NCBI GenBank assembly: GCA_028277405.1
Contig: JANQGH010000085.1
Coordinates: forward strand, 1 to 64,000
Direction of reading: 5' to 3'
Origin: Alphaproteobacteria bacterium
Lineage (GTDB): Bacteria; Pseudomonadota; Alphaproteobacteria; DSM-16000; Inquilinaceae
DNA: 64,000 bases
This document shows positions 1 to 64,000 of the stretch, in pieces. The stretch's first letter is position 1. The number at the start of each line of letters is the position of its first letter. The translations under genes and the position numbers were made by a program. The notes beneath the pieces are model-generated. The model saw nothing but the letters and a program-made list of their open reading frames with translations, was not told the origin of the DNA and searched no databases.

Positions 1-165
1 GAGATCGCCTCTGCACCCGCCGGTCAGTCCTCCGCGCTGCCGCCGCGCCGCCCGACTGCCGCATCGCCAGCCCCCGCCCCGGCACAACCGACAACGCCGC
101 TGCAGGCCCTGCTGGCCAATTTCCGCGCCCAGCAGACCGCCGAACGGACAGGAGCCGGTCAATGA
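1..165 (+). CDS. ftsL: FtsL C-terminal end (partial)
   Basis: The reading frame is open from the first base and ends in TGA at 163-165, overlapping the ftsI start by four bases (ATGA). Only the last 54 residues are present: a Pro/Ala-rich tail ending QQTAERTGAGQ. Position directly before ftsI in a dcw cluster, and the Pro/Ala-rich tail common in alphaproteobacterial FtsL, suggest the membrane-anchored FtsQLB divisome subunit FtsL. The diagnostic membrane segment and coiled coil lie outside the window, so the name rests on synteny. Confidence 0.6.
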   Translation, partial: EIASAPAGQSSALPPRRPTAASPAPAPAQPTTPLQALLANFRAQQTAERTGAGQ

Positions 166-1940
166 GATCCCGACTGAAGCGGCGCCGCGACGACAGCCGG
201 CAGGGCGTCCTGCCGCTGGTCCTGAAACCCCGGCGAGACACCGCAGCCGGCCGTCACGACGATCCGGCAGAACGGGCCCTGGAGCTTGGCCGCCGGCGGC
301 TGGCCATCACCGGCGTCCTCTTTCTCCTTGCTTTCCTCGCAGTCGGCGGGCGACTGGTCGACGTCGCCGCCATGGGCGGTGGTGGCGAGCCGCGCCTCCC
401 CGGCATCGCCGCCACCGAACTCCCCGGTCTGCGCGCCGACATCACCGACCGCAACGGCGAGATCCTGGCCACCACCCTGCCGACCGCGTCGCTCTACGCC
501 GACCCCGCGCTGGTCATCGACCCGCTGGAGGCGGCGGAGATGCTGGTCGCGGTGCTGCCGGATCTGGACTACGACACGGTTTTGGCGGCGCTACAGTCGA
601 ACCGCCGTTTCGTGTGGCTGCGCCGGGGCCTGACGCCGAGCGAGCATCATCAGGTCAACCGGCTGGGCCTGCCCGGCATCGCCTTCCAGAATGAGGACCG
701 GCGCTACTACCCGTTCGGGCGGCTGACCGGCCATGTGGTCGGGTTCACCGATGTCGATGGCCAGGGCCTGGCCGGCATCGAGAAATCCATGGACCGCCGC
801 CTGCGCAGCCAGGGCGAACCGCTCCGGCTGTCGATCGATGTGCGGGTGCAGTCGCTGCTGCATCGCGAGCTGCAGGCGGCCATCGACGAGTTCCAGGCGA
901 TCGGCGGCGCCGGGCTGGTGATGGACGCCAATACCGGTGAGATCGTCGCCATGGTGTCGCTGCCGGATTTCAGCCCGGCCCGCCCCCATGCGGCGCCGGA
1001 GATTGGCCGATTCAATCGGACCACGCTCGGCGTCTACGAGATGGGGTCGACCTTCAAGATCTTTAACACCGCCATGGCGCTGGACAGCGGCACCATGGCG
1101 CTCTCGGACGGCTTCGACACCACCGACCCGATCCGCGTCGGCCGTTACGTCATCAACGACTTCCACCCGGAGCGGCGCTGGCTGTCGGTGCCCGAGATTT
1201 TCATGCACTCGTCCAATATCGGCTCGGTGCACATGGCGCTCGAGGCCGGGACCCGCACCCAGCAGGACTATCTCGACCGCTTCGGGCTGATGCGCATGCC
1301 GGCGGTGGAGCTGCCGGAAGTCGCCATGCCGATGGTCCCGCACCCCTGGCGCGAGATCAACACGATGACCATCGCCTTCGGCCACGGCCTGGCGGTGAGC
1401 CCGGTGCAGCTGGTCGGCGCGGTCTCCACCGCGGTCAATGGCGGCGTGTTGCGCGCGCCGACCCTGCTGGCCCGCGAGGACGGTGCTCCGGCCCCCGGAC
1501 TCCGGGCGATTTCCGAAGATACGTCGGACGTCCTGCGGCGGCTGATGCGGCTAACCGTGCTGTCGGGAACCGGCGCCCACGCCGATGCCGAGGGCTACCT
1601 GGTCGGCGGCAAGACCGGGACCGCGGAAAAGGCCCAGGGAAGCGGCTACAGCCGGCGCGCATTGCTGTCGTCTTTCGTCGCGGCTTTTCCCATGACAAGC
1701 CCCGAATATGTCGTATTTGCCATGCTTGATGAGCCGCAAGGCAATGAGCGCACCTATGGCTACGCCACGGGTGGTTGGGTAGCGGCGCCGCTGGTCGGAC
1801 GGGTGATCGAGCAGATGGGGCCGATGGTCGGTCTTGCACCGCTCGACCCCAACGCGCCTGACATCCAAGAGGCGATGCATGTGGACCTTCCCGGGGCGGA
1901 TCAACTCCCCGGCACCGCGCTGGCAGCCTACGCGAACTGA
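162..1940 (+). CDS. ftsI: Peptidoglycan D,D-transpeptidase FtsI (PBP3)
   Basis: This is the class B penicillin-binding protein that cross-links septal peptidoglycan with FtsW. The 592-residue length fits. A charged cytoplasmic N-terminus of about 45 residues precedes one membrane anchor (about 47-70), then the pedestal domain and the transpeptidase domain. The active-site motifs are visible: S-T-F-K with nucleophile Ser296, S-S-N at 350-352 and K-T-G at 484-486. The start overlaps the ftsL stop (ATGA) and the stop overlaps the murE start (TGATG), indicating translational coupling. No internal anomaly is seen. Confidence 0.97.
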   Translation: MRSRLKRRRDDSRQGVLPLVLKPRRDTAAGRHDDPAERALELGRRRLAITGVLFLLAFLAVGGRLVDVAAMGGGGEPRLPGIAATELPGLRADITDRNGEILATTLPTASLYADPALVIDPLEAAEMLVAVLPDLDYDTVLAALQSNRRFVWLRRGLTPSEHHQVNRLGLPGIAFQNEDRRYYPFGRLTGHVVGFTDVDGQGLAGIEKSMDRRLRSQGEPLRLSIDVRVQSLLHRELQAAIDEFQAIGGAGLVMDANTGEIVAMVSLPDFSPARPHAAPEIGRFNRTTLGVYEMGSTFKIFNTAMALDSGTMALSDGFDTTDPIRVGRYVINDFHPERRWLSVPEIFMHSSNIGSVHMALEAGTRTQQDYLDRFGLMRMPAVELPEVAMPMVPHPWREINTMTIAFGHGLAVSPVQLVGAVSTAVNGGVLRAPTLLAREDGAPAPGLRAISEDTSDVLRRLMRLTVLSGTGAHADAEGYLVGGKTGTAEKAQGSGYSRRALLSSFVAAFPMTSPEYVVFAMLDEPQGNERTYGYATGGWVAAPLVGRVIEQMGPMVGLAPLDPNAPDIQEAMHVDLPGADQLPGTALAAYAN

Positions 1941-3415
1941 TGTTGTTGATGACCGGACCGCGCATCGAAGCCGCCGCTGACGGAGTGCCCGAGATCACCG
2001 GGCTGACGGCGGATTCGCGCGCGGTGGAGCCCGGCTTCCTGTTCGCCGCCCTGCCCGGCAGCCGGGTCGATGGCCGCGACTTCATCGACCAGGCCGTCGC
2101 CAAGGGGGCAACCACCATCCTGGCGCCGACCGGCACGACCCTGCCCGCCACCATCACCGGCGTGGAGCTGATCACCGACGACCGGCCGCGCCGGCGCTTC
2201 GCAAAGATGGCCGCGGCCTTCTACGGCGAGCAGCCCGGCACGATCGCCGCTGTCACCGGCACCAACGGCAAGACCTCGACCGCCAACTTCGCCCGCCAGA
2301 TCTGGGAGAAGCTGGGAAAGTCGGCCGCCAGCCTCGGCACGCTCGGAATCACCGCGCCGGGCATGGAGCAATATGGCGCGCTCACGACCCCCGACCCGGT
2401 GGCGCTGCATGCCAGCCTCGCGGAACTCGCCGAGGCCGGCATCACCCATCTGGCGATGGAGGCGTCGTCGCACGGGCTCGATCAGCACCGGCTGGACGGC
2501 GTGCGCGTCACCGCCGCCGGCTTCACCAATCTGAGCCGCGACCATCTCGACTATCACGGCACCATGGAGGCCTATCTGGCCGCCAAGGGCCGGCTGTTCG
2601 ACGAGGTCCTGGAACCGGGCGGCACCGCCGTGCTGAACGCCGACGCGCCGGAATGCCCGGCCCTGGCGGCGCGGGCCGAGGCGGCCGGCCGGCGGGTCCT
2701 GCGCTATGGCGCCCAAGGCACCGACATCCAGCTCGACACCGCGACGCCCCAGCCGCGCGGACTGGACCTCAAGTTGACCGTCCGGGGCCGGACCGTCGAC
2801 ATCCAGTTGCCGCTGGCCGGCGCCTTCCAGGCAGCCAACGCGCTGTGCGCGCTGGGCCTGGTGCTGGCGGACGGATCGGAGCCGGATTCGGCGATCGCCG
2901 CGCTGGAAGGTCTGACCGGGGTGCGCGGCCGGCTGGAGCTGGTGGCACAGCACCCCAACGGCGCCGCCGTCTATGTCGACTACGCCCACACGCCGGACGC
3001 GCTGGAGACCGTGCTCACCGCCCTGCGCCCGCATACCCGCGGCAAGCTGGTCGCGGTGTTCGGCTGCGGCGGCGACCGCGATCCCGGCAAGCGGCCGGTG
3101 ATGGGAGCCACGGTGGCGCGTCTGGCCGATCGGGCCATCGTCACCGACGACAATCCGCGGACAGAGGACCCCGCGACCATTCGCGCCGCCGCGCTGGCGG
3201 CGTGTCCAGGAAGCATTGAGATCGGCGACCGGGCGGAGGCAATCCGCACGGCGATCGCCGGCCTGGCACCGGACGACGTGCTGGTGATCGCAGGCAAAGG
3301 GCATGAAACGGGACAAATCGTCGGCGAGGACGTCCATCCCTTCGACGACGCCGAACACGCCAGAGCCGCCGCCGAAGACCTCGGCGCCACGGCCCCGGCG
3401 GGAGACTCAAGATGA
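1940..3415 (+). CDS. murE: UDP-MurNAc-tripeptide synthetase MurE, meso-DAP type
   Basis: This cytoplasmic ATP-dependent ligase adds the third residue of the stem peptide. At 491 residues it has normal family length. The ATP-binding G-T-N-G-K-T-S loop is at 107-113, and D-N-P-R at 404-407 is the signature of the meso-diaminopimelate-adding subgroup, so the organism should have DAP-type peptidoglycan. The ATG shares one base with the ftsI stop; a second ATG nine bases later is a possible alternative start. The stop overlaps murF by four bases. Confidence 0.97.
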   Translation: MLLMTGPRIEAAADGVPEITGLTADSRAVEPGFLFAALPGSRVDGRDFIDQAVAKGATTILAPTGTTLPATITGVELITDDRPRRRFAKMAAAFYGEQPGTIAAVTGTNGKTSTANFARQIWEKLGKSAASLGTLGITAPGMEQYGALTTPDPVALHASLAELAEAGITHLAMEASSHGLDQHRLDGVRVTAAGFTNLSRDHLDYHGTMEAYLAAKGRLFDEVLEPGGTAVLNADAPECPALAARAEAAGRRVLRYGAQGTDIQLDTATPQPRGLDLKLTVRGRTVDIQLPLAGAFQAANALCALGLVLADGSEPDSAIAALEGLTGVRGRLELVAQHPNGAAVYVDYAHTPDALETVLTALRPHTRGKLVAVFGCGGDRDPGKRPVMGATVARLADRAIVTDDNPRTEDPATIRAAALAACPGSIEIGDRAEAIRTAIAGLAPDDVLVIAGKGHETGQIVGEDVHPFDDAEHARAAAEDLGATAPAGDSR

Positions 3416-4878
3416 GCAAGAAGCCCTTGTGGACCGCCCAGGATGTGGCGGCAGCGACCAGCGGAACCCCGATCGGCGACTGGGCCGCCAGCGGCGTGTC
3501 TATCGACAGCCGCACCGTGGAGCCCGGCGATCTGTTCATCGCCCTGGTCGGGCCGAACTTCGACGGTCATGACTACGCCGCCGACGCGCTGAAGAAGGGC
3601 GCGGCCGCCGCCATGGTGCATCGGCCGCCGAAATCGGTCGATCCGGACGCGCCGCTGGTGGTGGTCGACGACACCATGGAGGCGCTGACGGCGTTGGGCA
3701 CCTATGCCCGGATGCGCTTCGGCGGCCGCATCGTCGCCGTGACCGGCTCGGTGGGCAAGACCAGCAGCAAGGAGGCGCTGCGCACGGCCCTGTCGGCCCA
3801 GAAGCCGACCTTCGCCACCACGGGCAATCTGAACAACCATTGGGGCGTGCCGCTGAGCCTGTCCCGCATGCCGGCCGGCCATGCCTACGGCGTGCTGGAA
3901 CTGGGCATGAACCACGCCGGGGAGATCGAGCCGCTGTCGCGGCTCTGCAAGCCGGACGTCTCGGTTATCACCACCGTCGAGGCGGTGCATCTGGAGAATT
4001 TCGAGAACGTCGAGGGCATCGCCGACGCCAAGGCTGAGATCTTCGCCGGCATGGACCCGGCCGGCACCGCGGTGCTGAACCGCAACAACCGGCACTTCCC
4101 CCGTCTCGTCGCCCATGCCCGCACCGCCGGCATCGGCCGGGTGTGGAGCTTCGGCGAGCATCCCGACGCCGAGGCGCGGCTGCTCGACTGCTCGCTGCAC
4201 GCCACCTGCAGCGCCGTCAGCGCGTCGATCTGCGGCGAGGTGCTGCAGTATTCCCTGTCCGTGCCCGGCCAGCACTGGGTGCTGAACAGCCTGGGCGTGC
4301 TGCTGGCGGTCAAGGCGCTGGGCGGCGACATTGCCGCCGCGGCGCGGGCGCTGTCCAAGATCCAGCCGCTGAAGGGCCGCGGTGCCCGCAGCCGCATCCG
4401 CGTGCTGCAGGACGACCAGGTCAGCGCCTTCACCCTGATCGACGAGTGCTACAACGCCAGCCCGACCTCCGTCGCCGCCTCGCTGGCGGTGCTGGGCACC
4501 ACAGACCCGGATGGCGGCGGCCGCCGCATCGCCGTGCTGGGCGACATGCTGGAGCTTGGCGAGCAGGCGTCGGACATGCATGTCGGGCTGAAGCAGCCCC
4601 TGGTCGCCGCGGATGTCGACCTGGTCTACGCCTGCGGCCCGCACATGGCCGCACTCTACGATGCGCTGCCGCCTTCGATGCGCGGCGCCTACGCGCCGGA
4701 CAGCCGCGAGCTGGCGGTCAAGGTCGCCGAGGCCGCCCAACCGGGCGACGTGATCATGGTCAAGGGCTCGCTGGGCAGCCGCATGGCGCTGGTGGTCGAC
4801 GCGCTGCAGGCGCTCGACACCGGCGATGACGGGCAGTCGGGGCTGATGTGCCGGCCCCGGGCGGTGAACGGAGGCTAG
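3412..4878 (+). CDS. murF: UDP-MurNAc-tripeptide--D-Ala-D-Ala ligase MurF
   Basis: This Mur ligase adds D-Ala-D-Ala to the UDP-MurNAc-tripeptide, completing the cytoplasmic precursor. It is 488 residues with the N-terminal UDP-binding region typical of MurE/MurF (S-I-D-S-R-T near residue 33), the ATP loop G-S-V-G-K-T-S at 112-118, and the D-E-C-Y-N-A-S-P motif characteristic of MurF in the second half. It is coupled to murE through an ATGA overlap. An AGG-rich site near its stop serves mraY. Confidence 0.97.
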   Translation: MSKKPLWTAQDVAAATSGTPIGDWAASGVSIDSRTVEPGDLFIALVGPNFDGHDYAADALKKGAAAAMVHRPPKSVDPDAPLVVVDDTMEALTALGTYARMRFGGRIVAVTGSVGKTSSKEALRTALSAQKPTFATTGNLNNHWGVPLSLSRMPAGHAYGVLELGMNHAGEIEPLSRLCKPDVSVITTVEAVHLENFENVEGIADAKAEIFAGMDPAGTAVLNRNNRHFPRLVAHARTAGIGRVWSFGEHPDAEARLLDCSLHATCSAVSASICGEVLQYSLSVPGQHWVLNSLGVLLAVKALGGDIAAAARALSKIQPLKGRGARSRIRVLQDDQVSAFTLIDECYNASPTSVAASLAVLGTTDPDGGGRRIAVLGDMLELGEQASDMHVGLKQPLVAADVDLVYACGPHMAALYDALPPSMRGAYAPDSRELAVKVAEAAQPGDVIMVKGSLGSRMALVVDALQALDTGDDGQSGLMCRPRAVNGG

Positions 4879-4881
4879 CGG

Positions 4882-6006
4882 TTGCTCTACAACCTCCTCT
4901 TCCCGCTGGCGGACGAGTTCATCGTCTTCAACCTGTTCCAGTACCTGACGTTCCGCACCGGCGGCGCGCTGATGACGGCGCTGGTCGTCGCCTTCGTGAT
5001 CGGGCCGTCGCTGATCCGCGGGCTGCGCTCGCGCCAGGGCGCCGGCCAGCCGATCCGCGACGACGGGCCGGAAGCGCATTTCGCCAAGCGCGGCACCCCC
5101 ACCATGGGCGGGCTGATGATCCTGATCAGCGTGCTGATCTCGACGCTGCTGTGGGCCGACCTGACCAACGCCTATGTCTGGATAGTCCTGCTGGTGACGA
5201 CCGGCTTCGGGCTGATCGGCTTCTTCGACGACTATCTGAAGCTGACCAAACGCAATTCCCGCGGCCTGCCGGGGCGCGTGAAGCTGCTGTTCCAGGTCCT
5301 GATCGCCGTCGTCGCCACGCTGTTCACCATCGCCGCCTCCGGGGATCTGATGGCGGACCGGTTCGGCCTGCCGGTGCCGGTTTCCTCCTTCTCAACCGGG
5401 CTGGCCGTTCCCTTCGTCAAGGACGTGCTGATCCAGCTGGGCTGGTTCTTCGTGCCCTTCGCCGCGGTGGTGATCGTCGGCGCCTCCAACGCCGTCAACC
5501 TGACCGACGGTCTGGACGGGCTGGCGATCGTTCCGGTGATGATCGCCGCCGGCTGCTTCGGCTTCATCAGCTATCTCGCCGGCAATGTGATCTTCTCCGA
5601 CTACCTGCAGATCCATCATGTCGCCGGGGCCGGCGAGCTGTCCGTGGTGTGCGGCACGCTGATTGGTGCCGGGCTCGGGTTTCTCTGGTTCAACGCGCCG
5701 CCGGCCATGGTGTTCATGGGCGACACCGGCTCGCTCTCGCTGGGCGGCGCGCTCGGCGCCATCAGCGTCGTCACCAAGCACGAGCTGGTGCTGGCGATCA
5801 TTGGCGGGCTGTTCGTGCTGGAGACGGTCTCGGTCATCGTCCAGGTAGCGTCCTTCAAGCTGACCGGACGGCGGGTCTTCCGCATGGCGCCGCTGCACCA
5901 CCACTACGAACAGAAAGGCTGGGCCGAACCGACCATCGTTATCCGCTTCTGGATCATCGCCGTGATCCTGGCCCTGATCGGCCTATCGACGTTGAAGCTG
6001 AGGTGA
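4882..6006 (+). CDS. mraY: Phospho-MurNAc-pentapeptide transferase MraY
   Basis: This integral inner-membrane enzyme moves phospho-MurNAc-pentapeptide to undecaprenyl phosphate to make lipid I. The 374 residues include about ten hydrophobic segments. Catalytic signatures are F-F-D-D-Y (Asp116/Asp117), N-L-T-D-G-L-D-G from 206, and the H-H-H cluster at 339-341. I chose the TTG at 4882 because it follows a GGAGG at 4870-4874 by a normal spacing and gives the family-typical beginning MLYNLL; no ATG fits. It lies three bases after the murF stop. Confidence 0.96.
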
Positions 6007-6011
6007 GGTGA

Positions 6012-7427
6012 ATGATTAACCTCGGCTTCCTCAAAGGAGAGACAGTCGCCGTACTCGGGCTCGGCAAGTCGGGCATGAGTGCGGCGCGCGCGCTTTCGGC
6101 CGCCGGCGCCACCGTGCTGGCCTGGGACGACAGCCAGCCCGACCCGGCCTTGGTGCCCGAGGGCGTGACCGTCACCGATCTCGGCCAGGCCGATCTGTCC
6201 GAAGCATCGATGCTGGTGCTGAGCCCGGGCATCCCGCGCTGCCACCCGGCACCGCATCTGGTGGTGGCGCGCGCCTTCGAGGCCGAGTGCCCGATCGTCA
6301 GCGACATCGACCTGCTCGGCCGGGCGCAGACCAGCGCCCGCTATCTCGGCATCACCGGGACCAACGGCAAGTCGACCACCACGGCCCTGATCGGCCATGT
6401 GATGACCAAGACCGGGCCGCCGACCCAGGTGGGCGGCAATCTCGGCATTCCCGCCCTCTCCCTGAAACCGCTCGGGTCCGATGGCTGGTATGTGCTGGAG
6501 CTCAGCTCGTACCAGCTTGAAACCATTTCGGCGGTGGCGTGGGACATCGGCGTGCTGATCAACGTCGCGCCGGACCATCTCGACCGCTATGCCGACATGG
6601 ACGGCTATGTCGAGGCCAAGCGGGCGATCTTCGCGCGCCAGCCCAAGGGCGCGACGGCGATCATCGGCGTCGACGATGAATGGTCGCGGGCCACGCTGGA
6701 GGGAATGACCGGCGACCGGAACCGGCGCGTCATCCCGATTTCGGCGCAGGGGCCCGTGGCCGGCGGCGTCTTCGTGCGCGACGGCGTGCTGACCGACGCC
6801 ACCGCCGGCGCCGAACGGGCGGTGCTGGACCTGCGCGCCATGCCGACCCTGCCGGGCAGCCACAATTGGCAGAACGCGACCGCCGCCTATGCCGCGGCGC
6901 TATCGGTCGGCCTGGCGCCGGATACCATCGCCGAGGCCATGCGCAGCTTCCCCGGCCTGCGCCACCGCCAGGAGCTGGTCGGCTCGATCGGCGCCCTGCG
7001 CTTCGTCAACGACAGCAAGGCCACCAACCCCGACGCGGCGGCGCGGGCGCTGGCCTGTTATGACCGCGTCTATTGGATCGCCGGCGGCCTCGCCAAGCAG
7101 GGCGGCCTCGAGGTCATCACCCCGCATCTGGGACGGGTGGCGCATGCCTTCCTGATCGGCGCTGCGTCAGAAATGCTGGCCGACTTCCTGGGCGACATCG
7201 TCCCGGTCAGCCAATGCGGCGAGATCGGGTCGGCGGTCGAGGCGGCCGTCGCCCAGGCCGAGGCCGATGGTGCCGGCGATGCCGTGGTGCTGCTGTCGCC
7301 GGCCTGCGCCTCCTGGGACCAGTTCGCCAATTTCGAGGCCCGCGGCGACGCCTTCGTAGCGGCGGTCCGGGCCATGGCGCGGCGCGCCAATGGTGGTGCC
7401 CGGTCGGGCACGGGGGCGGCGGCATGA
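6012..7427 (+). CDS. murD: UDP-MurNAc-L-Ala--D-Glu ligase MurD
   Basis: This cytoplasmic Mur ligase adds D-glutamate to UDP-MurNAc-L-Ala. It is 471 residues, with an N-terminal Rossmann-like G-L-G-K-S-G-M segment, the ATP loop G-T-N-G-K-S-T at 116-122, and the H-R-Q/N-D-S-K-A-T-N segment expected in MurD. It starts five bases after the mraY stop with AGGTGAGG upstream. The stop overlaps the ftsW start (ATGATGA context). Confidence 0.97.
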   Translation: MINLGFLKGETVAVLGLGKSGMSAARALSAAGATVLAWDDSQPDPALVPEGVTVTDLGQADLSEASMLVLSPGIPRCHPAPHLVVARAFEAECPIVSDIDLLGRAQTSARYLGITGTNGKSTTTALIGHVMTKTGPPTQVGGNLGIPALSLKPLGSDGWYVLELSSYQLETISAVAWDIGVLINVAPDHLDRYADMDGYVEAKRAIFARQPKGATAIIGVDDEWSRATLEGMTGDRNRRVIPISAQGPVAGGVFVRDGVLTDATAGAERAVLDLRAMPTLPGSHNWQNATAAYAAALSVGLAPDTIAEAMRSFPGLRHRQELVGSIGALRFVNDSKATNPDAAARALACYDRVYWIAGGLAKQGGLEVITPHLGRVAHAFLIGAASEMLADFLGDIVPVSQCGEIGSAVEAAVAQAEADGAGDAVVLLSPACASWDQFANFEARGDAFVAAVRAMARRANGGARSGTGAAA

Positions 7428-8560
7428 TGATCGGCTGGGCCCGCACCGACACCTCGATCCTCGGCCGCTGGTGGTGGACCGTCGACCGCTGGAGCCTGGG
7501 CGCGCTCGGCATCCTGGTCGGGTTCGGCGCGGTGCTGATCGTCGCCGCAAGCCCGCCGGTCGCCGACCGGCTGAATGTCGACGAGTTCCACTTCGTGCGC
7601 CGCCACCTGGCCATGCTGGTGCCGGCGGTACTGATCCTGGTCGGCACCTCGATCCTGTCGCCAACCGGCGTGCGCCGGCTGTCGGCGCTGGTCCTGGCAG
7701 CCGGTCTCGTCGGCGTCGGGATGACTCTGGTCGCCGGTGTGGAGATCAAGGGCGCGACCCGCTGGCTTCAGATCGGCAGCTTCTCCTTGCAGCCCTCGGA
7801 ATTCGTCAAACCGGCCTTCGCGGTAACGGCCGCCTGGCTGTTCACCCGGTCCGCCATGCGCGACCAGCCGCACGGGAACATCGCCTGTTGCGCCCTGCTC
7901 GCGGCCATCTTGGGCCTCTTGCTGCTGCAGCCCGATCTCGGCATGGCGGTCGTGGTGACCGCCGTATGGGGCGTGCAGTTCTTCCTGGCCGGACTGTCCA
8001 TGAGCATGGTGGCGGTCATGGCCGGGCTGGCAGTTGCCGGGCTGATCGGCTCCTACCTGGTCTTTCCGCATGTGGCCAGCCGCATCGACCGGTTCCTCGA
8101 CCCGGCCAGCGGCGACAACTACCAGGTCCAGCGCTCACTGGAGGCCTTCGCCAATGGCGGCCTCTGGGGCACCGGGCCGGGCGAAGGATCGGTCAAGGAA
8201 GGCATCCCCGACGCCCATGCCGACTTCATCATGGCGGTGGCCGGCGAGGAATTCGGCGTGGCGTGGTGCCTGGTGCTGATCGCGCTGTTCGCCTTCGTCG
8301 TCCTGCGCGGCTTCAACCGCGCGATCGGTGAGCACAGCCTGTTCGTGTTGCTGGCGGCGGCCGGACTGCTGGTCCAGTTCGGCCTGCAAGCCCTGATCAA
8401 CATGGGCTCCGCGCTCAACCTGATTCCCACCAAGGGCATGACCCTGCCCTTCGTCAGCTATGGCGGCTCGTCGCTGCTGGCGCTGGCCTTCGGCATGGGC
8501 ATGGTGCTGGCCCTGACCCGGCGCCGGACCGCCGTGCTGCCGACCGGGGGTGGATCATGA
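7424..8560 (+). CDS. ftsW: Septal peptidoglycan polymerase FtsW (SEDS)
   Basis: This SEDS-family glycosyltransferase polymerises lipid II at the septum with FtsI. The 378 residues form a polytopic membrane protein with conserved SEDS stretches such as D-A-H-A-D-F-I and K-G-M-T-L-P-F-V-S-Y-G-G-S-S near the C-terminus. The frame stays open upstream inside murD. I took the ATG at 7424 because it overlaps the murD stop and gives a short cytoplasmic lead before the first membrane helix; a second ATG follows immediately at 7427. Confidence 0.96.
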   Translation: MMIGWARTDTSILGRWWWTVDRWSLGALGILVGFGAVLIVAASPPVADRLNVDEFHFVRRHLAMLVPAVLILVGTSILSPTGVRRLSALVLAAGLVGVGMTLVAGVEIKGATRWLQIGSFSLQPSEFVKPAFAVTAAWLFTRSAMRDQPHGNIACCALLAAILGLLLLQPDLGMAVVVTAVWGVQFFLAGLSMSMVAVMAGLAVAGLIGSYLVFPHVASRIDRFLDPASGDNYQVQRSLEAFANGGLWGTGPGEGSVKEGIPDAHADFIMAVAGEEFGVAWCLVLIALFAFVVLRGFNRAIGEHSLFVLLAAAGLLVQFGLQALINMGSALNLIPTKGMTLPFVSYGGSSLLALAFGMGMVLALTRRRTAVLPTGGGS

Positions 8561-9686
8561 GCCGGGCCGTGATCGCGCTCGCCGCCGGCGGCACCGGCGG
8601 CCACATGTTCCCCGCCGAGGCTCTGGCCCGCGCCCTGGTCGCGCGTGGCCTGAAGGTCGCCATGATCACCGACAGCCGCGGCGGCGCCTTCGGCGGCGAG
8701 GAATTGGACGTCGATATCTTCCGCGTCCGCGCCGCCATGGTGGGCAAGGGCCTGCTCGGAAAGCTGAAGACCGCCTGGGCCATCGCCATCGGCTACCTCC
8801 AGGCGCGCGGGGTGCTAAAGCGCCTGAAGCCGGCCGCACTCGTGGGCTTCGGCGGCTACGCCTCGGCCCCGACGGTGCTGGCCGCGGGCGCCCGCAAGGT
8901 GCCGGTGCTGCTGCACGAGCAGAACGCCATCCTGGGCCGCGCCAACCGGCTGCTGGCGAGGCGTGCCTCCGGCATCGCCGTTGCCTTCCCGTCGGTGGGC
9001 GGGGCCGGCGACGCGACGCTCGTCAAGACCGGCAATCCGGTGCGCCCGGGCATCGTGGAGCGCGCCGACACGCCCTATGCGCCGCCGGAGAGCGGCCCGA
9101 TCCGGATCCTGGTCCTCGGCGGCAGCCAGGGCGCGCGGGCGCTCAGCGAGCTGGTGCCGGGCGCGCTGGCCAAGCTGCCGGAGGACATCCGCGGCCGGCT
9201 GGTGGTCACCCAGCAATGCCGGTCGGAGGATTTGCAGACCGCCCGGACGGTCTATGAGGAAACCCAGATCGTCCACCAGCTCGACACCTTCTTCCAGGAC
9301 GTGCCGAAGCTGATGGCGGAAGCGCATCTGGCGATCTGCCGGTCCGGCGCGTCGACCCTGGCGGAGCTGACCGCCATCGGCCGCCCGGCGATCCTGATCC
9401 CCTACCCCTACGCCGCCGACGACCACCAGACCGCCAATGCGGCGGCCCTGGAGGTGGCCGGCGGCGCGTGGCTGATGCCGCAGGCCGCGCTGACCGTCGA
9501 CAGCCTGTCGGACAAGGTGTCCGGCCTGCTGACGGACCCCGAATCCCTGGCCCGGGCCGCACGGGCCGCCAAGACCTTCGGCACAACGAAGGCCGCCGAG
9601 AACCTGGCCGACGCCGTCCTGCGTCTGGCCGGTCTCGCACAGGACAACGGTGGAGGCAGTTCCCAATCCCGACAGGAGGTCGCGGC

Positions 9687-9690
<4 letters not shown>
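8557..9690 (+). CDS. murG: UDP-GlcNAc:lipid I GlcNAc transferase MurG
   Basis: This peripheral inner-membrane glycosyltransferase converts lipid I to lipid II. It has 377 residues with the N-terminal G-G-T-G-G-H motif at 11-16, the H-E-Q-N-A stretch typical of MurG, and the C-terminal donor-binding region containing G-A-S-T-L-A-E-L. It is joined to ftsW by an ATGA overlap and to murC by another. An AGGAGGT at 9674-9680, inside its 3' end, is the ribosome site for murC. Confidence 0.97.
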
Positions 9691-12035
<2,345 letters not shown>

Positions 12036-12043
<8 letters not shown>

Positions 12044-12980
12044 GGGCAACGGCGTGAAGGGCATCAAGCGCGTCGCCCTGCTGATGGGCGGCTGGTCGGC
12101 CGAGCGCGAGGTCAGCCTGGTCTCCGGCCGCGACTGCGCCACGGCGCTGGAGCAGGCCGGCTACGCGGTCGACCGCATCGATGTCGGGCGCGACCTGTCG
12201 GCCCTGCTGGACGCGCTGACGCCGCCGCCGGACGTGGTCTTCAACGCCCTGCATGGCAAGGGCGGCGAAGACGGCGTCATCCAGGGCATCCTGGAGGTGC
12301 TGCAGATCCCCTACACCCATTCCGGCGTCAAGGCCTCGGCCCTGGCCATGGACAAGGAGATCGCCAAGCGCGTGCTGGCCACCGTCGGGGTGCCTACCCC
12401 GCACGGCATCGTGGTCGACCGCGACGACGTGCTGGCCGGCCATCCGATCGATCCGCCCTACGTCGTCAAGCCGGTGGACGAGGGTTCCAGCGTCGGCATC
12501 CGCATCGTCATGCCGGGCGACAACGCGCCGGGCATCGACAAGGACAGCTGGGTGTTCGGCGACCGGGCCCTTGTGGAGAGCTATGTCGCCGGCCGCGAGC
12601 TGACTGTCGCGGTGATGGGCGACCGGCCACTCGCCGTCACCGAGATCATGCCGAATGAGGGTTTCTACGACTACACGGCCAAATACACCGACGGCAAGGC
12701 GGTGCACCAGGTGCCGGCCGACGTCCCCCCGGCGGTCTATGACGAGTGCCTACGCCTGGCCGTGCTGGCCCACGAGACCTTGGGCTGCGCCGGCGTCAGC
12801 CGTGCGGATTTCCGCTACGACGACAGCCGGCCCGGCCTCGACGGCCTCTACATGCTGGAGGTCAACACCCAGCCCGGCATGACGCCCCTGTCGCTGGTTC
12901 CCGAACAGGCCGCGCATCTGGGGATCAGCTTCCCCGATCTCTGTGCCTGGATGGTGGAGAACGCCGCATGTCACGCCTGA
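12036..12980 (+). CDS. ddl: D-alanine--D-alanine ligase
   Basis: This ATP-grasp enzyme supplies D-Ala-D-Ala to MurF. It is 314 residues, starting with the family-typical [14 protein letters not shown] segment. It contains H-G-x-G-G-E-D-G (substrate loop), [11 protein letters not shown] (ATP-grasp) and the C-terminal metal and substrate site E-V-N-T-Q-P-G-M-T. The ATG at 12036 lies eight bases inside murB, with GGGAGAGG upstream. The DdlB type is expected from its dcw location. Confidence 0.96.
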
Positions 12981-13843
12981 CCGCAAACCGCCGGCTGGCC
13001 GGGGTCGCGACCCGGCCGGTCAAAGCCAAGCCGCCTCCGCCGCGCCGGCGCCCCACGCCGCGGGCGCTGAGCTGGATTGCCTATGGCGGCGCCGGGCTGC
13101 TGGCGACCGGCGCGGTCGGCACGGTGATCTGGGCCTTCACCAGCGGCTGGGTCTCCGACACCGTGGACGCGGCCGTCGACGGCGCGCTCGCCATGACCGT
13201 CGATGCGGGATTGGGCGTCCGCAACGTGCTGGTCACCGGCCGCGAGCGCACGCCGGGCCAGGACATCCTGGCCGCCCTGGAGGTGCAGACCGGCACGCCG
13301 ATCCTGGCCTTCGATCCGGACGAGGCCCGCGACGCCGTGGCCGCCCTGCCCTGGGTCCGTAACGTGGTGGTCGAGCGGCGCTTCCCGGACACCATCTATC
13401 TGCGCCTGGAGGAGCGCCAGCCCCTGGCTCTGTGGCAGTCGAACCGCACCATGCGGGTGATCGACGCCGATGGCGTGGTGCTCACCGAGCAGGGGCTGGA
13501 GGCCTATGCCGCCTTGCCGCTGGTGGTTGGGCTCGGTGCGCCGGACCACGCGGCCCCGCTGCTGGAGAAGCTGGCCGAGCGGCCGGCCATCGCCGAGCGG
13601 GTCGAGGCGGCGATCCTGGTCAGCGAGCGGCGCTGGGACCTGCGGCTGGACAATGGCGTCAATGTCCGTCTGCCGGAGACCGGTGTCGACGCGGCGCTGC
13701 TGCGGCTGTCGGAGATCGAGGCCAATAACGGCCTCCTGGACCGCGACATCGTCGCCATCGATTTGAGGATCGGCGACCGGCTGGTGGTGCAGACCACACC
13801 GGGCGCCAGCCAACGCCGGCGCATGCCGGAAGAAGACACGTGA
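12968..13843 (+). CDS. ftsQ: Cell division protein FtsQ
   Basis: This is a bitopic divisome protein that recruits the FtsL/FtsB complex. It is 291 residues: a basic, Pro-rich cytoplasmic tail (about 1-36), one membrane helix (about 40-60), then a POTRA domain beginning with V-R-N-V-L-V-T-G-R-E-R-T, and the FtsQ beta domain. The start lies inside ddl, 13 bases before the ddl stop. The extended basic tail is common in alphaproteobacterial FtsQ. Confidence 0.94.
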   Translation: MSRLTANRRLAGVATRPVKAKPPPPRRRPTPRALSWIAYGGAGLLATGAVGTVIWAFTSGWVSDTVDAAVDGALAMTVDAGLGVRNVLVTGRERTPGQDILAALEVQTGTPILAFDPDEARDAVAALPWVRNVVVERRFPDTIYLRLEERQPLALWQSNRTMRVIDADGVVLTEQGLEAYAALPLVVGLGAPDHAAPLLEKLAERPAIAERVEAAILVSERRWDLRLDNGVNVRLPETGVDAALLRLSEIEANNGLLDRDIVAIDLRIGDRLVVQTTPGASQRRRMPEEDT

Positions 13844-13891
13844 GGACGGGCGCGATGAGTGATCGCCCGGCATTGGGGGCCGCAGGAGTCC

Positions 13892-15184
13892 ATGGGGTTT
13901 AACGGGGTCAAACGCTTCAAGGCGCGACCGCGCGGCGAGCTGATCGCCACGCTGGATGTCGGCAGCACCAAGGTGGTCTGCTTCATCGCCCGCATGGACG
14001 ATGACGACCGCCCGACGGTGATCGGCATCGGCCACCAGGTCAGCCGCGGCCTGCGCAGCGGCGTCGTGGTCGACATGGAGGCGGCGGAGAAGGCCATCGG
14101 CCATGCGGTCTCCTCGGCGGAGCAGATGGCCGGCGAGCAGATCCGCGAGGTCGTGGTCAACGTCATCGGCGGGCACCTGGCCTCCCAGATCGTGCCGGTC
14201 GACGTGCCGATCGCCGGCCACACCGTCGCCGAGGCCGATCTGCGCAAGGCGCTGAAGGTCAATGGCCGCGCCCGGCTGCCCTCGGATTGCGAGGTGCTGC
14301 ACGCGATTCCCGTGGGCTATGCCATCGACGGCAGCCGCGGCATCCGCGACCCGCGTGGCATGATGGGCAGCCATCTGGGCGTCGACGTGCATCTGATCAC
14401 CGCCGGCACAGCGGCGGTGCGCAACCTCGCCACCTGCATCACCCGCTGTCACCTCGAGATCGAGGCCTTCGTGGTCTCGCCCTATGCCGCCGGCCTCGCC
14501 TGCCTGGTCGAGGACGAGATGGATCTCGGCTGCACCGTCATCGATCTGGGCGGCGGCAGCACCGGCATCGGTGTCTTCTCCGAAGGCCGGCTGGTCTTCG
14601 TCGACTGCATCCCGGTCGGCGGCAGCCACGTGACCAACGATGTGGCGCGCGGGCTGACGACGCCGGTGCTGCACGCGGAGCGCATGAAGACCCTGCACGG
14701 CCACGCCATTCCCAACGTCTCCGACGAACGCGAGCTGATCGACGCGCCGCAGGTCGGCGAGGACGCGCCGGCCCAGGCCAATCACGTGCCCAAGAGCCTG
14801 CTGACCGGGATCATCCGGCCGCGGCTGGAGGAGATCTTCGAGATGGTGCGCGGCCGGCTGGAAGACAGCGGCTTCGACAAGGTCTCCGGCCGCCGCGTGG
14901 TGCTGACCGGCGGCGGCAGCCAGCTTCAGGGCGTGCGCGAGTTGGCGCAGATGGTGATGGACAAGCAGGTGCGGCTGGGCCGGCCGCAGGGTTTCGACGG
15001 GCTGGCGGAAGCCACCGGTGGACCGGCCTTTTCCACCGCCGCGGGCCTTCTGGCCTATGCGGCGCGCTATCAGGCCGATCCGGTGCTGGCGGGCGTTGCC
15101 GCCGGGCCGGACGGCGTCGAGGTCGGCGGCGGCCTCTGGAACCGGCTCGGCGGCTGGTTCCGCGAGAATCTGGGGGATCTGTGA
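13892..15184 (+). CDS. ftsA: Cell division ATPase FtsA
   Basis: This actin-like protein tethers FtsZ to the membrane. It has 430 residues from the ATG at 13892, with the N-terminal phosphate-1 loop L-D-V-G-S-T-K, the SHS2 1C domain after about residue 80, and the phosphate-2 loop I-D-L-G-G-G-S-T. The C-terminus, rich in Trp and Gly with R-L-G-G-W-F-R-E-N-L, looks like the amphipathic membrane-binding helix. A GTG at 13859 in the same frame would add 11 residues; I preferred the ATG because conserved sequence starts soon after it, but its AGGAG is only three bases away, so the start is uncertain. Confidence 0.93.
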   Translation: MGFNGVKRFKARPRGELIATLDVGSTKVVCFIARMDDDDRPTVIGIGHQVSRGLRSGVVVDMEAAEKAIGHAVSSAEQMAGEQIREVVVNVIGGHLASQIVPVDVPIAGHTVAEADLRKALKVNGRARLPSDCEVLHAIPVGYAIDGSRGIRDPRGMMGSHLGVDVHLITAGTAAVRNLATCITRCHLEIEAFVVSPYAAGLACLVEDEMDLGCTVIDLGGGSTGIGVFSEGRLVFVDCIPVGGSHVTNDVARGLTTPVLHAERMKTLHGHAIPNVSDERELIDAPQVGEDAPAQANHVPKSLLTGIIRPRLEEIFEMVRGRLEDSGFDKVSGRRVVLTGGGSQLQGVRELAQMVMDKQVRLGRPQGFDGLAEATGGPAFSTAAGLLAYAARYQADPVLAGVAAGPDGVEVGGGLWNRLGGWFRENLGDL

Positions 15185-15305
15185 CACGGACTTCAAGGAT
15201 GAGCGGCGGCGGCCCCGCCTCGCCGGAAGACTGCCGGGGCAAGGTTGAGAGCAACAGTTCAGATCAAAGCATACGTGCGGGACAAGTAAGGGACGGAGGT
15301 CAACG

Positions 15306-17087
15306 ATGATTAACTTGAGCATTCCGGATACGGAACTGCAGCTGCGGCCACGGATTACGGTGGTGGGCGTCGGCGGGGCCGGCGGCAACGCCGTCAACAA
15401 CATGATCCAGTCCAACCTGGAGGGTTGCGAATTCCTGGTCGCCAACACCGACGCCCAGGCGCTGAGCGGCAGCATGGCCGACCGCAAGCTGCAGCTGGGC
15501 ACCGGGCTGACCCAGGGGCTGGGTGCGGGCTCGCGGCCCGATATCGGCCGCGCCGCCGCCGAGGAGGCGATGGAGGAGATCGCCACCTATCTGGACGGCA
15601 GCCACATGGTGTTCATCACCGCCGGCATGGGCGGCGGCACCGGCACCGGTGCTGGACCTGTCATCGCACGGGCGGCCCGCGAGATGGGCATGCTGACGGT
15701 CGGCGTGGTGACCAAGCCCTTCCACTTCGAGGGCGCGCATCGCATGCGCCTTGCCGAGGAAGGCTTGAAGGAACTCCAGCAATATGTCGACACGTTGATC
15801 ATCATCCCGAACCAGAACCTGTTCCGGGTGGCCAACGAAAAGACGACCTTTGCCGACGCCTTCCGGATGGCCGACGAGGTCTTGGATTCCGGCGTGCGCG
15901 GCGTCACCGACCTGATGGTGATGCCCGGGCTGATCAATCTGGACTTCGCCGATATCCGCACAGTCATGGCCGAGATGGGCAAAGCCATGATGGGCACCGG
16001 CGAAGGCGATGGCGAACGGCGGTCGATCCAGTCGGCCGAGGCGGCGATCTCCAACCCGCTGTTGGACGATGTCTCGATGAAGGGTGCGCGCGGCGTCCTG
16101 ATCAACATCACCGGCGGCATGGACATGACGCTGTATGAGGTCGACGAGGCGGTGAACCGGATCCGCGACGAGGTCGACCCGGAAGCCAACATCATCTTCG
16201 GCTCGACCTTCGACGAGAAACTGGAAGGCAAGATCCGGGTCTCGGTCGTCGCCACGGGCATCGAGGCCGACGCGCAAAGCGCACCGCGCCCGAACGTGAC
16301 CAGCTTGAACCTGGTGGCCGAACGCCGGGCGACGTCGGCAGCGACCGACGGCCCGGGCGCCGCCGCCCAGCCGACGCCGGCACCGGCGGCCGCCAGCTTC
16401 CCGCAATCGATTCGGCAGGCGGCGGGCGCCGCGGCCCCGGCGATGGCGGCCACGAGGGCGGCGCCGGCGGCGGCGGTTGCAGCAGCCGTTGAGGAACCGG
16501 AGCCGGAACCCGAGGTCGCGGCCGATGTGCAGTTCGAAGAAGAGGTTGTCGACGAACCGTCGCTGATCGATCTGGCGGAGCAACAGCCGGACCCGGAGCC
16601 CGAGCCCGAACTGGAGCCGGAAGCCGAAGAGGTCGCGCCCCCTGTGATGGAAAGCCGCCCGGCGCCTCGTGCACCGCAGCAGCCCAGGGCTCAGGCCCGC
16701 CCGGCGATGTCCGCCGCGGCATCCGCTGCGCCGGAACGTGCCGAGCCGGAACAGCCGGCGGCGCCCCGTCGTCGCCCCGGCGGGTTGTTCCGTCGTGTGA
16801 CCGGCCTGATCAAGGATGAGGCACCGGCCGCGTCCACTCAACAGGCCGCGCCTCGGCAGGCCGCGCCCCAGCAAGCCGCACCGCGTCCGGCCGCCCGTCC
16901 GGCGGCGCCGGTGGCGGAGCAGCCCGCCCCGACGGCACCTCAAGCGGCACCGCGTCCGCAAGCGCCCCGGGCACAGCCGGCGCAACAGCGTCTTGCGGGC
17001 GTCGATCCGTCCAGCCGGCCACCGTTGCCGCCGAACGAGGATGATGGGCTCGATATCCCGGCCTTCCTCAGGCGGCAGGCGAACTAG
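15306..17087 (+). CDS. ftsZ: Cell division GTPase FtsZ with long linker
   Basis: This is the tubulin homologue that forms the Z ring. It has 593 residues. The GTPase domain covers about 1-320, with the tubulin signature G-G-G-T-G-T-G at 109-115 and the T7 region N-L-D-F-A-D. A very long Pro/Ala/Glu/Gln-rich linker follows (about 321-578). The conserved peptide [12 protein letters not shown] ends the protein and should bind FtsA and other partners. GGAGGT at 15295-15300 precedes the ATG. The 121-base gap after ftsA is the largest in the cluster and could hold an ftsZ promoter, but I see only a weak TTGAGA-type element at 15245. A terminator follows at 17167. Confidence 0.97.
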
Positions 17088-17405
17088 GCTCGCCTGTCAA
17101 AGTGCTGACCAAAAGCTTCCATAGAGGTGGCGAGCGGTAACAAAGCGTAACAAAGAGTGATTTGAGGGCTCCAAGGGTGATTGCTATCCAATCCTTGGAG
17201 CCTTTTCTTTGGCATCAAGGGTTTAGCCGGCATTTAGGAACTCCAAATCCTGGGTTGCATGATGTCGGCGCAAATGAACCACATGATTGCTTTCGACAGG
17301 GCTTGAGTTGGCCCCACATCCGTCGCGTCTGGCGGTCCAATGTTTGGCCATAAGACGGTGAAAAACCGTCGTTAGCATGAGTTCGCGGTCAGGAGATTTG
17401 CGCCG
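17088..17405. other. Intergenic region between ftsZ and lpxC
   Basis: This 318-base gap holds the terminator at 17167-17210, a small perfect hairpin GACGGT-gaaaa-ACCGTC at 17354-17370, and the AGGAG ribosome site for lpxC at 17391-17395. A short open frame across 17162-17353 has no ribosome site or coding character. The lpxC promoter must lie here if the terminator works, but no convincing -35/-10 pair is visible. Confidence 0.6.
17167..17210 (+). terminator. Rho-independent terminator after ftsZ
   Basis: A perfect 10-base-pair stem, GGCTCCAAGG (17167-17176) with CCTTGGAGCC (17193-17202), encloses a 16-base loop and is followed directly by TTTTCTTT (17203-17210). It lies about 80 bases past the ftsZ stop and should end the dcw transcript, making lpxC a separate unit. 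Confidence 0.87.
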
Positions 17406-18338
17406 GTGTATGCCCCGACTTTGTTGCAGCGTACCCTAAAAGCCCCAATCCACTGTTCGGGTGTCGGCGTCCATAGCGGACGGCGGGTCACGCTGACGCT
17501 GAAACCGGCAGAGGCCGGGACCGGCATCACGTTCGTGCGCACCGATGTGCCGGCCCATCGTGCCGTGGTACCGGCGCGCTGGGACCGCGTATGCGATACC
17601 AGGCTGTGCACCGTCGTCGGCAACGAGCACGGTACGACCGTCGGCACCATCGAGCATCTGATGGCCGCCTTGGCAGGCGCGGGCATCGACAATGCGGAGA
17701 TCGAACTGGACGGACCGGAGGTTCCGATCATGGACGGCAGTGCCGAACCGTTCTTGTTCCTGGTCGATTGCGCGGGGCAGGTCGACGAGGACACGCCACG
17801 GCGCGCGATCCGGGTCCTGCGACCGATCACCGTTTCCGACGACAAGGGCGCTTCGGCAACCCTGCAGCCGGCTGTCGGCTTTTCGATCAACTGCGAGATC
17901 GAGTTTGCCAGCCGGGCCATCGGCCATCAGCGCTTTGCCCTGTCGCCGACGGTTGACGATTTCAAGGCCGAGATTTCGCGCGCGCGCACCTTCGGCTTTT
18001 TGCACGAGGTCGAGCAGCTTCGCGCAGCCGGCTTGGCCCGCGGTGGATCGCTGGAGAACTCGGTCGTAGTGAATGGCGATTCGGTCCTGAACGAGGACGG
18101 CCTGCGCTACGAGGACGAGTTCGTGCGCCATAAGATCCTCGACGCCATGGGTGATCTGGCCTTGGCCGGGGCGCCGATCATGGGCCGGTTCGTCGGCGTG
18201 AAGTCGGGACACCGGCTGAACAATCTGGTGCTGCGCGCCCTATTCGCCGATCCGCAGGCCTGGCGCATGGAGGTGCCGACGGCCGCCGATTGGGCCAGTG
18301 CCGAATGGGATGACCAGCCGCTGGCCAAGACCGCCTGA
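17406..18338 (+). CDS. lpxC: UDP-3-O-acyl-GlcNAc deacetylase LpxC
   Basis: This zinc deacetylase catalyses the first committed step of lipid A synthesis in the cytoplasm. It is 310 residues, the normal length. The zinc ligands are visible as His84 in E-H-L-M-A-A-L and as His242 and Asp246 in H-K-I-L-D-A-M-G-D-L. The frame starts with GTG at 17406, ten bases after AGGAG; the nearby ATG at 17410 is out of frame. The stop is about 120 bases before bamD. Confidence 0.95.
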   Translation: MYAPTLLQRTLKAPIHCSGVGVHSGRRVTLTLKPAEAGTGITFVRTDVPAHRAVVPARWDRVCDTRLCTVVGNEHGTTVGTIEHLMAALAGAGIDNAEIELDGPEVPIMDGSAEPFLFLVDCAGQVDEDTPRRAIRVLRPITVSDDKGASATLQPAVGFSINCEIEFASRAIGHQRFALSPTVDDFKAEISRARTFGFLHEVEQLRAAGLARGGSLENSVVVNGDSVLNEDGLRYEDEFVRHKILDAMGDLALAGAPIMGRFVGVKSGHRLNNLVLRALFADPQAWRMEVPTAADWASAEWDDQPLAKTA

Positions 18339-18455
18339 TCGCTTCGGAATCGCGTTTCCGTTATCTCGCGTTTTGTCCAAGCCGTGGTATACAGGGCGTG
18401 GTGGGGTCAGGGATCCCGCCGGCACGTGATTTCCCCTGCACGGAACGTCGATGCG

Positions 18456-19277
18456 ATGACCATGCGTTTTGCCATCACAAACAGCTTCAAGCTGACCCTC
18501 GCCGCCGCGGCCCTGTTGGTGCTGGCGGCGTGCGGCTCGTCCGATGACGAGATCGTCTATATCGAAAGACCGCCGGAGCAGATCTACCAGGCCGGCCTGA
18601 ATGCGCTGGACGAGGAGGAGTTCGAACTGGCCGCCGACGAGTTCAACGAGGTCGAGCGTCAGCACCCGTACTCTCAGTTCGCCACCCAGGCCCAGCTGAT
18701 GGCGGCCTACTCGTATTACGAGGCGCTGGACTACGAACAGGCGATCCTGGCCTTCGAACGCTTCATCGAACTGCATCCGGGCCACCCGGACGTCGCCTAC
18801 GCCTATTACATGCGGGCGCTCTGCTACTATGAGCAGATTGTCGACGTAGAGCGCGACCAGCGTCAGACGGAACTCGCGGCCCAAACCCTCGAAGACGTGA
18901 TCCGGCGTTTTCCAGATTCCGTCTATGCCCGCGACGCGCGGCTGAAGTTCGACCTGACCCAAGACCAATTGGCCGGCCAGGAGATGTCGATTGGCCGCTA
19001 CTACCTGCGCCAGGGCGAGCTGCCGGCGGCGATCAACCGTTTCCGCAGCGTGGTCGACAACTATCAGACCACCAGCCACACGCCGGAGGCGCTGTACCGC
19101 CTGACCGAGGCCTACATGTCGCTGGGCCTGCTGGCCGAGGCGGAGCGCTCCGCGACCGTGCTTGGCGCCAACTTCCCAGGCAGCGAATGGTATCGCAACA
19201 GCTACGCGCTGCTGGTCGAAGGCAATGTGCCGCAACGGGAGGGCTTTCTGCGCCGCACGTTTGGCAGCGTGTTTTAG
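18456..19277 (+). CDS. bamD: Outer membrane assembly lipoprotein BamD
   Basis: This outer-membrane lipoprotein of the BAM complex has TPR-like helical repeats. From the ATG at 18456 it is 273 residues. The signal peptide ends in the lipobox L-V-L-A-A-C-G, giving lipidated Cys26 or so. The YfiO/BamD region follows with P-x-x-I-Y-Q-A-G, R-Q-H-P-Y-S-Q-F-A and repeated F-P-x-S motifs. Earlier in-frame starts would put about 24 extra residues before the signal peptide and were rejected; ATG at 18462 is an alternative. Confidence 0.94.
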   Translation: MTMRFAITNSFKLTLAAAALLVLAACGSSDDEIVYIERPPEQIYQAGLNALDEEEFELAADEFNEVERQHPYSQFATQAQLMAAYSYYEALDYEQAILAFERFIELHPGHPDVAYAYYMRALCYYEQIVDVERDQRQTELAAQTLEDVIRRFPDSVYARDARLKFDLTQDQLAGQEMSIGRYYLRQGELPAAINRFRSVVDNYQTTSHTPEALYRLTEAYMSLGLLAEAERSATVLGANFPGSEWYRNSYALLVEGNVPQREGFLRRTFGSVF

Positions 19278-19289
19278 CCGGGACACACC

Positions 19290-24172
<4,883 letters not shown>

Positions 24173-24174
24173 CA

Positions 24175-25869
24175 CTACAACCGCTGGCCGCGGGCCCTGG
24201 CCTCGGCATAGACCGCCAGCCGGTCGCCCGCGATGTTGATCTGCGGCGCGAAACTGTCCGGATCGGCCGCCCGCCACCAGGTGGCATAGGGCGAGCCGTC
24301 GGGATCGTCGATCAGCTCGTTTTCCCGCAAATAGGGGAACAGCCGATCGATGGTGCGGATCTCGACCGTGTTGGTCCGATGATGCAGATGGTAGGGCTCG
24401 AACTCTCTGGGATGGTGCAAGCCTGCGGCGGCAACCATCTCGGCCAACGTGGCGAGCGTGTTGTCATGGAACCGCCAGACCCGGTCGGCCTTTTGCTCAA
24501 TCACCAGCCCGCGCTGCAGGGTCGGATCCTGGGTCGTCACGCCGGTTGGGCAGCGGCCGGTATGGCATTTCAGCGACTGCACGCAGCCCAGCGAGAACAT
24601 GAAGGCGCGCGCCGCATTGCACCAATCCGCGCCCACGGCGTAGTTGGCTGCGAGCGAGAACGCGCTCGTCACCTTGCCGCTGGCCGCAAGCCGGACCTTG
24701 CCGGCAAGACCGGTGCCGACGAGCGCGTTGCGGACCAGGATCAGCCCCTCGCGCAGCGGCATGCCGATGCTGTTGGAGAACTCCTGCGGCGCGGCCCCGG
24801 TACCGCCCTCGGCACCGTCGACGACCACGAAGTCCAGCAAAATGCCGCTGTCCAGCATCGCCTTCATGATCGCGAAAACCTCGTGCGCGTGGCCAACGCA
24901 AAGCTTGATGCCGACCGGCTTGCCGCCTGACCATTCGCGCATGCTCGCGGCGAACTCGACCATCTCGCGCGGCGTGGAGAACGCCGTGTGATAGGCGGGC
25001 GAGATACAGTCCTTGCCGGCGGGCACGTGGCGTGTGGCCGCGATCTCCGGCGTAACCTTCGCACCCGGCAGCACCCCGCCATGGCCCGGCTTCGCGCCCT
25101 GGCTGAGCTTGATTTCGGTCATCTTGACCTGATCGGTGCCTGCCTGTTCGGCGAACATGCCCGGATCGAATGATCCGTCCTTCTGGCGACAGCCGAAATA
25201 GCCGGAGCCGATTTCCCACACCAGATCGCCGCCATGCTTGCGGTGGTAGGGGCTGATCGAGCCCTCGCCCGTGTCGTGATAGAAGTTGCCGCGCTTGGCG
25301 CCCAGGTTGAGGGCCTGGATGGCGTTGCCGCCAAGCGCGCCGAAACTCATCGCCGAGATGTTCAGGATCGAGGCCGAATAGGGCTTTGCGCATTGCGGCC
25401 CGCCGACATCGACCCGGAACGGTTCGGTGTTCTTGTCCTTCGGCGCGACGGAGTGGACGATCAGTTCGTACTGGCCGGAATAGACGTCGAGTTCGGTGCC
25501 GAAGGGGTGGGCATCCTCGTCGCCTTTCGCCCTGGCGTAGATAAGGGCCCGCTGCATGCGGCTGTAGGGCTTACCGGACAGATCGTCCTCGACGATGTAT
25601 TGCCGCATGAACGGACCCAGATCCTCAAACAGCCAGCGGAACCTGGCGAACAGAGGAAAATTCCGACGCAGACTGTGGCGGCTCTGATTGCGGTCGAAGG
25701 CGCCGATCGCCAGCAGCGGCACGAGAACGATCAGCAGCCACAGCCAGCCGGGCCACCAGATCGACAGAATGATGACGAGCAGCGTCAGCAGTGCGATGGC
25801 AGCCAACAGCCCAAACCGCATGAAGACAAGCGGCACCGGGTGACGAAGGGGACCGACATCAACGGGCAT
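24175..25869 (-). CDS. FMN-binding glutamate synthase family protein, membrane-anchored
   Basis: The 564-residue protein has two N-terminal membrane helices (about 18-57) followed by the TIM-barrel domain of glutamate synthase large subunits, including S-I-S-P-Y-H-R-K-H-G-G-D and K-L-S-Q-G-A-K-P-G-H-G-G. A C-x5-C-x4-C pattern at Cys429, Cys435 and Cys440 matches the [3Fe-4S] ligands of GltB. The amidotransferase domain of real glutamate synthase is absent, so the electron acceptor and amino donor are unknown. An AGGAG lies before the ATG. It probably shares a transcript with the downstream permease gene. Confidence 0.88.
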   Translation of the reverse strand: MPVDVGPLRHPVPLVFMRFGLLAAIALLTLLVIILSIWWPGWLWLLIVLVPLLAIGAFDRNQSRHSLRRNFPLFARFRWLFEDLGPFMRQYIVEDDLSGKPYSRMQRALIYARAKGDEDAHPFGTELDVYSGQYELIVHSVAPKDKNTEPFRVDVGGPQCAKPYSASILNISAMSFGALGGNAIQALNLGAKRGNFYHDTGEGSISPYHRKHGGDLVWEIGSGYFGCRQKDGSFDPGMFAEQAGTDQVKMTEIKLSQGAKPGHGGVLPGAKVTPEIAATRHVPAGKDCISPAYHTAFSTPREMVEFAASMREWSGGKPVGIKLCVGHAHEVFAIMKAMLDSGILLDFVVVDGAEGGTGAAPQEFSNSIGMPLREGLILVRNALVGTGLAGKVRLAASGKVTSAFSLAANYAVGADWCNAARAFMFSLGCVQSLKCHTGRCPTGVTTQDPTLQRGLVIEQKADRVWRFHDNTLATLAEMVAAAGLHHPREFEPYHLHHRTNTVEIRTIDRLFPYLRENELIDDPDGSPYATWWRAADPDSFAPQINIAGDRLAVYAEARARGQRL

Positions 25870-25958
25870 GCCAAAGGCTCCTGCTGATCGGGGGTGCGGC
25901 GGGCGTGGCCGACAGCCCGGACTCTACCCCAGACCGACCGTCACACGAGAAGGATTTT

Positions 25959-25979
25959 GCTACGCCAACACCCCGTAGC
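25959..25979. terminator. Hairpin after the HdeD-like gene
   Basis: GCTACG (25959-25964) pairs with CGTAGC (25974-25979) across a nine-base loop, seven bases past the stop of the minus-strand gene at 25987. There is no U-run, so intrinsic termination is doubtful; it may mark a processed 3' end. Confidence 0.35.
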
Positions 25980-25986
25980 GTCCCCC

Positions 25987-26559
25987 CTAACTCGCCTCTC
26001 TGCGCGACAGCATGATCATCGCGATGCCGGTACACAGGAAGTTCACGCCGACAAGAAGGCCCAGGATAAAGACCGACGCGCCCGGCAGGTTCGCCGCGAT
26101 CAGAATGCCCGCCAGAATGGCAACGATGGCCGAAAAGATCATCCAGCCGCGGCCATCGCCCGATTTCAGCTCGAAGGCGAAGGCAAGCTGCATCGCGCCT
26201 TCGACCATGAACAAAACGGCGACGACAAGGGTCAGCGCGACCACGCCGGCGGCCGGATTGATCAGCAGGAAAACGCCGGCAACGAGCTTTAAGAGCGAGA
26301 GCAGCAGAGCGCCGAAAAACGGTCCGGTGCCGTGATAGGAAAAGGCGCCGACGAACCCGATGATGCCGGCAAAGATGAACAGCCAGCCGACAAGCAGTTC
26401 GACCGACAAGGTAGCAACGATCGGAAAGGCGACCGCCAAGAGGCCGATCACGGCCATGGCGATGCCTGTCCACAGCACGGTTGTCTTGTTCTTGCTCAGC
26501 TTGCCGAGCAGCTCTTCCGCGGAATCGGGCAACGGGTTCAGGTCACGATTTTCGCTCAT
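25987..26559 (-). CDS. HdeD family (DUF308) membrane protein
   Basis: This 190-residue protein consists almost entirely of six membrane helices in three pairs, after a short polar N-terminus. This matches the DUF308/HdeD architecture, named from an E. coli acid-resistance membrane protein. No catalytic motif is visible. The start has AGAGG upstream. It stands alone, 427 bases upstream of the FMN protein in the same direction with a hairpin between. A stress role is inference from the family only. Confidence 0.82.
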   Translation of the reverse strand: MSENRDLNPLPDSAEELLGKLSKNKTTVLWTGIAMAVIGLLAVAFPIVATLSVELLVGWLFIFAGIIGFVGAFSYHGTGPFFGALLLSLLKLVAGVFLLINPAAGVVALTLVVAVLFMVEGAMQLAFAFELKSGDGRGWMIFSAIVAILAGILIAANLPGASVFILGLLVGVNFLCTGIAMIMLSRREAS

Positions 26560-26773
26560 GGTCGTTTACCTCTCGATCGTCAAACTACTGGTAGATCAAC
26601 CGGTTTTCGTCTGCTGTGTAGCGACGGCTACCCCGAATCAACGCGAAATAGTCTAGCAGAATCGTGAATTTGGCGCGCGTCCAACCAGATACCGGCGCTC
26701 CTACCCGGCCAATGCACCGGAATGCTGGCACCCGATCGCCCGCCTCGACACGTCCTCGTCCCGCCTTGCCGCG

Positions 26774-27382
26774 TCACGCCAACGCGGCCTGCCACGCGGC
26801 CAAAACGTTCTGCCAGCGCTGGCGCATGGCTTCGCGCTCATCGCCAGACGCCAGCCGTTCGTGATGAAACCGCAGCGCGGTCTTGCCTTCGCCGGCGGGG
26901 GTGAGCGCAATTTGCAAGGTCGACGGCGCGGCCCCGGCCGGCTGCCAGGTCAAGCGCACGCGGTCGTTCGGCTTGACGACGCGGATTTCCCCCTCGATGC
27001 CGTCGCCGGTGCGATACCGGTTGCCCGGCTCGAGGCGCGTGTCCCCGATGTCGCCGAGCCAATCGCGAACACCCTCGGGCGACGCAATCAGCCGCCACGC
27101 CGCGTCGAGCCCCAGCGGCAGGGTGCGCTGAACGCCGACTTGAAAGCCGGCGTCGGCCGTCTGACCGATGATGCGACGGCCATGCATCTTCTCATAGCCG
27201 ACGGTGACCATCTGCTGCCACCAGCCGGAAAGGTTCTCGGTCTCATTCAGGTGAGCGACAATCTGCTTGTGCGACCAGTCCCGCGCGCCGGCGCTGTCGA
27301 GATGGGCGCGCCAGCCCGCCCAATCGCGACCCGTGGCTTTTTGCACGGCCGCGTCCGACATGCTTTCGACCCGTTCGGCCAT
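26774..27382 (-). CDS. DUF4287-SRPBCC (AHSA1-like) fusion protein
   Basis: The 202-residue soluble protein has two parts. Residues about 8-65 (M-S-D-A-A-V-Q-K-A-T-G-R-D-W-A-G-W) look like DUF4287; residues about 78-200 form a START/Bet v1-like SRPBCC domain of the AHSA1 group (P-L-G-L-D-A-A-W-R-L-I, then L-G-D-I). The ATG at 27382 has GGGGAGGG six bases upstream; an out-of-frame ATG at 27387 lies between. It is divergent from another SRPBCC gene and shares that gene's regulatory region. Ligand unknown. Confidence 0.8.
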   Translation of the reverse strand: MAERVESMSDAAVQKATGRDWAGWRAHLDSAGARDWSHKQIVAHLNETENLSGWWQQMVTVGYEKMHGRRIIGQTADAGFQVGVQRTLPLGLDAAWRLIASPEGVRDWLGDIGDTRLEPGNRYRTGDGIEGEIRVVKPNDRVRLTWQPAGAAPSTLQIALTPAGEGKTALRFHHERLASGDEREAMRQRWQNVLAAWQAALA

Positions 27383-27432
27383 CTCATGCCCTCCCCAATC
27401 ACCCCGCCAAACGCGGTCAGTCTAACACCGGA

Positions 27433-27462
27433 TTGACATTCAAGCATTTGCTTGAATATTAT
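27433..27462 (+). promoter_or_regulatory. Sigma-70-type promoter of the SRPBCC-ArsR operon
   Basis: A perfect TTGACA (27433-27438) is followed after 18 bases by TATTAT (27457-27462), five of six matches to the -10 consensus. It points at the SRPBCC gene starting at 27498, giving a short leader with AAGGAG. The spacer is filled by an inverted repeat described separately. Confidence 0.75.
27438..27457. promoter_or_regulatory. Perfect inverted repeat, candidate ArsR operator
   Basis: ATTCAAGC (27438-27445), ATTT, GCTTGAAT (27450-27457) forms a perfect 8-base inverted repeat occupying the spacer between -35 and -10. A repressor bound here would block polymerase. The ArsR-type gene at 28027 in the same operon is the obvious candidate, implying autoregulation; the divergent gene at 27382 would be covered too. 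Confidence 0.7.
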
Positions 27463-27497
27463 CTCCACCACTCATCGAATGAGAAGGAGCAACAGCT

Positions 27498-27977
27498 ATG
27501 TCCAGCGAGAGCTTTGAGTTAAACGTGGCCTTAGAAGCGCCGCCGGCGAAGGTTTATGACGCGCTTACGACTGAGCGCGGCGTGAAGGGCTGGTGGACAC
27601 AAGATTGCGAGCTTGGCGACAAGGTTGGTGACAAGGCCGTCTTTCGCTTCGGCACTATGGTCGACGTGATGCGCATCGATGCACTGGATCCGGGCCGCGA
27701 AGTACGCTGGCATGTGCTGGAACAGCACAACCATTTGTCGGACGTCATGGCCGACAACACCGAATGGGTCGGCACCGACATCGTTTTTGCGTTGACGGCC
27801 AATGAGGACGGCGGCACGGACCTGCATTTCCGGCACGAAGGGCTGACGCCCGACCTGGCCTGCTATCAGATCTGCAATGACGGCTGGAACCATTTCATGA
27901 AGGCCAGCCTGCCAGGACTTCTGGCAGAAGGCATAGGCCGCCCCTTTCAAGCCAAGGCGTCAGCCGAGGCCAGCTAA
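27498..27977 (+). CDS. SRPBCC (AHSA1-like) protein
   Basis: This 159-residue single-domain protein has the AHSA1 pattern: V-A-L-E-A-P-P-A-K-V-Y-D-A-L-T-T near the start, K-G-W-W-T at about 31, and D-L-H-F-R-H-E-G-L in the C-terminal half. The family binds hydrophobic ligands in a deep cavity; no catalytic residues can be assigned. AAGGAG precedes the ATG. It is first gene of an operon whose second gene encodes an ArsR regulator and third a second SRPBCC protein. Confidence 0.85.
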   Translation: MSSESFELNVALEAPPAKVYDALTTERGVKGWWTQDCELGDKVGDKAVFRFGTMVDVMRIDALDPGREVRWHVLEQHNHLSDVMADNTEWVGTDIVFALTANEDGGTDLHFRHEGLTPDLACYQICNDGWNHFMKASLPGLLAEGIGRPFQAKASAEAS

Positions 27978-28026
27978 CCCCTAGCCATGCTGTTGGCGGC
28001 GGCACGGCGTGGATATAAGCTTGGGT

Positions 28027-28356
28027 ATGCAAATCGATCGAGCGTCGACCGCCAGAGTCGACATCTTCCACGCCGTCGCCGACGCCAACCGCCGCAAGCT
28101 GCTGGACCTGTTGGCGGCGGGCGAGCGGCCGGTCCAAGAGCTGGTTCCGCACTTCGACATGTCGTTTCAGGCGGTGTCGCAGCATCTGCATATCCTGGCC
28201 GAGGCGGGCCTGGTGACAAGGCGCAAGCAGGGGCGCTATCGCATCTATCGGGCGCAGCCCGCCGCGCTGCGCGACATTCATGACTGGGCCGGCCAGTATC
28301 GCGCGTTCTGGGAGAACAGGCTGGAGCGGCTCGGCGGCTATCTCGACGAGACATGA
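28027..28356 (+). CDS. ArsR family transcriptional regulator
   Basis: The 109-residue protein is a winged-helix repressor: D-A-N-R-R-K-L-L-D-L-L, then the recognition region M-S-F-Q-A-V-S-Q-H-L-H-I-L-A-E-A-G-L-V and the wing R-K-Q-G-R-Y-R-I-Y. It contains no cysteine at all, so it is not a classical thiol-based metal sensor; it fits the non-metal ArsR group that travels with SRPBCC genes. A GTG at 28009 would add six residues. Its stop overlaps the next gene (ATGA). Probable binding site: 27438-27457. Confidence 0.88.
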   Translation: MQIDRASTARVDIFHAVADANRRKLLDLLAAGERPVQELVPHFDMSFQAVSQHLHILAEAGLVTRRKQGRYRIYRAQPAALRDIHDWAGQYRAFWENRLERLGGYLDET

Positions 28357-28760
28357 CTCTCAGCCTCGACTTCGAAAAGCACTTCCCGCACCCGCCAGCA
28401 AAGGTCTGGCGCGCTCTGGTGACGTCCGAGGCCCTGGCGCAATGGCTGATGCCCAACGATTTCGAGCCGGTGATCGGCCGAACCGCCCGCTTCACCTATC
28501 CGCGTGGAGACTGCGGCCAGGAAGACGGCGTCGTGCTGGTCGAGGTTGAGGCGTTGGACCCGCCGGTCCGCATGGTCTGGCGCTGGCAGAATGCCGACCT
28601 CGGCGAAACAACGCGGGTGGTGTTTTCGTTGGAAGCCACCGGTGACGGAACACGGCTCCGTCTAAGCCACACAGGCATCCCGACGGAACAAGAGGCCAGA
28701 AGCCTGGGCGGCGGATGGCCCGGTAAGCTGGAAAGCTTGGGCCAGACGCTTCGGGGCTAG
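28353..28760 (+). CDS. SRPBCC (AHSA1-like) protein paired with ArsR
   Basis: The 135-residue protein is one AHSA1-type SRPBCC domain: H-P-P-A-K-V-W-R-A-L-V-T-S-E-A-L-A-Q-W-L near the N-terminus and L-R-L-S-H-T-G-I in the second half. It starts inside the ArsR stop codon, so the two are translationally coupled, a common ArsR-SRPBCC pairing. It is the third SRPBCC copy in 2 kb, clearly diverged from the other two. Ligand and role unknown. Confidence 0.86.
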   Translation: MTLSLDFEKHFPHPPAKVWRALVTSEALAQWLMPNDFEPVIGRTARFTYPRGDCGQEDGVVLVEVEALDPPVRMVWRWQNADLGETTRVVFSLEATGDGTRLRLSHTGIPTEQEARSLGGGWPGKLESLGQTLRG

Positions 28761-28772
28761 AACCACCGGCCC

Positions 28773-28801
28773 GGAACAGCGCGATCAATCAGCGCTGTTC
28801 C
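28773..28801. terminator. Symmetric hairpin between convergent genes
   Basis: GGAACAGCGC (28773-28782) and GCGCTGTTCC (28792-28801) form a perfect 10-base-pair stem with a nine-base loop, between the stop at 28760 and the convergent stop at 28819. No U-run follows on either strand. It could act as a shared 3' barrier for both genes. Confidence 0.55.
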
Positions 28802-28818
28802 AAATCGGTCCGGGTTGA

Positions 28819-29112
28819 TCAGATTTCTGCCGAAACCGGGCTTCCGCCGGCCGCGTCGCAGATCTCGAAGGATGCGACCGCGTGCTCGGTGCCGTCAATG
28901 TTGCAATGCACGACCAGGCTGGCCTGATGGCTAAGGTCGAAGGGCAGGAGTACGTTCCGGTCATCGGCGACCTGTGTTTGCAGATCGAACGTGTCGTTCG
29001 TCGCCATCGGATCCGTGTTCATGGCTTCGCTTGACTGCGCCGCCAGAACTGCCCCGCCGACAAGTACGCCCGCCAACGTGGCCGTGAGTGCCTTAATCCC
29101 CAGTGTTGTCAT
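28819..29112 (-). CDS. Small secreted protein, unrecognised
   Basis: From the ATG at 29112, with GGAG at normal spacing, this gives 97 residues: a Sec-type signal peptide (I-K-A-L-T-A-T-L-A-G-V-L-V-G-G-A-V-L-A-A) and a mature part of about 70 residues with two cysteines (H-C-N-I-D and E-I-C-D-A-A) that could form a disulfide. I recognise no family. An alternative start 55 codons upstream adds unrelated sequence before the signal peptide and was rejected. Its upstream region holds a terminator-like structure and an AT-rich patch. Confidence 0.6.
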   Translation of the reverse strand: MTTLGIKALTATLAGVLVGGAVLAAQSSEAMNTDPMATNDTFDLQTQVADDRNVLLPFDLSHQASLVVHCNIDGTEHAVASFEICDAAGGSPVSAEI

Positions 29113-29499
29113 GTCGTTCTCCAATCTCAAGAGGTTAGAGGCTGGATGCCATGCCGGGGTCACCGCCAGGCAACCGTCCCTCAACGTCCAAAAAAATCGA
29201 CGAGTCATGTGCCTCACGGCAACCGAGGACAATCCACCGGCGAAATCATGACTCGCCGAGACCTGAAAACACAACAAAATTTATTTCACTATATTACTGT
29301 TCTTATATAATCACGCTATGTTTCAAATTACTACAAACTAACCTTACACTATTTATGTGGGTTGAATACTTTGGTCTGTCAATAGGTGTGACTGAAGATT
29401 CTGGGGTTTGCCAACGGCTGTATCGGCCGTCCGAAGTCTGTTAGCCTTCGCCGCGGCGGCGGATCACCCCCCGCACCCGATATCGAATAGGCACGGAAG
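29113..29499. other. Intergenic region with AT-rich patch
   Basis: This 387-base gap separates the divergent genes at 29112 and 29500. Bases about 29257-29400 are strikingly AT-rich against the GC-rich surroundings, with several TATA-like runs including TATAAT at 29306-29311, but no good -35 partner. Between it and the minus-strand gene lies the inverted repeat at 29201-29255. No convincing gene is present. Confidence 0.6.
29191..29255 (-). terminator. Terminator/attenuator-like structure upstream of the small secreted protein
   Basis: Read on the minus strand, CGAGTCATG (29255-29247) and CATGACTCG (29209-29201) form a perfect 9-base-pair stem, closed by an inner CCTC/GAGG pairing, and are followed after three bases by seven U residues (29197-29191). 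The structure ends about 80 bases before the ATG at 29112, so it could attenuate that gene or end a short upstream RNA. Confidence 0.45.
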
Positions 29500-30114
29500 A
29501 TGAAGCGGATTGTCGGTTTGGCATGTGGTCTGTTTGCCCTGCTGGCCCTTGCGGCCTGCGTTCAGTATCCGCTGGGCATGACCGAGGAGGAATGGCTGCT
29601 GCTTACGCCGGAACAACAGCAAGAGGCGCGCCTGGCGGACGCCGAACTCAGGCGCGCCCAAGCGCTTCAAGCCGCGGCCGAGGCAGAGGAACGTGCCCTG
29701 GCGGAACGCAATCGGCTGATCGACGCCTACCGTAACGCCCGTCCCGGAGACATCGCCTATTGCGACATCGACCCGCCGGACAGCGGCTACGGCCGCGTGC
29801 TGGTGCAACCGTCCAGCGTTACCCTTGTGAATGGCGAGCAGCGCCGCCTGCAAGTGCTGCAGGAGAGCCCCAGACGGTCGGACTATGTCTGGCTGACCCG
29901 GGATGGCGGCGGCCGCGTCGAGCTGTGCGGATCCACGGCCTCCGGCAGCGGGCCGGTGGGCGCCTGCGACAGCATCTGGTCGATTGACCTACAGTTCGGC
30001 CGCGAAGCATCGACGCGGATCAGCTGGACGACACCGCTCAGCGGCGGCGAACTGACCTGCAGCACGGTCGGCGGCTTCGGCTCGCCATTTGGCGTGCCGG
30101 ACTATCTGCTGTAG
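29500..30114 (+). CDS. Putative lipoprotein, unrecognised
   Basis: The 204-residue protein has a short signal peptide ending in the lipobox L-A-L-A-A-C-V (Cys20), then an Ala/Glu/Arg-rich helical stretch (about 30-78) likely to be a coiled coil, then a region with four cysteines (Y-C-D-I-D, L-C-G-S, G-A-C-D and L-T-C-S-T) and many beta-prone residues. I cannot assign a family. Cell-envelope location is inferred. The neighbouring genes give no functional hint. Confidence 0.7.
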   Translation: MKRIVGLACGLFALLALAACVQYPLGMTEEEWLLLTPEQQQEARLADAELRRAQALQAAAEAEERALAERNRLIDAYRNARPGDIAYCDIDPPDSGYGRVLVQPSSVTLVNGEQRRLQVLQESPRRSDYVWLTRDGGGRVELCGSTASGSGPVGACDSIWSIDLQFGREASTRISWTTPLSGGELTCSTVGGFGSPFGVPDYLL

Positions 30115-30132
30115 CCGTCGAAGGGGCGCACC

Positions 30133-30672
30133 TTGCCGACACATTCAACGGACGACACCGCGATTGCGGTCATCGACGAAGCAATCGCGGCATTCGACGG
30201 CACGCATGTCGAGCCGTTGCGCGAAGCGGCGGGCAAAGCACAGGTCTCGCCTGCCGTCATCGACCGCCTGGTCGATGTCGGTTTCAGCGGTGAGCCAAAC
30301 ACGCAGATCGCGGCGACATGGCTGCTGAAACACTATCTGGAGCAGGGATTCGACCTGACCGATGCGCAGAACGCCGCAATCGCCGACGGCCTCGAACGCC
30401 TAACCGGCTGGGCGGTTCAGCTTCATCTGGCGCAGTCGTTTCGCTGGCTTCACTGTCCCGATGCGCAAGCCGCCAAGGTGGCGGACACTCTCAAGGCTTG
30501 GTTTCAGTCGGACCGCAATTTCCTGCGGGCCTGGGCGTGCGATGCGCTCTGGCAGCTCGGCAAGCAGCATGAAGCCGTCCGGGATACCGCGTTCGAGACA
30601 CTGCTGGCGGCGGAGGCCGACCCCGCCGCATCGGTCAGGGCGCGGGCGCGGAATCTGCTGAAGATGAAATAG
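30133..30672 (+). CDS. HEAT-repeat-like helical protein
   Basis: The 179-residue soluble protein consists of helical hairpins resembling HEAT-type repeats, for example T-Q-I-A-A-T-W-L-L-K-H-Y-L, L-R-A-W-A-C-D-A-L-W-Q-L-G and the final A-S-V-R-A-R-A-R-N-L-L. A DNA glycosylase AlkD-like or regulatory scaffold fold is possible but unproven. The start is TTG at 30133, seven bases after AAGGGG. Its last 38 bases overlap the convergent gene at 30635. Confidence 0.6.
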   Translation: MPTHSTDDTAIAVIDEAIAAFDGTHVEPLREAAGKAQVSPAVIDRLVDVGFSGEPNTQIAATWLLKHYLEQGFDLTDAQNAAIADGLERLTGWAVQLHLAQSFRWLHCPDAQAAKVADTLKAWFQSDRNFLRAWACDALWQLGKQHEAVRDTAFETLLAAEADPAASVRARARNLLKMK

Positions 30673-31462
30673 CCTCGCCCGCGGCTGTTTCCGCCAACAG
30701 CGCTTTTAAGGCCCTGGCGTCCGTCTTCAGATTCTCGATGCTGTCGTCAGCCACGAACTCCAACAAGGCGTAACGCTTGCCAGCGAAGCGGCCTTCCGGG
30801 ATCGCCGCGAGGTAGGCGCGCCAATGCACGGCGCCTTCGGCCAATGGAAAACGCTGGCAATCGGTGTCCCAGTGGAAGACATGCACGAACGCGATGTCGG
30901 TTCCGACCGCTGCAAGCTCGTTCAGCGCCTCGGCCTGCGGGATGCCTGGGCGTGGCTGCCAGTAGAGAAACACCGCCGGGCTGTCGATCGCTTGCACCAG
31001 TTGGACGGCGGACGACGTGCTGTCGGTCAGCGTACCGGGATGAAACTCCAGGCCGATGGCGACGTCATGGGCTGCCGCAACGGCGCCCATCGCGTTGATC
31101 GCATCGACCGCCGCGCGCCTGTCGGTGTCACTGTAGTCAGCCGACGCGCGGCCTTGCCATCCCGGCCAGATGCGGATCATCGGCGCGCCGAGTTCCTGGG
31201 CGGTTTCAAGAACGCGATGGAACGCATCCACCCCATCGGCCGGCGCACGCAGATAGCTGCCGTAGGAACTGACCGTCAGCCCCGCCTCCCGCGTCCAGCG
31301 GCCAACATCTCGGGCCGCGCCCAACCGGCCAGGTGGCACATGAACATCCGCCCCCCACTCTATGGCGGCAAGGCCGGCATCCGACACGATCTTCACGATC
31401 TCCGAGGGTGAGCGATCGCGAAAGGTGACCGAGCATAGGCCGGGCAGAAAGCGCACGCTCAC
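30635..31462 (-). CDS. Sugar phosphate isomerase/epimerase-type TIM barrel
   Basis: The 275-residue protein belongs to the AP_endonuc_2/xylose isomerase-like superfamily. The metal-binding pattern is visible: I-E-W-G near 35, G-L-E-F-H-P-G-T around 139, V-F-H-W-D-T-D around 196 and A-L-L-E-F-V near 236. Members isomerise or epimerise sugars, inosose or hydroxypyruvate. It is the last gene of the minus-strand part of locus A, overlapping the dehydrogenase gene by four bases. Substrate unknown. Confidence 0.82.
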   Translation of the reverse strand: MSVRFLPGLCSVTFRDRSPSEIVKIVSDAGLAAIEWGADVHVPPGRLGAARDVGRWTREAGLTVSSYGSYLRAPADGVDAFHRVLETAQELGAPMIRIWPGWQGRASADYSDTDRRAAVDAINAMGAVAAAHDVAIGLEFHPGTLTDSTSSAVQLVQAIDSPAVFLYWQPRPGIPQAEALNELAAVGTDIAFVHVFHWDTDCQRFPLAEGAVHWRAYLAAIPEGRFAGKRYALLEFVADDSIENLKTDARALKALLAETAAGEAISSSADSAPAP

Positions 31463-32535
31463 GCTTCGCGGTCCAGAAGGTCGGGATTGACCAGATGGCT
31501 CAGCTTCTGTCCCGACACGAACCGCGCGATCTGGTCGACGATCAGGGCGCCCAGCCGGTTGCGCTCGAGCCCCATGGCACCGGCGATATGCGGCGTGATC
31601 AGCACGTTGGGCAGACGATAAAGTGGGCTGTCGGCAGGCAGCACCTCGGGATGGGTGACGTCGATGACCGCGTCGATCCGGCCGGAAAGCAGTTCGCGCT
31701 CCAACGCCGCCTGATCGACGATTGCCCCACGCGCCGTGTTGATCAGCGTACCGCCGTCGGGCATGCGCGCCAGGGCGTCAGCATCGATCATGCCCTTGGT
31801 TGTTTCCAGCAAAGGCGCGTGCAGGGTCACGACATCACAGCCCATGACGGTAGCCAGGTCGCAGGTCTGTGCACCCAGCTTCCGCGCCTCTGCCGCTTCG
31901 ATCCAGGGATCGTAGACGAACAGTTCAAGATCGAACGGTTGCAGCAGTTCGATCACCCGGCGGCCAATGCGCGAGGCGCCGACGATCCCGATGCGCTTGC
32001 GGTAATTGCCGATCGGGCCATCCGCGAGCGCCCGCATCTCATCGTTGATGCCCCGTTCGGTGGTGTAGAGGTGGTGAAACCGGCCGATACGCTTGTTGGC
32101 GAGCAGCACGGCGGCCACGGTGTATTCCGCGACCGGCAGGGCGTTGGCGGCAGCGGCATGGCAGACGCTGATGCCGCGCCGGAAGACCTCGGCCCCCACG
32201 ATGCGCTTCACCGAGCCGGCGGCGTGGGCGATCAGCCGCAATCGCGGTGCCCGGTCCAGCACCGCGCCGTCGATGCGGGGGCAGCCCCAGCCGGTGATCA
32301 GGATTTCGGCGTCGCCGAGCAGATGCCCGGCATCCGAGCTGTCGAAGCCTTGCAGCGGCCGGTTTGCGGGCAATTGGCACAGATCCGACAGCCGGCGCAT
32401 GTGCTCCTCGGTGAAGACATAGCGCGTCTTGTCCGGGTCCATGGCAAAGACCGCGACAGGCCTTGCACCGGCATCGGCCGGCTTTCGATCGAGCCCTTTC
32501 GACGTCGTGTGATCCGGCATGACGGCCTGCCCCAT
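31459..32535 (-). CDS. D-2-hydroxyacid dehydrogenase (PGDH-like)
   Basis: The 358-residue NAD-dependent dehydrogenase has the Rossmann segment G-I-V-G-A-S-R-I-G-R, the catalytic Arg in N-T-A-R-G-A-I-V-D, a Glu in the D-V-T-H-P-E segment, and the catalytic His in L-I-T-P-H-I-A-G. The ATG at 32535 shares a base with the upstream stop (TGATG), suggesting coupling; an ATG at 32520 is an alternative. In this locus it probably oxidises a sugar acid or reduces a keto acid, which is inference. Confidence 0.88.
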   Translation of the reverse strand: MGQAVMPDHTTSKGLDRKPADAGARPVAVFAMDPDKTRYVFTEEHMRRLSDLCQLPANRPLQGFDSSDAGHLLGDAEILITGWGCPRIDGAVLDRAPRLRLIAHAAGSVKRIVGAEVFRRGISVCHAAAANALPVAEYTVAAVLLANKRIGRFHHLYTTERGINDEMRALADGPIGNYRKRIGIVGASRIGRRVIELLQPFDLELFVYDPWIEAAEARKLGAQTCDLATVMGCDVVTLHAPLLETTKGMIDADALARMPDGGTLINTARGAIVDQAALERELLSGRIDAVIDVTHPEVLPADSPLYRLPNVLITPHIAGAMGLERNRLGALIVDQIARFVSGQKLSHLVNPDLLDREA

Positions 32536-33524
32536 CAGATGAAGGGCCGCCGGTCCAGGACCAACTTCAGCGGCTGGTCGGTGCACAGCAGGCCGGGCAG
32601 TGCCTGCTGCAGTTCCGCCAGGGCGCAGAGGACACCGAAGAGGGTATGCAGATCGTTGAGCCCAGGCTCGTCGTCGAAATCGAGGCTCAGGAGCCATTCG
32701 AGGTAGTGGGCTGCGAACTCCGCCAGCGCTGCTTGAGCCTCGCCGAATCTATGATGGCACTGGCGGATCGCCCGGTTCAGGCAGTAGACCCAATCGATCT
32801 CCGCGAAGCTTAGCGTGCGGCCGAGCGGAAACGGGTCGGCGTGCCAGAGGCTCAGGCAGGTGTCGATCAGGGCTTCCGGCGCCGGCAGCGCCACATGGCC
32901 ATGCTGTTGATTGAACAGATAATGAAAGCTACCGGCCAAATGCGGGAAACGGGTGACGATGCCGTCATGGTCGACTGGCGCCACACAGCCGCGGCGCCAC
33001 AGGCCGGTCTGGGGATCGTGTTCCGCCGACAGCCAGTCGAAATAGGCCTCGCGCCAGTCCAATGTCACCTGCCCTGCCAGAACCAGCGCGGCGTAAAGCC
33101 CAGCACCTTGATGGGACGCTCGCCAGGGATCGGCCTGCCAGTCCAACCCGTCGAGGAACCGGGCCATGCGGTCAGGCCGCCGATAGTCGTCCAAAGCGGA
33201 TGGCGGCCGGATCGGGCCTGCATCGAACAGTTCTAACGCCCCCAAGCAGTGGGCCGTGGTGTGGATCGGATGATGGGTGGCTTCGTGCCACAGCCCGTCC
33301 ATTGGGTCCTGCAGATCCCGCAGCGCTTCGATCCAGCAGGCGCGTTCGTCCAGATCCCGCGGAAACCGGCCGATGGTGTAAAGGATATTGGCGGCGTCGG
33401 CGCAGCCATACGGGTTTTCCGACCGCTCCGGCGCATCGGCATATCGACAATAGCGGCCGGGTGCGAGCCTGGCGGCGTCGACGATGCCGGCCGCCTGATC
33501 CACGAAGCCGCGCAGGTCAATCAT
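32535..33524 (-). CDS. Unrecognised alpha/alpha-barrel protein of sugar locus A
   Basis: The 329-residue soluble protein is Trp-, His- and Leu-rich with repeated helical units that contain D-P-x-x-G-L-W (L-R-D-L-Q-D-P-M-D-G-L-W-H-E and S-A-E-H-D-P-Q-T-G-L-W-R-R). Such spacing suggests an alpha/alpha toroid as in terpenoid cyclases, epimerases and many polysaccharide-processing enzymes. The A-T-H-H-P-I-H-T-T-A-H-C segment may be a catalytic or metal site. No signal peptide. It lies between the LacI gene and the dehydrogenase gene. I do not recognise a named family. Confidence 0.65.
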   Translation of the reverse strand: MIDLRGFVDQAAGIVDAARLAPGRYCRYADAPERSENPYGCADAANILYTIGRFPRDLDERACWIEALRDLQDPMDGLWHEATHHPIHTTAHCLGALELFDAGPIRPPSALDDYRRPDRMARFLDGLDWQADPWRASHQGAGLYAALVLAGQVTLDWREAYFDWLSAEHDPQTGLWRRGCVAPVDHDGIVTRFPHLAGSFHYLFNQQHGHVALPAPEALIDTCLSLWHADPFPLGRTLSFAEIDWVYCLNRAIRQCHHRFGEAQAALAEFAAHYLEWLLSLDFDDEPGLNDLHTLFGVLCALAELQQALPGLLCTDQPLKLVLDRRPFI

Positions 33525-33526
33525 GA

Positions 33527-34552
33527 TCAGGCCGGAGCCAACGGGGCCGTGGAGTCCCGGACCACTAGCCGGCAGCCGATATGGATGTCGACGGGCGTCA
33601 ATGTCGGCGTGCGCAGACGATCGAGCAGGCGTGCGACGCTCAAGCGTCCGATCTCGCGTTGATCGACCGCCACCGTGGTCAGGCTCGGCTTCAGGCGCGC
33701 GGTGATCCTGGTGTCGTCGAAACCGACCACCGAATAGTCCTCCGGCACGCGCAAACCCCTCTCGGCGAGCGCCCGGATGACACCGGCGGCAACGAGATCA
33801 TTGCCGCACAGGATCGCCGTGGCGTCGATGCCGCCGGACGCCAGGGCCGACCGCGCCGCCGCATAGGCTGCCTCCGGCTCCAGCGTTTCGATCTCGATGA
33901 CGAGACTCGGGTCGAAGGCCAGGTCGGCATCCCGAAGGGCGGATTTGAAGCCGTCCAGCCGGTCGCGCAGGGTCGGCCGGCCCAGCCAGGTGACGTTGGC
34001 GATCCGCCGATGGCCCAGCTCGATCAGGTGCTTGGTGGCCAGCACGGCACCGCGCCGGTTGGACGGCGTGACACCGTCCAGGCGCATCAACGGGTCGACG
34101 CCGTTGACCAGCAAAGCCCCCCCTGCCCGTTCGGCCGCCACGCCAAGCACCTCCGGGTCGTCGATGCCGATCAGCATCACGCCGCTGCCCGAACGCTCGT
34201 CGCAATGGGCGGCGACACGCTCGACGCCCGATCGATCCCCCTCGACGAACACGGTTTCCATGGGCACGCCGCGCCTGTCGAGTTCCTCTTGGATGCTGTC
34301 GACGATTTCCTGATAGAAGCCCGACGAGGTCGTCGGAAAGACGTTCATGGCGACAAACAGCGCCACCTCGGTGGCCGGCCCAACCCGCTCGCCCACCGAA
34401 TAGCCCAGTTCGGCCGCCAGGGTCGCGATCCGACGGCGCATCTCGCCGCTGATGCCGGCCGAGTTGCTGAGCGCACGAGACACCGTGCTGACCGAAACGC
34501 CGGCCGCGCGTGCGATATCGCGTTGATTGGGTGTGCGATCCGTAACCGCCAT
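33527..34552 (-). CDS. LacI family transcriptional regulator
   Basis: The 341-residue regulator has an N-terminal LacI helix-turn-helix (N-Q-R-D-I-A-R-A-A-G-V-S-V-S-T-V-S-R-A-L, about 9-28), hinge, and a periplasmic-binding-protein-like sugar domain. The ATG at 34552 follows GGGGAA; upstream in-frame starts were rejected because they precede the HTH by over 100 unrelated residues. It is divergent from the importer genes at 34821 and should bind the palindrome at 34671-34686. Confidence 0.93.
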   Translation of the reverse strand: MAVTDRTPNQRDIARAAGVSVSTVSRALSNSAGISGEMRRRIATLAAELGYSVGERVGPATEVALFVAMNVFPTTSSGFYQEIVDSIQEELDRRGVPMETVFVEGDRSGVERVAAHCDERSGSGVMLIGIDDPEVLGVAAERAGGALLVNGVDPLMRLDGVTPSNRRGAVLATKHLIELGHRRIANVTWLGRPTLRDRLDGFKSALRDADLAFDPSLVIEIETLEPEAAYAAARSALASGGIDATAILCGNDLVAAGVIRALAERGLRVPEDYSVVGFDDTRITARLKPSLTTVAVDQREIGRLSVARLLDRLRTPTLTPVDIHIGCRLVVRDSTAPLAPA

Positions 34553-34670
34553 CAATTCCCCACGTCTTATTGCAAAACCGCGCCGCGACCGGGCGGCGCG
34601 CTGCCGATTCGCAGCCCGACCACTATGCGGTACGCCTTGCTCTCCGACCACCATACCTGACGCAATTTGC

Positions 34671-34686
34671 GTTGTTGCGCAACAAC
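34671..34686. promoter_or_regulatory. Perfect 16-base palindrome, LacI-type operator
   Basis: GTTGTTGCGCAACAAC is a perfect palindrome with the central CG typical of LacI-family sites. It lies between lacI-type gene (34552) and importer gene (34821). Direct copies of AATTTGCG flank it at 34664-34671 and 34690-34697. A TTGACC at 34699-34704 could be a -35 element for the importer genes, but no clear -10 follows. Confidence 0.78.
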
Positions 34687-34820
34687 AGAAATTTGCGCTT
34701 GACCGTGCAACAGGTTTCGACCACCGTGGCGCCGGGTTCATCGGTCCAGGCCGAGGGCGGGGACGGTTATCGGTATCCGGCCCGAAGAGAAAAGGGCCAA
34801 CAATCAGTGGAGGGAACGAC

Positions 34821-36107
34821 ATGAAGGGCACGCTGGGGATCACGGTATGCGTCGCGGCGCTGATGGCGGCGAACGCGGCAACCGCGCAGGAACTGGTGAT
34901 CTGGCACGACAAGGGCGATGACGGCCTGGCCATGATCGAGGAGATGTCGGCGCTGTTCGAAGCGCAGCATCCCGGCGTTACGGTCACGTCCCTGTCCTAT
35001 CCGACCGAGCAATGGTTCAACCGGTCGATCGCCGGGCTGAACACCAATACCGGGCCGGACATCCTGTTCAACGACAACAACCGCATTGCCACGATCCAGC
35101 AGTCGACCGGCCGGCTATGCTCCGTGGCTGATCTGGTCGACGCCCTGCCGGACGGCGACCGGGCCTATATCACGGACGGCGACATCGCCTCGGCCACCTT
35201 GGAAGGCGACATCATCATGATGCCGTTCCAGCGGGTCGTGATTGGCTGGGGCGCGCGCCAAAGCTGGCTGGATGCGGTCGGCGAAGAGTATCCGGAGACC
35301 TGGGACGACATGATCCGCATCGCCCAACTGTTCCAGGACACCGATCCCGACGGCAATGGCGAGGACGACACGTTTGGCGTGGCGCTGCAGGCCGGCTCCG
35401 CCCCGTCCATGATCGGCGCGGGCACGCGCATGTTTGCCATCGCGGGTAACGGCGTGCCCTACGACATCATGAACACGGACGCCGAGATCGTCATTACCGA
35501 TCCCACTGTGGCCGATCCGACCATCGGCATCCTGCAACTGTTCACCGAACACGGCCTGGTGTCGCCGGACACGGTGAACCACAACTTCACCGACATGTAT
35601 CAGTTGATCGAGGGCGGCCGCGTCGGCTTCTTCCGGGTCGGTAACTGGAATGTCGCCAAGTGGGATCGCGAAGCGCTGGAAGGCGACTATGTTGTCGGCC
35701 CCTACCCCAGCCACATCGAGGGCCAGCCAGGACACATGCTGGTCAACACGGTCCGCGGCATGGCCGTGCCGTGCGACGGCGACAATGTCGATCTGGCACG
35801 CGACTTCGTCTCATTCATCGTCTCGCAGGAGGCCCAGCAGGCCTCGCTTGATCATATGGGCGGCGTGGTCCGCGACGATCTCGACATCAGCGGCGTGACG
35901 CCGGGACTGACCCCCTTCGTCAGTGGTGAATACCCGATGGCAACGGACAGCTTCATGGCCTCGATCCATCCCTGGTATCCGGAACTTGAAGAGGCGTATT
36001 ACCGGCACCTGATCGATGCGGTCAGCAACCCGCCGCAGGATTGGGACGCGTGGCTGCAGGCGACCGCCGAAGACTTGCAAAACACCGTTGCGGAATTGCA
36101 GAACTAA
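34821..36107 (+). CDS. Sugar ABC transporter substrate-binding protein (locus A)
   Basis: The 428-residue family 1 solute-binding protein has a Sec signal peptide ending A-N-A-A-T-A-Q-E, then L-V-I-W-H-D-K-G and the P-D-I-L-F-N-D motif typical of CUT1-type sugar binders. It should capture an oligo- or monosaccharide in the periplasm. GGAGGG precedes the ATG; longer readings begin inside the divergent regulator. A hairpin follows it at 36125, often seen where binding protein mRNA is kept more abundant than the permeases. Confidence 0.9.
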   Translation: MKGTLGITVCVAALMAANAATAQELVIWHDKGDDGLAMIEEMSALFEAQHPGVTVTSLSYPTEQWFNRSIAGLNTNTGPDILFNDNNRIATIQQSTGRLCSVADLVDALPDGDRAYITDGDIASATLEGDIIMMPFQRVVIGWGARQSWLDAVGEEYPETWDDMIRIAQLFQDTDPDGNGEDDTFGVALQAGSAPSMIGAGTRMFAIAGNGVPYDIMNTDAEIVITDPTVADPTIGILQLFTEHGLVSPDTVNHNFTDMYQLIEGGRVGFFRVGNWNVAKWDREALEGDYVVGPYPSHIEGQPGHMLVNTVRGMAVPCDGDNVDLARDFVSFIVSQEAQQASLDHMGGVVRDDLDISGVTPGLTPFVSGEYPMATDSFMASIHPWYPELEEAYYRHLIDAVSNPPQDWDAWLQATAEDLQNTVAELQN

Positions 36108-36124
36108 GCCCGCGATTTGATTGG

Positions 36125-36157
36125 GCCGGGCGGCCTTTCGGTCGTCCGGCAGCCTTT
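36125..36157 (+). terminator. Hairpin between binding protein and permease genes
   Basis: GCCGGGCGGCC (36125-36135) pairs with GGTCGTCCGGC (36140-36150) through 11 consecutive pairs, two of them G-U, across a TTTC loop; AGCCTTTTCC follows. It probably acts as a partial terminator or 3' stabiliser that lowers permease expression relative to the binding protein. Confidence 0.65.
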
Positions 36158-36174
36158 TCCTGGGGGTTGGAGTG

Positions 36175-37116
36175 ATGACGACGGCTGTTGCAACGGCCAC
36201 GCCACGGCGCCTCCTGCCCCATTTGTCGCGCAAGGCGGCCGGCAATGCGTGGCACAAGCGCACGCTCTATCTGTTCCTGCTGCCTTTCGCCGCCCTGACG
36301 GCGATCTTCGGCCTGTGGCCGATCGGGCAGAGCATTTATCTCTCCTTCACCGAAAGCTACACAGCACTCAGCCCCCAGCCTGTCTTTGTCGGGCTGGAGA
36401 ACTTCCGCGAGATCCTCAGCAATCCGGACTTTCTGGACTCGTTGTGGCGGACGCTGCTGTTCACCTTCGTCTCGGTCGTGCTGAACGTTCTGGTCGCGCT
36501 CGTCCTCGCGGTCATGCTGTCGCAACCGATCCTGGAGCGCGGCCGCACGCTGTTCAAGCTGGCGATCTTCCTGCCGGTCATCACCCCGGACGTCGCCGGT
36601 TTCATCGTCTGGAAATGGATGTTCAATCAGGATTTCGGCGTCGTGAACGCGGTGTTGCACGGCCTCGGCCTGCCGGCGTTTCCGGGCGTGACCGAGCCGG
36701 TGTCGGCCTTCGCGACCCTGACCATTGTTGAGCTGTGGCACCATGTCGGCCTCTACACGCTTATCTTCCTGACCAACCTGCAGCTTTTGGATCGCGACCT
36801 GGACGAGGCCGCGCGCATCGACGGTGCCACCCGCTGGCAGCGGTTTCGCTATGTCACCCTGCCCCAGCTCAGGCCCGCCATCATTATCAACTCGGTCTAC
36901 GCGCTGATCGAGTTCCTGAAGACCTTCACCGTCATCGTGGTGATCACGCGCGGCGGGCCGAACTTTTCGACCAACTTCGTCTCCTACTTCGCCTACACCA
37001 AGTTCGGCAACGCCCAGTACGGCGAAGCCATGGCGATGGCGACGGTGCTGTTCGCAGCAGTCGCGGTGCTTGCGGCGGCCCTCGTTTGGGCGATGAGCCG
37101 GGGGGACTATCGATGA
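36175..37116 (+). CDS. Sugar ABC transporter permease 1 (locus A)
   Basis: The 313-residue inner-membrane protein has six predicted helices and the permease EAA loop E-A-A-R-I-D-G-A-T-R-W-Q-R-F, matching MalF/UgpA-type CUT1 permeases. The ATG at 36175 follows GTTGGAG. The stop overlaps the second permease gene (ATGA). The matching ATPase gene is not present in this locus. Confidence 0.92.
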   Translation: MTTAVATATPRRLLPHLSRKAAGNAWHKRTLYLFLLPFAALTAIFGLWPIGQSIYLSFTESYTALSPQPVFVGLENFREILSNPDFLDSLWRTLLFTFVSVVLNVLVALVLAVMLSQPILERGRTLFKLAIFLPVITPDVAGFIVWKWMFNQDFGVVNAVLHGLGLPAFPGVTEPVSAFATLTIVELWHHVGLYTLIFLTNLQLLDRDLDEAARIDGATRWQRFRYVTLPQLRPAIIINSVYALIEFLKTFTVIVVITRGGPNFSTNFVSYFAYTKFGNAQYGEAMAMATVLFAAVAVLAAALVWAMSRGDYR

Positions 37117-37988
37117 GCGGGCCGGCGCGGAAAAAGCCAAGCGCGGCGAGCCGGCTGGCCATCCAGGTGGTCGCCTACGCCGCCGCGATCGCGATCTCGA
37201 TCTTCTTCGTCTACCCGTTCTACTGGATGATCGTGAACTCGTTCCGCACCCAGGAGGCGGTGCTGTCGCGCCCGCTGGCCCTGTTGCCGGAACAGTTCGA
37301 TTTCGCGGCCTATGAGACCATCGCCAATATCGGCGGCGTTTCCCTGACCACGTACTTGACCAACTCGCTGCTGATCACGGCGGTCGCCACGGCGCTGGGC
37401 GTCTCGATCATGGCCATGGGCGCCTATGCGCTTTACCGGTCGCCCAAGCTGCCGCTGTTCGGCACGGTGCGGAACACGTTCCTGGTCGCGATCATGTATC
37501 CCAACATGCTGTTGGTAATTCCGCTTTACTTCGTCGTCTATTATCTGGGCCTGCTGCAAAGCCAGGCCGGAAACTATGTCGGCATCGTGCTGTCGATCAG
37601 CATTGTGCCGCTGGTGTTCATCCTGTTCCTACAGTTCTTCCGCAACATCCCCAGCGAACTGTTGGACGCCGCCGTCATGGACGGGGCGACGGAATGGCAG
37701 ATTTTCCGGCGCATCGTCCTGCCGCTGGCCAAGCCCGTCGTTCTGACCGCCTGTTTGATCGCCGTCTTGCTGAACTGGAAGCAATGGTTTCAGATCCTGG
37801 TGATCTCGACCTCGCCGGACACCTACACGCTGCCGGTCGCCCTCTTGTCGCTGAACACCGAATATGGCGTAAACTTCCAGGCGACCATGGCGCTGGCCAC
37901 CTTGACCTGCGTGCCGGTGATCATCGTGTTCATCCTTACCCAGCGACGGGTGATGAGCGGCTTCTTGGCAGGCGCGGTGAAGGGCTGA
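37113..37988 (+). CDS. Sugar ABC transporter permease 2 (locus A)
   Basis: The 291-residue MalG/UgpE-type permease has six helices with F-F-V-Y-P-F-Y-W-M-I-V-N-S-F in the first and the EAA loop L-L-D-A-A-V-M-D-G-A-T-E-W-Q-I-F. It is translationally coupled to permease 1. The importer ends here without an ATP-binding gene, so a shared ATPase must energise it, possibly the TOBE-containing one at 52616 or one elsewhere. Confidence 0.92.
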   Translation: MSGPARKKPSAASRLAIQVVAYAAAIAISIFFVYPFYWMIVNSFRTQEAVLSRPLALLPEQFDFAAYETIANIGGVSLTTYLTNSLLITAVATALGVSIMAMGAYALYRSPKLPLFGTVRNTFLVAIMYPNMLLVIPLYFVVYYLGLLQSQAGNYVGIVLSISIVPLVFILFLQFFRNIPSELLDAAVMDGATEWQIFRRIVLPLAKPVVLTACLIAVLLNWKQWFQILVISTSPDTYTLPVALLSLNTEYGVNFQATMALATLTCVPVIIVFILTQRRVMSGFLAGAVKG

Positions 37989-38088
37989 CGCGCAACCACC
38001 TGCCGTCTAGTGTAACGCAGTCGCTCGCTCCGAATCGAGGGTCCGTCGCCTGCTGAGCTCCGAGAACAGTCACGCCAAATGGACCCTG

Positions 38089-39408
38089 ATGATCGCCATG
38101 GGCTGCGTCGTCGGGGTCATCTTGCTCGACGAGACGATCGTCGCCGTGGCGCTGCCGACGATCCAAAGAGAACTCGGCCTTTCCGTCGTCAGCAGCCACT
38201 GGGTACTTAACACCTATTTGCTGTTTCTGGCGGGACTAGCGGCCGCTGCCGGACGATTAGGTGACATCGTGGGCATCAAGGTTCTGTGCCTTTTTGGATT
38301 GGCACTGTTTGGCCTGTCCTCACTGGTGGCCGGCCTGGCCCAGGACGGCGCCTCGATTATCATCGCGCGAAGCTTTCAGGGCATGGGTGCGGCGGCAATC
38401 TTTCCAATCTCCCTGGCCATCGTCACATCCGTATTCCCCCCGGAACAGCGGGGCTTCGCCATCGGCCTCTATGGCGCCATCGGCACCAGTTTCTTTGCGC
38501 TGGGACCGCTGGTGGGCGGGGTGTTCACCGACTTCGTCTCTTGGCGCTGGATCTTCTGGATCAATCCGCCGATCGTGTTGGCGATTGCCGTTGCCGTCCT
38601 GGTGTATTGGAAAGACCCGCCACGCGAGCCTGCCGACGCGCGTTTCGACATCGTCGGCTTGGTCATGCTGATCTGCGGTATGGGCATGATCGTCTTTGCC
38701 GTCATGCAGAGTTCCGACTGGGGTTGGGCGAGTTTGGGCATTTGGCCCGTCCTGATTGTCGGCTGCGGCCTGATGGCGGCGTTCGTGCGTTACGAAATCC
38801 GCAACAGCAACCCGTTGATCGAGGTTGACCTGTTCGCAAGCAGCACTGTGAGTGCCTGCACGCTGGTCCTGTTCACGGCGCAATACAGCAAACTGACATT
38901 TATTGTGTTCGGCGCCCTTTACTTCCAGCAGGCGCTCGGCTTCAGCCCGTTTTACGCCGGGCTTGCGCTGCTTCCGGCCGTCGGTATCCAGGCCTTCGCC
39001 GCCGTCCCTTCCGGTCGTTTTGTCGACCGGGTCGGCACGCGGCTTCCAACACTGGTCGGCCTTTCGGTTGCTTCGCTGTCGCTGATCTGGATGGGGGTCG
39101 CTGTCGCCCGCAATGAGTATACGGTGCTGCTGCCGGCCCTGCTGGCGTGGGCCCTGGTTATGGGCTTCTTGTACCTGCCGGCAATGCGAGCGCTGCCCAA
39201 CGCCGTCGCAATCGAACGACAGGGTCAGGCGGGAGGTATCGTCATGTCGTCCCAATTGCTGGGCGGAACCGTCAGCGTAGCCGTTGGCAGCTCGCTGTAT
39301 GCCTTCAACAACAGCTTTGAGATCATCTTCCTTGCAAATGGTGTGCTTTCGCTGGTGACGCTCGCCGTCGCCTGGGCCGCTATTCGAGCCGAGCCGGCGT
39401 CGGCCTGA
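38089..39408 (+). CDS. DHA2-type MFS exporter (EmrB/QacA-like)
   Basis: The 439-residue polytopic protein has the drug-efflux signature L-D-E-T-I-V-A-V-A-L-P-T-I in the first helix and about 14 membrane segments. The only canonical start is ATG 38089, which lacks a ribosome site and cuts the usual polar N-terminus. The frame continues upstream to a stop at 38008, and a CTG at 38050 or 38053 after AGGGT would give a more typical N-terminus. Its stop directly abuts that of the convergent Lrp gene. Confidence 0.85.
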   Translation: MIAMGCVVGVILLDETIVAVALPTIQRELGLSVVSSHWVLNTYLLFLAGLAAAAGRLGDIVGIKVLCLFGLALFGLSSLVAGLAQDGASIIIARSFQGMGAAAIFPISLAIVTSVFPPEQRGFAIGLYGAIGTSFFALGPLVGGVFTDFVSWRWIFWINPPIVLAIAVAVLVYWKDPPREPADARFDIVGLVMLICGMGMIVFAVMQSSDWGWASLGIWPVLIVGCGLMAAFVRYEIRNSNPLIEVDLFASSTVSACTLVLFTAQYSKLTFIVFGALYFQQALGFSPFYAGLALLPAVGIQAFAAVPSGRFVDRVGTRLPTLVGLSVASLSLIWMGVAVARNEYTVLLPALLAWALVMGFLYLPAMRALPNAVAIERQGQAGGIVMSSQLLGGTVSVAVGSSLYAFNNSFEIIFLANGVLSLVTLAVAWAAIRAEPASA

Positions 39409-39903
39409 CTAGCCCGGCCGAACCCCGCGTTCCAGGACCGTGCTGAGCGCGATATAGCTGCGGGTGCGCTCCACACCCTTCATGTCGTAAATCTCGCGCA
39501 GAATGTCCTCCAGCGCCTGGGGGCCCTCGGTCCGGATCTTCAGCAGGACGCAGGTGTCGCCGGCGACGGTGTGGATCTCCTCGACCTCCGGCAGCTTGCT
39601 CATGGCCATGAGCTGTTCGCTCTTGCCCCAGCCGGCCGTGTCGACATGGACGAAGGCCAGCAAGGGTTTGCCGATCTTTTCGGGGTCCAGCACCGCGACC
39701 GTGCCCTTGATGACGCCGTCGCGCTTCAAACGCTTGACCCGCTCATGAACCGCCGGCGGCGACAGGTGCAAGAGCCGCCCAAGATCGGCATAACTGCGGG
39801 TGGCATCCTCCGCCAACAGGCCTAACAAGGTTCGGTCCTTGGCATCCGTCGTTCGGCTTGTCGCGGTTGTACGCCGAACACTGTTCGTTTGTTCAGCCTC
39901 CAT
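39409..39903 (-). CDS. Lrp/AsnC family transcriptional regulator
   Basis: The 164-residue protein has an N-terminal helix-turn-helix (S-Y-A-D-L-G-R-L-L-H-L-S-P-P-A-V-H-E-R-V, about 37-56) and the RAM effector domain (A-F-V-H-V-D and V-A-G-D-T-C-V-L-L-K-I). The ATG at 39903 is chosen because the next 20 residues are a normal polar lead; longer readings run into the divergent gene. It is divergent, 47 bases apart, from an MFS exporter gene it probably controls. Confidence 0.92.
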   Translation of the reverse strand: MEAEQTNSVRRTTATSRTTDAKDRTLLGLLAEDATRSYADLGRLLHLSPPAVHERVKRLKRDGVIKGTVAVLDPEKIGKPLLAFVHVDTAGWGKSEQLMAMSKLPEVEEIHTVAGDTCVLLKIRTEGPQALEDILREIYDMKGVERTRSYIALSTVLERGVRPG

Positions 39904-39918
39904 GCTTGAACCCTGTTC
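39876..39918. promoter_or_regulatory. Paired GAAC-N3-GTTC sites at the lrp start
   Basis: Two matching dyads, GAACACTGTTC (39876-39886) and GAACCCTGTTC (39908-39918), begin 32 bases apart, close to three helical turns. The first extends to CGAACA-C-TGTTCG. They flank the Lrp start codon and reach into the divergent promoter region. Phased repeats suit an Lrp octamer or dimer pair. Confidence 0.55.
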
Positions 39919-39950
39919 ATCATTTGGTCGGATTGATCTAATAAACCTGC

Positions 39951-41162
39951 ATGGCGGAGCACATTCAAGAGAAAGCGGCGCGGCGGTCACACGCTGTACA
40001 AGTTGGCCTGCTGACCCTGGGCATCGCCCTGGTCGGCTCCAACTCTCTGGTCTTGAGCCCGATCCTGACCGATGTCGCCGCCGACTTCGATGCGCGGGCG
40101 GCCGACGTGGCGCGGGCGATCGCCGCCTATGGCGGCGCCACCGCACTCTCGGCCTTTGCGCTGGCCCGCCATATCGACCGGGTCGGGCCGCGTCTCGTGC
40201 TGTTGCTCGGGATGGTGGTCATGATGTTGGCCATCGGCGCCAGCGCGCTCGCCCATTCATGGGTTGCCCTCGCCCTGGCCCAGGGAGTGGCCGGGCTTGG
40301 CGCCGGGGTCGTCCTGCCGGCGACTTATCATTTGGCCGCGACGGTCGCGCCAAAAGGGGCCGAAGCCCGGACGCTGGGGCGGGTCTTGACCGGCTGGTCG
40401 CTGTCGCTGGTTATGGGCATACCGGCCGCAGCATTGTTGACCGATCTGGCGGGCTGGCGATCGGTGTTCCTCGTGCTGGCCGGTGTCGGTTTTGTTGCGT
40501 TGATCGGCTTTGTCCGGCTGCTGCCGAGGGACCGGCCGGCGTTGGCGCCCGCGCGCGAGGGTCCGTTGGCGCCGCTGAAGATACCGACCGTGCCGATCCT
40601 GTTGGCGACATGCTTTGCGTTCATGATCGGCTTCTACGGCGTCTATCCCTTTGTCGGCGACCATTTGCGGGTCAGCCACGGCATCGCTGCCGCGCCGGCG
40701 GGGCTGTTCGTACTGGCCTACGGTGTCGGCTTTGGCCTGGCCAGCCTTGGCGACGGCCTGATCGACCGGTTCGGCCTACGCCGGATGTTTCCGCTGGCAC
40801 TGCTGACGGTGGCGCTGATCTATCTGGCCATGATCCCGGCGGCTGAAGCCTTCTGGTCCGTGATCATGCTGTCCGCCATCTGGGGTTTTGTGAACCATTT
40901 CGGCCTGAATGCGCTGGTCCTGCTGCTGTCGCGGGCAGACCCGGTGCGGCGCGGCGCCATCCTAGGATTGAACAGCGCGGTGACATACGCCGCATCGTTC
41001 ATCGGGGCGGCCGTGTTTGGCGAGATCTACGCCGACATCGGATTTGCCGCCATCTGCGGCCTTGCCGGCCTGGCCTTGGCGATCGGTGCCCTCTTGGTGC
41101 ACGTCGGTCTGCGCGGCCGATTGGCATCGGCCAAGGCGTCGGCAGCCCGCGAAAGCACCTAA
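39951..41162 (+). CDS. MFS transporter, likely exporter controlled by Lrp
   Basis: The 403-residue protein has about 12 membrane helices and resembles DHA1-type exporters (AraJ/YdhP-like), with R-H-I-D-R-V-G-P-R in the loop after helix 2 and a helix 5 pattern with G-W-R-S-V-F. Its start is 47 bases from the divergent Lrp gene, the usual layout for an amino-acid-responsive exporter, but the substrate is unknown. Its stop overlaps that of the convergent esterase by four bases. Confidence 0.85.
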   Translation: MAEHIQEKAARRSHAVQVGLLTLGIALVGSNSLVLSPILTDVAADFDARAADVARAIAAYGGATALSAFALARHIDRVGPRLVLLLGMVVMMLAIGASALAHSWVALALAQGVAGLGAGVVLPATYHLAATVAPKGAEARTLGRVLTGWSLSLVMGIPAAALLTDLAGWRSVFLVLAGVGFVALIGFVRLLPRDRPALAPAREGPLAPLKIPTVPILLATCFAFMIGFYGVYPFVGDHLRVSHGIAAAPAGLFVLAYGVGFGLASLGDGLIDRFGLRRMFPLALLTVALIYLAMIPAAEAFWSVIMLSAIWGFVNHFGLNALVLLLSRADPVRRGAILGLNSAVTYAASFIGAAVFGEIYADIGFAAICGLAGLALAIGALLVHVGLRGRLASAKASAAREST

Positions 41163-42013
41163 TGCGTGGCCGATTCCGCGGTTGCCTCGATCCAGGTTTG
41201 CGTCGTCGCCGACCAGCCGGATGGGACACCATGCCCGCCATCGTTCAAGCAAAGCTGAAGTGCGCCATCCGTGCAGGACGACCAGACCTGACAGGTTGAG
41301 CTGCCGACGGTGAGATCGTCGCGATCGGCCATCGTCGGACAGGCGTCCAGCGCGCGCAAGACGTCGAGCCCGGCCAAGACGTCCGCCTGCCGCCAGCGGT
41401 CGCCGATCGGGCGTCCTGCCATGGGCACCACCCTGTCCGACGTGCCATGGGTGTGGCGCATGGTGACCGGCCCGGCCTCGCAGGTCGCCGGCATCGGCTC
41501 CCAGAAGGCGCCCGAGATCGGGGCGTAATGGGTGAAGGGCGCGCCGACAAAGCAGGCCACGGACCAGACCATCGACCCGCCTTGCGAAAACCCCGCCGCG
41601 ACGATGCGTTCGGGATCGGTGGGATAGCGGTCTTGCACATCCTCGATGACGGCGCGGACGTAGGCCGTGTCGTCGCGCGCCTGGCTCGGGGAGCCCTGAT
41701 GCGCCCAGGTGTTTTCGTGCCCGTCCCCGGCGACGAACAGATAACCGGCGCCGGTCCAGGCCCCGACAAGGCCCCGATTGCTCACCGCCGCCCGTCCGGA
41801 CCCCTGATAGCCGTGAAACCAGACGATCACCGGCAACGGCGTCTCGCCGTCCCATTCAGGCGGTTCTTCGACATAGTACTGGCCGGTGTCCACACCATCG
41901 TCATCCGGAAAGCTGATCGGACAAGGTTGATCCGACCCGCAGGCGGGCTGGCCAAACGCCGGCCCAAGGCCAAGCAAGACGATCAACAAAGAACCGGCCA
42001 CCAATGAACGCAC
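41159..42013 (-). CDS. Secreted PHB depolymerase/CE1-type esterase
   Basis: The 284-residue alpha/beta hydrolase has a signal peptide (L-L-I-V-L-L-G-L-G-P-A-F-G). The serine nucleophile lies in A-G-F-S-Q-G-G-S-M, an Asp in G-T-S-D-R-V-V-P, and a His in D-G-G-H-G-V-P. The oxyanion segment is W-F-H-G-Y-Q-G-S-G-R. Many cysteines suggest a periplasmic or extracellular enzyme. LpqC/feruloyl esterase-like enzymes share this fold, so the substrate is open. Confidence 0.83.
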   Translation of the reverse strand: MRSLVAGSLLIVLLGLGPAFGQPACGSDQPCPISFPDDDGVDTGQYYVEEPPEWDGETPLPVIVWFHGYQGSGRAAVSNRGLVGAWTGAGYLFVAGDGHENTWAHQGSPSQARDDTAYVRAVIEDVQDRYPTDPERIVAAGFSQGGSMVWSVACFVGAPFTHYAPISGAFWEPMPATCEAGPVTMRHTHGTSDRVVPMAGRPIGDRWRQADVLAGLDVLRALDACPTMADRDDLTVGSSTCQVWSSCTDGALQLCLNDGGHGVPSGWSATTQTWIEATAESATH

Positions 42014-42083
42014 GGCTGCACCTCCTGCCGCCCAAACAGCCGGCTCAGCAAGCTATGGGACCGGCAGAAGCGTCAACTGCTCG

Positions 42084-42103
42084 GATCACACATATGCGTG
42101 ATC
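42084..42103. promoter_or_regulatory. 20-base palindrome upstream of the RND pump
   Basis: GATCACACATATGCGTGATC is a palindrome except for one mismatched pair (42090/42097). It lies 40 bases upstream of a second palindrome in the same intergenic region. The regulator is not encoded nearby. Confidence 0.45.
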
Positions 42104-42140
42104 TGTACTGGGCTGTCGGGACGAAGAGTGAAGATCCGGC

Positions 42141-42168
42141 TTGAAAGTGTAATTACACGTTCTATCTG
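42141..42168 (+). promoter_or_regulatory. Candidate promoter with embedded operator for the RND pump
   Basis: TTGAAA (42141-42146) and TATCTG (42163-42168) are spaced by 16 bases. Overlapping the -35 and filling the spacer is GAAAGTGTAATTACACGTTC (42143-42162), a palindrome with one mismatched pair and a perfect GTGTAATTACAC core. This is the size and form of a TetR-type operator. The leader to the ATG at 42289 would be about 115 bases. Confidence 0.5.
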
Positions 42169-42288
42169 ATGGCGCGAAGGATTGGCGGCATCGACCCGCC
42201 CTCACCCCATAACTGACATGAATACTTGATCTCAGGCCCATGATACACGTACAAATTGCTGTTGGGGTTAAAGATCTTGAGAACGAGC

Positions 42289-43470
42289 ATGAGTAATCAC
42301 CACGCTGCCACGGAGCCGCGCGCGAGGCGCGGCCTCATCTGGCGTGCATTGGGCCTGACCGGCCAGGTTATTGTCGGCGCGTTTATCGTTAGCGCCGTGC
42401 TGTTCGCCGTGAGCACGCTGCGCCAGCCGGGCACCGCCAGCGACGAGACGACCTTGGCCGCGCCGATACCGGTCGAAATCCTGACGATCGTCGAGGAGGA
42501 CGGCTATACCGTGCCGCGCCAATTCGTCGGTCGGGTGGTCGCGCGTCAGGAAACCAGCGCGAGCTTCGAGCTGCCGGGCCGGCTGGTCGAGATCCTGGTC
42601 GACGAGGGCGACAGCGTGCGCGCCGGCGAGACCGTCGCACGCCTCGACACCGCCTTGCTGGAGGCGAGCTTCGACGAGTTGCAGAGCCGGGTTCACGAGT
42701 TGGAGGCGCAGGTCGAGCTCGCCGTGCGCACGGAAGAGCGGCAGCAGGAACTGAACCGGATGGGGCACGCCACCGACCAGCGGCTGGATGAGTCCTATCT
42801 CGAACGCATCGCCCTGGAAGCGGCTCTGGAACAGGCGCGCGCGGCCATTCGGAACGTCGAGATCCAGATCGATAAGTCGACCCTGCGGGCGCCCTTCAAC
42901 GGCTCCGTCGGCGCGCGGATGACCGACATCGGCGCCGTCCTGCAAGCCGGGCAACCCGTGCTCGACATCGTCGAGACCGACGTCATGGAGGCGCGCATCG
43001 GCATACCGGCACCGCTGGCGGAACGGCTCGATGTCGGCGAGGTGTTCGAGATCGCCGTCGGCGACCGGACGATACCCGGAACCTTGCACGCGCTGCGCCG
43101 CGACATCGATCGACAGACCCGCACGGTGACGGCCGTTCTGGTCTTCGGCGACACGATCAGCGTGCCGTCTGGCGAGATCGCCCGCCTGACCCTGGAACGC
43201 TACCACGCCGAGCCCGGCTACTGGATGCCCGTTGCTGCGCTAACGCAAGGCCTCGACGGCCTGTGGTCCGTCTTCGTCGCGCGCGATACTCCGTTCGGCG
43301 ACACGGTCGTGCAGCGCGAGGAAGTCGAGGTCCTGCATTTCGCCTCCGATCAGGTCTTTGTGCGCGGCACGGTCTCGAGCGGGGACCGGGTGGTATCGGT
43401 CGGGGTCGAGCGGGTGACGCCGGGCCAGAGGATCGTGCCCCTGACCTCGCTTGTCGCAGACAATGTCTAG
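42289..43470 (+). CDS. RND efflux periplasmic adaptor subunit
   Basis: The 393-residue membrane fusion protein has an N-terminal anchor (about 23-43), a lipoyl/barrel-sandwich part with V-V-A-R-Q-E-T-S-A-S-F-E-L-P-G, a coiled-coil hairpin (about 115-200), and a beta-barrel domain. It bridges the inner-membrane pump and an outer-membrane channel. I chose ATG 42289 (MSNHHAATEP) over a TTG 33 bases upstream. Its stop overlaps the pump gene by eight bases. Confidence 0.92.
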   Translation: MSNHHAATEPRARRGLIWRALGLTGQVIVGAFIVSAVLFAVSTLRQPGTASDETTLAAPIPVEILTIVEEDGYTVPRQFVGRVVARQETSASFELPGRLVEILVDEGDSVRAGETVARLDTALLEASFDELQSRVHELEAQVELAVRTEERQQELNRMGHATDQRLDESYLERIALEAALEQARAAIRNVEIQIDKSTLRAPFNGSVGARMTDIGAVLQAGQPVLDIVETDVMEARIGIPAPLAERLDVGEVFEIAVGDRTIPGTLHALRRDIDRQTRTVTAVLVFGDTISVPSGEIARLTLERYHAEPGYWMPVAALTQGLDGLWSVFVARDTPFGDTVVQREEVEVLHFASDQVFVRGTVSSGDRVVSVGVERVTPGQRIVPLTSLVADNV

Positions 43471-46400
43471 CCGCGCCGACCTGCCTACCCTGCTGTTTCG
43501 ACAACCGCGTTATCTGGCACTGCTGATCGCGGTGGTGCTGGTCGCCGGCTTGTCGGCCTTCGCGACGGTCGGCCGCCAGGAAGACCCGACGATCACCAAT
43601 CTGTTCGCCACCATCGTGACGCCGGTCCCCGGCGCGACGGCCGAGCGGGTCGAAGCCCTGGTGACCGACAAGATCGAAGATGAGTTGCTGGAGATCGAAC
43701 AGATCGACGAGATGGTCTCGCGATCGCGCAACGGCATCTCGGTCATCACGCTCGAGCTCAGCCCGTACATCACGGATGCCGAGATCGACCAGGTCTGGGT
43801 CGATGTGCGCAGCGCGCTGGACGATGCGGAACTGCAGTTTCCCGAAGGCGTGCCCTCGCCGACACTGGAAACCGATCGCGGCAACGCCTTCACCAGCATC
43901 AGCGCGATTACCTGGCGCGGGGAGAGCGAGCCCAATCTCGCCATCATGGGCCGCTTTGCCGAGGATCTGCAGGATCGCTTGCGCGCCGTCCCGGGCGCGG
44001 AATTGGTTCAGATCTGGGGCGGGCCGGACGAGGAGATCGTGGTCGAGTTCGACCGCAACGTCCTGACCTCTCTTGCGCTGACACCGGACGCGGTGGCCGC
44101 GGCAATTGCGTCGGCGGATGCCAAGGTCGCGGCCGGGCAATTGCGCGCGGACAACAACCTCGTCATCGAGGTCGCCGGCGAGATCGAGGATCTGGACCGC
44201 ATCCGCGATGTGCCGATCGCGTCGAGCGGCGACACGATCGTGCGGGTCGGCGACGTGGCGACGGTCCGGCGCACCCTGGTGAACCCGCCCGACAATCTCG
44301 CCTTTGCCGAGCTTAAGCCGGCCGTCGTGGTCGCCGTGCGCATGGCGGTGAACTTGCAGGTCGACACCTGGATGGCGGAGGTTCGCGGCGTCTTGGCCGA
44401 GTTCGAGGCGACCCTTCCCGGCGGCCTGGACCACGAGCAGATCTTCGACCAGAGCGTCTATACCGCCCAGCGCTTCAGCACCCTGGGTGAGAATCTGGCG
44501 ATCGGCGTCGGGCTGGTCGTCATCGTGCTGTTCGTCACGCTGGGCTGGCGTTCGGCGGCCATCGTCGCCCTGATCCTGCCCTTGACCGGCTTCATGGCGA
44601 TCGGGTTGCTGGAAGCCCAGGGCGTGCCGCTGCACCAAATGTCGGTCACCGGCCTGATCGTCGCCCTTGGGCTATTGGTCGACAGCGCGATCGTGATGAC
44701 GGACCGGATACGATCGCGTCTCGAAAACGGCGCCACGCCCGTGGATGCCGTCGGCGAGGCGGTGCGGCATCTGTGGTTGCCGCTGCTGGCCTCGACCATT
44801 ACGACCGTGCTCGCCTTCATGCCGATGGCGCTGCTGCCCGGCGCGCCGGGCGACTTCGTCAGCGCGATCGCGATCGCCGTGATCACCGCGCTGGTTTCGT
44901 CCTGGCTGTTGGCGATCTTGGTTACGCCGGCAATCTCCGGTTTCGTTCTCGCCCGCGTCGGTAAAGGGCCGCGCCGCTGGTGGCGCAACGGCATCGGCGG
45001 CGGCCCGTTTCGGTGGCTGTTTGCCCGCTCGCTGGATCTGAGCCTGCGGTTCCGGATCCTCAGCATCATGGTCGCGGTCGCCCTGCCGATCATCGGTTTC
45101 GTCAGCTTGCCGACGCTGACGGCCCAGTTCTTCCCCGGCGCCGATCGCGACCAGTTCTATGTCCAGATGCGGTTGCCGGCGCGCGCCTCGCTGGACCAAA
45201 CGGTCGACGTGGTCCGCCAGGCCCACGCCATCCTGCGCGAGGACGAGGCCGTCGAGACGGTCGCCTGGTTCGCGGGCCGAAGCGCGCCGGCTTTCTACTA
45301 CAACATGCTGATGGACCAGGACGGCGTCGCGCGTTTTGCCGAGGCGCTGGTCACCGCGACCTCCGCCGAGGCAGCGGTCGACCTGATGCCCGACTTGCAG
45401 GACCGGTTCGACCAGGAACTGCCGGGCGCGCAAATCTTCGTGCGCGAGATCCTTCAGGGACCGCCCGTTGTCGCACCGGTCGAACTCAGGATCTTCGGGC
45501 CGGACCTGGACCAGTTGCGCGCGTTGGGGGAGCAGGCGCGGTTGCTGATGACGCAAGTGCCGGCAATCACGCACACGCGCGCCGCGCTGAATGGCGGCGT
45601 GCCGCAACTGCAGTTTCAAGCCGACGAGGACGTGGCACGGCTTCTCGGACTTTCGCTGGGCGACGTCGCCAGGCAGCTTGAGACCAATCTCGAGGGCGCC
45701 ATGGGTGGCTCCCTGATCGAGGCGACGAACGAGTTGCCGGTGCGCGTGCGGATCTCGTCGGACGAGCGCGGCAGCATCGCCGACATCGGGTCCATCGACA
45801 TTCTTGCGCCGACAAACGGCCAGTCGGCGGAGCTGTTTCCCGGCGTGCCGCTATCGGCGCTGGGCGAGCTGACCCTGGTACCGTCCCAACAATCGATCCC
45901 GCATCTCGACGGCGAGCGGTTCAACTCGGTGCTCGGCTATGTCGATGCGGGCGTCCTGCCCCAGGAAGCTTTCGGCGCCTTCCAGCAGATTCTGGAGGAG
46001 AACCCACTGCCACTGCCCATCGGCTATCGTCTTGAGTTCGGCGGCGATGCCGATGCCAGGGCCGACACGGTGCGCGATCTGATGGCCTCGGTCGCGCTGA
46101 TCGTGACGCTGACACTGGTCACCATCGTGCTGACCTTCAACTCGTTCCGCCTGTCGCTGGCGGTGGCCACGGTCGCCGGGTTGTCGATGGGTCTCAGCTT
46201 TTTGTCGCTGGCCCTGCTCGGTTTCCCGTTCGGCATTCAGGCCCTGATCGGCGCCATCGGTTCGATCGGCGTTTCGGTCAATGTCGCGATTATCATCCTG
46301 ACCGAGCTGAAGGGCGATCGCCGGGCGGTCGCTGGCGATCCGGTCGCGATCCGTAACATCGTGCTCGGCACCAGCCGTCACATCTTCTCCACAACCCTGA

Positions 46401-46663
46401 CGACGTTCGGTGGCTTCATCCCGCTGATCCTCGGCGGCGGCGGCTTCTGGCCGCCCTTCGCAACAGCCATTGCCGGCGGCGTCCTACTGTCTTCCATCGT
46501 CAGCTTCTACTTCGTGCCACCTATCTTCTCGCTGATCACACGATCGCGCCCGGTGGCGACCTTCGAGGATGAGGATGATGCCCCTGGCCGGCATGACGGG
46601 CGGACGACAATGCCCCTGCCATTGCCGGGTAACGATGCGGATGGACTGAGACGGGTCGTTTAG
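43463..46663 (+). CDS. RND efflux permease with atypical proton relay
   Basis: The 1066-residue inner-membrane pump has two repeats of six helices with large periplasmic loops. In helix 4 the sequence L-L-V-D-S-A-I-V keeps Asp407 but has Ser at 408. In helix 10 G-V-S-V-N-V-A-I has Asn940 where AcrB has Lys. The family's DD-K proton relay is thus incomplete. It lacks a neighbouring outer-membrane channel gene. The ATG at 43463 overlaps the adaptor stop; TTG at 43451 is an alternative. Confidence 0.93.
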   Translation: MSSRADLPTLLFRQPRYLALLIAVVLVAGLSAFATVGRQEDPTITNLFATIVTPVPGATAERVEALVTDKIEDELLEIEQIDEMVSRSRNGISVITLELSPYITDAEIDQVWVDVRSALDDAELQFPEGVPSPTLETDRGNAFTSISAITWRGESEPNLAIMGRFAEDLQDRLRAVPGAELVQIWGGPDEEIVVEFDRNVLTSLALTPDAVAAAIASADAKVAAGQLRADNNLVIEVAGEIEDLDRIRDVPIASSGDTIVRVGDVATVRRTLVNPPDNLAFAELKPAVVVAVRMAVNLQVDTWMAEVRGVLAEFEATLPGGLDHEQIFDQSVYTAQRFSTLGENLAIGVGLVVIVLFVTLGWRSAAIVALILPLTGFMAIGLLEAQGVPLHQMSVTGLIVALGLLVDSAIVMTDRIRSRLENGATPVDAVGEAVRHLWLPLLASTITTVLAFMPMALLPGAPGDFVSAIAIAVITALVSSWLLAILVTPAISGFVLARVGKGPRRWWRNGIGGGPFRWLFARSLDLSLRFRILSIMVAVALPIIGFVSLPTLTAQFFPGADRDQFYVQMRLPARASLDQTVDVVRQAHAILREDEAVETVAWFAGRSAPAFYYNMLMDQDGVARFAEALVTATSAEAAVDLMPDLQDRFDQELPGAQIFVREILQGPPVVAPVELRIFGPDLDQLRALGEQARLLMTQVPAITHTRAALNGGVPQLQFQADEDVARLLGLSLGDVARQLETNLEGAMGGSLIEATNELPVRVRISSDERGSIADIGSIDILAPTNGQSAELFPGVPLSALGELTLVPSQQSIPHLDGERFNSVLGYVDAGVLPQEAFGAFQQILEENPLPLPIGYRLEFGGDADARADTVRDLMASVALIVTLTLVTIVLTFNSFRLSLAVATVAGLSMGLSFLSLALLGFPFGIQALIGAIGSIGVSVNVAIIILTELKGDRRAVAGDPVAIRNIVLGTSRHIFSTTLTTFGGFIPLILGGGGFWPPFATAIAGGVLLSSIVSFYFVPPIFSLITRSRPVATFEDEDDAPGRHDGRTTMPLPLPGNDADGLRRVV

Positions 46664-46693
46664 CCGTCCCGCAGTCACAAAGCCCAAACATTC

Positions 46694-46711
46694 CAATTGC
46701 TATAACAATTG
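46694..46711. promoter_or_regulatory. 18-base palindrome, candidate GntR operator of locus B
   Basis: CAATTGCTATAACAATTG is a palindrome except for one mismatched pair (46700/46705). Its core TTG-N-TATA-N-CAA resembles the T/A-centred sites of HutC-type GntR regulators such as the one at 55647. It lies 246 bases upstream of the first gene of locus B, with a smaller dyad GCACT-AC-AGTGC at 46797-46808. Confidence 0.5.
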
Positions 46712-46957
46712 CGCTCAGGCATTCTGGCGACCGGTATCGACAACGCGATGAGGTCGCGGCCAGGTGCGGAACGCCGATCAAGCCAGGAAAATCATTGCAC
46801 TACAGTGCCTTGGGCGGACGTCTTTGGCAGCATTCAGTCCGCTTCAAGCTGTTTTCGGCGTGTTTTGTGAAGACGCGCAGACGGGTCGGCCCGAAAGGAT
46901 ATGACGAGCCTGATCCCCAGCAGCCGAAGCATGCATCGACAGGGTCCAGCCAGTTAA

Positions 46958-47995
46958 ATGGAACCGGCCTTGAAGCGCCAGCGCCTTGGCGCCTGCATGA
47001 CCGGCAATGGCCTGATGTGTGCGCTGGCGATCGATCAGGGCATCAGCCTCACCCGCGCTTTGACTGCCGCCTCCGGGAACGCCGGTGACGCCGACGCGCG
47101 GGCGGCGGAGTTCAAAACCGTGCTTGCCAAATGGCTGTCGCCTGACGCCTCCGCCATTCTTCTAGACCACCGCTTCGGCGATGCCTGCCAGGCGGTCACC
47201 GACACGGGAACGGGAATCCTGCGCGCGTATGAGACAGACGTCTATGGCGGCGACAGCGAAACCGTCACGACATTGCCGCCGAGCGAGTCGGTGCGTCGCC
47301 TCGCGCAGCGCGGCGCCGACGCGATCAAGCTGCACATGTATTACGACCCGGACGCGCCGTCGGACGAGAACGCGGTGAAGCAGGCGCTGATTGAGCGTGT
47401 GGGCGCGGAATGCCAGGCCAACGACGTGCCGTTTCTTTTCGAGCCTCTATCGTATCGGCAAGGGGTCGAGGCGGGCACGGCGGCCTTCGCCGCGATCAAG
47501 CCCGACATCGTGCGGCGGTCGGTAGCGGAGTTTTCCAAGCCTGGGTACCGCATCGACGTCCTGAAGATCGAATTCCCGATCGACCTTGCCTTCGTCGCCG
47601 GCACCCAAACGGCCGAACGCGAGGGTGGATCGCCGAACTGCTCCTTGGCCGAGGCGCTGGACCATTTTCGGGCCACGGCCGAAGCCGCCGGCTGCCCGTT
47701 CGTGTTTTTGAGCGCCGGCGTGACCTTGGAGGCGTTCGCGGAGGGGCTGGAGCTGGCGGGCAAGGCCGGTGTGCCTTATGGCGGCTATCTGTGCGGGCGC
47801 GCGGTTTGGCGGCCGGCCATCGAGATCTTCGGCAAGGGCGGATCGTCGGCCCTTGCGGACTGGGCGAAGGGCGAGGGGCGTGAAAGGCTGCGCCATTTGA
47901 CGGCGATCGCCAATGAGACCGCCGTACCCTTGGTCAACGCCGGCGAAGTGAATGCCGAACCGGCCCGGCACACCGTCCAGGGGCATGGCCAATGA
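46958..47995 (+). CDS. LacD-like aldolase (tagatose-bisphosphate aldolase family)
   Basis: The 345-residue class I aldolase begins with the LacD-like N-G-L-M-C-A-L-A-I-D-Q-G segment, has A-I-K-L-H-M-Y-Y-D, and the likely Schiff-base Lys203 in I-D-V-L-K-I-E-F-P. Relatives split tagatose 1,6-bisphosphate or sulfofructose phosphate. The ATG at 46958 has a poor ribosome site, but conserved sequence starts early, so a later start is unlikely. It overlaps the next gene (ATGA). No sugar kinase accompanies it, so the substrate is unclear. Confidence 0.82.
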   Translation: MEPALKRQRLGACMTGNGLMCALAIDQGISLTRALTAASGNAGDADARAAEFKTVLAKWLSPDASAILLDHRFGDACQAVTDTGTGILRAYETDVYGGDSETVTTLPPSESVRRLAQRGADAIKLHMYYDPDAPSDENAVKQALIERVGAECQANDVPFLFEPLSYRQGVEAGTAAFAAIKPDIVRRSVAEFSKPGYRIDVLKIEFPIDLAFVAGTQTAEREGGSPNCSLAEALDHFRATAEAAGCPFVFLSAGVTLEAFAEGLELAGKAGVPYGGYLCGRAVWRPAIEIFGKGGSSALADWAKGEGRERLRHLTAIANETAVPLVNAGEVNAEPARHTVQGHGQ

Positions 47996-49437
47996 CCCGT
48001 CACCGGCCCCGCATCGGCTATGTCGGCGTCTCGATCTCGCCCTACTACGCCGAGAAGTATCGGGTGCGCGAAACCGCGATCGACGCCTTGCAGGCCGAAA
48101 GCGACGCGCTGGGCTATGACCTCGTCGCGATCGGCCGGCCGATCCATTCCGGAGAGGATGCAGAGGCGGCGGCGCGAGAGTTGAAGGATCAGCGGATCGA
48201 CTTTCTGATGATCCAGAACGCCGCCTGCAGCGCGGGTGAGCAGCTTTATCCGCTGCTGGACGTGGCACCCCGGGTTGGCCTTTGGTCCGTGCCGGACCCC
48301 AGCTTTGACGGCCCGGTGCAACTGTCATCGCTGGTCTCGATGAGCCATTTCGCCAGCTTGATCAAGACCGTCGTGAAGGACCGCGACATTCCGTACAAAT
48401 GGTTCTACGGCAACCCGGACTCAGAGCGGTTCCGCGAACGGTTTGCGGTTACGGCGCGGGCATTGCGGGCGGTTGTCGGGCTGGAGCAGTCGCGCATTGG
48501 CTGGATCGGCGGCGTCTCGCCCGGCTTTGACGGCATGGTCTCCGACGCCGACGCCTTTCGACGCCGGCTGGGCGTTACGGTCGAACCGATCGACCTGGCG
48601 GACGTGGTCGACAACGCCAAGGCCGTCGAGGCCACTCGTGTGGCCGAAGCGGTCGCTGAGATGCGCGGCGCGGCGCGGTCGATCGCGGTGACGGAGGACG
48701 AGGCGTTCGACCGGGTCGCCCGCCTCTATCTGGCGCTGCACGATCTCTCCGCCGACGAGGACTACGACGCGCTGGCGGTCCAGTGCTGGTCCGACATCCA
48801 GGGGCTCTACAACGTTGCCCCGTGCCTGGCCTATGGCTGGCTGGGCAGCGAGCACCGGTTTCCGGTTGCTTGCGAGGGCGACGTGCTGGGCGCCGTCAGC
48901 ATGCACATGCTGAACCTGATGTCCGATCGGGATGGCTCCGCCACCCTGCTCGACATCGCCGCGCTCGACCCGGACCGGCAAGCGATGCTGATGTGGCATT
49001 GCGGCGTTTCCCCCCGCCATTTCGCCAATCAGGACGGCATCGCCTGGGTCGACCATGTGACCTTAGGGCGCAACGCCGATGACGGGCCCTACGGCGTCTC
49101 CGGCGACCAGGTGTTCGCGCCCCAGCCGACGACGGTCAGCTATGTCAACGAGGACGCGTCGCGCCTGCTGGTCTTGAAGTCGGAGATCGTGGAGCACCCG
49201 TCGAAGGGCTTCGACGGCACGCGGGGGTGGGTTTCCAAGACCTATCTGAATGGCGAAGCGATCGACATCTGGGATCTTTTAAACACGCTGACCGTACGCG
49301 GCCTGCAACATCATTTTGCGATGGGACAGGGCGACTTGACGCGTGAGCTGATGGAATTGGCCGCCTGGACCAAGATGCGGCTGGTCGAACCGGTCCCGTA
49401 TGCGGATTATCTGCAGCGGGACGGGGTCAATGTCTAA
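47992..49437 (+). CDS. L-fucose/L-arabinose isomerase-like protein
   Basis: The 481-residue protein shows the fold of the FucI/AraA family: an N-terminal Rossmann-like part (I-G-Y-V-G-V-S-I), then I-Q-N-A-A-C-S, W-I-G-G-V-S-P-G-F-D, and V-A-C-E-G-D-V-L-G-A-V containing Glu295, which matches a metal-binding Glu of FucI. M-W-H-C-G and P-R-H-F are also present. It is shorter than FucI, and the real substrate may be an uncommon ketose or aldose. It is coupled to the aldolase gene. Confidence 0.82.
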   Translation: MTRHRPRIGYVGVSISPYYAEKYRVRETAIDALQAESDALGYDLVAIGRPIHSGEDAEAAARELKDQRIDFLMIQNAACSAGEQLYPLLDVAPRVGLWSVPDPSFDGPVQLSSLVSMSHFASLIKTVVKDRDIPYKWFYGNPDSERFRERFAVTARALRAVVGLEQSRIGWIGGVSPGFDGMVSDADAFRRRLGVTVEPIDLADVVDNAKAVEATRVAEAVAEMRGAARSIAVTEDEAFDRVARLYLALHDLSADEDYDALAVQCWSDIQGLYNVAPCLAYGWLGSEHRFPVACEGDVLGAVSMHMLNLMSDRDGSATLLDIAALDPDRQAMLMWHCGVSPRHFANQDGIAWVDHVTLGRNADDGPYGVSGDQVFAPQPTTVSYVNEDASRLLVLKSEIVEHPSKGFDGTRGWVSKTYLNGEAIDIWDLLNTLTVRGLQHHFAMGQGDLTRELMELAAWTKMRLVEPVPYADYLQRDGVNV

Positions 49438-49466
49438 TAACCGGTGACGATGGGAGGAGTTGCACC

Positions 49467-50738
49467 ATGAAGCTTTCGACACTCAAAAACGCGGCCATTG
49501 CGGCGACCGCGGCGCTGGCGATCAGCGCCAGTGCGACCGCGCAGGACCTGCCTGGCTTTACCAGTTGGGACGAGGTGGTCGAGCAGGCGCGCGGCGAGAC
49601 CGTCTATTGGTACATGTGGGGCGGTTCGGACGCCATCAACGGCTTCGTCGACGAGTTCTACGGCGTGCCGCTGCAAGAGGAATACGGCATCACCTTGGAG
49701 CGGGTGCCGGTGGCCGATACGGTCGATGTGGTCAACCAGGTGATCAGCGAGCAGCAGGCCGGTGCGACCGGCGATCGCGGCACGGTCGACCTTATCTGGA
49801 TCAACGGCGAGAACTTCTTCACGCTCAGGCAGGCGGATCTGCTCTACGGGCCGTGGGCAGAAGGTATTCCGAACGCCGCCCTGGTCGATTGGGACAACCC
49901 CGCCATCTACCTCGACTTCGGTCGGCCGGTCGACGGCTATGAGAGCCCCTGGTCGAGCGCCCAGTTCCACTTCGTCTATGATTCCGCGCGCCTGGATGAG
50001 GACGAGTTGCCGCGGTCCTACGCCGAGCTGAGCGATTGGATCGAGGCCAATCCGGGCCAGTTCACCTATATGGCGCCTGGACCCGGCGCCTTTGTCGGCA
50101 CGCGCTTCGTGAAGCAGCTGTTCTTCGAGTTGAGCGGCGGCCACGATCAGTGGGTCGGTGAGTTCAACGAGGATCTTTACAACGAGTGGGCGCCTCAGGT
50201 CTGGCAGACCCTGATCGACTGGCAGCCCAATCTGTGGCGCGAGGGCGAGACCTACCCGGCTAACCAGTCGGAGACCGATCAGCTGTTCGCCAATGGCGAG
50301 ACCGCGTTCACCTTCACCCAGTCGCCGTCGGGCGCGGCGCCATCGATCGCGGCGGGCATCGTGCCGCCGACCTCGCAGGCCTTTTCGTTTAACGACTACA
50401 TGATCGGCGATTTCAACTATGTCGCCATCCCGTTCAACGCGCCGAACAAGGCGGCCGCCCTGGTGACCGCCAACCTGATCCTGCGGCCGGACCGGCAGGC
50501 CTTCCAGGTGCAGCCGGAATACGGCTTCTGCTGTGGCTGGGGTATCGACGTGTCGCGGGTCACCGATCCGGATCAGGTCGCCGCCATTGACGCCGCGATG
50601 CAGAATCTCGGCGACGCGGCGGAGGATCCGAGCATTCTGGCCGGCGCCTTGGTCGCGGACATCGCGGCGGAGTACCAGACCAGGATCGAGGCGGATTGGG
50701 AGCGCTACGTCCTGCGCGGCGAGCCGCTGCCGCAATAG
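49467..50738 (+). CDS. YnjB-type ABC transporter substrate-binding protein
   Basis: The 423-residue periplasmic protein has a signal peptide ending S-A-S-A-T-A-Q-D. The mature part contains W-Y-M-W-G-G-S, G-I-T-L-E-R-V-P-V-A-D-T and D-L-I-W-I-N-G-E-N-F, sequences shared with the YnjB group whose ligand is not established. GGGAGGAG precedes the ATG. It is the first of four importer genes and follows two sugar enzymes, which hints at a carbohydrate ligand. Confidence 0.88.
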   Translation: MKLSTLKNAAIAATAALAISASATAQDLPGFTSWDEVVEQARGETVYWYMWGGSDAINGFVDEFYGVPLQEEYGITLERVPVADTVDVVNQVISEQQAGATGDRGTVDLIWINGENFFTLRQADLLYGPWAEGIPNAALVDWDNPAIYLDFGRPVDGYESPWSSAQFHFVYDSARLDEDELPRSYAELSDWIEANPGQFTYMAPGPGAFVGTRFVKQLFFELSGGHDQWVGEFNEDLYNEWAPQVWQTLIDWQPNLWREGETYPANQSETDQLFANGETAFTFTQSPSGAAPSIAAGIVPPTSQAFSFNDYMIGDFNYVAIPFNAPNKAAALVTANLILRPDRQAFQVQPEYGFCCGWGIDVSRVTDPDQVAAIDAAMQNLGDAAEDPSILAGALVADIAAEYQTRIEADWERYVLRGEPLPQ

Positions 50739-50791
50739 TCGGAAGGCGAATTAGGCAGCAGGAACCCGAACCGGTACCAGAGGGCTAACCC

Positions 50792-51667
50792 ATGTCGTGG
50801 GAACGTTGGCGCATTCCCTTGATGCTCGGGCCGACCGTCCTGATCATCCTGGTGCTGTTCTTCGGCAGCTTAGGCTTCGGGTTCCTGCAAAGCCTTGGCT
50901 TCCAGCCTCAGCTCGGCAACACCGAGTTGAATTTCGACGCGTACATCAGCGTCATGTTTTCCGAAGAGCATTCCAGCCGGTTCTGGGCCGGCTTGCTGCT
51001 GACCTTCTGGGTGGCGTTCGCCAGCACCTTTATCTCAGCGGCGCTGGCGATCGCCATCGCCCTGCTGTTGCGCCGCACGTTCTTCGGCAAGCGACTGGCG
51101 GTGTTTCTGTTCCAGCTCAATTTGCCGATACCGCATCTGGTGATCGCGATCGGCATGATTCTGGTGTTCTCGCAAAGCGGCCTGCTGTCGCGCGTGGCCG
51201 GCGAGCTAGGGCTGATCAGCAGCCCGCGCGAGTTCCCGGTGCTGGTGCGCGACAGTTCCGGCATCGGCATCATTCTCGCGTACGTTTGGAAGGAGATCGC
51301 CTTTTTCGGCATCATCGTCATGGCGATCCTGCAATCGCTGGGCGAGGACTACGAGGCCGCCGCCCAGAGCCTGGGCGCCAACCGCTGGCAGCGGTTTCGC
51401 TACGTCACCTTGCCGCTGATCATGCCGGGGCTGATGTCGGCCTCGATCATCGTCTTTGCGTTCACGTTCGGCACGTATGAGGTGCCGCGCATCCTGGGGG
51501 TTCGACACCCGGAGATGCTGCCGGTGATGGCGCTGGACTTCTTCCTGAACCCCGATTTGAACGCGCGCGCCGAGGGCATGGCGCTCAGCATCATCATCGC
51601 GGTCATCGTGCTCATCCTGGTGCTGATCTACATGTATATCAGTGCCCGCACGATCAGGCGGGGTTAG
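50792..51667 (+). CDS. ABC transporter permease 1 (locus B)
   Basis: The 291-residue inner-membrane permease has six helices and a spermidine/putrescine-type EAA loop, E-D-Y-E-A-A-A-Q-S-L-G-A-N-R-W-Q-R-F. Its closest relatives in layout are the YnjC and PotB-type permeases. It starts 53 bases after the binding-protein gene, and its stop is four bases before the next permease gene. Confidence 0.92.
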   Translation: MSWERWRIPLMLGPTVLIILVLFFGSLGFGFLQSLGFQPQLGNTELNFDAYISVMFSEEHSSRFWAGLLLTFWVAFASTFISAALAIAIALLLRRTFFGKRLAVFLFQLNLPIPHLVIAIGMILVFSQSGLLSRVAGELGLISSPREFPVLVRDSSGIGIILAYVWKEIAFFGIIVMAILQSLGEDYEAAAQSLGANRWQRFRYVTLPLIMPGLMSASIIVFAFTFGTYEVPRILGVRHPEMLPVMALDFFLNPDLNARAEGMALSIIIAVIVLILVLIYMYISARTIRRG

Positions 51668-51671
51668 GGCC

Positions 51672-52619
51672 ATGACGGACGTGACGGTCAAGGAACTGGC
51701 CCCGGCCGACCGCAGTGCGGGCAAGCGCGCCACCGGCAAAATCGTCTTCTACGCCACCGTGATCTTCATGTGCGTAGTGCTGGTACTGCCGGTCATCGCC
51801 TTCTTCATCAACGCCTTTGCCTTTCGCTGGTTCTACCCGCAGCTGATCCCGGACGAATGGAGCCTGCAGGCCTGGCAGAGGCTGGGCCTGCTGCCGCCGC
51901 CGGGGCAGTTCAGCATCGAGAACCTGTTCGCCCAATGGGCCAGCGTGCCGGATGTGGTCCGCGCCCTGGGCTTGAGCCTTTGGATCGGGTTTCTGGTGAC
52001 CGGCGTTTCGATCGTGATCGGCATGCCGGCGGCGCGGGCGCTGGGCATGTACAGTTTCCGGGGCAAGCGGCTAATTGAGTTCATCATCATCACGCCGACG
52101 ATCGTGCCGCCGATTGCGTTCAGCCTGGGCCTGAACATCAACTTCATCCGCTGGGACCTGGCGCTGGAAGCGGCGGGCATCAATTTGGGCCTGTCGGGCT
52201 CCGTCCTCGGTGTCAGCATTGTCCATCTGGTGCCGGTGATGCCCTATGTCGTGCTGACGTTGAGCGGCGTGTTCGCCAACTACAACGCCGATTTCGAGGC
52301 TCAGGCGCGGACGCTGGGCGCCGGCCCGTTCCGGACCTTCTGGCACGTCACCTTCCCGGCCATCCTGCCCGGCCTGTTCGTGGCCTGCCTGTTCGCCTTC
52401 CTGGTCTCGTGGAGCCAATATCTGCTGACCTTCCTGATCGGCCAGGGCCGCGTGATCACCTTGCCCATCCTGCTGTTTTCCGCCGCCGGCAGTGGCAACA
52501 ACGCGGTGATCGCCGCCCTGTCGCTGATCTTCATCGCACCGGCGGTGTTGATCCTGCTGGTTTCGTCCCGCTATCTGTCCGGCGAGTCCGGGGCCGTCGG
52601 AGGGTTTGGCCGCGTATGA
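51672..52619 (+). CDS. ABC transporter permease 2 (locus B)
   Basis: The 315-residue permease has six helices and an EAA loop N-A-D-F-E-A-Q-A-R-T-L-G-A-G-P-F. Start ATG 51672 is chosen because it follows TTAGGG just past the previous stop; a start at 51642 inside permease 1 is less likely. It is separate from permease 1, unlike E. coli YnjC, where both halves are fused. It overlaps the ATPase gene (ATGA). Confidence 0.92.
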   Translation: MTDVTVKELAPADRSAGKRATGKIVFYATVIFMCVVLVLPVIAFFINAFAFRWFYPQLIPDEWSLQAWQRLGLLPPPGQFSIENLFAQWASVPDVVRALGLSLWIGFLVTGVSIVIGMPAARALGMYSFRGKRLIEFIIITPTIVPPIAFSLGLNINFIRWDLALEAAGINLGLSGSVLGVSIVHLVPVMPYVVLTLSGVFANYNADFEAQARTLGAGPFRTFWHVTFPAILPGLFVACLFAFLVSWSQYLLTFLIGQGRVITLPILLFSAAGSGNNAVIAALSLIFIAPAVLILLVSSRYLSGESGAVGGFGRV

Positions 52620-53680
52620 CCCATGTTCGCATCAACAATTTGACCAAGGCCTATTCCGGCGTCGACGCGCCCGCCGTGGCGGATCTGGACCTCGACATCC
52701 CGTCGGGCCGCCTGATCGCGCTGCTGGGCCCCTCCGGCTGCGGCAAGACCACGACCTTGAAGATGATCGCGGGGCTGATCCGCCCGACGGCGGGCGATAT
52801 CACGTTCGACGGCGACAGCATCGTGCGCATCCCGCCGGAAAAGCGCGGCGCTGTGATGGTGTTCCAGAACTATCTGCTGTTTCCTTACATGAGCGTCGGC
52901 CAGAATGTCGGCTTCGGCCTGAAGATGGCGGGCGTCGACCCCAAGACGATCGACCAACGCGTGAAGGAAATGCTGAACCTCGTGCGCCTGCCCGACATCT
53001 CTGACCGGCGGCCGAAGCAGCTTTCCGGCGGCCAGCAGCAGCGTGTGGCCCTCGCCCGGGCGCTGATCACCAAGCCCCGCGTCCTGCTGCTCGACGAGCC
53101 GCTCAGCAATCTCGACGCCCACCTTCGCGACGAGATGCGCGAGCTGATCCTGTCGGTCCAGCGTGATTTGGGCATCACCACGATCTTCGTGACCCATGAC
53201 CAGGAAGAGGCCGTGCTGCTGGCGGATCGGATCGCCATGATCTTCGACGGGCGCCTGCAGCAATTCGCCAGCCCCGACGTGTTCTATCGCCACCCGGCGT
53301 CAGAGCGCATCGCCCGTTTCCTGGGCGGCGTGAACTTCCTGCCGGGCAAGCGCCAGGGCGACACGGTGGAAACCGATGTGGGCAGTTTTCGCTTCGCCCC
53401 CGGCGGCGAGGACGAACGGCCGCCGGAAGACGGCCTGCTGACCATCCGGCCGGAACAGATCGTGCTTGGCCAACCAACGGCGGAAAACACCGTGCAGGGC
53501 CGGGTCGTATCGCGCATCTTCGTCGGCACGTACACGCGCTATCGCCTGGCGCTGGGCAGCCATCAGATCGAGGCGGTACGCAGCGCCGACGTGGCCGGCG
53601 ACTTTGCAGAGGGCCAGGACGTGCCGATCGGATTTCCCGCCGATCGGGTTTGGATGGTTCGACCGGATCAGGCGGCCTGA
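52616..53680 (+). CDS. ABC transporter ATP-binding protein (locus B)
   Basis: The 354-residue ATPase contains Walker A G-P-S-G-C-G-K-T, the signature L-S-G-G-Q-Q-Q-R, Walker B V-L-L-L-D-E-P and the switch H (V-T-H-D-Q-E-E). The C-terminal third is a TOBE/OB domain as in MalK and PotA. It should energise the two permeases just upstream. Since locus A has no ATPase, it may serve both importers. Longer upstream readings lie inside permease 2. Confidence 0.95.
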   Translation: MTHVRINNLTKAYSGVDAPAVADLDLDIPSGRLIALLGPSGCGKTTTLKMIAGLIRPTAGDITFDGDSIVRIPPEKRGAVMVFQNYLLFPYMSVGQNVGFGLKMAGVDPKTIDQRVKEMLNLVRLPDISDRRPKQLSGGQQQRVALARALITKPRVLLLDEPLSNLDAHLRDEMRELILSVQRDLGITTIFVTHDQEEAVLLADRIAMIFDGRLQQFASPDVFYRHPASERIARFLGGVNFLPGKRQGDTVETDVGSFRFAPGGEDERPPEDGLLTIRPEQIVLGQPTAENTVQGRVVSRIFVGTYTRYRLALGSHQIEAVRSADVAGDFAEGQDVPIGFPADRVWMVRPDQAA

Positions 53681-53707
53681 CCGAAGGCGCCAGGAGAGAG
53701 TTCCCCC

Positions 53708-55654
53708 ATGACATTTTACGCCACGATCACACTGGACCCGGCGACCCGGCTGGGCCGCGTGCATGACCATCTGTACGGCGCCAATTTGGAGCATATCGGC
53801 CGGTCGGTCTATCACGGCCACTGGGCGGAACTGCTGCGCAACCGCAAGTTCCTGGGCGACGACCGGGCCTATGTGGGCCTCAGCGAGGGGCTTGCCCACC
53901 AGCATCCCAGCTTCGGCGTGGTCGAGCCGTGGACGGCTCTGAACCCGGACGCCGAACGGGTGCTGTTCGTGCATGACAACACGACGTTCTACACCGGTCG
54001 TCAGTCCCAGCGGATCACCATCCTGAAACCCGATGGCGGCCTGCACGGGGTTCAACAGGCGGGGCTGTATCTGTCTCAGGGCACGCGCTACGCCGTGCGG
54101 GTCGTGCTCAAGGGCCAAGGCCAGGAGGCAACGGTCACGCTGGGCGATCAGTCCTGGTTCATCCCCGAAGTCGCGGCCGACTGGCAGACATACGAGACCA
54201 CACTGACCGTCGACGGGACGCTGGAGGATGGCGTCTTCTCCATCGCGCACGGGACGGAGGGCGACCTCTGGATCGGCTGCGCGTCGGTGATGCCGGTGGA
54301 CAACAGCGACGGGCACCGGCCCGACGTGGTGGCCGCGATCGCGGAATGGCGGCCGACCTTCCTGCGCTGGCCGGGCGGCAATTTCGCGTCGGCCTATCAC
54401 TGGGAAAAAGGCATCGGCGATCGCGACAAGCGGCCCGGCTATCTGGACCCGGCCTGGAACCTGTGGGAGCCGAACGACGTCGGCACGGACGAGTTCATCG
54501 CGCTCTGCCGCCTGCTGAAAACCGAACCGATCCTGACCATCAATATGGGCACCGGCACGCCAGAGGAAGCCGCGCGCTGGGTCGAGTATTGCAATGGCGG
54601 CAGCGATACGGAGATGGGCCGGCTGCGGGCCGCGAACGGCCATGAGGCGCCGTTTAACGTGACGACCTGGTTCGTCGGCAACGAACAGTTCGGCAATTGG
54701 CAGGTCGGCCATTGCGACGCCGAGACGTATGCCCGGCTTTATCTGGAGTATGCCGCCGCAATGCGCGCGGTGGACCCATCCCTGAACCTGATCGGCGTCG
54801 GCGTGCCCACGGATCTCTATGGCCGCTGGAACGAGCTGGTCGTGAAGGGCACACAAGGTCGGATGGACGAGATCAGCGTCCATTATTACTCGATCCGCAC
54901 GGAGAAATGGGACCAGCCGCCGCCGGCGGAGGAGCTCTACTGGCCGAAGGTGGCCGCCGCCCAGGAGGTGGCGGAGATGCTGGACGAGACCTGGCGGATC
55001 GTCTCGGAGCACGGCGATCCGCCGCCGCCGATCGCGTTCGACGAATGGAACACCTATGTCGGCGGCAAGCCGCCCGACTTCTTCGAGGATTATGGCATCG
55101 CCGACGCGCTCTATGTCGGCGCCTTGATGAACGCCTGTCTGATGCGGGCCGACTGGATAAAGATGTCGGCGATCTTCAACCTGATCAACGTCATGGGCAA
55201 TTACCGCGTCACGCCGAGCGCGGTCTGGAAAACGCCCTCGAGCTTGGTGCTGGAACTGTTCACCAAGTTTCGCGGCGAAGAAGCCATCGACTGCACAGTG
55301 CACGCGCCGACGGTCGCGACACCGGCCGCCGGCAACCTGCCCGCCTATGACGCCCTGCCGCTAGTTGACGCGGCGGCAACGATCGACCTCTCCGGCAATA
55401 CCGTTTACCTGTCCGTGGTGAACCGGGATCCGGAGCGGCCGGCGACGATCGAGGTGAAGGACATCGCGCGTCAGGGGCAGGGCCAGATCCACCGGGTGAC
55501 CGGCAGAGGGCCTCAGGCCCTGAACACGGAAGACGACCCGAACGCGGTGATCATCGAAACCGAAAGCTGGCCGGCGGAGGCGGGGGCGCTGGAGGTGCCG
55601 CCGCACACCGTGGCAATGGTCGTCCTGCCCGTCGAGGGCGCGACCGATGCCTGA
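53708..55654 (+). CDS. GH51-type alpha-L-arabinofuranosidase-like glycosidase
   Basis: The 648-residue protein has the GH51 layout: R-W-P-G-G-N-F-A-S-A-Y-H-W and G-D-R-D-K-R-P, the acid/base Glu326 in G-N-E-Q-F, and the nucleophile Glu446 in F-D-E-W-N. A C-terminal beta domain follows. There is no signal peptide, so it acts on imported glycosides in the cytoplasm. The linkage cleaved may be arabinofuranoside or a related one. AGGAGAGAG precedes the ATG. Confidence 0.88.
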   Translation: MTFYATITLDPATRLGRVHDHLYGANLEHIGRSVYHGHWAELLRNRKFLGDDRAYVGLSEGLAHQHPSFGVVEPWTALNPDAERVLFVHDNTTFYTGRQSQRITILKPDGGLHGVQQAGLYLSQGTRYAVRVVLKGQGQEATVTLGDQSWFIPEVAADWQTYETTLTVDGTLEDGVFSIAHGTEGDLWIGCASVMPVDNSDGHRPDVVAAIAEWRPTFLRWPGGNFASAYHWEKGIGDRDKRPGYLDPAWNLWEPNDVGTDEFIALCRLLKTEPILTINMGTGTPEEAARWVEYCNGGSDTEMGRLRAANGHEAPFNVTTWFVGNEQFGNWQVGHCDAETYARLYLEYAAAMRAVDPSLNLIGVGVPTDLYGRWNELVVKGTQGRMDEISVHYYSIRTEKWDQPPPAEELYWPKVAAAQEVAEMLDETWRIVSEHGDPPPPIAFDEWNTYVGGKPPDFFEDYGIADALYVGALMNACLMRADWIKMSAIFNLINVMGNYRVTPSAVWKTPSSLVLELFTKFRGEEAIDCTVHAPTVATPAAGNLPAYDALPLVDAAATIDLSGNTVYLSVVNRDPERPATIEVKDIARQGQGQIHRVTGRGPQALNTEDDPNAVIIETESWPAEAGALEVPPHTVAMVVLPVEGATDA

Positions 55655-56432
55655 CAAGCTGCCGCGCTATCTGGAGATCTATGCCCGGCTGCGCCGGCTG
55701 ATCGAGGATGGCCGCTATGGCGTGGGCGACAGGCTGCCCAGCGAGCACGAACTGTCCGACATGTTCAAGGCCAGCCGGATCACCATCCGTGCCGCCCTGA
55801 AGCGCCTGAACGACGACGGCTATATCGAACGGGTTGCCGGGCGCGGCACGACCGTGCGGGCCGCGCAGGCGGTGGTGCCAAGCTGCGCGTTCTCGTTCAC
55901 CGATCAAGTCAAGATGAGCGGCCATCAGCCGTCCGCCAGGCTGATCCGCTTGGCCAAACTGCCGCCGGACGGCGATGGTGACTGGTCCCTGCCCTTCTCG
56001 CCGGACACGGAGGTGATGTTGATCGAACGGCTGCGCCTGATCGACGGCGTGCCGGCGATGCTCAGCCGCGCCTTCATCCCGCGCGTGCACGTGCTGGGCC
56101 TGAGCGAAAGCGACTTTTCCGAACGCGGGCCGTCGCAGTCCCTACTCTACGTCTTGGAAAAGACCTTTGACCTGACGCTTGACCACGGCACCGAGTGGAT
56201 TGGCCCCGCCGTCGTCACGGGCGACGATGCGGAGTTGCTGGAGGTCGACGATCCCAGCCCCGTCGTCAAACGCTCATGCCTGGTTCGCGACTTCGCCGAT
56301 GCCCCGGTTCTGTATGACGAGACGTTTCAGACGGGCGTGCTGGAGATCTCGACCCAGAGACCCTACACGGGTCCGGGCGGCGTCGAGGCGGACGGCCGCG
56401 GCGACGCCAGCACCGGTGCAGCCAACGCCTGA
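55647..56432 (+). CDS. GntR/HutC family regulator with UTRA domain
   Basis: The 261-residue protein has an N-terminal winged HTH (L-P-S-E-H-E-L-S-D-M-F-K-A-S-R-I-T-I-R-A-A-L, cut short here) and a UTRA effector domain (about 80-235) with I-E-R-L-R-L-I-D-G-V-P and Y-D-E-T-F. The start overlaps the GH51 stop by eight bases, so the regulator is co-transcribed with locus B. Effectors of this class are often sugar phosphates. Probable site: 46694-46711. Confidence 0.92.
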   Translation: MPDKLPRYLEIYARLRRLIEDGRYGVGDRLPSEHELSDMFKASRITIRAALKRLNDDGYIERVAGRGTTVRAAQAVVPSCAFSFTDQVKMSGHQPSARLIRLAKLPPDGDGDWSLPFSPDTEVMLIERLRLIDGVPAMLSRAFIPRVHVLGLSESDFSERGPSQSLLYVLEKTFDLTLDHGTEWIGPAVVTGDDAELLEVDDPSPVVKRSCLVRDFADAPVLYDETFQTGVLEISTQRPYTGPGGVEADGRGDASTGAANA

Positions 56433-56444
56433 CGAACCGGCACG

Positions 56445-56460
56445 GGCACCGATCGGTGTC
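56445..56460. terminator. Hairpin between convergent gntR and ackA
   Basis: GGCACC-GATC-GGTGTC forms six base pairs (one G-U) around a four-base loop between the stop at 56432 and the convergent stop at 56485. No U-run follows, so termination is uncertain. Confidence 0.3.
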
Positions 56461-56484
56461 GCCGGGCGCGTTGAGGGCAGTCCG

Positions 56485-57648
56485 TCAGCCGACAAGCTGT
56501 CGCGTTGAGCGCGCTATCACGCCCTCTTCATCCGTGGGAATGACCAGCGCCTCGATGGCGCTTGCCGACGTCGAGACGCGGGTCTGGCCGCTCGCATTGG
56601 CGGCCGGGTCCAGCTCCAACCCAAGCCAAGACAGCTTGGTCGAGACGCCGGCGCGGATCTCTGGCGCGTTTTCGCCGATGCCCGCCGTGAAGACCAGCAG
56701 ATCAAGCCCGCCAAGCAGGGCGGTCAGCGCGCCGATTTCCTCGACCAGCCGGTAGATGAAGAGGTCAACGGCCTCCCTCGCCCGCACATCGTCGCTCGCC
56801 AGCAGGTCGCGCATATCGTCGGAGATGCCGGAGACGCCAAGCAGGCCCGACTGACCGTTCAGGAGATCAGCGACGGCGCTGATCTCCATGCCCTTGTCTT
56901 GCAACAGATGCAGCACGACACCGGGATCGAGCCGGCCCGGGCGCTTGCCCATGACCAGCCCGTCGAGCGCGGTGAAGCCCATGGTCGTTGCCATGCTCTT
57001 GCGGTCGCGCATGGCGCACAGGCTGGCACCGTGGCCCAGATGGGCGACGATCACCTTGCCATCGGCCCGGTCGCCGGCGATCGAGGGCAGGACGGACGCG
57101 ATGTAGTCGTATGACAGGCCGTGAAAGCCGTAATGGAGGACCCCCTCGTCGGTCAGCGCGTGCGGAATGGCATAAAGCTGCGCCAACCGGGACTGGGTGC
57201 GGTGAAAGGCGGTGTCGAAGCAGGCGACCTGCGGCAAGCCCGGCCGGGCAGCGGCCACCGCCCGAATACCGGCCAGATTGTGCGGCTGGTGGTTGGGCGC
57301 CAGCGACTCGAACCCTTCGAGCCTGGCCATGATCCCATCATTCACGATCACTGGGGCGGAGAAGTCCCGGCCGCCATGGACCACCCGGTGACCGGCCGCA
57401 ACCAGGCTGTCGCCGCCTTCACTCTCCAGCCAGCCGACGAGGCGCGCGATCAAATCCGGCGTCGTGTCGGATGCGGCCAAGGGTCCTATCGCGTCGCCGG
57501 CATTCCTTCCCTTGACCGCCAGTTTGGGCGACCGGCCAATGCCCGTGATCGCACCCGCCAGAACCGGCTCGGCGTCCGTGTCCGCCGGATAGCTGGCGAA
57601 CTTGATCGACGAGGATCCGACATTCAGGACCAGGATGGTGCCGGTCAT
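56485..57648 (-). CDS. ackA: Acetate/propionate family kinase
   Basis: The 387-residue enzyme interconverts acyl phosphate plus ADP with the acid plus ATP. Motifs include L-N-V-G-S-S-S-I-K, G-H-R-V-V-H-G-G, C-F-D-T-A-F-H, H-L-G-H-G-A-S and F-T-A-G-I-G-E-N. Its start overlaps the stop of the MaoC-Pta gene (ATGA), making the pair a coupled phosphotransacylase-kinase. The preferred acyl chain may be acetyl, propionyl or butyryl. Confidence 0.93.
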   Translation of the reverse strand: MTGTILVLNVGSSSIKFASYPADTDAEPVLAGAITGIGRSPKLAVKGRNAGDAIGPLAASDTTPDLIARLVGWLESEGGDSLVAAGHRVVHGGRDFSAPVIVNDGIMARLEGFESLAPNHQPHNLAGIRAVAAARPGLPQVACFDTAFHRTQSRLAQLYAIPHALTDEGVLHYGFHGLSYDYIASVLPSIAGDRADGKVIVAHLGHGASLCAMRDRKSMATTMGFTALDGLVMGKRPGRLDPGVVLHLLQDKGMEISAVADLLNGQSGLLGVSGISDDMRDLLASDDVRAREAVDLFIYRLVEEIGALTALLGGLDLLVFTAGIGENAPEIRAGVSTKLSWLGLELDPAANASGQTRVSTSASAIEALVIPTDEEGVIARSTRQLVG

Positions 57649-59048
57649 GCGGATGCCTGCGGCGCCCCCCGCACGAACAAACGGACCAGCGCCGCCGAGG
57701 CCAGCCGCGACAGCATGCTGTCGGCACGGCTGGTCAGCATGATCGGCACCCGTGCGCCGAGCACGACGCCCGCCGCCTCGGCACCGGCGAGATAGATCAG
57801 CTGTTTGGCGATCATGTTGCCCGCCTCAAGGTCCGGCGCCACGAGGATGTCGGCATCGCCCGCCACGTCCGAGACGATGCCCTTCGTCTCCGCCGCCTGT
57901 CTGGAAATGGCGTTGTCGAAGGCCAGTGGCCCGTCGACCAGGCCGCCGGTGATCTGTCCCCGCTCGGCCATCTTGCACAGGGCCGCCGCCTCGACGGTCG
58001 ATGAGATCTTCGGTGTCACCGTCTCGACGGCGGATAGCAGGGCGACCTTAGGCTTGGTGATGGCCAGGGTGTGCGCCAGGTCGATGGCGTTCTGGACGAT
58101 GTCGCGCTTGTCGTCGAGCGACGGGTAGATATTGATCGCGGCGTCGGTAACCAGCAGCGGTTTGGGATAGGTCGGCACGTCCAGACCGTATATGTGGCTC
58201 ATCCTCCGCTCGGTGCGGATGCCGTGCGCGGGGTCGACCACGGCGGCCATCAGTTCGTCGGTGTGCAGCTTGCCCTTCATCAGGGCCTCCACCTTGGCCT
58301 CGCGGGCCATGGCGACGGCGGCTTCCGCCGCGGCATCGCTGTGTGGCGTATCGACGATCTCTAACCCGTCGAGCGACCGCCCGGCCTCTTCGGCCGCCGC
58401 CTGGATCTTGGCGCGCGGCCCGACGAGGATCGGTACAATCAACTCCTTTTCCGCGGCCTCCAAGGCGCCCGACAGGGACAGCGCGTCGCAGGGATGAACG
58501 ACAGCCGTGCGGATCGGCGGCAGGTCGCGCGTGGCGCCGATCAGGTCGTGGTAGCGCGCACCCTGCTCGTGCAAATGCACCTCGGGCAAGGTTACCCTTG
58601 GGCGGCGCACCTTTTCGGTCGGCGCGATGACTTCCGCATTCCCGGTGATGACGGTTTCGCCATCCTGGTTGAGACACTCGCAATCCAAGATGACGCGCTT
58701 CTTTTCCGGCTTCTTCTCGCGCACCGTGACGCGGACGGTGACCGTGTCGCCCAGGCCGACAGGGCGGCGAAAGCTCAAGGACTGGTTCAGATAGATCGTC
58801 CCAGGCCCCGGCAATTCGGTGCCGAGGACGGCAGAGATCAGCGCGCCGCCCCACATGCCGTGGGCGATGACCTTGTGGAACAGGTCGGACCGCGCGAATT
58901 CCTCGTCGACATGGGCCGGGTTCACGTCCCCCGACATGACGGCGAACAGCTCGATGTCCTGATGCTGCAGCGTACGCACCAGCTCCGCCGACTGGCCGAC
59001 CTCGAGCTCGTCGAAGGTCTTGTTCTCGATGTATTGCATCGTTTCCAT
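57645..59048 (-). CDS. Bifunctional enoyl-CoA hydratase/phosphate acyltransferase
   Basis: The 467-residue fusion has an N-terminal MaoC-like hot-dog domain (about 1-150; D-V-N-P-A-H-V-D-E-E-F-A and H-G-M-W, the hydratase 2-type Asp/His site) and a C-terminal phosphate acetyl/butyryl transferase domain. The enzyme would hydrate enoyl-CoA and exchange acyl-CoA with acyl phosphate. I chose ATG 59048; a start 14 codons earlier is possible. It lies ten bases after fabI. Confidence 0.92.
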   Translation of the reverse strand: METMQYIENKTFDELEVGQSAELVRTLQHQDIELFAVMSGDVNPAHVDEEFARSDLFHKVIAHGMWGGALISAVLGTELPGPGTIYLNQSLSFRRPVGLGDTVTVRVTVREKKPEKKRVILDCECLNQDGETVITGNAEVIAPTEKVRRPRVTLPEVHLHEQGARYHDLIGATRDLPPIRTAVVHPCDALSLSGALEAAEKELIVPILVGPRAKIQAAAEEAGRSLDGLEIVDTPHSDAAAEAAVAMAREAKVEALMKGKLHTDELMAAVVDPAHGIRTERRMSHIYGLDVPTYPKPLLVTDAAINIYPSLDDKRDIVQNAIDLAHTLAITKPKVALLSAVETVTPKISSTVEAAALCKMAERGQITGGLVDGPLAFDNAISRQAAETKGIVSDVAGDADILVAPDLEAGNMIAKQLIYLAGAEAAGVVLGARVPIMLTSRADSMLSRLASAALVRLFVRGAPQASA

Positions 59049-59058
59049 GGGGGCCCCC

Positions 59059-59835
59059 TCACGACATGACGTGATAGCCGCCGTCGACATAGGCGACGTT
59101 GCCGGTGACGGAACGGGCGAAGCCGGAAACGAGGCAGGCCGCCATGGCGCCGACCTCTTCCAGCGTCACCAGCCTTTGCTGCGGCGCCCGCTCGCGCGCC
59201 TCGTCGATGAGGGCATCGAAATGGGCGATGCCCGAGGCCGCGCGGGTCGCGATCGGCCCCGGCGACAGGGCGTTGACGCGAATGCCCTTGGGGCCCAACT
59301 CGGCCGCCATGTATTGGGTGACCGCCTCCAACGCCGCCTTCACCGGCCCCATGACGTTGTAGTGGTCGACGACCTTCTCCGCGCCGTAATAGCTGACCGT
59401 CAGCAGGCAGCCGCCATCGACCATCAACGGCTCGGCGCGTTTGGCCATGCGCACGAAGGAATGCACCGAAACATCCATCGCCCGGCCAAAGCCCTCGCGC
59501 GAACAGTCGACTACCCGCCCGTGCAGATCCTCGATCGGGCAGTAGGCGATCGAGTGCAGCACGAAGTCCAGCCGGCCCCAGCGCTGTTCAATAGCGTCGA
59601 AAACGGCGTCAAGCTGGCCGTCCGCCTCAACATCCAGCGGCATGAAGATCTCCGAGCCGACCGCTTCGGCGACCGGTTCGACATAGGGTTTGGCCTTGTC
59701 GTTCAGATAGGTCACTGCCAGTTCGGCGCCGGCGCCGGCAAACGCCGAGGCACAGCCGGCGGCGATGGAGTGCTGATTGGCAATGCCAACCACCAGGCCT
59801 TTCTTGCCGGCCAGCAGATCCGTCGGAAGCTTCAT
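59059..59835 (-). CDS. fabI: Enoyl-ACP reductase FabI-like (SDR family)
   Basis: The 258-residue short-chain reductase has G-I-A-N-Q-H-S-I-A near the start, a catalytic Tyr/Lys pair in S-Y-Y-G-A-E-K-V-V-D-H-Y-N-V-M-G-P-V-K, and R-V-N-A-L-S-P-G-P. In this operon it may act on an unusual enoyl substrate rather than be the housekeeping fatty-acid enzyme. The ATG at 59835 lies four bases after phaC; longer readings begin inside phaC. Confidence 0.92.
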   Translation of the reverse strand: MKLPTDLLAGKKGLVVGIANQHSIAAGCASAFAGAGAELAVTYLNDKAKPYVEPVAEAVGSEIFMPLDVEADGQLDAVFDAIEQRWGRLDFVLHSIAYCPIEDLHGRVVDCSREGFGRAMDVSVHSFVRMAKRAEPLMVDGGCLLTVSYYGAEKVVDHYNVMGPVKAALEAVTQYMAAELGPKGIRVNALSPGPIATRAASGIAHFDALIDEARERAPQQRLVTLEEVGAMAACLVSGFARSVTGNVAYVDGGYHVMS

Positions 59836-59839
59836 TGGG

Positions 59840-61801
59840 CTAATCCTGAAGAACGTAGGTGCCGGGCGCGTCGCACAATGGCCGATAGCCGGCGTCCGGC
59901 GCGCCCATCGGCGGTGGCGCCGTCTCCGCGCCCGACTTTTCGACCAGCCAGGCGTGCCAGGCCGGCCACCAGGAACCCTGGGTCGTGGGCGTCTCGGCCT
60001 GCCATGTGTCCGGGTCGACGTAATTGTGACCGGCATGGTTGGTGGCGATCTGATAGTGGCGGCGCGGGTGGCCCGGCTCGCTGACGATGCCGGCATTGTG
60101 GCCGCCGCTGGTCAGCACGAAGGTGACATCGGTTGCCGGATGAACCGTGAGCTTGTAGACCGAGTGCCAGGGGGCGACGTGGTCCTTGACCGTGCCGACG
60201 GCGAAGATCGGGGCGCGGATGTCCGACAGGCTGACCGGCCGCCCCTCGACCATGTAGCGGCCCGCTGCCAGGTCATTATCCAGGAACAGGCCGCGCAGAT
60301 ACTCCGAATGCATGCGATAGGGCATGCGGGTCAGGTCGGCGTTCCAGGCCATCAGATCGATCATGCCCTGCTGCCGGCCCTGCAGATACTCATGCACAAC
60401 CCGCGACCAGATCAGATCGTTGGACCGCAGGATCTGGAATGCGCCGGCCATCTGATAGCCGTCCAGAAAGCCCTGGTCCCACATCATGTCTTCGATGTAG
60501 GCGACCTGGCTTTCGCGAATGAACAGCATCAGTTCGCCCGCCTCGGTGAAGTCAACCTGGGTGGCAAAGCAGGTGATGGTCGCCAGCCGATCGTCGTGCT
60601 CGCGCGCCATCGCCGCCGCCGCGATCGACAGCAAGGTGCCGCCGAGACAGTAGCCGGCGGCGTGGATTTTGCGGTCCGGCACGATCGCCGAGACCACGTC
60701 CACGGCATCCATCACGCCCAGGCGGCGATAATCCTCAAGGCCGAGATCGCGGTCTTCCGATGTCGGGTTGCGCCACGAGATCATGAACACCGTGTGGCCC
60801 TGATCGACGAGGTATTTGACCAGCGAGTTGTGGGGCGACAGGTCGAGGATGTAGTACTTCATGATCCAGGCCGGCACGATCAGGATCGGCTCGGGATGCA
60901 CCTGCTCGGTCGTCGGCGTGTATTGGATCAGTTCGATCAGGTGGTTGCGATAGACCACCTTGCCCGGGGTCACGGCCAGCTTCTCGCCGACCTTGAAATC
61001 CTCGGTACCAACCGGTTTCTTGCCGGCAACGGTGCGCTGCCAGTCCTCGACCAGGTTCTGGGCGCCGCGGACCAGGTTCATGCCCCCCTCTTCAAGGGTC
61101 TGCTTGAAGGTTTCGGGATTGGTCCAGATGAAGTTCGACGGTGCGTATCGATCGAGCATTTGTCGGGCGATGAAGGAAACCGCGCGCTCGTCCGCCTCCG
61201 CCAGCCCGCTGATGTCGGTGGTTGCGTTATGCCACCATTGCTGGGTCAGCAAGAACGATTGGTAAAACAGGTTGTAGGGCCATTTCTGCCAGGCATCGCC
61301 GGAGAAACGGCGGTCCTGCGGCAGCGGTTCGATGCAAGGCGGCGTGTTGGGATCGAGTGCGGCCTGCCCGGCATAGGTCATCAGGCGTGTCAGCTTCCTG
61401 TTCGCCTTTTCGGCCAGTTCCAACTGCTTGCCGGGCGACATTGCCATATGGGCGAGCCAGGAGAACTGCAGCCGTGCCAACCCGGCCGGGGACACACCCA
61501 TCGTCAACCGCGCAAGGTTGGCCTTGAACGCCCGGTCAATAGCCTGGGCCGTGTAGTGCCCGGGCGGTGGACGATCGACCGGTTTGGCAGGCGGAGCGAC
61601 GGCCACTTGTGCCGGCGGCTTGCCGGCGCTCGGTATCAGCACATCCGTCGACGGCTTCTTCCGCTTGGCCGACGGCCGCTTTTGGGTCTTTGGTTTGGGT
61701 TCTTGGGGCTTGGGTTCCTGGGCCTTGGGTGCCGGCGACAAGGAAACGACGGAAGATGTGGTCGCTTCGCCCTGCCGGCCCGATCCGGTCTCGTCCTGCA
61801 T
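59840..61801 (-). CDS. phaC: PHA synthase (class I-type PhaC)
   Basis: The 653-residue polymerase has an unusually long N-terminal extension of about 80 residues, Pro/Lys/Gln-rich with repeated E-P-K-P-Q, before the conserved part. The catalytic Cys lies in G-Y-C-L-G-G, the Asp in T-V-K-D-H-V-A-P-W and the His in S-G-G-H-N-A-G. I chose the ATG at 61801 with AGAGG upstream. It heads an operon with fabI, maoC-pta and ackA. Confidence 0.93.
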   Translation of the reverse strand: MQDETGSGRQGEATTSSVVSLSPAPKAQEPKPQEPKPKTQKRPSAKRKKPSTDVLIPSAGKPPAQVAVAPPAKPVDRPPPGHYTAQAIDRAFKANLARLTMGVSPAGLARLQFSWLAHMAMSPGKQLELAEKANRKLTRLMTYAGQAALDPNTPPCIEPLPQDRRFSGDAWQKWPYNLFYQSFLLTQQWWHNATTDISGLAEADERAVSFIARQMLDRYAPSNFIWTNPETFKQTLEEGGMNLVRGAQNLVEDWQRTVAGKKPVGTEDFKVGEKLAVTPGKVVYRNHLIELIQYTPTTEQVHPEPILIVPAWIMKYYILDLSPHNSLVKYLVDQGHTVFMISWRNPTSEDRDLGLEDYRRLGVMDAVDVVSAIVPDRKIHAAGYCLGGTLLSIAAAAMAREHDDRLATITCFATQVDFTEAGELMLFIRESQVAYIEDMMWDQGFLDGYQMAGAFQILRSNDLIWSRVVHEYLQGRQQGMIDLMAWNADLTRMPYRMHSEYLRGLFLDNDLAAGRYMVEGRPVSLSDIRAPIFAVGTVKDHVAPWHSVYKLTVHPATDVTFVLTSGGHNAGIVSEPGHPRRHYQIATNHAGHNYVDPDTWQAETPTTQGSWWPAWHAWLVEKSGAETAPPPMGAPDAGYRPLCDAPGTYVLQD

Positions 61802-61979
61802 CGATAGATCCTCTGCTGAGGGGCGGCACGCTTTCAACAGCGTGCGATGCCGGGCTTCACTGCCGTCATCGGCCGCCCGACGCGATAGTACTTCCCCAGG
61901 GGAACTCGTTCCCACATATATTGCACCGCAGCATTGACGTCCATCAATCCGCCGATGAATGTTTTGTTAAGGGCTTGTG

Positions 61980-62852
61980 TCAGCGATCGCGCAGCAACTC
62001 GGCCAGCAGCGGGTTCGGAAAGCGCCGTTCGACGGTGACGCCGAAAAAGGTCTCCGTCAGGTTGGGCAGTTTCGCGCCCTCGATCAAGGTGCCGTTCGCG
62101 AGTTCATCGCGCGCCACGATCGGCGGCAGGACGGCAAGGCCGATGCCCTCGCGGGCCAGAAGACGCATCATCGCCATGTCGTCGACCTCCGCCGCGATCT
62201 GCGGCCGAACGTCAAGCCGGTCGACCAGCGCATCGAACCCCATCCGCAGGCCACTGGCGGTCGTCGGCAGGATCAGGGTCGATCCGTCCAGGCGTTCGGA
62301 AAGCGACAGGCCGGGCGGGCACAGGGCAGGCACACCGATCAGGCTGACCGTCTGCTCGTCAAGCGGCTGAACGACGAAGGAGGTCAGCGCGTCGGCGGGC
62401 GGCGGCTGGTTGGTGAGCACGAGGTCAAGATGAAGCGCGGCCAGCGCGCCGAAAAGTTCCGCCGCGCCGGCCGAGCGTAGGACGACCTCGACATCCGGCC
62501 GGCCGAGCACCGGGCGCAGGAACGCAAGCTGAAAGTTTCGCGACAGGGTGGCCAGCGCGCCGACACGAAGGGCCTGGCGCTGGCGCCCGCCATGCTGAAG
62601 CGTAGCGACCAGCTCTTGCCCGGTCGCGAAGATGGTGTCCGCGTGGTCGAGCGCGATACGGCCGGCCTCGGTGAGGAGGAGGGCGCGGCCGCGCCGCTCG
62701 AACAGAGCCTGGCCCAGCCTTTCCTCCAGTTGGCGGATCTGTGTCGACACCGCCGACTGCGAGACGTTCAGCCGCTCAGCCGCGCGGGTCAGGTTGCCTT
62801 CATGCGCGACGGTTTGGAAATAGCGCAGATGGTGATAGTTCAGCTCGGCCAT
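61980..62852 (-). CDS. LysR family regulator (NhaR-like)
   Basis: The 290-residue LTTR begins Y-H-H-L-R-Y-F-Q-T-V-A-H-E-G-N-L-T-R-A-A-E and has the N-V-S-Q-S-A-V-S HTH, typical of the NhaR subgroup, then a periplasmic-binding-like effector domain. It is divergent from the NuoL/DabB-like gene at 62959 across 106 bases holding two dyads. LTTRs like this commonly control ion or inorganic carbon transport operons, which fits the neighbour. Confidence 0.9.
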   Translation of the reverse strand: MAELNYHHLRYFQTVAHEGNLTRAAERLNVSQSAVSTQIRQLEERLGQALFERRGRALLLTEAGRIALDHADTIFATGQELVATLQHGGRQRQALRVGALATLSRNFQLAFLRPVLGRPDVEVVLRSAGAAELFGALAALHLDLVLTNQPPPADALTSFVVQPLDEQTVSLIGVPALCPPGLSLSERLDGSTLILPTTASGLRMGFDALVDRLDVRPQIAAEVDDMAMMRLLAREGIGLAVLPPIVARDELANGTLIEGAKLPNLTETFFGVTVERRFPNPLLAELLRDR

Positions 62853-62855
62853 AAC

Positions 62856-62872
62856 GTTCTATAAATCAGAAC
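62856..62872. promoter_or_regulatory. LysR-type T-N11-A inverted repeat
   Basis: GTTCT-ATAAATC-AGAAC is a perfect five-base inverted repeat spaced by seven, containing T-N11-A (62858/62870), the LTTR consensus form. It starts four bases upstream of the LysR ATG, suiting autoregulation and activation of the divergent gene. Confidence 0.6.
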
Positions 62873-62899
62873 AAAAGCCCAAAAACAATGTAATTTTCT

Positions 62900-62911
62900 T
62901 TAGCATGCTAA
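62900..62911. promoter_or_regulatory. Perfect 12-base palindrome before the DabB-like gene
   Basis: TTAGCATGCTAA lies midway between the LysR gene and the membrane protein gene at 62959, about 48 bases before its ATG. It could be a second regulatory site; the protein that binds it is unknown. Confidence 0.4.
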
Positions 62912-62958
62912 CGGGATAGGCAAGGGGCCGTTTTGAATCGCCCGGAAACACCCACCCC

Positions 62959-64000
62959 ATGCTTGACGATCTGATCCCGCTTCTGGCGCCCCTTGCGCTG
63001 CTGGTTGCCGCCGGTGTGGCGATGCGGCAATCGGGCCCGCGCCCCGAGAGGCTGCCGCAACTCGCGCAGGCCGCGACGCTGGCCGCGCTTGGTGCCGCCA
63101 TCGGCTCGGCCCTGGTCCTGCTTTGGCAGGGGCCCGGCACCGGCATTCTCTTGGGCATCGCCGGGGTTGGATTGTCGACACGGCTGGACGTGGTCAGCGC
63201 GACAATGCTGGTTCTGGTCACCTTCGTCGGCTGGATCGTGGTGCGCTATTCGGCGACCTATCTGGATGGCGAAGCGCGGCAGGGCGCCTTTCTCGGCTGG
63301 ATGATGATGACGCTGGCGGCCGTGCTGCTGCTCGTCCAGTCGGGCAATTTGGTCCAGCTGGTTCTGGCGTGGATTGCTACCAGCCTGTGCCTGGACCGGT
63401 TGCTGCTGTTCTACAGCGACCGGGTCCAGGCGGTGCGCGCGGCACGCAAGAAATTCATCGTCGCGCGCATCGGGGACGCGGCCCTGCTCTTGGCCGCCGT
63501 CCTGCTGGCCATCGGGTATGGCACGCTGGACATTGCAACCATCCTTGCCGCCGCCAGAGAGGGCGTCGTGCCCGGCGGCGCTGTCTGGGCGGCGGGTCTG
63601 CTGGCGCTCGCCGCCTTGCTGAAATCCGCCCAGTTTCCGACCCATGGCTGGTTGACCGAGGTGATGGAGGCGCCGACCCCGGTTTCGGCGCTCTTGCATG
63701 CGGGCCTGATCAATGCCGGCGGCTTCCTGTTGATCCGCTTTGCCGATGTGATGCTGCAGGCGCCGGGCGTCCTGGCAGTGCTGGTGATGATTGGCGGCTT
63801 TACCGCCCTGTTCGGCGGGCTCGCCATGCTGGCCCAGCCGGCGGTCAAGACCTCGCTGGCCTGGTCCACCATCGCGCAGATGGGCTTCATGATCATGCAG
63901 TGCGGCCTTGCGCTGTTTCCGCTGGCCATGCTGCACATCGTCGCCCACTCGCTTTACAAGGCGCATGCCTTCCTGGTCTCCGGCACCGCCGTGGACATGG
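62959..64000 (+). CDS. NuoL/DabB-like proton-conducting membrane protein (partial)
   Basis: The frame runs from ATG 62959 to the window end (347 full codons, no stop). It encodes a polytopic membrane protein of the NuoL/MrpA antiporter family, with K-S-A-Q-F-P-T-H-G-W-L-T-E-V-M-E-A-P-T-P-V-S (split here as motif) around residue 220 and A-W-S-T-I-A-Q-M-G-F. This variant of the family is characteristic of the DabB subunit beside a LysR gene. DabA (DUF2309) would be expected beyond base 64000. A stand-alone NuoL/antiporter is the alternative. Confidence 0.82.
   Translation, partial: MLDDLIPLLAPLALLVAAGVAMRQSGPRPERLPQLAQAATLAALGAAIGSALVLLWQGPGTGILLGIAGVGLSTRLDVVSATMLVLVTFVGWIVVRYSATYLDGEARQGAFLGWMMMTLAAVLLLVQSGNLVQLVLAWIATSLCLDRLLLFYSDRVQAVRAARKKFIVARIGDAALLLAAVLLAIGYGTLDIATILAAAREGVVPGGAVWAAGLLALAALLKSAQFPTHGWLTEVMEAPTPVSALLHAGLINAGGFLLIRFADVMLQAPGVLAVLVMIGGFTALFGGLAMLAQPAVKTSLAWSTIAQMGFMIMQCGLALFPLAMLHIVAHSLYKAHAFLVSGTAVDM

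Follow-up and report, generated by a model that had tools for sequence, protein, structure and literature searches.

An (alpha/alpha)6 toroid protein in a sugar operon with a LacI-family regulator gene: a possible opening enzyme of sugar-acid catabolism

What does a protein that matches no family model do between a LacI-type regulator and a dehydrogenase? The question is raised by the gene at 32535..33524 (minus strand) of the window, by which we mean the whole 64,000 nt stretch of alphaproteobacterial DNA analysed here; the gene has an ATG start and encodes a toroid protein of 329 aa, P0001. The first-pass annotation had described a 329-residue reading frame with two D-P-x-x-G-L-W units and a His-rich segment, had assigned it to no family, and had placed it between a LacI regulator and a dehydrogenase, all of which was borne out. 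The D-P-x-x-G-L-W units start at residues 73 and 170 (in random proteins of P0001 composition such a unit would occur about 0.0006 times per protein), the His-rich ATHHPIHTTAHC starts at residue 82, and searches of P0001 against Pfam, NCBIfam and PDB sequences returned no match at E up to 1.

The order of the window operon is LacI-toroid-dehydrogenase-TIM barrel, all on the minus strand. The LacI-family gene (33527..34552; the reading frame is open to 34987, and the start near 34552 was placed from the HTH position) lies 2 nt upstream of the P0001 frame, and the P0001 stop is overlapped, in the string TGATG, by the ATG of a 2-hydroxyacid dehydrogenase gene (31459..32535), whose own stop is overlapped (GTGA) by the GTG start of a gene for an AP_endonuc_2 (xylose-isomerase-like) TIM barrel (30635..31462). 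Divergent from the LacI gene, on the plus strand, are genes for an extracellular solute-binding protein (34821..36107, with the start at 34821 inferred within a frame open from 34527) and for two sugar ABC permeases, at 36121..37116 and 36735..37988; the latter are reading-frame coordinates, and the true start of the second permease is probably near 37.1 kb.

We examined the fold of P0001 by structure prediction. AlphaFold2 run on the single sequence gave a poor model (pLDDT 42), and since this was unusable we worked with the model built from alignment A1, comprising the window protein and the sequences from related loci (21 rows; 21 loci had been retained from 47 pattern matches), in which the core relatives are 43-58% identical to P0001. 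The A1-based model (pLDDT 94.6, pTM 0.92) consists of alternating helices forming six hairpins. The top VIA-align match was protein farnesyltransferase beta, with Z 19.4 and rmsd 4.2 for 287 of the 329 residues, followed by geranylgeranyltransferases and then, at Z 14-15, by squalene-hopene cyclases and MstE; P0001 therefore has the toroid in common with the protein prenyltransferase beta subunits (PF00432) along its whole length, and with the class II terpene cyclases. Foldseek against the PDB gave no match at E < 0.001, the best being MstE (E 0.01); GH76 proteins stood at ranks 8, 9, 18 and 21, the glucuronate dehydratase BcGDH (9o4u) at rank 37 (TM 0.32), and transcobalamin was among the matches. 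The six-hairpin glycosidases GH88, GH105 and GH76 are alpha/alpha toroids too, but GH76/GH88-type proteins were absent from the 50 VIA-align matches listed, and P0001 gave 0 matches to the glycosidase families in Pfam, GH88 (PF07470) included.

Homology of P0001 to the prenyltransferase/terpene-cyclase superfamily was detectable only via intermediate sequences, the direct searches being empty. The core-family profile A1 matched A3, a 14-row alignment of distant toroid relatives, at E 7.5e-47 in a pairwise profile comparison; the A3 profile in turn matched Rab geranylgeranyltransferase (GGTase) beta at E 7e-9 over the whole chain (single stretches about 0.05 and out of repeat register) and, more weakly, squalene-cyclase-type proteins at E 6.5e-5 to 1e-4. 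A joint profile of 23 sequences gave E 5.5e-8 for GGTase beta and 0.002 to 0.007 for the cyclases. It is close to certain that P0001 is an (alpha/alpha)6 toroid of this superfamily, whose repeat motif the D-P-x-x-G-L-W units resemble. The alpha/alpha toroid foreseen in the first-pass annotation was thus recovered by structure prediction and fold search, with prenyltransferase and cyclase toroids as the best matches, and the profile search for relatives that it suggested yielded both the core family and the distant relatives; the evidence did not support a relationship to the known lyases or hydrolases of sugars, the nearest superfamily being that of the terpenoid cyclases and protein prenyltransferases.

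The prenyltransferase/terpene-cyclase toroid fold is known for isoprenoid chemistry, and as prenyltransferases and terpene cyclases were the best structural and the best transitive sequence matches, P0001 could be an isoprenoid or prenyl-transfer enzyme whose sugar neighbours are incidental. At one other locus (L018) the toroid gene directly follows DXS and is close to an FPP synthase gene. We consider this reading very improbable: the isoprenoid context is confined to that locus, whereas in the window, in Microvirga and at the other informative loci the gene belongs to a sugar operon with ABC transporters and a LacI or AraC regulator, and P0001 is in the superfamily yet without the defining motifs of either prenyltransferases or class II cyclases. 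The conserved DXDD motif of class II terpene cyclases is missing from the P0001 family (the DFDD string of P0001 itself falls in a variable loop in A1), and in the register proposed below an Asp stands at the position of the Cys ligand of the prenyltransferases.

Prenyltransferase beta subunits bind zinc through D-x-C plus H. In P0001 the segment E242-x-D244 plus H293 (residues E242-H293; 32646..32801, minus strand) may be a remodelled metal site comparable in place, with the prenyltransferase Asp ligand changed to Glu and the Cys ligand to Asp; this correspondence is a proposal that rests on the fold and on spacing, D244 and H293 being 49 apart vs 50 from C to H in Rab GGTase beta. Across the family, position 242 is E or Q, 244 is D and 293 is H, with no Cys there; D244 is present in 22 rows of a wider set of 23, in which H88, H138, H201 and H293 recur in many distant rows. 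The HMMER stretches align the first hairpins of the toroid family with the last of GGTase and so leave the register to be judged from fold and spacing. Rab GGTase beta has the string HTLFG, and of this likeness only H-x-L-F-G, where the last inner helix begins, is family-wide. The idea that HTLFG proves a common zinc site was considered and rejected, for the likeness was not upheld in the relatives of P0001: a Rab GGTase fragment scored 45 (raw) against the last P0001 hairpin, a value equalled in 1 of 500 shuffles, vs 25-33 against the last hairpin of 20 relatives (P0001 shuffle mean 24), and in several relatives the early hairpins outscored the last one, reaching up to 40.

Conservation followed the architecture of the model. 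Each inner helix was better conserved in A1 than any outer helix, and 11 of the 16 H/D/E positions conserved at 90% or more fell at inner-helix N-ends (p 1e-4), a region of 78 of the 329 positions across the six inner helices; with a larger alignment, A2, the figure was 9 of 14 (p 1e-3). The mean conservation of this region was matched by 19 of 328 circular shifts in A1 (6%) and 23 of 328 in A2, so that overall N-end conservation is weak as a sole test. H84, H85, H88 and H92 are each kept in 90% or more of the A1 rows and lie with conserved E81 before or at the N-end of inner helix 4 (residues E81-H92; 33249..33284, minus strand), and in the C-terminal tail P318-I329, PLKLVLDRRPFI (32538..32573, minus strand), all but one of the 12 residues are conserved at the 90% level or above. 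As a statistical oddity the His cluster was rejected (1615 of 10000 shuffles match its His count per 12 residues), and it is noteworthy because it is conserved, clustering alone not being unusual. The earlier suggestion that the histidines face a central cavity stands in so far as the cluster and other conserved acids are at inner-helix N-ends, as such a cavity would require; the conserved residues may share one cavity. An active site at the barrel mouth would comprise E81, H84, H88, H92, H138, H201, E242, D244 and H293, conserved residues that are at the inner-helix N-ends or close to them, perhaps with a bound metal; H201 lies inside an inner helix, outside the N-end region as defined.

Not all toroids retain this set. 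A divergent Verrucomicrobial subfamily is without much of the His/Asp set (as at L033), retaining H88 and H293, and at L098, which belongs to it, genes for a Ser/Thr kinase and a glutamine synthetase adjoin the toroid gene. This loss and this setting would suit a ligand-binding or regulatory protein, a sugar sensor or a partner of the transporter or regulator rather than an enzyme, and toroid binding proteins do exist, transcobalamin being one. We judge such a role to be quite unlikely for P0001, because the core family has kept its H/D/E set and nearly invariant tail across phyla in the manner of enzymes, and its operon slot is that of DUF2264, a relative of a known enzyme.

The evidence on that slot comes from counterpart operons. 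On a plasmid of Microvirga ossetica, where the toroid is annotated 'hypothetical protein', the identities to the window proteins were 39% for LacI, 55% for the solute-binding protein, 66% and 62% for the permeases, 53% for the toroid and 52% for the dehydrogenase, and a second, distant toroid gene comes right after the first. When the dehydrogenase was used as bait, S. meliloti and Chelatococcus were found to have the order LacI-DUF2264-dehydrogenase-TIM barrel, with identities to the window of 55% for the dehydrogenase (52-55% with Microvirga included), 50-51% for the TIM barrel and 36-38% for LacI (36-39% with Microvirga); their solute-binding proteins had no match to that of the window, and the imported compound may therefore differ. 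The DUF2264 counterpart is present on pSymB of S. meliloti 2011, a strain that is tractable in the laboratory.

DUF2264 (former GH154) is the group of BcGDH, and the A. vitis DUF2264 protein matched this solved beta-D-glucuronate dehydratase (9o4u) at E 6e-30. Four DUF2264 proteins, 59-66% mutually identical, all keep the strings NNW and FGRS. The BcGDH paper gives N176, N177, W178, Y229, R285 and Y289 as active-site residues, and the two strings include residues at which alanine mutants of BcGDH were inactive on the poor substrate chondrosine (PMC12269599). The R of FGRS is probably R285. P0001 has no NNW or FGRS string and no match to DUF2264_C or PF10022, and homology between DUF2264 and the toroid was undetectable by sequence comparison, so that a like position need not imply a like reaction. 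The first-pass suggestion that the protein opens the pathway is nevertheless better supported than before, because the counterpart operons hold a relative of glucuronate dehydratase in the same slot. A literature search on toroid proteins in sugar operons returned nothing relevant, and one on DUF2264 returned no paper naming it.

We then counted DUF2264 and toroid genes beside the dehydrogenase. A profile scan of 27 dehydrogenase loci found DUF2264 in 14 (within the gene cluster in 13 and about 6 kb off in one), a core toroid in 5, both in 0 and neither in 8. The five toroid-bearing loci are the window and four that were found via the toroid (Microvirga, L014, L016 and L089); the 22 loci found via the dehydrogenase (G071 and 21 plasmid loci, hand-picked from two record listings, one of 100 and one of 410 entries) had DUF2264 in 14 and a core toroid in 0, and six of the nine strict DUF2264-dehydrogenase-TIM loci were from Sinorhizobium. 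The toroid and DUF2264 counts are thus not independent, and it is chiefly the contrast of the window and Microvirga operons with the rhizobial ones that argues for replacement. Martelella and A. vitis have, together with DUF2264, a distant toroid that is fused to a hexapeptide acyltransferase. The dehydrogenase was found in 2 of 376 genomes of the window's class at E 1e-60, with at most five candidates scored per genome.

Related dehydrogenases also occur in other settings. In R. leguminosarum a GH39 protein, probably a true hydrolase from its matches to 5ndx and to alpha-L-iduronidases (E 1e-74), is encoded two genes upstream of a related dehydrogenase (43% identity), and R. etli has a GH39 protein 92% identical to it; the dehydrogenases of these two species are 38-43% identical to that of the window, and the GH39 gene adjoins one for an isomerase annotated as KduI/IolB family or 5-deoxy-glucuronate isomerase. 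In A. pusense an alginate lyase and a protein of the glucarate dehydratase family accompany the dehydrogenase and an annotated TIM barrel. The dehydrogenase group is thus often found among genes for uronate-type sugars, and it is the position of DUF2264 that the toroid occupies.

Profile searches of the window genome found no GH88/GH105 match and no DUF2264 match. A simple route of a dehydratase followed by GH88 would lack its second enzyme there, and nothing else weighs as heavily against the simplest pathway as this absence of GH88/105. A serious rival, though an unlikely one in our estimate, is that P0001 is a hydrolase or another sugar-processing enzyme (a glycosidase, an epimerase or a lyase of glycosidic bonds) that would cleave the imported glycoside in one step with no need of GH88. 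This would fit the lack of GH88/105 and DUF2264 in the window genome, the GH39 genes in the R. leguminosarum and R. etli operons, and the GH88, GH4 and GH39 genes near other toroid copies; against it, P0001 matches no glycosidase family, and toroids adjoining GH88 (L087) or GH4 (L006) would partly duplicate the role of their neighbour.

The neighbours of toroid genes at other loci were compared with controls. Among 100 neighbour proteins from 26 loci, the window excluded, there were nine binding-protein-dependent ABC permeases, vs at most one in 100 controls (Fisher p 0.002-0.009), the bound reflecting that control families were counted among the 25 commonest listed, so that an unlisted family may hold one member. 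The controls were the first 100 of 120 ORFs from the same genomes, in stretches mostly at contig starts, and the neighbour ORFs were called by a simple script and include some spurious ones. Enrichment of the dehydrogenase was not significant (3 vs 0 or 1, p 0.12-0.31). When 31 toroid loci, a number that includes near-duplicates, were scanned with profiles, three had the dehydrogenase, one had GH88 and none had DUF2264; the same profiles found none of the three in 27 control stretches. The GH88 case is L087, where the next gene encodes a clear unsaturated glucuronyl hydrolase (PDB match E 7.7e-58); DUF2264 likewise adjoins GH88 at some other loci. GH4 is directly downstream of the toroid gene at L006, GH39 about 6 kb away at L008, GH3 nearby at L005 and a GH106-like protein at L089; sulfatases are near the toroid at L002, L017 and L097, mandelate-racemase, SDR and lactonase genes at L001, and at L012 the toroid is within an ABC/isomerase/kinase/aldolase/GH36 cluster. 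At L010, L013, L018, L095 and L096, among others, no sugar genes were seen by eye. That the toroid serves sugar catabolism is likely.

The toroid gene is rare and scattered across phyla in the sampled genomes. Relatives came from Planctomycetota, Bacillota, Chloroflexi, Myxococcota and Verrucomicrobia, and from an uncultured proteobacterium. In the window's class the gene was found in 1 of 385 genomes, its own, and in 0 of 60 other relatives. Two clostridial orders gave 6 of 245 and 6 of 248 genomes, centre genomes counted (one of the first six having a distant relative only), a Chloroflexota class 9 of 298 (eight with distant relatives only) and a Verrucomicrobiota class 18 of 240 (four with the core family, the others with more distant members). 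A tree of 35 rows (L017 and L021 dropped) put the window protein in an unresolved nine-row group of several phyla and did not demonstrate transfer, for which rarity within the class is the sole hint; the phage records searched held no toroid relative.

We propose that P0001 is a cytoplasmic (alpha/alpha)6-toroid enzyme that would have been recruited to sugar catabolism, the cellular location being inferred. Its substrate would be the compound that the neighbouring ABC transporter brings in, for which a uronide or another derivative of a sugar acid is the likeliest candidate, and on this compound P0001 would perform the opening step ahead of the 2-hydroxyacid dehydrogenase and the TIM-barrel isomerase. 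In this position the toroid would stand in for the uronate-dehydratase-related DUF2264 of the counterpart operons, and if it does replace it, the reaction is most likely a dehydration or beta-elimination at the sugar ring. The chance that the two proteins perform the same step may be put at about even, and that dehydration is the chemistry of the toroid at somewhat less than even. Taken as a whole, a superfamily toroid enzyme that opens a sugar-acid pathway, most probably by dehydration or beta-elimination, is a reading we hold at slightly under an even chance. The further step, that this is a new class of enzyme, a uronide dehydratase or lyase on the prenyltransferase/cyclase toroid with a zinc site remodelled to Glu/Asp/His and replacing the unrelated DUF2264, is possible but distinctly more doubtful.

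We know of no member of the prenyltransferase/terpene-cyclase superfamily that acts on sugars. If the proposal is true, sugar catabolism would have drawn on a fold of isoprenoid chemistry, and a conserved family that was caught here by neither Pfam nor NCBIfam models would gain a testable function; the acyltransferase-fused related toroids that are found beside GH88 or GH28 genes would also gain a role.

The core toroid gene of the Microvirga locus (L131) was followed directly by a second toroid paralogue (L131:13016-14077; coordinates count within each locus), which is annotated as hypothetical and was 30% identical to P0001, the 329-residue toroid protein of the window. At locus L018 (6158-9038) the core toroid gene followed a DXS gene across a gap of about 50 bp, with an FPP synthase gene near; the remaining neighbours, named by eye, resembled housekeeping genes. 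The toroid gene of L089 was adjoined by a gene for a 1028-aa protein (L089:9607-12693) matching GH106 alpha-L-rhamnosidase.

A hexapeptide-repeat acyltransferase was found N-terminal to a distant toroid, a remoter relative of the core family, at L038, L056, L057, L082, L132 (8287-9930), L133 (8329-10008) and L136 (9002-10639); the fusions at L056, L057 and L082 were recognised by eye. On plasmids of A. vitis, Streptomyces and Martelella, such fusions were adjoined by DUF2264, GH88 or GH28 genes. The A. vitis DUF2264 protein matched beta-D-glucuronate dehydratase and was about 60% identical to the DUF2264 proteins of S. meliloti and Chelatococcus (L134:7151-9004 and L135:7124-8989); the term DUF2264 was not found in the literature searched. 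The Phyllobacterium DUF2264 gene (L149, near 4120-5827) read as two open pieces, and from this reading it may contain a frameshift.

Verrucomicrobiota genomes (L098-L103 and L033) carried a divergent toroid subfamily, scoring 205-242 bits against the core profile. The L098 member had a Ser/Thr protein kinase gene and one for glutamine synthetase as neighbours, and L100 and L103 carried matching clusters. Much of the His/Asp set conserved in the core family, candidate active-site residues, was gone from the L033 toroid, and this loss suggests a different role.
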